Assembly: GCA_017471245.1 (NCBI GenBank)
Contig: JAFUVB010000004.1
Coordinates: 1 to 33,111, forward strand
DNA from: Prevotella sp.
GTDB taxonomy: Bacteria > Bacteroidota > Bacteroidia > Bacteroidales > Bacteroidaceae
DNA: 33,111 bases
Direction: 5' to 3'
Shown: positions 1 through 33,111 of the stretch, piece by piece
Position numbering within the stretch: the first letter of the stretch is position 1
Layout: every line of letters starts with the position of its first letter
Position numbers and translations under genes: made by a program
Notes under the pieces: generated by a model
What the model was told of the DNA's origin: nothing
Database searches by the model: none
Seen by the model: the letters and a program-made list of their open reading frames with translations, nothing else

Positions 1-125
1 CAAGAGTATGGTACGGCAATAAAAGGACAGCCCAATAACGAAGCAGTCTGCCGTGGGGATGGTGGGCGGATAATGCAGACGTCGTAACAAATGGAAATCG
101 TTACCAATATGGACTTGGTAACTAA
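1..125 (+). other. possible 3' tail of an upstream gene (unidentified)
   Basis: Two short open stretches run through the start of the window. Frame 1 is open from the window edge to a TAA at 85-87. Frame 3 is open from a stop at 36-38 to a TAA at 123-125 and encodes a Trp-rich peptide (LPWGWWADNADV followed by TNGNRYQYGLGN). Either could be the C-terminus of a gene whose body lies outside the window, but I recognise neither. An 8-bp perfect inverted repeat, GTTACCAA (100-107) and TTGGTAAC (115-122) with a 7-base loop, straddles the second stop codon. It may be a terminator hairpin or a protein-binding site. Confidence 0.25.
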
Positions 126-150
126 ATGACATATAACAACCAGAGAAAGA

Positions 151-377
151 GGTAACAAAGAGGTAACAAAATCCTATAAAAACGTTAAGTTTTTGCCAGT
201 TTCTTTGGTGGTAACAGAATAAATGATTAACTTTGCACTCACTAAGAAGCGTTCTTTGGAAATGTGTATAACGAGACAGAATATGTAATTCAGCTCGTTT
301 CTAAATCGTTACCCAATTACCATTCAAAATTAGGTAACAAAATGATTTCTAAAGAGTTATAAATTTCCCCGTAACAA
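151..377. repeat. GGTAACAAA-type short repeats
   Basis: GGTAACAAA occurs exactly at 151-159, 162-170 and 333-341. Close variants are at 210-218 (GGTAACAGA) and 371-377 (GTAACAA), and the inverse GTTACC is at 308-313. The first two copies are 11 bp apart. The last variant sits where the surface-protein reading frame begins, encoding its Val-Thr-Thr. Such clustering in about 230 bp of non-coding DNA is unlikely by chance, but I cannot name the element. Confidence 0.6.
204..235 (+). promoter_or_regulatory. Bacteroidetes-type promoter without an obvious gene
   Basis: The -33 element TTTG (204-207) and the -7 element TAACTTTG (228-235) are separated by 20 bp, fitting the Bacteroidetes sigma factor consensus. 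Transcription should start near 240. Nothing longer than a few codons opens before the truncated surface-protein frame at 353, so this may be the old promoter of that gene or of a lost gene. Confidence 0.55.
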
Positions 378-556
378 CCATCGGGTATAATGCATTTTCG
401 CGAACCGATATAAAAAACGTTTACATTCCTGCATCTGTTAATTATATTGATCAAAGTTTCGAATATTGTTTCAACCTCACAAGTATTGATGTTGATGTTA
501 ATAATAAAAAATATGTTAGTTTAAACTACTCATTATACTCAAAAGATAAGAAAACA
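353..556 (+). other. in-frame 5' extension of the surface protein, without a start codon
   Basis: The reading frame of the next gene stays open upstream of its first ATG as far as a TAA at 350-352. Translation of this stretch gives convincing BspA-type leucine-rich repeat sequence, for example VTTIGYNAFS and IKNVYIPASVNYIDQSF. No ATG, GTG or TTG was seen in frame here. The gene therefore appears to have lost its true start, its signal peptide and the first repeats. Alternatively this is a silent cassette joined to a start elsewhere by recombination. Confidence 0.7.
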
Positions 557-3500
557 ATGTACTGTTGTCCCGCAGGATTAAGCGGAACCTATTCTGTTAT
601 TGATGGAACCGAAATCCTTTGGGGGGCATTTATTGGATGTATTAAAATTACGTCCATTATATTGCCAAAAACTATCAAAACTATTAGTGATAGTTGTTTC
701 TCTGGCTGTGAAAAACTACAGGAAATTGAATTTCCAAACTCTGTTGTTGAAATTGGCGCATACATCTTTAGTAATTGTAAAAGCCTGTCTACAATAAACT
801 CGTATATACAAGAACCATTCACAATTCCTGAATTAATAGATTCTTATAGTGGAAGCACATTTTATGAGAAAACACGTTTAATTGTACCCTTAGGTTGTGT
901 TTCAAAATATAGACAAATTAAATACTGGAATAACTTTCAAATAATAGAAGAAAGGAAAAACAATGAGTATAGTGTCAACATCACTTCATCAGGTAATGGG
1001 AGCGTAACATACAACAGCACTTCTGTTAAGAATAAAACGCAGTCGTTTACCGTGAACGAAGGTTCTTCGGCTACACTTACATTCACACCAGACAACGGAT
1101 ATAGGCTTGCAAGCGTGAAGGTAGGAAGTAAGGATGTAACATCAAGTGTTTCGAACAACAAATACACCATCAGCAATATCTCTGCCAATACAACTGTAAG
1201 CGTTACCTTTGAGGCGATTCCCGTTACCACCTATACACTGAGCATAACTGCATCGGGAAATGGAAGCGTAACATACAACAGCACCTCAGTTAAGAATAAA
1301 ACGCAGTCGTTTACTGTGAACGAAGGAACTTCGGCTACACTTACATTCACACCAGACAACGGATATAGGCTTGCAAGCGTGAAGGTAGGAAGTAAGGATG
1401 TAACATCAAATGTTTCGAACAACAAATACACCATCAGCAATATCTCTGCCAATACAACTGTAAGCGTTACCTTTGAGGCGATTCCCGTTACCACCTATAC
1501 ACTGAGCATAACATCTTCTGGCAACGGTTATGCAAAATATATAAGCAAGACTGTGAGGAATACTACTGAGAGTTTTTCAGAGAAAGAGGGCACATATAGC
1601 ACGGTTTTCTTCTATCCCGATGATGGATACCGTATTAAGTGTGTAAAAGTGAATAATGCAGATATAACCTCCGTCTTATCAGGTAACAACTACACGGTTA
1701 CGGTAATGTCTAACACTACAATAATCGTTATATTTGAAGCTATTCCTGTCGCAACTCACAAGCTAAGCATTGCCGTAACAGGACGAGGATCTGTAGGCAT
1801 AAAGAGCAATACCATATCAGGAAATGGAACACTGTCGGGCTCTGCTATTATCTACGAAGCCCCCAATGGATCTTCTGCAACACTTACATTTACCCCCGAA
1901 GATGGCTATACTCTGAAAAGTGTGAAAGAGAACGGAACAGACGTATCTGCAAAGTTGACCAACAATGAATATACATTGAGCAACATTTCTTCAGACATTA
2001 CCATAGAAGTGATATTCGAGAAAATGGAACAAGCCATTGACATAGAGAAATACTTATCAGCAATGTTCACCGGCGGTTCTATGACCCAGGTAAACAAACG
2101 CCTAAATTCGGGAAGCCAGTTGAATTGGAGATTCACCAACAACAGCGAAGCCGACGTCACCCTGAAGAGTTTACAGTTGATTGACGGACAAACCAATGAA
2201 GCCGGAAATATAATGAATGTTGATAAAGTCGTTGAGGCAAATGCATCTGTATCATATACAACTACCATTGGTTTGTCAGGTATCGGAATTCCTGTTACAT
2301 GCAGGTTCAGATACGAATATAATGGAAACGAATACTCCATTGATGCCATATATAAAGAATTGACTATACCTGAAACATCATATTCACTGTCAATCAAATG
2401 CTCCGGCAATGGATATGCCTCATATAACAACTCTACCATACGTAATACAACATCTAAATTTACGGTTAAGAAGGGTGAATCGGCAACAGTATCATTCACT
2501 TCGGGATCTGATAATTATCTCAAGAATGTGACGGTGGATAATAAAAACGTCACTTCGAATGTGATAAATGGGAAATACACCATTAGCAGCATGTCATCGG
2601 ATGTGACAATCAGTGCTGAATTTGAAGAAATTCCCAAATCCGTTGCTTACGAAGATGTGAATTATAACGTGACATCCTATGACAAGAAGACGGTGAGCGT
2701 GGCAAGCGGCAGTTATGGAAAAGTGCTGACTGTTCCAGAATCATTTACCAAAGATGGTGTTACATGGCAAGTGGATGGCATAGAAAAGGATGCGCTGAAA
2801 GGAAACACCACATTAGCAGCTGTTGAATGGTATCCGTCAGTAGCTTTCACAGAGAAGCCAGAGAACCGTAACCTGCTGCTCTATGTATCGAGTGAACAAT
2901 TGGCACCTTCTGATATCAGGAACGTGATTGTAGGAAATACCGCGAAAAGCATTACTCTCAGCGATGCCACAAGCGGCAACGACTTCTATTGTCCGCGCGA
3001 ATTCACTGCCACAAACATCAGGTATGTACACTCTTACCGCATGAAGACCGGTATCGGCGAGAGCAGAGGATGGGAAACGATAGCACTGCCCTTTGATGTT
3101 CAAAAAATAAGCCATGCAAGCAAAGGCGAAATAGTTCCTTTTGCAAAATGGAACAATTCAACCACCACAAAACCGTTCTGGCTCTACGAAATGGGGAACA
3201 GCGGTTTCATTGAGGCAGATGCCATCATGGCGAATACTCCTTATATCATCAGCATGCCGAACAACGATCAATATCAAGATGGCTATTGCCTGAACGGAAC
3301 TGTCACCTTTGAAGCGAACAACGTGAAAGTGAAAAGAAGCGACGAGCTGAACAAGTCGGGAAACAGCACACGCACCTTTGTACCAAACTTTAGCTACATG
3401 CAGAAAAGCAACAGTGTATATGCGCTGAACGTAAACAATGAGTATGAGAACGACAGCAGCGGTTTTTCAGAAGGCAGCAGGTTTATTCTCAACAGCCGAA

Positions 3501-3727
3501 GCATTCATCCTTTTGAAGCATATTTCGAGGCAAACGACACAAATGCAAAGCCGTCGTTTGACATATTTGAGGATGTCTCAACGGATATAAGAGGAGTGAG
3601 AGAACTGATCGACATATCTAAAAATAACAGGATTTTCAATATCAACGGTCAGCAAATGAATGAGAATGTAAACAGTCTGCCTTCTGGCATCTATATCATT
3701 AACGGCAAGAAAACAATCATCAGATAA
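557..3727 (+). CDS. BspA-like LRR / InlB B-repeat surface protein, 5'-truncated
   Basis: A 1056-residue product from the first ATG, which is probably not the native start because repeat-like sequence continues upstream in frame. Order of parts: BspA-type LRR_5 repeats (about 10-130, for example TISDSCFSGCEKLQEIEFP); four InlB/Listeria-Bacteroides B-repeats of about 88 residues (about 138-490), the first two nearly identical; an unrecognised beta-rich region (about 495-610); a fifth B-repeat (about 612-695); a long region seen in Prevotella surface proteins; and a C-terminus ending SGIYIINGKKTIIR. That ending resembles the last strands of type IX secretion sorting domains. The family is secreted, surface-anchored and implicated in adhesion. 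No signal peptide is encoded in the window, so expression is doubtful. The stop TAA overlaps the ATG of the next gene by one base. Confidence 0.8.
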   Translation: MYCCPAGLSGTYSVIDGTEILWGAFIGCIKITSIILPKTIKTISDSCFSGCEKLQEIEFPNSVVEIGAYIFSNCKSLSTINSYIQEPFTIPELIDSYSGSTFYEKTRLIVPLGCVSKYRQIKYWNNFQIIEERKNNEYSVNITSSGNGSVTYNSTSVKNKTQSFTVNEGSSATLTFTPDNGYRLASVKVGSKDVTSSVSNNKYTISNISANTTVSVTFEAIPVTTYTLSITASGNGSVTYNSTSVKNKTQSFTVNEGTSATLTFTPDNGYRLASVKVGSKDVTSNVSNNKYTISNISANTTVSVTFEAIPVTTYTLSITSSGNGYAKYISKTVRNTTESFSEKEGTYSTVFFYPDDGYRIKCVKVNNADITSVLSGNNYTVTVMSNTTIIVIFEAIPVATHKLSIAVTGRGSVGIKSNTISGNGTLSGSAIIYEAPNGSSATLTFTPEDGYTLKSVKENGTDVSAKLTNNEYTLSNISSDITIEVIFEKMEQAIDIEKYLSAMFTGGSMTQVNKRLNSGSQLNWRFTNNSEADVTLKSLQLIDGQTNEAGNIMNVDKVVEANASVSYTTTIGLSGIGIPVTCRFRYEYNGNEYSIDAIYKELTIPETSYSLSIKCSGNGYASYNNSTIRNTTSKFTVKKGESATVSFTSGSDNYLKNVTVDNKNVTSNVINGKYTISSMSSDVTISAEFEEIPKSVAYEDVNYNVTSYDKKTVSVASGSYGKVLTVPESFTKDGVTWQVDGIEKDALKGNTTLAAVEWYPSVAFTEKPENRNLLLYVSSEQLAPSDIRNVIVGNTAKSITLSDATSGNDFYCPREFTATNIRYVHSYRMKTGIGESRGWETIALPFDVQKISHASKGEIVPFAKWNNSTTTKPFWLYEMGNSGFIEADAIMANTPYIISMPNNDQYQDGYCLNGTVTFEANNVKVKRSDELNKSGNSTRTFVPNFSYMQKSNSVYALNVNNEYENDSSGFSEGSRFILNSRSIHPFEAYFEANDTNAKPSFDIFEDVSTDIRGVRELIDISKNNRIFNINGQQMNENVNSLPSGIYIINGKKTIIR
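967..1494 (+). repeat. 2 x 264-bp tandem repeat encoding InlB B-repeats
   Basis: Two adjacent 264-bp copies (967-1230 and 1231-1494) are almost identical at DNA level from about position 1000, so each encodes the same 88-residue B-repeat with very few changes. The next copies (from 1495) are far more diverged. This suggests recent duplication or gene conversion and a site where repeat number can change by slippage or recombination. Confidence 0.85.
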
Positions 3728-4662
3728 TGGAAAAAACATTCAAAACTATTGCATTATCAATGCTTTTGCTATGGGGAACCGGCATTGCTTCGGCTCAAGA
3801 CATAGAAATCAAGGACTTTGAACGGAATTACACAAGCTTAATTGCCAGCATGAACCCGGTGAATGATAATGCAGGTGAAGCTTGCGCTATCATTCGTTTC
3901 TCGGTAAGAGACACATCTTTCGTCATTGAACCTAACCTCGGAGTGGTGAAAAGAATCAACAAACCTGGTGAGATCCTATTATATGTTCCCAAAGGAACAA
4001 AGCGAATCACTGTGAGACACAAGAAAATGATGCCTCTGAGAGACTACGACATACCCGAAACAATTGAATCCAAGACAACGTATGATGCCGTGCTGACCCT
4101 CAGCGAAACTGCTATTGCACGGCAAAAGGCAAACAAGAATCACAACGTCTTTATTGGAGCCGGTTTCAATATTCTCTCTATTTCGGGACCATCGGCATCA
4201 ATTGGATTCGATATCAACCATCATGTGACAGAAATCTCAGTAGTCTATGGAATGAACAAAACAGGCGATTTGTATTTCTATGACAAGGCTAATACGCTGA
4301 AAGCCGTATGGAACTACAACGCTTTAAGAACAAGTCTGCGCTATGGATATGACTTTCAGCCTACTGACTTTTTAGGCATTATGCCGCAATTAGGCGTAGC
4401 AGTGAACATGTTTACTGGCAGTGACGGTGAAGAATCGAGGATTAGAACAGAGAATTATAAGAAGGCATCCTCGGTATCTGCGTTGGCAGCATTGCGATTC
4501 ACAATCTCGTTTAGCAACAATTTCAAGATCCAGCTGACACCTGAATATGATTTTGGAGTGATGGAGAGCAACAACTGCGAGCTTGTTTGCGAATACGACA
4601 GTACGTTCAAGAGCTGGACAAACGGATTTAACATCAATCTCGGTTTAATCATCTTCTTCTGA
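3727..4662 (+). CDS. secreted protein with putative C-terminal beta-barrel
   Basis: 311 residues with a clear Sec signal peptide (MEKTFKTIALSMLLLWGTGIASAQ, cleavage after ASA). The mature N-terminal part (about 25-130) is a beta-rich module reading like a PEGA-type or surface-protein stalk domain (GEILLYVPKGTKRITVRHKK). The C-terminal half alternates polar and hydrophobic residues (GFNILSISG, YGYDFQPTDF, LGVAVNMFTG) and ends in hydrophobic LGLIIFF, as outer-membrane barrels do. I do not recognise a named family. The start overlaps the stop of the preceding surface-protein gene as TAATG, so translation is probably coupled and the products may work together at the cell surface. Confidence 0.75.
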   Translation: MEKTFKTIALSMLLLWGTGIASAQDIEIKDFERNYTSLIASMNPVNDNAGEACAIIRFSVRDTSFVIEPNLGVVKRINKPGEILLYVPKGTKRITVRHKKMMPLRDYDIPETIESKTTYDAVLTLSETAIARQKANKNHNVFIGAGFNILSISGPSASIGFDINHHVTEISVVYGMNKTGDLYFYDKANTLKAVWNYNALRTSLRYGYDFQPTDFLGIMPQLGVAVNMFTGSDGEESRIRTENYKKASSVSALAALRFTISFSNNFKIQLTPEYDFGVMESNNCELVCEYDSTFKSWTNGFNINLGLIIFF

Positions 4663-4667
4663 AAAAT

Positions 4668-5099
4668 ATGAAAAGAACACTTTTATACACATGCATCACA
4701 TCGATCTTGATTGCCGTCAGTGCTTGCAGCGAGGTTGGCGACATAGATGGAATTATCGTAAACAAAGAAAAATCGGAAATGGCTACTTACGCATTGTCTG
4801 TAGATGTTGCCTTCATCGAGTTTGCTGCTGAAGGAGAGAGCAAGGCTTTCCACATAACGACCACCACGTCATGGCAGATAACAGCTCCAGCATGGTGCCA
4901 ATTATCTACAACGTCTGGCACAGGAAATGCAACAATAACCATCTCCACATCGGAAAACAATACCGGCGAGCATCGCAATGATAACATCATCATAGCAGGA
5001 AAAAATGCAAACACCATCACGATTCCTGCAAGACAAAATGCAAAGAACGTGACTTCAGATATTCCACAAGGCAACGACAACCTTACGCCACAGTATTAA
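4668..5099 (+). CDS. BACON-domain lipoprotein
   Basis: 143 residues. The N-terminus is a lipoprotein signal with lipobox VSAC, so the mature protein starts at Cys 20 and is lipid-anchored. Residues about 40-130 form one BACON-type beta-sandwich, recognisable from FAAEGESKAFHITTTTSWQI, then PAWCQLSTTSGTGNATITIS, then an RNDNIIIAGK strand ending in ITIPARQNA. BACON modules occur in Bacteroidetes surface proteins and are thought to bind glycans or act as spacers; no enzyme domain follows. The gene starts 5 bases after the preceding gene and is probably the last of a three-gene surface cassette. Confidence 0.8.
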   Translation: MKRTLLYTCITSILIAVSACSEVGDIDGIIVNKEKSEMATYALSVDVAFIEFAAEGESKAFHITTTTSWQITAPAWCQLSTTSGTGNATITISTSENNTGEHRNDNIIIAGKNANTITIPARQNAKNVTSDIPQGNDNLTPQY

Positions 5100-5124
5100 T
5101 GCAGCAATGGAAATCCTTTGGTTT

Positions 5125-6015
5125 TCACTGATACACATAATAATACCAATAGGTATTGCCATAGACATCGCGGGCAGAGGTCTGACTGATATCCTTGCTA
5201 CTGCCATTCACCAGCTTCAGGAAATCCTCATAGTCGGCATCCACTACTGAATCATAATAGGTTATCACGCGATTTGAACGCTTATGCGTATATAAGGTCA
5301 GTGCTTCCTTGTAATGTTTCGGCAATGTGGACGAAGAAATATCATAATACTTTGTAACCGATTTGGCAAAAGCATCCAACTGTTTGTCAAGCAACAACCC
5401 GCACAGACGGTAGTCAACGGACTGCTTGTCTTCTGCCAAACGCCTGATTTGCTCTAACGGCAAGAACCATTGCTCAGTCGAAGAGTCGGGATACAGGATG
5501 GCAGAACCACCTTTCACCATTGGATATTGAAACAGTTTGTCGCCCAACTGATGATTCTTTTCAAGCGCATAAGCGCGTAGCATGACCAGATCGCGGTTGG
5601 TTGTCCTCGACTTTTTTCCTACAAGAAGCGCCCTGTCTGTCTTTCCTTCTAAGAGCAAACGCTCAGTGCGAAGGCGATAATGATGCACATCGCTCGTATC
5701 TGTCAATGACAACGCCATGCTGAGAATGATGCATATCGTGAGTAAGCAAATCCAAAACGTGTGAAGATTCCATGGGATTCGGTGCAGGAACACCTTATAT
5801 ATAATATATAATATAAATGCTGCGACCGCGGTGATGAATAATGAAACAGGTACACGATGGAAACCTGCGACACTGCCGAAGAGCTGTTGCCACACATAAG
5901 CCAGCATGTCTGCCTGCGCAAAGCAGGTGTACAGAATCACCGTGATGCAGAAAACGATAGCACAAACCGCCTTCATGGCGGCTGTGCTATTCACGTTTTT
6001 GATGAAACTATTCAA
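5125..6015 (-). CDS. DUF6057-like membrane protein
   Basis: 296 residues. Three hydrophobic segments lie near the N-terminus (about 14-34, 50-73 and 85-105), followed by a soluble helical domain of about 190 residues with TPR-like character (DRALLVGKKSRTTNRDLVMLRAYALEKNHQLGDKLF). The closest family I can name is the Bacteroidetes DUF6057 group; the function is unknown. The frame opens with TTG at 6015, one base after the branching-enzyme stop. An ATG 13 codons further in (5976) is an alternative start just before the first membrane segment. The gene is probably co-transcribed with glgB and the yhcH-family gene. Confidence 0.7.
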   Translation of the reverse strand: MNSFIKNVNSTAAMKAVCAIVFCITVILYTCFAQADMLAYVWQQLFGSVAGFHRVPVSLFITAVAAFILYIIYKVFLHRIPWNLHTFWICLLTICIILSMALSLTDTSDVHHYRLRTERLLLEGKTDRALLVGKKSRTTNRDLVMLRAYALEKNHQLGDKLFQYPMVKGGSAILYPDSSTEQWFLPLEQIRRLAEDKQSVDYRLCGLLLDKQLDAFAKSVTKYYDISSSTLPKHYKEALTLYTHKRSNRVITYYDSVVDADYEDFLKLVNGSSKDISQTSARDVYGNTYWYYYVYQ

Positions 6016-6016
6016 T

Positions 6017-8083
6017 TCAATTCTTTTTTAGGACTACGGCGGAACGTGCCGGCACGTAGAGTTTCAGCCACTCCTTGTGATCTTCTACGTAAAGAGGATC
6101 ATAGTTGGTGAAATGTGTCATACTATCATCAGCAAAGCCATTGCCGCCGAAATCCTTTGAGTCTGTATTCAAAACCACATCATAACTGCCAGTAGGAACC
6201 AGCAATCCATAGTCTGTCCACGACTGCGTTGGGGAGAAATTGAATACGAAAAGCAAATCGCCGCGCATAAATGCCAGCAGCTGGTCGCCGTCGTTATGCC
6301 AGATCTCCTGCACTGGCGTGTTCTGGAAACCCTTCTGACTCTTGATCACCTTGAGCATCTCACGGTCGAAATCGCCCAACCAATGATAGCACAGATCCTT
6401 GTTATCTACCAGGTTCCACTGACGACGGGCGTATTTATGGCTCCATCCGTTGCCCTCACGGGGAAAGTCGATCCACTCTGGATGACCGAACTCATTACCC
6501 ATGAAGTTCAGGTAACCGCCATTAATGGCAGCCGCTGTCACCAGTCGGATCATCTTGTGAAGTGCTATTCCACGTCGCGCCGTTTCGTTTTCGTCACCTT
6601 TTTTGAAATGCCAGTACATGTCAGCATCTATCAATCGGAAGATGATAGTCTTGTCGCCAACCAGCGCCTGATCATGACTTTCGCAATAAGAGATGGTCTT
6701 TTCGTCTGGTCGGCGGTTCTTCACCTCCCAGAAAATAGAGCTCGGTTTCCAGTTCTCATCTGAAACTTCCTTGATGGTCTTGATCCAATAGTCGGGAATA
6801 TTCATTGCCATGCGGTAGTCGAACCCAAAACCGCCATCCTCGAAGCGTGCAGCTAACCCCGGCATACCGCTCACTTCCTCGGCAATGGTGATGGCATTCT
6901 TGTTGACTTCATGTATCAAAAGATTTGCCAAAGTGAGATAACAAATGGCATTATCATCCTCATGACCGTTGAAATAATCTCCATAGTTGGTGAATGCCTC
7001 ACCTAACCCGTGACTATAATACAGCATTGAGGTGACACCGTCGAAGCGGAACCCGTCGAAATGGAATTCTTCCATCCAGTATTTACAGTTGGAGAGCAGG
7101 AAATGGATTACATCATCCTTGCCATAGTCGAAGCAAAGGCTGTCCCATGCGGGATGTTCATGGCGGTCGCCAGGATAGAAAAACTGGTTGGGATCACCTG
7201 CAAGATTGCCAAGACCTTCCACCTCGTTCTTCACTGCGTGCGAATGCACGATGTCCATAATCACGGCAATGCCGTTTTGATGTGCCTCGTCGATGAGAGC
7301 CTTCAGCTCTTCGGGAGTGCCGAAACGGCTGCTGGCAGCGAAGAAAGAACTGACGTGATATCCGAAAGAGCCGTAATAGGGATGCTCCTGAATGGCCATG
7401 ATCTGAATGCAGTTATAGCCATCCTTGATGATACGTGGCAGCACGTTGTCCTTGAACTCAGTATATGATCCCACTTTCTCAGCATCCTGCCCCATACCGA
7501 TGTGGCACTCATAGATCAGCAGAGGGTTCTTGTCGGGACGGAATTGCTTTTTCTTCCATTCGTAAGGCACTTTGGGATTCCATACTTGTGCAGAGAAAAT
7601 CTTCGTTTCCTCATCTTGCACAACGCGTTGAGCCCATGCCGGGATGCGTTCTCCGTCTCCACCGTTCCAATAAACATGCATCTTGAACAGGTCACCATGC
7701 TTCATTGCCTTTGCAGGAAGCTTCAATTCCCAGTTGCCAGTACCTTCAATACGCTTTGCTTTGTACTTCTCGTCTTCTTGCCAATTGTTGAAATCGCCAA
7801 CAAGATATATGTCGGTGGCATTCGGTGCCCACTCTCGGAACACCCATCCACGGGCTGTTTTGTGCAGTCCGAAATACTCATAGCCGTTAGCAAAGTCAAC
7901 CAACGAGGTCTTTCCGTTACGAGTCAGCTGGTTGAGTTTCCACAAAGCATGGTCGTGGCGACCTGTTATTGCCTGCTCAAACGGTTCCAGATAAGGATCA
8001 TTTTTCACCAAACCGATGTGCACCGGCTTCCTTGCCGCAGCCTTTTTTCTTGCTGGGGCCTGGTCTTTTTTTGTAGTAGTCAT
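6017..8083 (-). CDS. glgB: 1,4-alpha-glucan (glycogen) branching enzyme
   Basis: 688 residues. It transfers short alpha-1,4-glucan chains to 6-hydroxyls, making the branches of glycogen in the cytoplasm. After a Lys/Ala-rich N-terminal tail comes a CBM48-type domain (about 60-165, REWAPNATDIYLVGDFNNW), the GH13 barrel (about 190-540) and a C-terminal all-beta domain (about 580-685). Catalytic residues visible: nucleophile D348 in DGFRFDGV, the acid/base glutamate in AEEVSG (402-403) and D471 in ESHDQ. The sequence resembles the eukaryote-like branching enzymes (NGYEYFGLHKTARGWVFREW) common in Bacteroidetes. It lies 5 bases after the yhcH-family gene and 1 base before the DUF6057 gene; no other glycogen genes are in view. 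Confidence 0.95.
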   Translation of the reverse strand: MTTTKKDQAPARKKAAARKPVHIGLVKNDPYLEPFEQAITGRHDHALWKLNQLTRNGKTSLVDFANGYEYFGLHKTARGWVFREWAPNATDIYLVGDFNNWQEDEKYKAKRIEGTGNWELKLPAKAMKHGDLFKMHVYWNGGDGERIPAWAQRVVQDEETKIFSAQVWNPKVPYEWKKKQFRPDKNPLLIYECHIGMGQDAEKVGSYTEFKDNVLPRIIKDGYNCIQIMAIQEHPYYGSFGYHVSSFFAASSRFGTPEELKALIDEAHQNGIAVIMDIVHSHAVKNEVEGLGNLAGDPNQFFYPGDRHEHPAWDSLCFDYGKDDVIHFLLSNCKYWMEEFHFDGFRFDGVTSMLYYSHGLGEAFTNYGDYFNGHEDDNAICYLTLANLLIHEVNKNAITIAEEVSGMPGLAARFEDGGFGFDYRMAMNIPDYWIKTIKEVSDENWKPSSIFWEVKNRRPDEKTISYCESHDQALVGDKTIIFRLIDADMYWHFKKGDENETARRGIALHKMIRLVTAAAINGGYLNFMGNEFGHPEWIDFPREGNGWSHKYARRQWNLVDNKDLCYHWLGDFDREMLKVIKSQKGFQNTPVQEIWHNDGDQLLAFMRGDLLFVFNFSPTQSWTDYGLLVPTGSYDVVLNTDSKDFGGNGFADDSMTHFTNYDPLYVEDHKEWLKLYVPARSAVVLKKN

Positions 8084-8088
8084 AATTG

Positions 8089-8532
8089 TTATGCCTTTAC
8101 TTTGAAAATCGCCTTTTTGATTTCCGGCTCATCAGAAATACAAGGGGCATGACCGTCTTGTGGAAAGAAGATGGCAAACTCACCAGGTTTGCATGTCACG
8201 TACGTATCAGCCATACCTTCGTATTTGATAATGTCCTTTTCGGCATTGTATTCAAGCTCCGGAAGACTGCACAATGGAGTGTATCCATAAGTCTCGCACG
8301 TGCTCAGCGGAATCTGTATATCAATCATCCGGCGGTGGGTTTCCAGCTTTGCATCTTCCTTGCTTTTGCCCTTCGCCACCTGTATGTTCACGAAGAGATC
8401 GTCGCCGCAGATGGGATGCTTTCCCTCTTCCATGGCGGCAAGGTCGTTGTTTTTGATGAACTCCACCACGTTCTTGAAGAGCGGGTTCAGTGATTCGTAG
8501 CATGCGAGTTTGTCGAGTGTGTCAATAATCAT
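8089..8532 (-). CDS. YhcH/YjgK/YiaL family protein
   Basis: 147 residues, the usual length for this single-domain cupin-like family (DUF386, which includes the EbgC beta-galactosidase subunit and E. coli YhcH/YiaL). Typical features are the opening MIIDTLDKLACYESLNP, the GKHPICGDDLFVNIQ strand with ETHRRMIDIQIPL, and the closing GEFAIFFPQDGHAPCI, whose His/Glu/Asp residues form the likely metal site. The family is linked to sugar metabolism, possibly anomer or sialic-acid handling; the substrate here is unknown. It is the first gene of a tight operon with glgB, which fits a carbohydrate role. Confidence 0.9.
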   Translation of the reverse strand: MIIDTLDKLACYESLNPLFKNVVEFIKNNDLAAMEEGKHPICGDDLFVNIQVAKGKSKEDAKLETHRRMIDIQIPLSTCETYGYTPLCSLPELEYNAEKDIIKYEGMADTYVTCKPGEFAIFFPQDGHAPCISDEPEIKKAIFKVKA

Positions 8533-8651
8533 ATCGCTTTCTGTAATTAAAATGTTATTAACTTATTCTTGTTTAAATTATTATCCTATATCATTTTGAT
8601 TATTATCCTTTGCAATAATATGAGGTGCCGGAAGAACAGATGACGGGCAAC
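8533..8651. other. AT-rich gap with a short 22-bp-spaced repeat pair
   Basis: The gap between the MORN gene and the yhcH-family gene is AT-rich. ATTATCCT occurs at 8580-8587 and again at 8602-8609, exactly 22 bp apart, the same period as the larger arrays elsewhere in the window. Only two copies are present, so chance is not excluded. I see no clear TAnnTTTG box for the yhcH gene. Confidence 0.35.
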
Positions 8652-9764
8652 TTATTGCTTTTGCTTCCTTCCGTTCACATAGGTTCCCACTTCTGTAATC
8701 TTGCCGTTACGGTCTTTCTCCACGTATTTGCCGTCGCGCACATCATCTTTATATGAACCTTCAAAGCGCTTACCATCTTTGTCTTCTTCAATAGCAGAGC
8801 CGTTGCGCTTTCCATCCTTGAATGTTCCCTTGAATTTGCTGCCGTCGTGGAAATGGATTATCACCTCTCCTTCTACGGCACCATTGCGGAAATTGCCATC
8901 GTAAACATCACCGTTCTTCTTGTTCAGCTTACCATGTCCGTTCTGCAAGTCATGGTTCCACGCCCCGCTATATACGTCGCCGTTTTTCCAGGTATATGTT
9001 CCGATGCCGTCTTTTTCGCCTTCCTTGAAATGGCCTACATACTTGTCGCCGTTGGCATAGCGGAATATTCCTTCCCCGGTGCGCTCTCCCTGCACATAGT
9101 CACCCTCGTATCGGTCGCCGTTCTGGAACTTATACACACCCTTTCCGTTCTGTATGTCGTCCTTCCAGTCACCGATATACTCGTCGCCATCTGCATATTT
9201 GTTGGTGCCTTTGCCAGATCGCTGGTTGTTCAACCACATGCCTTCATAGGTGGTACCGTCGCCCCAGTCGTAGAAGCCCTTACCCCATTTCTTGTCATCT
9301 TTCCATTCTCCGTTGTAGAAAGCACCGCTGGCAAAGGTGTATTTGCCCTTTCCCTGGCGCTTGTCCTGGTTCCAGTTGCCTTCGTATTTGTCACCATTAT
9401 AATAATACATGATGCCGTGTCCCTGCTGGTAATCGCGGAACCACAGCCCTTCATAGCGGTTGTTGTTCATGAAATAATAGGTGCCGCGGCCGTGCTGCTG
9501 ATCCTGAAACCACTCGCCTTCATATTTCTCACCGTCGGAAAAGGTGTATGTGCCATGCCCTTGGCGCTTTCCTTTCACGTATTCTCCTTCGTAAATGTCG
9601 CCGTTTTTATACACGGCATTGCCTTTCCCGTGTGGTTTCCCTGCCACCATTTCTCCTTTATACTGACCGCCGTCCTTGGTAATGCATGAGCCTAACGTGA
9701 TTTTTTGAGCCATGCCCATTACAGGAAACGCCAACAACAATAGTGCAAATATCTTCTTTTTCAT
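8652..9764 (-). CDS. MORN-repeat protein, exported
   Basis: 370 residues with a Sec signal peptide (MKKKIFALLLLAFPVMGMAQ). The rest is about 14 MORN repeats of about 23 residues (pattern Y-x-G-x-W, then G-x-G-x-Y), for example YEGEWFQDQQHGRGTYYF and YIGDWKDDIQNGKGVYKF; the last two are degenerate. MORN repeats form an extended beta-hairpin solenoid used for lipid or protein binding. No kinase or methyltransferase domain is attached, so the role is unknown. A good TAACTTTG promoter lies just upstream, so it is probably transcribed alone. Confidence 0.9.
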   Translation of the reverse strand: MKKKIFALLLLAFPVMGMAQKITLGSCITKDGGQYKGEMVAGKPHGKGNAVYKNGDIYEGEYVKGKRQGHGTYTFSDGEKYEGEWFQDQQHGRGTYYFMNNNRYEGLWFRDYQQGHGIMYYYNGDKYEGNWNQDKRQGKGKYTFASGAFYNGEWKDDKKWGKGFYDWGDGTTYEGMWLNNQRSGKGTNKYADGDEYIGDWKDDIQNGKGVYKFQNGDRYEGDYVQGERTGEGIFRYANGDKYVGHFKEGEKDGIGTYTWKNGDVYSGAWNHDLQNGHGKLNKKNGDVYDGNFRNGAVEGEVIIHFHDGSKFKGTFKDGKRNGSAIEEDKDGKRFEGSYKDDVRDGKYVEKDRNGKITEVGTYVNGRKQKQ

Positions 9765-9790
9765 CTGTTTTCTGTTTTTAAATCATCCTC

Positions 9791-9821
9791 CAAAGTTAGC
9801 AAAAAATATCAATCTGACAAA
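9791..9821 (-). promoter_or_regulatory. promoter of the MORN-repeat gene
   Basis: On the minus strand, -7 TAACTTTG (9791-9798) and -33 TTTG (9818-9821) are separated by 19 bp. The predicted transcription start is near 9785, giving a leader of about 20 bases. Confidence 0.7.
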
Positions 9822-9902
9822 ACTATTTTGATATAATTCATAATTACAGCGCGATGTGCGCAAAAAATTAACGATTTAACATCAAGAATTCATAATTTTT
9901 AG

Positions 9903-9910
9903 TAACTTTG
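9903..9910 (+). promoter_or_regulatory. -7 element of the kdsB promoter
   Basis: TAACTTTG lies 21 bases before the kdsB ATG. No good -33 TTTG is seen at the expected distance. The start site should be near 9916. Confidence 0.55.
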
Positions 9911-9931
9911 CACAGCATAAAATAATATCAC

Positions 9932-10687
9932 ATGAAATACATCGGAATCATCCCCGCCCGCTTTGCATCAACACGCTTTCCGGGAAAACCGCTCGCCATT
10001 CTGGGCGGAAAGACAGTTATTCAGAGAGTTTACGAACAAGTAGAGCATGTGCTTGACGATGCCTATGTTGCCACTGATGACGAGAGAATCTACGATACGG
10101 TTACTGGGTTCGGCGGTAAAGCGGTGATGACATCGCCTAACCACAAAAGCGGAACTGACAGGATTGAAGAAGCCATTGAGAAAATAGGCGGCAACTTCGA
10201 CGTTGTTGTCAACATCCAGGGCGACGAACCGTTCATTCAGCGCTCTCAAATAGAAACCGTTTGCTCTTGTTTCGACGATGAAAACACACAGATTGCCACT
10301 CTCGGCAAACCTTTTACATCGGAACAGGACATTAAAGATCTTGAGAATCCCAACTCCCCCAAACTGGTGACAGACAACTGCGGCTACGCCATGTATTTCT
10401 CGCGCAGCGTGATTCCCTACTTGCGCGGCACCGACAAAGCGGAATGGCTGAACCATTTCACATTCCTGAAGCACATCGGACTATATGCATACCGCACAAA
10501 TGTGCTTGCTGAAATCACGAAACTGCCACAATCAAGCCTCGAAATCGCAGAAAGCCTTGAACAGTTGAGATGGCTGCAGAACGGATACCGCATCAAAGTG
10601 GGCATCACTAATGTGGAGACAGTAGGCATAGACACTCCTGAGGACTTGCAGCGGGCAGAGTTTTTCCTTGCATCAAAGCATATCTAA
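9932..10687 (+). CDS. kdsB: 3-deoxy-manno-octulosonate cytidylyltransferase
   Basis: 251 residues, the standard length. KdsB activates Kdo with CTP to CMP-Kdo in the cytoplasm for lipopolysaccharide inner-core synthesis. Family motifs: nucleotide-binding start IIPARFASTRFPGKPL (6-21), VATDDERI, MTSPNHKSGTDRI, VVNIQGDEPFI (metal-binding Asp), the HIGLYAYR strand, and the C-terminal ETVGIDTPEDL. It stands alone between the MORN gene and a convergent lipoprotein gene. Its transcript may end at the 10-bp hairpin at 10721-10759. Confidence 0.97.
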   Translation: MKYIGIIPARFASTRFPGKPLAILGGKTVIQRVYEQVEHVLDDAYVATDDERIYDTVTGFGGKAVMTSPNHKSGTDRIEEAIEKIGGNFDVVVNIQGDEPFIQRSQIETVCSCFDDENTQIATLGKPFTSEQDIKDLENPNSPKLVTDNCGYAMYFSRSVIPYLRGTDKAEWLNHFTFLKHIGLYAYRTNVLAEITKLPQSSLEIAESLEQLRWLQNGYRIKVGITNVETVGIDTPEDLQRAEFFLASKHI

Positions 10688-10720
10688 GACAAGAGTTATT
10701 GGCAAGAACCACAAAAGAAC

Positions 10721-10759
10721 GATGTCGCAGCAAGGCATCAAACCACCTTCTGCGACATC
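10721..10759. terminator. hairpin between convergent kdsB and lipoprotein gene
   Basis: A perfect 10-bp inverted repeat, GATGTCGCAG (10721-10730) and CTGCGACATC (10750-10759), has a 19-base loop. The right arm and part of the loop are the last codons and stop of the DUF4738 gene. On the minus strand it is followed by a short T-rich stretch. Position between convergent genes suggests a shared terminator, although the T tracts are weak. Confidence 0.5.
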
Positions 10760-11529
10760 CTTCCCTGATAATCGACCGTGATTCTTATGACGAAACTGCT
10801 CGGAGTGTCAGGTATTCCAAGCATTGCCTGAAAATGCATTCCTTCATTATCTGACTCTACAAACAGGATATCGCTGAGAATGCACTGCCTGAGAAAGTCA
10901 TTTGGAACAAGCTTTACAAAATCCTGCTTCCGGAAATCATGGGTATACAACCGCTTGGCTCCATTGAAAACCGTCAGGTGAATGATGTTGTCGTAGTAGA
11001 TATTGTCCACAACAAGACCATCGTCATTATAATTTGACTTCACCACCTTGTATGTTGTGGGATTCACCTGAACATAGCAATGATAACGATTGTTGCTGTT
11101 CACTATCACGGTATCACGCTTTATCAACTGCCGCTGATTGAGTGCCACGATCTCATCATTGCCGAAATAATTGACATCTTCTTTGTCTTCGCTCTTTACA
11201 AGCCGCAACTGCTCACCACCAGGATTCTTTATTTCAATGACATGTTCTGCCTGGCGGAGTATCGGATACTTAGCTATTTGCGCCCCTTCTACGAGAATTG
11301 TATCCTCAACAACCTTGAAATAAGCCGGCTGACTGATAGAATCGGGATAATACACCGTATCGCCCTGTATCTTGAATACAGGCTCGCCGTCGTCAGAATT
11401 CAACCAAATACCTTGCAACAACTGCTTGGCTGCCTTGTCTTCCTTGGCAACCGAGATCTGTTGATTTGTCTTCCGGCATCCGGCAAACAAAACAAACAGC
11501 AGCAACAGGTATATCGTATGTTTCGTCAT
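10738..11529 (-). CDS. DUF4738-type lipoprotein
   Basis: 263 residues with a lipoprotein signal, lipobox FAGC, anchored at Cys 18. The body (about 35-260) is beta-rich: an N-terminal lipocalin-like part (LLQGIWLNSDDGEPVFKIQGDTVYYPD) and a C-terminal DUF4738-like part (YHCYVQVNPTTYKVVKSNYND through FRKQDFVKL). The family is common in Prevotella and Bacteroides and its function is not known. It lies 78 bases downstream of rmlC on the same strand with no promoter seen between, so it is possibly co-transcribed. Confidence 0.75.
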   Translation of the reverse strand: MTKHTIYLLLLFVLFAGCRKTNQQISVAKEDKAAKQLLQGIWLNSDDGEPVFKIQGDTVYYPDSISQPAYFKVVEDTILVEGAQIAKYPILRQAEHVIEIKNPGGEQLRLVKSEDKEDVNYFGNDEIVALNQRQLIKRDTVIVNSNNRYHCYVQVNPTTYKVVKSNYNDDGLVVDNIYYDNIIHLTVFNGAKRLYTHDFRKQDFVKLVPNDFLRQCILSDILFVESDNEGMHFQAMLGIPDTPSSFVIRITVDYQGRMSQKVV

Positions 11530-11607
11530 TATTAATATATAACAGAGAGCCTCGTCAATATTTCATGCTCAGCGAAGTGATTCGCCGTGGCTTATAGCTT
11601 ACTTCTA

Positions 11608-12153
11608 TCAGAACATTTCGGCATCTTTGAAAGCCAGCGCCTTCATATCCTTCTCGCTCATCAGCACATCCTTTGCATCAATTGGCCATTGGATGTTGAT
11701 GTCGGGGTCATCATAGCGGATTGATGCCTCAGCTTGCGGGGCATAGACATTATCCACTTTATAGGTGAATACTGCTTTTTCGCTCAGCACCAAGAACCCA
11801 TGGGCAAAGCCGCGAGGTATAAACAGCTGACGTTTATTGTCCTCACTGAGCTCAACCATTACGTATTTCCCAAACGTAGGTGACTTTCTGCGCAGATCAA
11901 CTGCCACATCGAGCACCTTACCCTGTATCACGCGCACCAGTTTAGCCTGTGAAAATGCACCTTTCTGATAATGCAATCCGCGCAAAACGCCATAAGACGA
12001 TTTGGATTCATTGTCCTGAACGAAATCCACATGTCCGATATTCTTTTCGAAGTCGCTCTGTTTGAATGCCTCAAAGAAATATCCGCGTGAATCACCGAAT
12101 ACCTTCGGCTCCAGGACATATACTCCTTCAATATCTGTCTTCTTATATTCCAT
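11608..12153 (-). CDS. rfbC: dTDP-4-dehydrorhamnose 3,5-epimerase
   Basis: 181 residues from the ATG at 12153. RmlC/RfbC epimerises dTDP-4-keto-6-deoxyglucose at C3 and C5, the third step of dTDP-L-rhamnose synthesis for O-antigen and surface polysaccharide. It is a cupin dimer with the typical opening IEGVYVLEPKVFGDSRGYFFE, catalytic H61 in GVLRGLHYQ, the FIPRGFAHGF strand and the YAPQAEASIRYDDPDINIQWP end. The frame is open 82 codons further upstream, but that stretch is unlike the family and overlaps the divergent promoter region. rmlA, B and D are not nearby, so this gene is isolated from its pathway. Confidence 0.95.
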   Translation of the reverse strand: MEYKKTDIEGVYVLEPKVFGDSRGYFFEAFKQSDFEKNIGHVDFVQDNESKSSYGVLRGLHYQKGAFSQAKLVRVIQGKVLDVAVDLRRKSPTFGKYVMVELSEDNKRQLFIPRGFAHGFLVLSEKAVFTYKVDNVYAPQAEASIRYDDPDINIQWPIDAKDVLMSEKDMKALAFKDAEMF

Positions 12154-12158
12154 GAGTG

Positions 12159-12166
12159 CAAAATTA
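12159..12166 (-). promoter_or_regulatory. -7 element of rfbC, almost abutting the start codon
   Basis: TAATTTTG on the minus strand ends only 5 bases before the ATG at 12153. If transcription starts at the usual distance, the mRNA would have little or no leader. No convincing -33 TTTG is present. Confidence 0.45.
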
Positions 12167-12227
12167 CAAAGAATATTTTTTATTGTGAGCATATTTTTGA
12201 TATTTTTTCTTTTTATAAAGTTTATTA

Positions 12228-12259
12228 TTTGGTTTTTCGGAAGAAATAAAGTAATTTTG
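12228..12259 (+). promoter_or_regulatory. promoter of the HU-CCDC81/SPOR gene, almost abutting its start
   Basis: -33 TTTG (12228-12231) and -7 TAATTTTG (12252-12259) are 20 bp apart. The GTG start at 12264 is only 4 bases beyond the -7 box, so a leaderless or near-leaderless transcript is predicted. Confidence 0.65.
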
Positions 12260-12263
12260 CAAC

Positions 12264-13349
12264 GTGATTGAATTTGACAGACACATAGAGATACTCCTTC
12301 TTGGCAACGACTGCGTGGTGGTTCCCGACCTCGGCGGGTTCGTGGCTCACCATGTAGATGCCCATTATGACAGCAACGACTCTTTGTTCTTGCCGCCATT
12401 GAGGACTCTTGGATTCAATCCGAAACTGCGAATCAACGACTCTTTGCTTGCACAATCGTATGTCGAAACCTACGACATGAGCTATCCCGATGCCGTCGCC
12501 CGAATTGAGGAAGAGGTGAACGAACTGAAGCGCCACATAGAAAACGAAGGTGCATACGAGCTTCACGACATCGGAACACTGTCGTTGAACAATGACGGTA
12601 ACTATGAGTTTGAGCCATTCGAAGCTGGTATTCTCACACCATCACTCTACGGACTGAACAGCATTGAGATATCCAAGCTTGCCCAAGAGGCAGAACAGGC
12701 AGAGCCAGAAGCACAGCCTTTGGCTGCAGAAACGAAGTCTATGACAGGCGAACAAGAGGATTCACATGATGAGGAAGCATCTCCGCGCACCGTCAGCATA
12801 CGTGTCAGCACGCTGAAGAATATTGCAACCATTGCAGCACTGCTGTTAGCGTTTTTCTTCATCTCAACTCCCCTTGACCACGGAAACCGTTGCAGTTTCT
12901 CGTTAAGTGAGTTCAACCACGACGTGCTCAACAAAATGATGCCAAAGGAAGTCGTTAAAAACACTCCTTCTTCTGATGCGAAGCTCACGAAAAACGACAG
13001 TGCGCCGGTTCAAGAAATAAAAAACACCCCCCAGAAGATACAGGCCGGCATGCAGCCGGGCACACTTGCTGAAAGCAAAGAATCGGAAAACAGCGTTGAA
13101 ACCGCTCAGGAGAAAGACTATTACGTATTGGTGCTTGCCAGCTGCCTGCCGATGAAGAATGCCAATTCCTATGCCGAACAGCTCAAGGGCAAAGGATTTG
13201 AGGACACGCAGGTAATCAGCAGGAAAAACGGAGCGAAGGTTGTTTACGGCCATTATGCATCAGAGAGTGACGCATATCGCGGACTTAACGGTCTCCAAGC
13301 CAATGAACCGTTCCGCGAAGCATGGGTGTATCTCATAAAAAACAGATAA
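12264..13349 (+). CDS. HU-CCDC81-like and SPOR domain protein
   Basis: 361 residues from a GTG start. Residues 1-60 and about 62-135 match the two CCDC81-like prokaryotic HU domains (IEFDRHIEILLLGNDCVVVPDLGGFVAHH, then a domain with SYPDAVARIEEEVNELK and LHDIGTLSLNNDGNYEFEP). A charged linker, one membrane segment (about 186-202, IATIAALLLAFFFI) and a periplasmic linker follow, then a SPOR domain (about 287-361, YYVLVLASCLPMKNANSYAEQLK). SPOR domains bind denuded peptidoglycan at division sites; cytoplasmic HU-like domains suggest a link between DNA and the cell wall. The GTG is preferred because the family begins exactly here and the next Met would remove the first domain. Confidence 0.85.
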   Translation: MIEFDRHIEILLLGNDCVVVPDLGGFVAHHVDAHYDSNDSLFLPPLRTLGFNPKLRINDSLLAQSYVETYDMSYPDAVARIEEEVNELKRHIENEGAYELHDIGTLSLNNDGNYEFEPFEAGILTPSLYGLNSIEISKLAQEAEQAEPEAQPLAAETKSMTGEQEDSHDEEASPRTVSIRVSTLKNIATIAALLLAFFFISTPLDHGNRCSFSLSEFNHDVLNKMMPKEVVKNTPSSDAKLTKNDSAPVQEIKNTPQKIQAGMQPGTLAESKESENSVETAQEKDYYVLVLASCLPMKNANSYAEQLKGKGFEDTQVISRKNGAKVVYGHYASESDAYRGLNGLQANEPFREAWVYLIKNR

Positions 13350-13377
13350 TCACATCGAAAACCAGAGAACTTGGATC

Positions 13378-13917
13378 ATGAAACGCGTAAGGTGTCCCAA
13401 ATGTGATCAATACATTACTTTTGATGAAAAGAAATACGCCGAAGGACAGAGCCTTGTCTTTCAGTGTCCCGAATGCGGCAAACAGTTTGGTGTGAGAATA
13501 GGTACCACCAAATTGAAAAACCGCCAGAAAGACGAGAATCCTGATGAGTTTGCAAACGAAAACGGATTTGGCTCGATTGTGGTGATTGAGAATGTGTTCC
13601 ACTACAAGCAAGTAATCCCCCTGAAATTAGGAGACAACACGATAGGTCGATACCAGAAAGGCAATCCCATTAATACTCCGATTGAGACCGTTGACCCAAG
13701 TGTTGACAACACACATTGCATTATCAACGTGTCATACGACAAACACCACAAGCTGAAATATGTGCTCAGAGACGGTCCAAGCAACACTGGCACCTTTGTA
13801 GACAATGAAATTCTCGGCGACCGCGAGCGACGAGTGATTGAAAATGGTTCGCTTTTCACCATCGGTGCCACCAGTATTATCCTCAGGGCAGCAGGAGAAG
13901 AGCAGGAAGAGGGATAG
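13378..13917 (+). CDS. zinc-ribbon and FHA domain protein
   Basis: 179 residues. Residues 5-37 form an MJ0042-type zinc ribbon with CPKC and CPEC pairs. Residues about 75-170 are a forkhead-associated domain: LGDNTIGRYQKGN, DNTHCIINV and GPSNTGTFVDNEIL. FHA domains bind phosphothreonine peptides. The usual Ser-Arg-x-x-His motif reads VDNTHC, and Asn-Gly is replaced by Asn-Thr-Gly, so phosphopeptide binding may be altered. It has no signal or membrane segment and is likely cytoplasmic. It starts 28 bases after the HU/SPOR gene and is probably co-transcribed with it; the phosphorylated partner is unknown. Confidence 0.85.
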   Translation: MKRVRCPKCDQYITFDEKKYAEGQSLVFQCPECGKQFGVRIGTTKLKNRQKDENPDEFANENGFGSIVVIENVFHYKQVIPLKLGDNTIGRYQKGNPINTPIETVDPSVDNTHCIINVSYDKHHKLKYVLRDGPSNTGTFVDNEILGDRERRVIENGSLFTIGATSIILRAAGEEQEEG

Positions 13918-13956
13918 CACAACACGACGGGAAGACAGTTATACAGATACAAAAAA

Positions 13957-13991
13957 CAAGAAAAGGCAACCAAATTGGCTGCCTTTTCTTG
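13957..13991. terminator. bidirectional terminator between the FHA gene and tRNA-Lys
   Basis: CAAGAAAAGGCA (13957-13968) and TGCCTTTTCTTG (13980-13991) form a perfect 12-bp stem, extended by CCAA/TTGG inside the loop. Runs of A on the left and T on the right let it work for both strands. Its right end touches the 3' end of tRNA-Lys. Confidence 0.85.
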
Positions 13992-14064
13992 TACGCCTGC
14001 AGGGGTTCGAACCCTGGACACCCTGATTAAGAGTCAGGTGCTCTACCAACTGAGCTACAAGCGC
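13992..14064 (-). tRNA. tRNA-Lys (anticodon CTT)
   Basis: 73 bases including the discriminator A. The acceptor stem GCGCTTG pairs with CAGGCGT (first pair G-U). The D arm is GCTCAGTTGGTAGAGC, the anticodon loop is CTCTTAA between CCTGA and TCAGG, and the T arm is CAGGG TTCGAAC CCCTG. CCA is not encoded. Transcribed from its own TACCTTTG promoter. Confidence 0.97.
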
Positions 14065-14103
14065 ATGATTGGTCTGCATTCAGGTATTTCTGAAATGCGG
14101 TTG

Positions 14104-14135
14104 CAAAGGTACTATGTTTTTTTGAAACCACCAAA
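14104..14135 (-). promoter_or_regulatory. promoter of tRNA-Lys
   Basis: -7 TACCTTTG (14104-14111) and -33 TTTG (14132-14135) on the minus strand are 20 bp apart. The sequence after the -7 box (GCAACCGCATTT) closely resembles that of the neighbouring tRNA-Pro promoter. Confidence 0.75.
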
Positions 14136-14197
14136 TTTTTCAGCATGTTTTTTATCAGAAAACCTTTTGCATTTCTCACCTTTTGTAAAAGATGAAG

Positions 14198-14271
14198 TCG
14201 GGGTGACAGGATTCGAACCTGCGACACCCTGGTCCCAAACCAGGTGCGCTACCGGGCTGCGCTACACCCCG
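14198..14271 (-). tRNA. tRNA-Pro (anticodon TGG)
   Basis: 74 bases including the discriminator A. The acceptor stem is CGGGGTG/CACCCCG, the anticodon loop is TTTGGGA between CCTGG and CCAGG, and the T arm contains GTTCGAATC. CCA is not encoded. Confidence 0.97.
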
Positions 14272-14323
14272 CTGCATTGAGTTTGTATGATGCTCTCCAG
14301 CACTCTTTTCTCAAATGCGGGTG

Positions 14324-14355
14324 CAAAGGTAATCACTTTTTTTGAGCTGTGCAAA
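14324..14355 (-). promoter_or_regulatory. promoter of tRNA-Pro
   Basis: -7 TACCTTTG (14324-14331) and -33 TTTG (14352-14355) on the minus strand are 20 bp apart. Start expected near 14318, about 47 bases before the mature tRNA. Confidence 0.75.
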
Positions 14356-14366
14356 TTTTCAAAGAC

Positions 14367-15557
14367 TTATTTTATGATATTTTGCTCTTTGAAAATCTTC
14401 TTCAATGCCTGAACACCTCTTTCCACCTGCTCTTCGGTATGCGTTGCCATGAGTGCAAAGCGCACGAGCGTATCCTGAGGAGCACATGCCGGAGGAATCA
14501 CGGGATTGATAAACACACCTGCATCGAATGCCAGTTTCGTGACGAGGAACGTCTTTCCCACATCATGGACATACAGTGGTATGATGGGACTTTCTGTCTC
14601 TCCGATCTCGAATCCTTCCTCGCGGAAACGTCGCAATGCATAATTTGTGACCTTCCAAAGGTTCTCAATGCGCTCGGGTTCGTTCTGTATGATGTGCAAA
14701 GCCTCCATTGCAGCCGCCGTGGCAGCTGGGGTATTGCTGGCACTGAATATATATGTGCGGCACGAGTGGCGCAGATAATTGATCGTGTCTTTGTCTGAAG
14801 CGATGAAGCCTCCGATGCTTGCAAGGCTCTTGGAGAATGTTCCCATGATGAGATCCACCTCGTCGGTAAGTCCGAAATGGTCGCAAACGCCCCTGCCCTG
14901 CTTACCAAACACTCCGATGCCATGGGCTTCGTCGACCATCACAGCCACGTTGCTGTACTTGTGTTTCAGCTCAATGATTTCGGGAAGCTTGGCCAAATCG
15001 CCTTCCATAGAGAACACGCCGTCGACCACAATCAGCTTAATCCCTTCCTCGGGGAGGCTCTGAAGCACTCGCTCCAGGTCTTCCATGTCGTTGTGTTTGT
15101 AATGTAACTGCTTGGCAAACGATAGCCTTCTTCCGTCAACAATGCTCGCATGGTCGCGGTCATCACAGATAATATAGTCGCCTTTTCCCACAACCATGGC
15201 AATAACACCTTGGTTTACGGAGAAACCTGTAGAAAAACAAAGACAGTCTTCTTTATGAATATATTCTGCGATTTCATTTTCCAACTGAACGTGCAAGTCA
15301 AGCGTTCCATTGAGAAAACGGCTGCCGGCGCATCCGGAGCCATATTTATCAAGTGCCTGCTTTGCCTTTTCGATAATTCGCTGATCACCAGTAAGACCCG
15401 TATAAGCGTTAGAACCGAACATCAAGACCTTATGTCCTTCCATTTCTACTTCAGTTCCCTGCTTGCTGGTAATAGCCCTAAAATAAGGATACACGCCCAA
15501 TTCCATAAACTTTTGGGGTTCACGGTATTGCTGGTATCTGTCTTGTAAAACTCCCAT
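14367..15557 (-). CDS. spt: serine palmitoyltransferase (alpha-oxoamine synthase family)
   Basis: 396 residues. The PLP enzyme condenses L-serine with a fatty acyl-CoA to 3-ketosphinganine, the first step of sphingolipid synthesis. Family features: FGSNAYTGLTGD, GSGCAGSRFLNGTLDLH, CDDRDHASIVDG with PLP-stacking H136, VDEAHGIGVFG (D209, H212), and Schiff-base K243 in GTFSKSLASIGG. Relatives include glycine C-acetyltransferase and 8-amino-7-oxononanoate synthase. The whole length reads like the Bacteroides serine palmitoyltransferase, including the opening MGVLQDRY and the end INPVIPPACAPQDTLVRFALMATHT, and no biotin or threonine genes are adjacent. It is soluble, as bacterial enzymes of this type are. 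It is transcribed away from a lipid kinase gene. Confidence 0.88.
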   Translation of the reverse strand: MGVLQDRYQQYREPQKFMELGVYPYFRAITSKQGTEVEMEGHKVLMFGSNAYTGLTGDQRIIEKAKQALDKYGSGCAGSRFLNGTLDLHVQLENEIAEYIHKEDCLCFSTGFSVNQGVIAMVVGKGDYIICDDRDHASIVDGRRLSFAKQLHYKHNDMEDLERVLQSLPEEGIKLIVVDGVFSMEGDLAKLPEIIELKHKYSNVAVMVDEAHGIGVFGKQGRGVCDHFGLTDEVDLIMGTFSKSLASIGGFIASDKDTINYLRHSCRTYIFSASNTPAATAAAMEALHIIQNEPERIENLWKVTNYALRRFREEGFEIGETESPIIPLYVHDVGKTFLVTKLAFDAGVFINPVIPPACAPQDTLVRFALMATHTEEQVERGVQALKKIFKEQNIIK

Positions 15558-15599
15558 TATTAAATATAGGTGTATGTAAAACTTTTATTATTTAGGGTG

Positions 15600-15607
15600 C
15601 AAAGTTA
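15600..15607 (-). promoter_or_regulatory. -7 element of the spt promoter
   Basis: TAACTTTG on the minus strand lies 42 bases upstream of the spt ATG. No -33 TTTG is present at the usual distance. Confidence 0.5.
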
Positions 15608-15701
15608 CAAAAAAAATATTCAAATGATACTAAAAAATTCAAGAAAAATGCATTTTGATGACTTTTTTCCGTTTTTATAGAGCTAATTACATGAAAAACG
15701 C

Positions 15702-15709
15702 TAACTTTG
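15702..15709 (+). promoter_or_regulatory. -7 element of the lipid-kinase promoter
   Basis: TAACTTTG is followed by a leader of about 73 bases that contains a 12-codon ORF (15737-15775, MKKKTTIHQTRT) ending 12 bases before the kinase start. The AT-rich stretch to the left separates it from the spt promoter by about 95 bp. Confidence 0.55.
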
Positions 15710-15787
15710 CAACTTTGAAAAAGAACCAAGCTAACGATGAAGAAGAAAACGACTATTCATCAAACAAGAACATAAAAGCGCACTGAA

Positions 15788-16816
15788 ATGAAGCGAATCA
15801 CATTCATCATCAACCCCATTTCGGGAACCGTGAAGAAGAAAGGGATACCGAAACTGATTGAGGAAACCATCGACAACGACCTGTATAGCTATAAGATCGA
15901 GGAGACGCAGTATGCCGGTCATGCCTCGGAAATAGCCAAGGCGGAGATGGAAAGCGGCACCGACGTGGTGGTTGCCGTAGGTGGCGACGGCACGGTGAAC
16001 GAAGTGGGACGCTCGCTTGTGGGTTCGCGCACCGCCATGGGCATCATTCCGTGCGGCTCGGGCAACGGTCTGGCGCGCCATCTGATGCTTCCGATGGACG
16101 TGCGCAGCAGCATCGAGATTCTGAACAGATGCGAAATCCACGACCTCGACTACGGTATCATCAACGAGCACCCCTTCTTCTGCACGTGCGGAATGGGCTT
16201 CGACGCCTTCATCAGCATGAAATTCGCCGAGGGAAACAAGCGGGGACTCGTGAAATACGTGGAAAACGTGCTGCGCGAGGGGCTTGCCTACAAGGCCGAA
16301 ACCTATCAGATTGAAGACGAACAGGGCGTTGCCGTGCGCAAGGCATTCCTGATTTCGTGCGCAAATGCATCGCAATACGGCAACAATGCGTATATTGCGC
16401 CGCAGGCTTCGATGAGCGACGGGCTGCTCGACGTGATTATCATGGAGCCGTTTGATGCTTTGGAAGCGCCGCAAGTGGCGATCGAGATGATGAACAAGAC
16501 ACTCGACAAGAACCAGAAAATCAAGACTTTCCGCACGAAACACATCCTTATCCACCGGAAAAGCGACGGTTGGATTCATTATGATGGCGATCCGGTGATG
16601 ACGGGACCCGATATCGACGTGCAACTCGTTGAGAAAGGCATCAGAATAGTGGTGAATCCGGATGCCGACAAGAAGAAACGGCACCCCAATATGGTGCAAA
16701 ACGCGTTCAGCGAGTTCTTTAACGACATCAATATCGTGAGGGGCGACATCACAAAACAGAGACGACACATACAGGCAATCAACAAAGTGCTGCTCAGAAA
16801 ACTGAACAATTTGTAA
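15788..16816 (+). CDS. diacylglycerol/sphingoid-type lipid kinase (YegS/BmrU family)
   Basis: 342 residues. The N-terminal DAGK catalytic domain (1-130) has FIINPISGTVKKK, nucleotide-binding VAVGGDGTVNEVGRSL and PCGSGNGLARHL. The C-terminal beta-sandwich has YVENVLRE, the lipid-kinase strand ISCANASQYGNNAYIAPQASMSDGLLDV and WIHYDGDPV. The family phosphorylates membrane lipids such as diacylglycerol, phosphatidylglycerol or long-chain bases. Its position head-to-head with serine palmitoyltransferase suggests a sphingoid or ceramide substrate, but that is inference. The terminal codons and the TAA lie inside the first unit of a 22-bp repeat array. Confidence 0.88.
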   Translation: MKRITFIINPISGTVKKKGIPKLIEETIDNDLYSYKIEETQYAGHASEIAKAEMESGTDVVVAVGGDGTVNEVGRSLVGSRTAMGIIPCGSGNGLARHLMLPMDVRSSIEILNRCEIHDLDYGIINEHPFFCTCGMGFDAFISMKFAEGNKRGLVKYVENVLREGLAYKAETYQIEDEQGVAVRKAFLISCANASQYGNNAYIAPQASMSDGLLDVIIMEPFDALEAPQVAIEMMNKTLDKNQKIKTFRTKHILIHRKSDGWIHYDGDPVMTGPDIDVQLVEKGIRIVVNPDADKKKRHPNMVQNAFSEFFNDINIVRGDITKQRRHIQAINKVLLRKLNNL

Positions 16817-16870
16817 GAGAAAGCAGAACAAGTTGTAAGAGAAAGCCAAACAATTTGTAAGGAAAAATGA
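16805..16870 (+). repeat. 22-bp array A (core ACAA-N-TTGT, AAG)
   Basis: Three consecutive 22-bp units start at 16805, 16827 and 16849, each beginning AACAA(T/G)TTGTAAG. The first two share AGAAAGC after that. The palindromic core ACAA-N-TTGT is centred at 16810, 16832 and 16854. The first unit contains the last codons and stop of the lipid kinase. The TAA in successive units (16814, 16836, 16858) falls in all three reading frames. Confidence 0.85.
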
Positions 16871-16941
16871 TAGTTGGAAACCTGCATTTTGCTGAAAAGG
16901 TCACCGAGAAGGTGTGTCAAAATACAGATATTCTTATAGAA

Positions 16942-17026
16942 ACAACGGATTTCACGGATTTTACGGATTCAATTCATGCTGATAATCAGGAACTTAAATA
17001 ATCTGTCAACCCGTGAAATCCGTTGT
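16942..17026. repeat. 16-bp perfect inverted repeat with 9-bp direct repeats
   Basis: ACAACGGATTTCACGG (16942-16957) is perfectly complementary to CCGTGAAATCCGTTGT (17011-17026) with a 53-base loop. The left arm continues as 9-bp tandem repeats, ACGGATTTC, ACGGATTTT, ACGGATTC. No ORF lies within. It could be a small non-autonomous mobile or REP-like element, or a terminator for one of the convergent genes. Confidence 0.75.
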
Positions 17027-17062
17027 ATTTCTACTTTTAAACGCCCTCCTGTTTCAAGCTAC

Positions 17063-17155
17063 CTATGGTTTCACTGAAAAAAAACTATGTTTTTGAGGCT
17101 CAAAACCTATGTTTTTGACCGCCAAAACCTATGATTTTGAAGCCCAAAAACATAG
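17063..17155. repeat. 22-bp array B (core CTATG/CATAG)
   Basis: CTATG starts at 17063, 17085, 17107 and 17129 and its complement CATAG at 17151, every step exactly 22 bp. Units two to four read CTATG(T/A)TTTTGA, three variable bases, then C and a run of A. The fifth unit keeps the register but is inverted. The flanks AAAACCTATG and CATAGGTTTT are mirror images. The same core is found in the array near 32.7 kb. Confidence 0.85.
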
Positions 17156-17383
17156 GTTTTGAAAAGTAAAAGTTATTCTTAACGGAAGCAAAAATACTGA
17201 ATCTTTATAACCAATTGATTATTAATGAATTACATGAAGTGATTCAACTAACAGAGAAATCGCCGTTTTGCGCTGACGGGAAGTGCCGCCTCGCAATGTC
17301 GATGGGAAATCAATCTGATGCGATTCCAGCGAAGGGAGGACGCCGAACATGAGCTTCGGCACGAAAAATCATGACATGAACCA

Positions 17384-18070
17384 TCACCAAATGTAAAAAT
17401 CTTTCACCAATTCCTGATAGTCTTCTGAGCCGATAACCAGCTCGCGGCTTTCCACCTCCACAGAGGGGAGTTTGCGGAATGCAAGCAAACAGCGCTTGGG
17501 AGGTTTACGGGGCGTGGTTCTCACCGCACAAATGCGCGAGGGGAACATGCCGTGGAAGATGGCCTCAGCATTGAAATCGCCCTGAAAATCATACGGTATG
17601 ACGGCGGAAAACTCACCGTCTTGGGCGAGCAAACGCACCACCCCATCGAACAAATCCCGATAGGTCATCGAACCGGAATGCCTTGCCATGTTGCGCTGTT
17701 CGTCGGGACCGAGCAGCGAATCCTTAAAAAACGGAGGATTGCAGACGATGGAATCAAACAGCGGCGCTGCGCTTTCAAGGCTTTGTATGGACTGTTCTTC
17801 AACGGAAATGCGGTCAATAAAGGGCGACGAATCCACATTCTGGCGCGCCTGCACGCAGGCATTGTGCTCAATGTCGATAGCTTTCACGCTGCAAGAGGGG
17901 AAGCGCTGCGCCATCATCAGTGCGATTAGCCCCGTGCCGGTGCCAATATCGAGCACGCGATTGCCGCCATTTGCCCATGCGCCAAGCAACACGCCGTCGG
18001 TGCCAACCTTCATTGCGCAGCGGTCTTGCCGCACAGTGAACTGCCTGAAACTGAAGAAATCATTCGCCAT
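17384..18070 (-). CDS. trmN6: tRNA1(Val) (adenine(37)-N6)-methyltransferase
   Basis: 228 residues from the ATG at 18070. It is a class I SAM-dependent methyltransferase that N6-methylates A37 of tRNA-Val. Family opening FFSFRQFTVRQDRCAMKVGTDGVLLGAWA; SAM motif I VLDIGTGTGLIALMMAQRFP; catalytic amino-methylase motif NPPFF followed by KDSLLGPDEQRNMARH. The frame is open 10 codons further up to an ATG at 18100, but the family usually begins MANDFF, so I chose the inner start. It is convergent with the lipid kinase across a repeat-rich gap. Confidence 0.88.
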   Translation of the reverse strand: MANDFFSFRQFTVRQDRCAMKVGTDGVLLGAWANGGNRVLDIGTGTGLIALMMAQRFPSCSVKAIDIEHNACVQARQNVDSSPFIDRISVEEQSIQSLESAAPLFDSIVCNPPFFKDSLLGPDEQRNMARHSGSMTYRDLFDGVVRLLAQDGEFSAVIPYDFQGDFNAEAIFHGMFPSRICAVRTTPRKPPKRCLLAFRKLPSVEVESRELVIGSEDYQELVKDFYIW

Positions 18071-18200
18071 GCCCGTAGCTTTTTGGGTGTAACATCTCAT
18101 CCCGCTGAAAGGAATCCGGAAGCTCCGCCGGGCGCGGAGCTATCCACTCCACTCCCCTCCCCCATGCTCCCATAGCGCAGGATTTTTGCTGATCAGAATG

Positions 18201-18208
18201 CAAAATTA
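18201..18208 (-). promoter_or_regulatory. possible -7 element for trmN6
   Basis: TAATTTTG on the minus strand lies about 130 bases before the chosen start. No -33 TTTG is seen at the usual distance, so support is modest. Confidence 0.35.
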
Positions 18209-18284
18209 AGAAAAAAAACCGAGACTCCACACCTATTTATAAATAATTATCAATTCATGTAACCCGATTATCAATTAAAATTCG

Positions 18285-18292
18285 TACCTTTG
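18285..18292 (+). promoter_or_regulatory. -7 element of the lon promoter
   Basis: TACCTTTG lies 25 bases before the lon ATG and is followed by CACCCC. No heat-shock-type inverted repeat is seen. Confidence 0.55.
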
Positions 18293-18317
18293 CACCCCAA
18301 AAATATACAATGACTTT

Positions 18318-20774
18318 ATGAGAAGGAATCAGAATAACAACGCATTCTCGATGATAGCCGACTATGATGGCGACATTACAAGACTGTTTGAAGACGGAAA
18401 AAATGGCGAACTGCCCATTCTCATCACACGTAATCTCGTGCTGTTTCCCGGTGTGGTGACGCCAATTCTTATCGGAAGGACTCCAAGTGTTAACCTTGTG
18501 AAGAAGCTGCAAGAGCAGCAAGACATGATATTCGCCGTTTTTTCACAGAAAGACGGAGATATCGAGGCTCCCGGCAAGGAAGATATCTATGAATATGGCG
18601 TGTATGCCAAGGTGATACGTGTGCTCGAACTGCCCGGAACAGGCAACAACCTGTCGCTGATAGTGCAGGCTTTGGGCAGATGCTCACTGGTTGAGATCAC
18701 CAAGACCCGCCCCTTCTATCGCGGCATCGTATGCAAAAAGCCCGAGATAATACCTCACGACGGCGATGCCGTGTTCACTACCGCAGTGGAAGACCTGCGC
18801 CGCAGCGTCATCGAATTTGTGAAACAAAACGAGGATATCCCCGACGAAGCACAGTTTGCCATACAAAACATCAACAACAACGTAATCTTGCTGAACTTCG
18901 TATGTTCGAGCATGCCATTGGAAATCGAGGAAAAAATCAGCCTGCTCAAAGAAGACAACCTGAAAGACCGCGTTCTCAGCATCCTCAGGATGATGCACCG
19001 CGAGCAGCAACTCATGGAACTCAAGCAGGATATCCGCAGCAAGACGCGCGAAGACCTCGATGAGCAGCAAAGGGAATACTTCCTTCAGCAGCAAATAAAG
19101 AATATCAAGGAAGAGCTGGGCAACGGTGAAGGCTCGCCCGAGCGCAAGGAACTGGTTGACAAAGCACTCGGAAAGAAATGGCCGAACGAGGTGGAAGCCG
19201 CCTTTTTCAAGGAAGTCGACAAGCTCGACATGCTCAATCCGCAGTCGCCGGAATACAGCGTGCAGCTCAATTACCTGCAAACGATGGTCGGTCTTCCATG
19301 GGGTGAATACACCGCAGATGACCTGAACTTGTCGAGAGCCCAAAAAATTCTCGACAAAGACCACTATGGCATGGAGAAAGTTAAGGAGAGAATCCTTGAG
19401 TATATGGCGGTATTGAGCCTCCGCGGCGACCTGAAATCGCCCATCATCTGCCTCTATGGTCCTCCGGGAGTGGGCAAGACATCGCTTGGAAAGAGCATTG
19501 CCGAGGCCATGAAGCGCAAATACGTGCGCATTTCTCTTGGAGGTATGCACGACGAATCTGAGATTCGCGGCCACCGGCGCACATACGTGGGAGCCATGCC
19601 GGGCAGAATCATCAAGGCAATACAGAAAGCCGGCTCATCAAATCCGGTGTTCATCCTCGACGAAATCGACAAGGTGACGCAGAATACCATCAACGGCGAC
19701 CCGTCATCAGCACTGCTTGAGGTGCTCGATCCCGAACAAAACTCGGCGTTCCACGACAACTATCTCGACGTTGACTACGACCTCTCGAAGGTGCTTTTCA
19801 TTGCCACTGCCAACGACTTGAATACGATTCCGCGCCCACTTCTCGACCGAATGGAGATCATAGAAGTGAGCGGCTACATCACGGAAGAGAAGATTGAGAT
19901 TGCCAAGCGCCACCTCATTCCGAAAGAAAAGCAGAACACCGGACTCGACAAAGACAAGCGACTGATGTTCAACAAGGCTGCCATCGAGAAGATAATCGAG
20001 CAATATACGCGCGAAAGCGGGGTGCGGCAATTAGAGAAACAAGTAAACAAGGCACTGCGAAAGCTGGCTTTCAAGAAAGCAAAAGACCTGACGCTGCCCT
20101 ACGAAAAGATCACTCCCAGCGAAATAGAAGGCCTTCTCGGAAAGCCGCCATTCTATCGCGACATCTATCAAGGCAATGATTACGCGGGCGTGGTCACAGG
20201 TTTGGCATGGACAAGTGTCGGAGGCGAGATCCTGTTTATTGAGACAAGCCTCAGCAAAGGCAAAGGTTCCAAGCTCACGCTGACAGGTAATCTGGGCGAT
20301 GTGATGAAGGAAAGCGCCATCCTGGCGCTGGAATACGTCAAGGCCCACGCTGATATCCTGAAGATAGACTACCGCATTTTCGACAACTGGAATATCCATA
20401 TCCACGTGCCTGAGGGTGCTACGCCGAAGGACGGACCGTCTGCCGGCATCACCATAGCTACGTCTATCGCCTCGGCATTGACCCAACGAAAGGTGCGGAA
20501 GAACACTGCCATGACCGGCGAAATCACGTTGCGCGGCAAGGTATTGCCCGTTGGCGGCATCAAAGAGAAGATTCTCGCTGCCAAGCGCGCAGGTATCACC
20601 GACATCGTGATGTGCAAAGACAACAAGAAAGATATCGACGAGATTCCCGAAGTATACCTGAAAGGCATCACATTCCACTATGTGGAGAACGTGCAAGACG
20701 TGTGGAACTTCGCACTGACTGACGAAATCGTCAGGAATCCGATACCTTTCACCATCGAGGAAGAAAAGAAATGA
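18318..20774 (+). CDS. lon: ATP-dependent protease Lon (LonA)
   Basis: 818 residues, the normal size. Lon is a cytoplasmic hexamer that unfolds and degrades misfolded and regulatory proteins. The N-terminal substrate-binding domain (about 33-240) starts ELPILITRNLVLFPGVVTPI; a coiled coil follows (about 240-290). The AAA+ module has Walker A GPPGVGKT (about 381-388) and Walker B VFILDEIDKV. The protease domain has catalytic S708 in KDGPSAG and K751 in GGIKEKILAAKRAG. It is the first gene of an operon: its TGA overlaps the ATG of tgt (ATGA), and a permease gene follows tgt with a TAATG overlap. Confidence 0.98.
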   Translation: MRRNQNNNAFSMIADYDGDITRLFEDGKNGELPILITRNLVLFPGVVTPILIGRTPSVNLVKKLQEQQDMIFAVFSQKDGDIEAPGKEDIYEYGVYAKVIRVLELPGTGNNLSLIVQALGRCSLVEITKTRPFYRGIVCKKPEIIPHDGDAVFTTAVEDLRRSVIEFVKQNEDIPDEAQFAIQNINNNVILLNFVCSSMPLEIEEKISLLKEDNLKDRVLSILRMMHREQQLMELKQDIRSKTREDLDEQQREYFLQQQIKNIKEELGNGEGSPERKELVDKALGKKWPNEVEAAFFKEVDKLDMLNPQSPEYSVQLNYLQTMVGLPWGEYTADDLNLSRAQKILDKDHYGMEKVKERILEYMAVLSLRGDLKSPIICLYGPPGVGKTSLGKSIAEAMKRKYVRISLGGMHDESEIRGHRRTYVGAMPGRIIKAIQKAGSSNPVFILDEIDKVTQNTINGDPSSALLEVLDPEQNSAFHDNYLDVDYDLSKVLFIATANDLNTIPRPLLDRMEIIEVSGYITEEKIEIAKRHLIPKEKQNTGLDKDKRLMFNKAAIEKIIEQYTRESGVRQLEKQVNKALRKLAFKKAKDLTLPYEKITPSEIEGLLGKPPFYRDIYQGNDYAGVVTGLAWTSVGGEILFIETSLSKGKGSKLTLTGNLGDVMKESAILALEYVKAHADILKIDYRIFDNWNIHIHVPEGATPKDGPSAGITIATSIASALTQRKVRKNTAMTGEITLRGKVLPVGGIKEKILAAKRAGITDIVMCKDNKKDIDEIPEVYLKGITFHYVENVQDVWNFALTDEIVRNPIPFTIEEEKK

Positions 20775-21898
20775 CATTCCAACTGCAACATACCGACCCT
20801 GCAAGTGATGCGCGAACCGGACTGATTACTACTGCCCACGGCGTGATCAAGACACCTATCTTCATGCCCGTGGGGACGGTAGGCTCGGTGAAAGGAGTGC
20901 ATTTCGACGAGCTGCGCAACCAGATCAAAGCGCAAATCATACTCGGAAACACCTATCATCTGTATCTTCGTCCGGGGCTGCAGGTGCTTCGCGAGGCAGG
21001 AGGTCTGCACAAGTTCAACACATGGGATAGGCCCATACTCACCGACAGCGGCGGTTTTCAGGTGTTTTCACTGACAGGAATCCGCAAGCTGAGGGAGGAA
21101 GGCTGCGAGTTCAGGTCGCATATCGACGGCTCAAAGCATTTCTTCACGCCCGAAAATGTGATGGACACGGAGCGCATTATCGGTGCAGACATCATGATGG
21201 CACTTGATGAATGCCCGCCGGGACAGAGCGATTACGAATATGCAAAGCGGAGTCTCGGGCTCACGCAACGGTGGTTAGACCGCTGCATCAAGCGGTTTCG
21301 GGAAACAGAACCGCTCTACGGATACGAACAGAGCCTCTTCCCCATCGTTCAAGGGTGCACTTTCAAGGACCTTCGACGCGAAGCTGCCAAATACATAGCT
21401 GACAAAGGAGCCGACGGAAACGCCATTGGCGGACTGGCAGTTGGCGAACCCACCGAGGTGATGTATGAGATGATTGAGGTGGTAAACGAGATATTGCCCA
21501 AGGACAAGCCCCGTTACCTGATGGGCGTGGGCACTCCGCAGAATATCCTGGAGGCTATTGAACGCGGCGTAGATATGTTCGACTGCGTGATGCCCACCCG
21601 AAACGGGCGCAACGCCATGCTCTTCACCTATCAGGGAACGATGAACATGCGCAACAAAAAATGGGAAACCGACTTCTCACCGATAGATGCCGACGGCTGT
21701 GACATCGACAGGATTCACACAAAAGCATACTTGCACCACCTGTTCAAGGCACAGGAGCTCCTTGCCATGCAGATAGCAAGCATCCACAATCTTGCCTTTT
21801 ACCTGCGCTTAGTCACCGATGCGCGACAGCATATCGAGCAAGGTGACTTCGTGAAATGGAAGGCAAGTGTTATCGATCAATTAGGAAAAAGGATATAA
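20771..21898 (+). CDS. tgt: queuine tRNA-ribosyltransferase
   Basis: 375 residues. Tgt exchanges G34 of tRNAs with GUN anticodons for a 7-deazaguanine base. Present: FMPVGTVGSVKGV, base-binding TDSGGFQVFSL with D92, SHIDGSKHFFTPE, IVQGC, GGLAVGEP and nucleophile D271 in MFDCVMPTRNGRN. The zinc site usually built by Cys-x-Cys-x2-Cys and a His is largely missing: the segment reads DADGCDIDRIHTKAYLHHLF, leaving only C310 and H339. I believe this loss is found in other Bacteroidetes, but could not check. The start overlaps the lon stop and the stop overlaps the next ATG. Confidence 0.95.
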   Translation: MTFQLQHTDPASDARTGLITTAHGVIKTPIFMPVGTVGSVKGVHFDELRNQIKAQIILGNTYHLYLRPGLQVLREAGGLHKFNTWDRPILTDSGGFQVFSLTGIRKLREEGCEFRSHIDGSKHFFTPENVMDTERIIGADIMMALDECPPGQSDYEYAKRSLGLTQRWLDRCIKRFRETEPLYGYEQSLFPIVQGCTFKDLRREAAKYIADKGADGNAIGGLAVGEPTEVMYEMIEVVNEILPKDKPRYLMGVGTPQNILEAIERGVDMFDCVMPTRNGRNAMLFTYQGTMNMRNKKWETDFSPIDADGCDIDRIHTKAYLHHLFKAQELLAMQIASIHNLAFYLRLVTDARQHIEQGDFVKWKASVIDQLGKRI

Positions 21899-23127
21899 TG
21901 CGATACGAAAAGATAAGAAAGCACCGCAGGATTCTCAAGGCAGGAAGATGGGTTAGCCGCCACATGAGCTGGCTTATCGCATCAGCGCAATGGCTCGGCC
22001 GCCGGTTGAAATGGCTGAACCGCATCAATCCATTCCGCCTGTTGAAGAAGCTCGACTGGTATATTATCCGCAAGTTCATTGGCACTTATTTCTTTGCCAT
22101 AGCACTGATTATCAGCATCTCTATCGTTTTCGACGTAAACGAGAACCTGGCGAAGTTCACCCAGTTTCATGCCCCGCTGCGCGCCATCGTGTTCGATTAT
22201 TATGCCAACTTTGTGCCTTATTTCGCCAATCTTTTCAGTCCGCTGTTCGTCTTTATCGCAGTGATTTTCTTCACATCAAAGCTCGCCGGCAATTCAGAAA
22301 TCATCTCGATGCTCGCCGCAGGCGTAAGTTTCAAGCGGCTCATGCGGCCATACATGATCTCGGCAGCTTTCATCTCGATACTCACTTTCTACCTCGGTTC
22401 ATACGTCATTCCCAAAGGAACCATCGTGAGACAGAACTTTGAATCGATGTATAAGAACAAGAAGAAGAACACATCGGCAGAGAACGTGCAACTGCAAGTG
22501 GGAAAAGGCATCATAGCCTATATTCAGCACTACGACAACAACATGAAAAAAGGATACGGTTTCTGCCTTGACAAGTTCGAGAACAAGAAACTGGTGAGCC
22601 ACATGACAGCTCAGGAAATCCAATACGACACCATCAGCGATTCAAAATATCACTGGAAGGTCACGCAATGGAGAATCCGTGAGATGAGAGGACTGAGAGA
22701 AAAGATCACCAGTGGGGCGAAACGCGACACGCTGATCTTAATGGAGCCCACCGATCTGGTATATTCCAAAGGTCAGCAGGAGACGTTCACCAGTCCTCAA
22801 CTGCGCGATTACATCAGCAAGCAAATCGACCGAGGATCAGGAAACGTGGTTCAGTATGAAGTGGAATACCACAAGAGAATTGCCTCATCCTTCGCTTCGT
22901 TCATCCTTACAACCATCGGCGTGTCGCTGTCATCGCGAAAACGCAAGGGCGGAATGGGATTATACTTAGGCATTGGGCTTGCCCTGAGCTTCACATATAT
23001 CATGCTGCAAACCGTTAGTGCCACTTTTGCCATCAACGCAAATACCCCGCCAATGCTGGCAGCGTGGATTCCGAACATCATCTTTGCCGTTGTGGCATGG
23101 TTCTGCTACAGGAAGGCGCCCAATTAA
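21898..23127 (+). CDS. lptG: LptF/LptG-family permease
   Basis: 409 residues from the ATG that overlaps the tgt stop (TAATG); the frame also opens 14 codons earlier at 21856. The LptF/G family forms the inner-membrane part of the LptBFG ABC transporter that extracts lipopolysaccharide. A basic N-terminal tail of about 45 residues precedes the usual family start LLKKLDWYIIRKFIGTYFFAIALI. Membrane segments lie near residues 60-80, 105-130 and 145-170, then a periplasmic beta-jellyroll, then three C-terminal helices (SSFASFILTTIGVSLSSRKRKGGMGLYLGIG). LptF and LptG are hard to tell apart by reading, so the symbol is tentative. Confidence 0.88.
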   Translation: MRYEKIRKHRRILKAGRWVSRHMSWLIASAQWLGRRLKWLNRINPFRLLKKLDWYIIRKFIGTYFFAIALIISISIVFDVNENLAKFTQFHAPLRAIVFDYYANFVPYFANLFSPLFVFIAVIFFTSKLAGNSEIISMLAAGVSFKRLMRPYMISAAFISILTFYLGSYVIPKGTIVRQNFESMYKNKKKNTSAENVQLQVGKGIIAYIQHYDNNMKKGYGFCLDKFENKKLVSHMTAQEIQYDTISDSKYHWKVTQWRIREMRGLREKITSGAKRDTLILMEPTDLVYSKGQQETFTSPQLRDYISKQIDRGSGNVVQYEVEYHKRIASSFASFILTTIGVSLSSRKRKGGMGLYLGIGLALSFTYIMLQTVSATFAINANTPPMLAAWIPNIIFAVVAWFCYRKAPN

Positions 23128-23206
23128 TATCAGTTTCATCAGGATTACAAAGAGATAAGGATTCAAATCATCTCAACAACTTATGCTTTGAAAGCAAATA
23201 CAATTT

Positions 23207-24580
23207 ATGGATTTTTACGATTTAGATTTAAACGACAATACACTGGATGCACTGGATGCTATGAACTTCACCACCTGCACCCCAGTTCAGGAGAAATGTA
23301 TACCGGAAATATTAGCAGGAAAAGATGTCCTGGGAGTAGCTCAAACAGGAACAGGTAAGACGGCAGCTTATCTGCTTCCGATTCTCAGTATGCTCGATGA
23401 TGGATGCTATGATTTTGGAAACGGGAAGAACGGAACGTTCCCCGACGATGCCATCAACTGCGTTATCATGAGCCCTACGCGCGAACTCGCCCAGCAGATT
23501 GACCAGGCCATGCAGGGTTTTTCGTATTACATGCCCGAGGTGAGCAGCGTTGCCGTGTACGGAGGAAACGATGGAAACAGGTATGATCAGGAGTTTAAAA
23601 GCATGAAAATGGGAGCCGACGTGGTCATTGCCACACCTGGAAGACTCCGAAGCCATATCAAAATGGGGAATGTAGACTTGAGCCGAGTGTCCTTTTTCGT
23701 ACTCGACGAAGCCGACCGCATGCTTGATATGGGATTCAGCGATGACATCCTATCGATTGCCAAGCTGCTTCCCGCCGACTGCCAGACCATTCTTTTCTCT
23801 GCCACCATGCCAAACAAGATCGAAGAACTTGCCAGGACATTGATGAAAAGCCCGTCAATCGCAAAGCTTGCCGTGAGCAAACCCGCCGAGAAGATTCATC
23901 AAATGGCTTACGTGTGCCATGAAAACCAGAAGCTCCGCATCCTGCACAGCCTTTTCAAAAACAACGAACTCATACGTGTCATCGTCTTTTCGAGCAGCAA
24001 ATTGAAGGTAAAGGAGATCAACCGTGAACTGCAAATGATGAAGATCAACAGCGATGAAATGCACTCCGACCTCACTCAGGCAGAACGTGACGATGTGATG
24101 TACCGCTTCAAAAGCGGACAGGTTGACGTGCTCGTTGCCACCGACATCGTTGCAAGAGGTATCGATATCGACGATATTGCCACGGTTATCAACTATGATG
24201 TGCCACGAGATGCTGAAGACTATGTACACAGAATAGGACGTACGGCACGGGCTGACCGCGACGGAAAAGCCATAACGCTTGTGCGCGGATGGGAGATCAA
24301 GGATTTCATGATGATAGAGCGGTTCTTGGAAAAAACAGTTGAAAAGATTCCGCTTCCTGATGGAATGAATGGCCCCGAATACAAAGCGTTGAACAAAAAC
24401 GGCGGTCGCGCTGTCTTTCACCGCAGGGGAAGGAACAGGAATCAATCGGCAAGACGTTCTGGCAAATACGGCAAGAATGGCGGAAAAAGAAAAGCTGAAA
24501 ACCGCCGCACGCAGTCAGCGCACAAGAAACAGAACCAAGAGAAAGCAGCAAAACAGCAAGAGAGCAAAGGTGCGGAATAG
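23207..24580 (+). CDS. DEAD-box ATP-dependent RNA helicase (RhlE-like)
   Basis: 457 residues. RecA domain 1 has a Q-motif region (FTTCTPVQEKCIPEIL), motif I AQTGTGKT, PTRELAQQ, TPGRL, motif II DEAD (VLDEADRMLDMGF) and SAT. Domain 2 has DLTQAERDDVMYRFKSG, VATDIVARGIDI and motif VI HRIGRTAR. The C-terminal 80 or so residues are very basic (RRGRNRNQSARRSGKYGKNG), a common RNA-binding tail. Such helicases remodel rRNA and mRNA. It lies 79 bases after lptG and may have its own promoter, but the upstream TATGCTTTG is one base off the consensus. Downstream are a 22-bp array and a weak terminator. Confidence 0.93.
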   Translation: MDFYDLDLNDNTLDALDAMNFTTCTPVQEKCIPEILAGKDVLGVAQTGTGKTAAYLLPILSMLDDGCYDFGNGKNGTFPDDAINCVIMSPTRELAQQIDQAMQGFSYYMPEVSSVAVYGGNDGNRYDQEFKSMKMGADVVIATPGRLRSHIKMGNVDLSRVSFFVLDEADRMLDMGFSDDILSIAKLLPADCQTILFSATMPNKIEELARTLMKSPSIAKLAVSKPAEKIHQMAYVCHENQKLRILHSLFKNNELIRVIVFSSSKLKVKEINRELQMMKINSDEMHSDLTQAERDDVMYRFKSGQVDVLVATDIVARGIDIDDIATVINYDVPRDAEDYVHRIGRTARADRDGKAITLVRGWEIKDFMMIERFLEKTVEKIPLPDGMNGPEYKALNKNGGRAVFHRRGRNRNQSARRSGKYGKNGGKRKAENRRTQSAHKKQNQEKAAKQQESKGAE

Positions 24581-24590
24581 CATTGAAAGC

Positions 24591-24660
24591 GGGCAACGTG
24601 CTCACTAACTGGGCTAAACATGCTCGCTTATTGGGCTATACGCGCTCACTAACTGGGCTA
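24591..24660. repeat. 22-bp array C (core TGGGCTA)
   Basis: GGGCTA occurs at 24611, 24633 and 24655, exactly 22 bp apart, each preceded by CTC(A/G)CT(A/T)A(C/T)T. A shorter, shifted copy starts with GGGCAA at 24591. The array fills the whole gap between the convergent helicase and araC genes. The last core contains the araC stop codon on the minus strand (TAG), and the TAGs at 24660, 24638 and 24616 fall in all three minus-strand frames. Confidence 0.85.
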
Positions 24661-24680
24661 TACGATAATGCGCGTTTTTT
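24640..24680 (+). terminator. possible terminator of the helicase gene
   Basis: ACGCGC (24640-24645) can pair with GCGCGT (24670-24675), followed by a run of six T (24675-24680). The loop is long (24 bases) and the right arm lies in the araC coding region, so this is only a weak candidate. Confidence 0.35.
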
Positions 24681-25542
24681 GATAGTTCTCACGGAATTCG
24701 CTGGGAGCGCACCCTTTCTTGCGCTTGAATATGCGGTTGAAGTTGCTGAGATTGTTGAACCCACAGTCAAAACTGATTTCTGAAATGCTCCTGCTTGTGT
24801 CGACAAGCAACCTTGAGGCATATCCTAAGCGAATGTCGATGATATATTCACTCAGGTTTCTTCCCGTATGCAATTTGAAGAACCTGCTGAACGCGCTTGG
24901 ACTCATGCCTGCAATGTCGGCCAATTGGGCCAAACGCATCTCATCCATATAGTTCTTCGCAATGAAATTCTTTACCTTCAGTATACGGCGAGAGTCATCT
25001 TCAACAGCCACCTTGGCATAACTGGACGAAGCCAAAGTGCGAGCACCGGGACATCTTGACAGTTCATAGAGAATGGAAAGGAACTGTATGAGCGTGTAAA
25101 AACTGTCCTGCATCGCGCTGAGAGTATCGATTTCCTTATACACTCTCATAATGGCATTCAGGGGAAAAGCAAGTCCCTTTCGCGCCTCATTGAACATCCT
25201 GCGCATTGAGATGAAGGGATTCCGCTCGAAAATGGAGTTTTCCACGATGCCGGCATCAAACTGTATCGTCACCTCACGTATGTCATCGCTTTCACAAGTG
25301 TGCTGTTCCCACACGTGTTCAAGGTCGGGACTGGTGATAAGCACAAGGTCGTATTCTCCGATTACCTCACTACTGTCGCCCACAATGCGGCGCACACCCG
25401 CCGCATGCTCCACGAAATTGAGTTCGTAGACCTCATGGTTGTGAATGGGATATGTGAACTCTTTCTTACGACGGTCGGCTATATAAAGCACGTCCTTACC
25501 CATCAGAGGGGTGATTTCATGAATAACCCTGCGCTCTTCCAT
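24658..25542 (-). CDS. AraC-family transcriptional regulator
   Basis: 294 residues. The N-terminal cupin-type sensor (about 20-100) has YPIHNHEVYELNFVEHAAGV and DLVLITSPDLEHVW. The C-terminal double helix-turn-helix (about 190-290) has MRLAQLADIAGMSPSAFSRFFKLHTGRNLSEYIIDIRL and the second motif ISEISFDCGFNNLSNFNRIFKRKKG with the usual PSEFR end. Such regulators sense a small molecule, often a sugar. The start overlaps the dapA stop by one base (TAATG), so it is translated with dapA, but the ligand cannot be inferred from that. Its stop codon lies in the 22-bp array. Confidence 0.93.
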   Translation of the reverse strand: MEERRVIHEITPLMGKDVLYIADRRKKEFTYPIHNHEVYELNFVEHAAGVRRIVGDSSEVIGEYDLVLITSPDLEHVWEQHTCESDDIREVTIQFDAGIVENSIFERNPFISMRRMFNEARKGLAFPLNAIMRVYKEIDTLSAMQDSFYTLIQFLSILYELSRCPGARTLASSSYAKVAVEDDSRRILKVKNFIAKNYMDEMRLAQLADIAGMSPSAFSRFFKLHTGRNLSEYIIDIRLGYASRLLVDTSRSISEISFDCGFNNLSNFNRIFKRKKGCAPSEFRENYQKTRIIV

Positions 25543-26429
25543 TATATTTTCAACTCTTTCAGTATATCTGATATTCGTTGCAAGGTTGTAAGACGGGTGG
25601 GAACCAGCGGCAAACGCAGCACGTTTTCTATGAATCCCATCTGATGAAGCACTGCCTTCACGCCGGCAGGATTGCCGTCGACAAAGAGAAGACTGAACAG
25701 ATCGGTGAACCGATGGTGGATTTTCCGCGCTCCTTCAAACTCTCCGCGGAATTCAAGACGCAGCATTTTGGAGAACTCGCGGGGCAGTGCATTGCCGATA
25801 ACCGATATCACTCCTACGGCGCCACATGCCACCATTGGAAACGTTAGTGCATCATCGCCACTGATGACATCAAAGTCTTTGGGTTTGTTCTTGATGATTT
25901 CGTCTACCTGCTCCAAGCTTCCGCTTGCCTCCTTTATGCCAACAATGTTGTCACAATCACGGGCAAGCCTGACAGTGGTCTCTGGTTTGAGGTTGATGCC
26001 TGTTCTTCCCGGCACATTATATAATACCACTGGAAGCTTCGTTGCGGCAGCTATTGTCTTGAAATGCTGATAGAGTCCTTCTTGAGAAGGTTTGTTATAA
26101 TAGGGACATACGCTCAATATGCCGTCGATTCCTTTGAAGTCTCCGGTCTGGAGTTCGTGTACGACGGCTGCCGTATTGTTACCTCCGCACCCCATCAATA
26201 TGGGTAGACGCTCGCCCACAATGTTCACGACGAGTTCTTTGATTTGCTGTTTCTCATCAGCGGTAAGTGTCGGTGTCTCACCTGTTGTTGCAAGAATACA
26301 AATGAAATCTGCTCCGTTATCAATCTGATATTCCAACAATCTTTTTAATGCTGTATAATCAACAGCTCCGTCTGTCGTGAATGGTGTGACCAGGGCTACA
26401 CCCAAACCTTTGAAAATGTTATACGCCAT
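25542..26429 (-). CDS. dapA: 4-hydroxy-tetrahydrodipicolinate synthase
   Basis: 295 residues from the ATG at 26429. DapA condenses pyruvate with aspartate semialdehyde, the committed step to diaminopimelate and lysine. It is a TIM barrel with GLGVALVTPF, the ATTGETPTL loop, Y137 in VVLYNVPGRTG and Schiff-base K166 in VGIKEASG. The frame is open 26 codons further upstream, but that hydrophobic stretch is not part of the family and lies over the promoter. The stop overlaps the AraC-type gene start. No other lysine-pathway genes are in the window. Confidence 0.96.
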   Translation of the reverse strand: MAYNIFKGLGVALVTPFTTDGAVDYTALKRLLEYQIDNGADFICILATTGETPTLTADEKQQIKELVVNIVGERLPILMGCGGNNTAAVVHELQTGDFKGIDGILSVCPYYNKPSQEGLYQHFKTIAAATKLPVVLYNVPGRTGINLKPETTVRLARDCDNIVGIKEASGSLEQVDEIIKNKPKDFDVISGDDALTFPMVACGAVGVISVIGNALPREFSKMLRLEFRGEFEGARKIHHRFTDLFSLLFVDGNPAGVKAVLHQMGFIENVLRLPLVPTRLTTLQRISDILKELKI

Positions 26430-26453
26430 AAAATAGAGTCTTCCAATATTTTG

Positions 26454-26484
26454 CAAAGATACACTAAAATCCAATAATAACAAA
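26454..26484 (-). promoter_or_regulatory. dapA promoter
   Basis: -7 TATCTTTG (26454-26461) and -33 TTTG (26481-26484) on the minus strand are 19 bp apart. The predicted leader is about 19 bases to the ATG at 26429, which supports that start. Confidence 0.7.
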
Positions 26485-26568
26485 ATAAATACGTTTTTTT
26501 TACGCAATTATTCTTTCAACATGCAAGATTATGCTGAAAAATGCAAGCCATCATGTTTTGGAAATTCA

Positions 26569-27486
26569 CTACCGTGAACCGAAATACAGAAAAAGCATGC
26601 CAAGCAGCACGAGCAACATATCAACTGCCTTGCTCTTCAGGTTTTTCTCATGAAACAAAACGGCACCGAAGAGGAAAGAAACAACCACACTGCCGCGCCG
26701 TATCATGGACACAATGCTTATCATTGCTCCCGGAATGCTCAGCGCATAGAAATAAACGAAATCGGCAGTGCTCAGGAACAGGCTGATGAAAATGATGCTC
26801 CAATGCCAATGAAAGGGTGTTGACTGATGACGACGAGGCCACCATAATGTCAAGAAAACGATACCCATCATGACGCATTGATAGATGGTATACCAACTCT
26901 GAACCATCATTCTGTCGAGCCCTACTCCCCCATCACCGGCTGGAGCCATCAGATATTTGTCGTACAAACCGCTGAGAGCACCGAGCAAAGCACTGAGCAC
27001 GATGAAATAAATCCAGTGATCGTGCTTGAAATCAATACCTTCTTTCTTCCCGCTTCTGCTGAGCATGAAAAAACTGACCACTGCAAGCAAGACTCCTATC
27101 CACTGATAAAGATTCAAACGCTCACCAAAAACCACCAAGGCTCCCAACAGAACCATTATCGGACGTGTGGCATTGATAGGGCCAACGATGGTTAACGGAA
27201 GGTGTTTCATGCCGAAATAGCCGAAAATCCAGCTCGACAACACAATGACAGACTTAAGAATAATATACTTATGACACTCCCAACCACCCGAAGCAACATG
27301 GAAAATGCTATCTATAGGCAAGGATTCATACCTTGACAACAGTATCATCGGGAGGAATATAAGTGATGAAAACAGCGTATTCAAAAACAATACGGGAATC
27401 ACCGCATTGCCATTTAGTGCTTCTTTCTTGAAAGAATCATAGCAACCCAATAGAGATGCTGAAAGAAATGCTAATACCAACCACAT
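26569..27486 (-). CDS. EamA/DMT-family transporter
   Basis: 305 residues with about ten membrane segments in two halves, as in the drug/metabolite transporter superfamily. The first half ends with INATRPIMVLLGALVVFGERLNLYQWIGVLLAVVSFFML and the second with MIRRGSVVVSFLFGAVLFHEKNLKSKAVDMLLVLLGMLFLYFGSR, both the characteristic EamA ending. The substrate is unknown. The gene starts 15 bases after truA on the same strand and is probably co-transcribed with it. dapA downstream has its own promoter. Confidence 0.88.
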   Translation of the reverse strand: MWLVLAFLSASLLGCYDSFKKEALNGNAVIPVLFLNTLFSSLIFLPMILLSRYESLPIDSIFHVASGGWECHKYIILKSVIVLSSWIFGYFGMKHLPLTIVGPINATRPIMVLLGALVVFGERLNLYQWIGVLLAVVSFFMLSRSGKKEGIDFKHDHWIYFIVLSALLGALSGLYDKYLMAPAGDGGVGLDRMMVQSWYTIYQCVMMGIVFLTLWWPRRHQSTPFHWHWSIIFISLFLSTADFVYFYALSIPGAMISIVSMIRRGSVVVSFLFGAVLFHEKNLKSKAVDMLLVLLGMLFLYFGSR

Positions 27487-27501
27487 GGAAAAATGATGAA
27501 C

Positions 27502-28242
27502 TTAGGGATTATCATATCCGATATGCTCCAAAAAGAGTGCATGTCCCGGCATGCTCTCACCGGCTTCCGTGCGCCGTTTACCCTCAACGACACGACAGAA
27601 ATCGCTTTCTGACATTCTGCCACGCCCCACTTCCACCAACGTTCCGACAACTGCACGCACCATATTACGAAGAAAACGGTTGGCTGTTATCCGGAAATAC
27701 CATGTGGAATCGCCAGTCTGAACCCAGTGGGCTTCGGTTACGGAGCACAATGTGGTCTTTACGTCGGCATGACTCTTGCAGAATGCACCGAAATCATCAT
27801 ACTCCAACAGATGAGACGCTGCTTTGTTCATCAGCTGGAAATCCAGCTTGTAGCGCAGCTCGCATGAGTAATGGCGCAGGAATGGGTCTTTGCACGTGTG
27901 TATATAATAATGATACGTACGTGAAACGGCACTGAATCGGGCATGCATCTCGCTGCTCACACGCTCCACTTTGCTCACAGATATATCTCGCGGAAGAATC
28001 TTGTTGAGCCGATAAGCCAGCTGATCGGCATCCAATTCTGATTCCACATCGAAATGAGCTACCATCATCCTGGCATGAACGCCAGTATCTGTTCTGCCGG
28101 CACCCGTAACAGACACTTCTTCACGTAGCAATGTTGACAGCGCCCACTGCAGTTTCTCCTGTACAGAATCACCGTTGGGCTGTATCTGCCATCCGTGATA
28201 GGCAGTGCCATCGTAACTAAGATAGATAAAATAACGTATCAT
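27502..28242 (-). CDS. truA: tRNA pseudouridine synthase A
   Basis: 246 residues, standard length. TruA makes pseudouridine at positions 38-40 of the tRNA anticodon arm. Motifs: YLSYDGTAYHGWQIQPN, catalytic D52 in GAGRTDTGVHA, AHFDVE, RTYHYYIHTCKDPF, FRITANRFLRNMVRAVVGTLVEVG and the C-terminal PGHALFLEHIGYD. The start is well placed for the family. Its promoter overlaps the end of comEC and leaves almost no leader. Confidence 0.97.
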   Translation of the reverse strand: MIRYFIYLSYDGTAYHGWQIQPNGDSVQEKLQWALSTLLREEVSVTGAGRTDTGVHARMMVAHFDVESELDADQLAYRLNKILPRDISVSKVERVSSEMHARFSAVSRTYHYYIHTCKDPFLRHYSCELRYKLDFQLMNKAASHLLEYDDFGAFCKSHADVKTTLCSVTEAHWVQTGDSTWYFRITANRFLRNMVRAVVGTLVEVGRGRMSESDFCRVVEGKRRTEAGESMPGHALFLEHIGYDNP

Positions 28243-28252
28243 GATTCGGGTG

Positions 28253-28284
28253 CAAAATTAATAAAAATCCTCCTGATTTACAAA
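28253..28284 (-). promoter_or_regulatory. truA promoter, overlapping the end of comEC
   Basis: -7 TAATTTTG (28253-28260) and -33 TTTG (28281-28284) on the minus strand are 20 bp apart. The -7 box ends 10 bases before the truA ATG, so the leader would be about 5 bases. Confidence 0.65.
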
Positions 28285-29766
28285 CAGATAACGCCGAATC
28301 ATTACATAAAGTGCAAAGATGATGACATAAATCATCCACACTTGCACAGCAGAGAGACTGATATTCTGAATTGTAGCACCAGGAAACCGGGATATGTATT
28401 CGAGTGCCTGCTGGACAAAATCCGACATGGCCGTAATAACAGCTGCTGCAATCTGAGCCAAGAGGCCACATGACCCCAACAGTATCATGGCAAAGGCTGT
28501 GTAGATGATTACCACTGCCGAAGGTATCACTACGAAACTGGTCAGCACCGAGTAGCACGGAATAAAACCGAAATAGTATGCAACCAATGGAACAGTGCCT
28601 ATTTGGGCAGATATGCTCAATGCTCCCATCTGCCAAATCTTCCTGAAGATTACCTGATGGATATCAGGAAGCAGACGGTAGACATATCGATAGAGGAGCA
28701 ATATGGAAAAGACAGACGCAAATGACAGCTGAAAACCCACGTCGTAGATATCCATTGGATTGACTATCAGCATGACAATTGCCGCAAACGCCAACACATT
28801 GACCGACATTTTATCCCGATGCTGCAAACTGAACAACGAGTAAATTGACAGCATCGTTGCTGAACGCACTACGGAAGAGGACATCCCGACCATCATTGTA
28901 TACGACCAAATCGCCAGAAGGATGAGTATCTCATGTAGGAATCGGAACCTGCGACCTCTGTAAAGCATTGACAACAAACCATATACAATGCTCAGATGAA
29001 GTCCAGAAAGAGCAAGTATGTGAGATGCTCCCGACTGCGAGAAGAGATCTTTTGTTGCCTGTGAAAGCTGCGACTTGTCGCCCAGTGTCATGGCTGCGAC
29101 AACAGCAAATTGCTGTTCTTTGATGCCATATTCATGGTATCTTTCAAGTAAACGATGTCGATAAGCAAGTGCTGAAATCTGAGTTCTTCTGACGAGCGAC
29201 AGGCTCTTCAGACTCACCTTCTGCCGGTTCCAACTGTCAGCATAGACAAATGCCACGGCGTGGAATCCATGACGTAACAGGAAACTGCGATAATCAAATG
29301 AAGAAAAACCTGCGTTTGATGGAGGTTTCAACATGGCATAGGCACCGATACCCTCGCCTGGCCTTAGCGAAAGGCTCCTGCTGTCCTTCCAGATTGAGGC
29401 TTTCACCTTGAGTGGCTTGCCGAAATTTGTTATCAGCAAATCGCATACCACAACCTTGTTTTTCACAACCGGCTCACTTAGCACTACAGCCTCGAATGGT
29501 ATTTCTTCTTGCGGAAGCACAACTATCGTTAGGTCTTTCTTGTGCTGAAGGAGCAAACCGCCAAGAAAAAAGAATGAAACCAGCAGGAAAACCGACTGCA
29601 TCACTGCATTCCTACTTGCAAAGAACGACAACAACAACGAACAAACCGAGAACAACATCCACCACCAAACGGACAAGCACATCAGATCTGCCACAACGAT
29701 TCCTGCCATGAGAAAGATGGCAATCCTCACTAAAGGAACCAATTGCAACCAGTTGTTTGTCTTCAT
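28258..29766 (-). CDS. comEC: ComEC/Rec2-family competence membrane protein
   Basis: 502 residues from the ATG at 29766 (a TTG three codons earlier is possible). ComEC forms the inner-membrane channel for single-stranded DNA in natural transformation. The N-terminal membrane segments and DUF4131-type beta domain (about 1-190) are followed by the Competence domain (about 220-480), with the signature ASHILALSGLHLSIVYGLLSML and SSSVVRSATMLSIYSL. The C-terminal metallo-beta-lactamase-like domain of longer ComEC proteins is absent: the protein ends RRYLFVNQEDFY soon after its last membrane helix. Genes for the rest of a competence system are not in the window. Confidence 0.88.
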   Translation of the reverse strand: MKTNNWLQLVPLVRIAIFLMAGIVVADLMCLSVWWWMLFSVCSLLLSFFASRNAVMQSVFLLVSFFFLGGLLLQHKKDLTIVVLPQEEIPFEAVVLSEPVVKNKVVVCDLLITNFGKPLKVKASIWKDSRSLSLRPGEGIGAYAMLKPPSNAGFSSFDYRSFLLRHGFHAVAFVYADSWNRQKVSLKSLSLVRRTQISALAYRHRLLERYHEYGIKEQQFAVVAAMTLGDKSQLSQATKDLFSQSGASHILALSGLHLSIVYGLLSMLYRGRRFRFLHEILILLAIWSYTMMVGMSSSVVRSATMLSIYSLFSLQHRDKMSVNVLAFAAIVMLIVNPMDIYDVGFQLSFASVFSILLLYRYVYRLLPDIHQVIFRKIWQMGALSISAQIGTVPLVAYYFGFIPCYSVLTSFVVIPSAVVIIYTAFAMILLGSCGLLAQIAAAVITAMSDFVQQALEYISRFPGATIQNISLSAVQVWMIYVIIFALYVMIRRYLFVNQEDFY

Positions 29767-29820
29767 CGCCTGCAAGAAAAAAGGAACGTGATGTGTTTTT
29801 TCAGGTTACTATAATGAAGA

Positions 29821-29850
29821 AATAAGGTGCAACCGAGGTTACACCTTATT
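29821..29850. terminator. hairpin terminator after the OmpH-like gene
   Basis: AATAAGGTGCAAC (29821-29833) and GTTACACCTTATT (29838-29850) pair with one mismatch over a 4-base loop. It lies 20 bases past the stop of the OmpH-like gene, with comEC further downstream on the same strand. The T-rich tail on the minus strand is modest. Confidence 0.7.
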
Positions 29851-29870
29851 ATATATATAATAGCAGAAAC

Positions 29871-30473
29871 TTATTTCTTCTCCTCTTTCTTCTCCTTAGC
29901 TGCGGCTACTGGTTTGTAAGCTTTGTTCAGACCGGTGATCACATCGGTTGTAATATCATACACTTTGTCAGCATAAAGAATATTATCACCTGCCTTGGAG
30001 AGGATCAGGGCATACTTCTTGTCCTTGTTGTACTTTGCCAGGAAATGCTGAATGCTGTCACGAAGAGCCACATTAAACTTGTCTGTCTCTGCCTGGAACT
30101 CATTGCCCAAACGCTGCTGCAGCGCCTGAAGGTCGGCCTGTTGCTTCTGCAATCCTGCATTAACGGCTTCTGCCTGCTGCTGAGTGTACTTGTTGTTCTG
30201 AATATCCTGCTGGAACTTCACGGCAGCTGCCTGCAGGCTCTGACCTTTCTGATTGATTGTGTTCTGGATGTTCTTGCTCTTCTTCTCAAGAATCTGTGAA
30301 TACTCCTTGCAGAACTGATATTGCGACATGATAGAGTCAACCTCTACATAAGCAATTTTCATTTCAGACGCACTCTCTTCTGCTGTCTTGGATTTCTCAT
30401 CCATCTGCTGTGCTTGCTTGTCACAAGCTGTCAGGGCGATTGCTGCCATGACCATCATTAATGTCTTTTTCAT
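29871..30473 (-). CDS. OmpH/Skp-like lipoprotein
   Basis: 200 residues with a lipoprotein signal, lipobox LTAC, Cys 17. The mature part starts with KIAYVEVDSIMSQY, typical of OmpH/Skp, then a long Gln/Lys-rich coiled coil (about 55-135), then a return strand DKKYALILSKAGDNILYADKVYDITTDVITGLN and a Lys/Glu tail. Skp-type proteins are periplasmic trimeric chaperones for outer-membrane proteins; a lipid-anchored version is usual in Bacteroidetes. It follows a small membrane-protein gene by 38 bases and ends at a hairpin terminator. Confidence 0.88.
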   Translation of the reverse strand: MKKTLMMVMAAIALTACDKQAQQMDEKSKTAEESASEMKIAYVEVDSIMSQYQFCKEYSQILEKKSKNIQNTINQKGQSLQAAAVKFQQDIQNNKYTQQQAEAVNAGLQKQQADLQALQQRLGNEFQAETDKFNVALRDSIQHFLAKYNKDKKYALILSKAGDNILYADKVYDITTDVITGLNKAYKPVAAAKEKKEEKK

Positions 30474-30511
30474 TTTTGTTTTTTGTTATGATAATTAATT
30501 CTTCTGTAAAC

Positions 30512-30706
30512 CTAAAAAGCCTTCCCCTTCTTGCGCGCTTCGCGATCCTGATCCAACACGCACCCGATGCCGCGGTCCTTCATTGCCGCACTGTCGTGGA
30601 TATGCATTGACGAAAACTCTCCATTCCTTTTAGAAATGACTTTTATCAGCAATAAAACCACTGCAATAGCAATTATTAACACGCTAATGATGAGAAGTTC
30701 TGCCAT
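30512..30706 (-). CDS. small single-pass membrane protein
   Basis: 64 residues from the ATG at 30706; the frame is open 17 codons further, but that part lies over the promoter. It has one N-terminal membrane helix (LLIISVLIIAIAVVLLLIKVI), then a conserved-looking tail KRNGEFSSMHIHDSAAMKDRGIGCVLDQDREARKKGK. Similar short proteins with an NGEF and GI.C tail are widespread in Bacteroidetes; the function is unknown. It is probably co-transcribed with the OmpH-like gene downstream. Confidence 0.75.
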   Translation of the reverse strand: MAELLIISVLIIAIAVVLLLIKVISKRNGEFSSMHIHDSAAMKDRGIGCVLDQDREARKKGKAF

Positions 30707-30713
30707 TTTTTTG

Positions 30714-30732
30714 TAATTTTGCTGCAAAGTTA
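30714..30732. promoter_or_regulatory. interleaved divergent promoters
   Basis: A plus-strand -7 box TAATTTTG (30714-30721) and a minus-strand -7 box TAACTTTG (30725-30732) lie 3 bp apart. They would start pepD transcription near 30727 and small-membrane-protein transcription near 30719, so each start falls at the edge of the other box. Good -33 elements are not visible for either. Confidence 0.55.
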
Positions 30733-30772
30733 ATGATTTATTATGACATTCACTCAAAAAAATCCATTAATA

Positions 30773-32233
30773 ATGAATAAAAGTGACTTAAAACCTGCTT
30801 GCGTATTTGAACAATTCGCAAAGATTAACGAAATTCCACGCCCTTCGAAGCGCGAGGAAAAGATGATTGAGTATCTCAAACAATTCGGTGAAAGCCATGG
30901 ATTGGAAACGGTTGTCGACGAAACAGGCAACGTTATCATCCGCAAAGGTGCCACTCCCGGATTCGAGAACCGCGAAACGGTGATTCTTCAAAGCCACATG
31001 GACATGGTGTGCGAGAAGCTTGTTGACATCGAATTCGATTTCGACAAGGATGCCATCCAGACTTATGTGGACGGAGAATGGCTTACTGCCAAAGGAACAA
31101 CCTTAGGAGCCGACGACGGTATCGGATGTGCCATCGAACTTGCCATCCTTGATTCCGACGACATTGAGCACGGCCCTATCGAGTGCGTATTAACTCGCGA
31201 CGAGGAAACAGGGCTCACTGGTGCCGAAGGAATGAAACCCGGTTTCATGAAAGGCAACATGCTGATCAACCTGGACTCTGAAGACGAGGGACAGGTGTTT
31301 GTTTCTTGTGCCGGAGGACGCAACACCACGGCCACGTTCCATTATCAGCAGGAAGACGCTCCCGCCGGGCTGTTCTTCATGAAGGCATCTTTGAAAGGCC
31401 TTGTTGGCGGTCATTCAGGTGATGACATCAACAAGAAGCGTGCAAATGCCATCAAGATACTCGCCCGATTCCTCTATAAAGTGCAGGAAGCATACGGTTT
31501 GCGGCTGGCATGCTTCAATGGCGGCAAGCTTCACAACGCCATTCCGCGCGACGGAGTTATCATCTTCGGCGTTGCGGCTGACAAGAAAGAAGACGTGCGC
31601 GCACTCTGGAATGTGTTCACAACAGAGGTTGAAGAGGAATATCATGTTACCGAAAAGTCGATGCAGTTCAACATGGAGAGCGCCGAAGCCAACAAGGTGT
31701 TGCCGCTTGAGGTAAGCACCAAGCTCATTCAGGCGCTGCAGGCTGCCGACAACGGTGTATTTGCCATGTGCCAGGACGAAGCTTTGGCATGGATGGTGGA
31801 GACATCCAACAATGTGGCAAGCGTGGAAACAATGCCCGATAAGGTATTGATCGTTGCTTCACAGCGCAGTAATGTGATGAGTGCGCTCGACAATCAGGCT
31901 GCAACCATCAAGGCTGTGTTCCAGTTGGCTGGTGCCGAAGTGGTTCAGGGCGACGGTTATCCCGCATGGAAGATGAATCCCGACAGCAAGCTCACGGCTC
32001 TTGTGGTTGAGACATACAAGAAACTCTTCGGCAAAGAACCGAAGGTGCTCGGCATTCACGCAGGTCTTGAATGCGGACTCTTCTCAGAGAAGTACCCGAA
32101 TATGGATATGGTTTCCTTCGGTCCCACCCTTCGCGGCGTGCATTCTCCCGACGAGCGCCTGCTGATTCCTACCGTTCAGATGGTGTGGGATCATCTGCTG
32201 GAAATCCTAAAGAATATTCCTGCAAAGGCATAA
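30773..32233 (+). CDS. pepD: aminoacyl-histidine dipeptidase (peptidase D, M20)
   Basis: 486 residues from the ATG at 30773; a start 10 codons upstream (30743) is possible but does not resemble the family. PepD is a zinc enzyme that cleaves dipeptides such as carnosine-type Xaa-His in the cytoplasm. The family start is LKPACVFEQFAKINEIPRPSKREEKM. Metal ligands: QSHMDMVCEK (His, Asp), TLGADDGIG (Asp), RDEETGLTGA (Glu), NLDSEDEG (Asp) and the C-terminal GIHAGLECGLF (His). The lid domain has VGGHSGDDINKKRANAI. Likely one transcript with the small lipoprotein gene downstream. Confidence 0.95.
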   Translation: MNKSDLKPACVFEQFAKINEIPRPSKREEKMIEYLKQFGESHGLETVVDETGNVIIRKGATPGFENRETVILQSHMDMVCEKLVDIEFDFDKDAIQTYVDGEWLTAKGTTLGADDGIGCAIELAILDSDDIEHGPIECVLTRDEETGLTGAEGMKPGFMKGNMLINLDSEDEGQVFVSCAGGRNTTATFHYQQEDAPAGLFFMKASLKGLVGGHSGDDINKKRANAIKILARFLYKVQEAYGLRLACFNGGKLHNAIPRDGVIIFGVAADKKEDVRALWNVFTTEVEEEYHVTEKSMQFNMESAEANKVLPLEVSTKLIQALQAADNGVFAMCQDEALAWMVETSNNVASVETMPDKVLIVASQRSNVMSALDNQAATIKAVFQLAGAEVVQGDGYPAWKMNPDSKLTALVVETYKKLFGKEPKVLGIHAGLECGLFSEKYPNMDMVSFGPTLRGVHSPDERLLIPTVQMVWDHLLEILKNIPAKA

Positions 32234-32263
32234 CCTCTCAAGCGTTTTACAACCATGACTCAC

Positions 32264-32632
32264 ATGAAAAAATATTTCGTGGTGTTTTTCGCCCTTCTGT
32301 TGCTTGCTGCCTGCAGCGAGCAGCAGAAGGCGGAACGCATTGTCAAGCGTTTCCTCGACGAGAACCTGGTGAACAGCGATTACAGCTGCGGTTTCGGCAA
32401 CATGGCAAGCACCCGCCGCATCGATGACAAGCAACTATTGCGGATGCAGGATCAGACCCGCAATGGCGACAAACTGTTCAAGCGCCCCACTCGATACGGT
32501 GCCTACAAGGAACTGGGAGAACTGCGCTACCTCAAGACAACGATCATCCAGGACAAGGATACATTCGTCCGCACCGTATATCTTCACCCGGAACTCCGCG
32601 ACGACGGGGTCATGGCTGTAAAGGAAAACTGA
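32264..32632 (+). CDS. small lipoprotein, function unknown
   Basis: 122 residues from the ATG at 32264 (an ATG three codons earlier is less likely). Lipoprotein signal MKKYFVVFFALLLLAACS, lipobox LAAC. The mature part is short and charged, with SEQQKAERIVKRFLDENLVNSDYS and a YLKTTIIQDKDTFVRTVYLHPEL strand pair, giving the look of a small cystatin- or DUF-type fold. I do not recognise the family. It starts 30 bases after pepD on the same strand. Confidence 0.7.
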   Translation: MKKYFVVFFALLLLAACSEQQKAERIVKRFLDENLVNSDYSCGFGNMASTRRIDDKQLLRMQDQTRNGDKLFKRPTRYGAYKELGELRYLKTTIIQDKDTFVRTVYLHPELRDDGVMAVKEN

Positions 32633-32692
32633 TTTACTATACAATCAGAACAACAGCCAATGGTTATTGGTTAACGCATATTTTTCCAAGAA

Positions 32693-32824
32693 CTATGCTT
32701 TTTATGGTTAAAACCATAGCTTTCCGACTTTAGAAGCATAGGTTTCGACTCATGAAACCTATGCTTTTAAGTATAGAAACCATAGCCTTGGGGGTATGAT
32801 AGCATAGCTTTTGGGGTATAGCAA
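32693..32824. repeat. 22-bp array D (core CTATG/CATAG, mixed orientation)
   Basis: Six cores begin at 32693, 32715, 32737, 32759, 32781 and 32803, each step exactly 22 bp. They read CTATG, CATAG, CATAG, CTATG, CATAG, CATAG. Most are flanked by AAAC or AAG on the left and (C/G)TTT on the right. The last two units also share a GGGGTAT stretch. Units 3 and 4 are near mirror images (AAGCATAGGTTTC against GAAACCTATGCTT). The core matches array B. Confidence 0.9.
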
Positions 32825-32936
32825 GAGACGGTTCACTCGGAACAGCACTGAATCAAGTCTTTCCCAAGGTACAAAAACGCATAAATGTGTTACTGCGTAT
32901 CAACCGCCTCATTATCAGCCACTTGACAAAAATCAT

Positions 32937-32976
32937 GCGTTACCTGCTGCGTTACTCGCTGCGTTACCTGCTGCGC
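32937..32976 (+). repeat. 12-bp tandem repeat
   Basis: GCGTTAC starts at 32937, 32949 and 32961 with CTGCT or TCGCT between copies, giving 12-bp units; a fourth unit begins at 32973 as GCGCG. The spacing differs from the 22-bp arrays, so this is probably a separate slippage-type repeat. Confidence 0.8.
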
Positions 32977-32986
32977 GTTTTTAGAT

Positions 32987-33040
32987 AATTAAGAATTAAG
33001 AATTAAGAGTTAAGAAAATATGAATTAAGAATTAAGAAAA
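32987..33040 (+). repeat. AATTAAG heptamer repeats
   Basis: Consecutive copies of AATTAAG (one as AGTTAAG) run from about 32987 to 33016, with a second small group at about 33022-33040. These low-complexity repeats are common between genes in AT-rich Bacteroidetes. Confidence 0.7.
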
Positions 33041-33111
33041 AATGAAAGAGCGAATTCGAGTGCTCTCGTGGATGATTTAGGAGTGCGAGCTACCCTAAGC
33101 GCAAACATTAC

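Follow-up and report, generated by a model that had tools for sequence, protein, structure and literature searches.

What holds six short cores exactly 22 bp apart in a piece of DNA where the bases between them have diverged and the cores themselves face in both directions? This question is posed by an array at positions 32693-32824 of a 33,111-nt stretch from the genome of a Prevotella sp.; the whole stretch is called the window here. In the window sequence, the core CTATG (+) begins at 32693 and 32759 and the core CATAG (-) at 32715, 32737, 32781 and 32803, and all six core starts from 32693 to 32803 are separated by exactly 22 bp, precisely as a preliminary description of this DNA had stated. 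The order of the cores, + - - + - -, contains three orientation switches, one fewer than claimed there. Read from the sequence, the cores lie in six 15-bp units: unit 1 (32688-32702, + strand, core CTATG at 32693-32697), unit 2 (32710-32724, - strand, CATAG at 32715-32719), unit 3 (32732-32746, - strand, CATAG at 32737-32741), unit 4 (32754-32768, + strand, CTATG at 32759-32763), unit 5 (32776-32790, - strand, CATAG at 32781-32785) and unit 6 (32798-32812, - strand, CATAG at 32803-32807). Around units 3 and 4, 32730-32746 and 32754-32770 form a 17-nt inverted repeat that is 94% complementary with 7 nt between its arms, and around units 1 and 6, 32801-32814 is an 86% inverted repeat of 32686-32699.

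The upstream neighbour of the array is a 125-aa ORF with a lipoprotein attachment signal (32255-32632, + strand), which ends about 50-60 bp ahead of the array and sits behind a gene of the M20 peptidase family (Pfam: M20 peptidase) that we take to be PepD-like. At gathering scores, Rfam matched two tRNAs in the window and no known structured RNA at the arrays, and a plasmid search with the 32693 array as query gave no match. The end of the window (32930-33111) is a dispersed repeat: its last 182 bp match the beginning of contig C93 at 97% identity, and other places have additional, partial matches. It includes a 7-bp tandem repeat, AATTAAG, and part of a 12-bp repeat, TGCGTTACCTGC. A separate tandem repeat, a 264-bp unit in two copies (95% matches), lies at 979-1512 within a long ORF.

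The 22-bp step is found at other places in the window. A recurrence of the core 15.5 kb away, mentioned in the preliminary description, proved to be a sister array of five units (17058-17160, + strand; cores at 17063, 17085, 17107 and 17129 (+) and at 17151 (-)), which shares the CTATG core and the 22-bp step, lies 15.6 kb from the six-unit array and is flanked by convergent genes, one YegS/diacylglycerol-kinase-like and one for a methyltransferase. Two more arrays of period 22 have units unrelated to CTATG: one of 3.2 copies (24595-24664) sits between convergent DEAD-helicase and AraC-type genes, and one of 3.5 copies of another unit (16796-16870) sits at and past the 3' end of the YegS/diacylglycerol-kinase-like gene. 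When the window was scanned by autocorrelation at periods 10-44, five arrays exceeded the threshold: three had period 22, one had period 12, and the last had period 44, which is twice 22. The more diverged six-unit array at 32693 scored below it.

The array, treated as a singular object in the preliminary description, is one of 46 CTATG/CATAG arrays in the 584 kb that we analysed of its own 3.73-Mb genome (114 contigs). A blastn search of this genome with the array at E values up to 10 had returned 115 matches, many of them overlapping or both-strand duplicates. A 402 kb set comprised the window and 369 kb of long contiguous stretches from six contigs known to hold some blastn matches, and the 584 kb set added 31 stretches picked around such matches; 18 of the 46 arrays come from the 402 kb. 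Within the 402 kb there are 15 uninterrupted runs of at least three at step 22, including five of at least six, and not a single run of at least three at any other step from 10 to 39. The preliminary description had suggested a comparison with shuffled intergenic sequence. Simulated sequence did not reproduce these runs: 30 first-order Markov simulations gave a mean of 0.03 runs of at least three and no run of four. These step controls and simulations rule out simple chance as the source of the step. In the 584 kb set, 176 pairs of the 5-mer are spaced by 22 bp, where the background is 2.5 pairs for a given distance. Autocorrelation peaks in the 402 kb were most numerous at period 22 (31), followed below 40 by periods 21 (16) and 14 (12), with none in five trials on locally shuffled sequence. 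Peaks were also seen at periods 14, 28, 42 and 56 (12, 6, 7 and 4, respectively, in the own-genome stretches L101-L120 plus the window); they probably stem from 7-bp units, AATTAAG for example, repeated in multiples, and those at 42 may also reflect period 21. For units scoring 13/15 or more and gaps of up to 30 bp, 188 of 199 gaps in the 584 kb were exactly 22 bp (65 of 70 in the 402 kb set alone); three were 21 bp, two were 23 bp, and the other six were 5, 17, 27 and 29 bp (one each) and 30 bp (two).

How can the orientation change without loss of register? Alignment of 25 six-unit arrays defined the unit as a 15-bp near-palindrome, AAAA-S-C-(TAT/ATA)-G-S-TTTT, followed by a diverged 7-bp spacer, in most cases with G as its first and C as its last base. 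Information content is about 1.4-2 bits at most core positions and lower at the S positions, compared with 0.1-0.6 bits at the inner spacer positions and about 0.2 bits in the flanks, a contrast between core and spacer that is partly ascertainment, the arrays having been located via the core. The commonest 7-bp centres are CCTATGC (55 of 257 units) and its reverse complement GCATAGG (51 of 257), and CTATG and CATAG differ by the three centre bases within a palindromic frame. Since the unit is near-palindromic, a switch alters only this small asymmetric centre, and inversion of whole units is unnecessary; the earlier argument, by which whole units would have had to invert, therefore falls. Recent tandem duplication alone was rejected, as neighbouring cores are 84% identical and neighbouring inner spacers 45%. 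Tandem duplication probably contributed, and most spacers have diverged since. Neutral decay would probably have left more spacer indels than are seen. At the locus of the six-unit array, the best of the 60 relatives searched reached 77%.

The step recurs across the genus, with other unit sequences. One own array used as query matched 11 of 100 same-genus genomes, its own included. We then sampled 18 same-genus genomes by stretches of 40-60 kb, taking ten for their long contigs and the other eight on account of an existing match; period-22 arrays were present in 13 of the 18 genomes and in 6 of the 10 in the long-contig subset alone. The 18-genome sample contains 34 arrays at period 22. Period 21 has eight, and each remaining period between 15 and 30 has fewer still. 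Many of the period-22 arrays are palindromes unrelated to CTATG, and some are not clearly palindromic. Among 80 loci around PepD homologues in Bacteroidales, period 22 accounts for 25 arrays at 21 loci and period 21 for 14 arrays at 12 loci. In one relative (G038) the arrays are built from palindromic AAAAGC(TAT/ATA)GCTTTT and have four units (88 bp) in 28 of the 29 counted, a count that was seeded from four-unit windows and could miss lower numbers, one further locus having been skipped; in a second (G093) the unit is AAAACCTATGGTTTT. P. nigrescens has, after removal of one duplicate entry, 33 AAAA-N7-TTTT arrays at step 22 in 450 kb, and control steps from 17 to 28 gave at most two arrays each. 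Gaps of less than 80 bp between its perfect AAAA-N7-TTTT units are 22 bp in 28 of 29 cases and 44 bp in the remaining one. Its 115 units contain 50 types of 7-bp core, a partly common vocabulary in which CAGGCTC or its complement makes up 30 of 115 units (12 and 18 by orientation).

Among 31 loci examined of the 80, there was no convincing case of an array at the orthologous position downstream of the PepD-like gene, two of the 31 having less than 600 bp of flank. The preliminary description had considered that orthologous regions might lose the register; at this one site the array was not out of register but absent. Such absence speaks for a mobile or self-propagating repeat family without host function, in which an element containing a 22-bp minisatellite spreads and units are lost, gained and flipped via template switching at palindromes. 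Dispersal of this kind is clear in one relative (G016), where arrays of 4-5 units with cores such as CCGTAGG/CCTACGG are housed in a dispersed element of 221 bases. At the 40 places scored of 325 candidates, no fewer than 193 of these bases were covered, with an identity of 85-100%; a related element occurs at 10 places in the P. nigrescens record (best 78.7% identity over 74%), and a phage search with the G016 element gave no match. The 45% identity of neighbouring spacers likewise suits a mobile family, as it indicates that units were probably duplicated from one another. For the own-genome arrays, however, dispersal is not clear: their flanks are unrelated (the 0.2 bits per position given above), and they are therefore not recent copies of a longer element. 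Moreover, 11 off-register against 188 in-register gaps seem few for neutral decay, and positions 330-430 kb of the P. nigrescens record, largely annotated insertion-sequence, mobilisation and other mobile-element genes, contained no array. A RAYT link was rejected: the Y1 transposase family (PF01797), which is linked to REP/BIME repeats, has one ORF in the own genome (G000:C33:4618-4956) and was not found in G016, G038 (81% complete) or G083, and is thus present in one of four array genomes. On balance, we consider a mobile family without host function unlikely as the explanation of the arrays.

Two published repeats come nearest to the arrays among those that we found. PINSR, a 188-bp intergenic repeat of the Prevotella intermedia/nigrescens group, is reported with 177 copies in one P. 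intermedia strain and 184 in another and was judged non-coding (PMC4755523). It resembles the arrays in being intergenic and in occurring in P. nigrescens, where the G016 array element matches 10 places, and the G016 element may be PINSR, an identification drawn indirectly through the P. nigrescens match. The part of the PINSR description available to us gives no 22-bp periodicity and reports the repeat from the P. intermedia/nigrescens clade only, whereas 22-bp arrays are wider in the genus (PMC4755523). The other is BrickBuilt, a MITE of Porphyromonas gingivalis described as having a 23-nt minisatellite unit, 1 to 22.8 repeats, a leader and a tail (PMC4596501). Intergenic tandem repeats whose unit is partly conserved and partly not are reported features of BrickBuilt that recall our arrays. 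BrickBuilt is also described as having small terminal inverted repeats; our arrays show T-rich and A-rich ends and, in 14 of 21 six-unit arrays, opposite-facing end units (see below). In contrast, the own arrays step by exactly 22 bp, have mostly five to six units, and lack a common leader or tail of the BrickBuilt type in the flanks of the 25 six-unit arrays.

The position of the arrays relative to genes was determined with a home-made hexamer gene caller and an overlap threshold of more than 20 bp. By this measure, none of the 46 own arrays and none of the 33 in P. nigrescens overlaps a called gene. By flanking genes, 15 own arrays are convergent, 22 tandem and 7 divergent, and two lie at contig or stretch edges; divergent flanks thus account for 7 of 44, compared with 5 of 33 in P. 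nigrescens. The nearest gene end is a 3' end for 30 of 44 own and 25 of 33 P. nigrescens arrays, against an expectation of about 43-46% from intergenic lengths, although this bias could merely reflect promoter avoidance. A stop-free frame of at least 150 codons spans 5 of 26 arrays in the PepD-locus set, 1 of 34 in the genus and none of 24 in the own genome, and some period-22 arrays may, judging from these frames, be coding.

The number of units is limited. After extension, the 46 own arrays have three (1), four (5), five (11), six (25), seven (3) or eight (1) units, so that 36 have five or six, and in most the ends are abrupt; 28 of the arrays were selected via a six-unit query, and a bias toward six is possible. 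The outermost units face in opposite directions in 14 of the 21 six-unit arrays in which both were called, compared with 3 of 22 for units 2 and 5 and 2 of 23 for units 3 and 4. Array ends tend toward TTTTTC on one side and GAAAAA on the other, T-rich and then A-rich, and together with the flipped end units this gives the whole array some dyad symmetry.

Such symmetry would suit an array that is, as a whole, an imperfect inverted repeat, forming several short hairpins or a single long one, by folding as RNA or by extrusion as DNA, and acting as an mRNA 3' structure or in a terminator-like role; the gathering of arrays at gene 3' ends and the flipped end units agree with this. The 32693 array folds at z = -6.0, and among the 25 six-unit arrays some fold very strongly against shuffles (L171, z -17.1/-14.4; L154, -14.1/-14.2; L152, -11.9/-13.3). 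Two of these, L171 (G000:C93) and L154 (G000:C73), near locus position 3000, are whole-array foldbacks whose spacers 1 and 5 are exactly complementary. The seven arrays of uniform orientation fold more weakly than the 15 mixed ones (median best z -3.8 versus -6.3). Complementarity of nested spacers exceeds that of other pairings (2.59 versus 2.35 of 7, P 0.01; with G-U, 3.54 versus 3.28, 0 of 2000 shuffles), but the effect is small and the pairs (1,4) and (2,5) score equally, and a nested long hairpin kept by spacer pairing was rejected. Hairpin models predict compensating changes, but covariation within units is mixed: complementarity falls below expectation at the most variable positions, 5/11 (58 of 257 versus 105) and 7/9 (11 of 257 versus 121), with a slight excess at 6/10 (240 of 257 versus 235.7, P 0.0035), and slight excesses between units at 10/next 6 (P 0.0075) and, in P. 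nigrescens, at 5/next 11 (P 0.02); hairpins within units were discarded on this ground. Hairpins between inverted neighbours in P. nigrescens failed as well: the excess of such neighbours was within what random flips (P 0.115) and shuffles of unit order (P 0.19 and 0.23) produce, and it reached significance only against pooling of units over arrays. In addition, hairpin loops should tolerate indels, whereas the spacers stay 7 bp, and the array ends carry no U-run after them. The structured RNA suggested in the preliminary description is thus matched by the strong folds of several arrays, and the weak and mixed covariation leaves the RNA itself a conjecture. We regard a foldback element as an unlikely explanation, although the arrays may still have originated or act as foldbacks, given their dyad symmetry and the very strong folding of some of them.

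Symmetry at the level of the unit extends beyond the own genome. In a circular palindrome test on the array consensus, with arrays of other periods from 16 to 40 as controls, 44 of 95 period-22 arrays reached P<0.01 against 17 of 105 other-period arrays, and 60 of 95 against 34 of 105 reached P<0.05, counts in which arrays of one family are not independent. By set, P<0.01 was reached in 10 of 25 arrays at the PepD loci, 4 of 26 in the own genome, 19 of 30 in the genus sample and 11 of 14 in P. nigrescens; we attribute the low score of the own arrays to their asymmetric centre and the S-S mismatch. A modulation of A+T content at 11 bp had P<0.05 in just one of the 26 own arrays and in 15 of the full 95, and one at 5.5 bp, which arises from the AAAA/centre/TTTT layout, in 11 of 26 own arrays. 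These modulations bear on the notion that the arrays are strong, DNA-wrapping gyrase sites comparable to E. coli BIME-2, with gyrase bound to some 130 bp of phased DNA. The reported E. coli gyrase motif extends over 130 bp with G/C content phased at 10 bp, and BIME-2 elements are described as acting as gyrase sites (PMC6379681); six units make 132 bp, and the 3'-proximal placement fits. A gyrase-like 11-bp phasing of G+C was tested and not found, however, and in G038 the usual length is four units, or 88 bp. Gyrase sites are, in our view, a very unlikely explanation.

REP/BIME clusters are extragenic, clustered near-palindromes with a 3' bias and alternating orientation. The own arrays share with them the intergenic, 3'-biased position, the near-palindromic unit and the clustering, and differ in their strict 22-bp step and their 15-bp unit. 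Orientation is mixed in both, in the own arrays mostly uniform with end-unit flips rather than alternating. A CRISPR array is implausible given a 22-bp unit with a 7-bp spacer. A site-specific recombinase whose overlap region would be 7 bp, an idea prompted by core words that occur in either orientation, was considered and dropped. Rows of operators for Lrp/AsnC-type proteins come closer in geometry: those of BarR are described as 15-bp semipalindromic, helically phased sites with the DNA wrapped round an octamer (PMC10201364), and their size of about 15 bp and regular helical spacing resemble those of the arrays. The operators lie in a regulated intergenic region, whereas the arrays occur at dozens of places, mostly behind genes. 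The known kind into which the arrays fall is that of dispersed intergenic palindromic repeats; among the open-access papers searched on Prevotella and Bacteroidetes, we recognised no description of an exact 22-bp step with freely changing palindromes.

For arrays with a register that has few deviations, a near-palindromic unit, a limited number of units, an intergenic, 3'-biased position and a step that recurs across species, the explanation that we favour, tentatively and with less than even confidence, is a set of sites with dyad symmetry, placed two helical turns apart so that a protein can bind them cooperatively. Each array would be a row of mostly five to six sites of about 15 bp, two helical turns apart, and at about 11 bp per turn every site would face the same side of the DNA. 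A dimeric or oligomeric protein would occupy neighbouring sites cooperatively, possibly bending or wrapping the DNA, and would do so in many intergenic regions, with a preference for those behind genes. From one species or locus to the next, individual sites would be gained and lost; the favoured core sequence would drift as well, while the spacing would be held by selection, as side-by-side protein contact would depend on it; an effect on transcription or nucleoid structure may follow. The preliminary description had already suggested selection for a site every two turns: its register stands, being far beyond chance and kept across genomes while the spacers diverge, and the bound protein is a proposal that we infer from this geometry.

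Several observations run contrary to phased protein sites. Unit sequences vary greatly from species to species, and within a single genome too, so that no one protein could recognise every array by its sequence. In the palindrome test the own arrays rank rather low, the one orthologous locus that was checked lacks the array, and some arrays of the own genome and of P. nigrescens lie between divergent genes. Lastly, opposite-facing end units are not required by a plain row of sites.

The published accounts confine PINSR and BrickBuilt to a single species or clade each. Should many unrelated repeat families turn out to rest on one and the same 22-bp spacing, a common physical constraint would be implied, and this can be tested directly; a DNA-binding protein acting globally in a lineage of major importance in gut and mouth would then also be possible. 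The spacing also provides a simple, sequence-independent rule by which such arrays can be found. Quite unlikely on present evidence, but of wider reach, is a genome-organising system shared across Prevotella, with dozens to hundreds of intergenic 22-bp arrays of palindromic sites bound by a cooperative nucleoid protein whose sequence preference changes fast and for which the spacing would be the fixed code.
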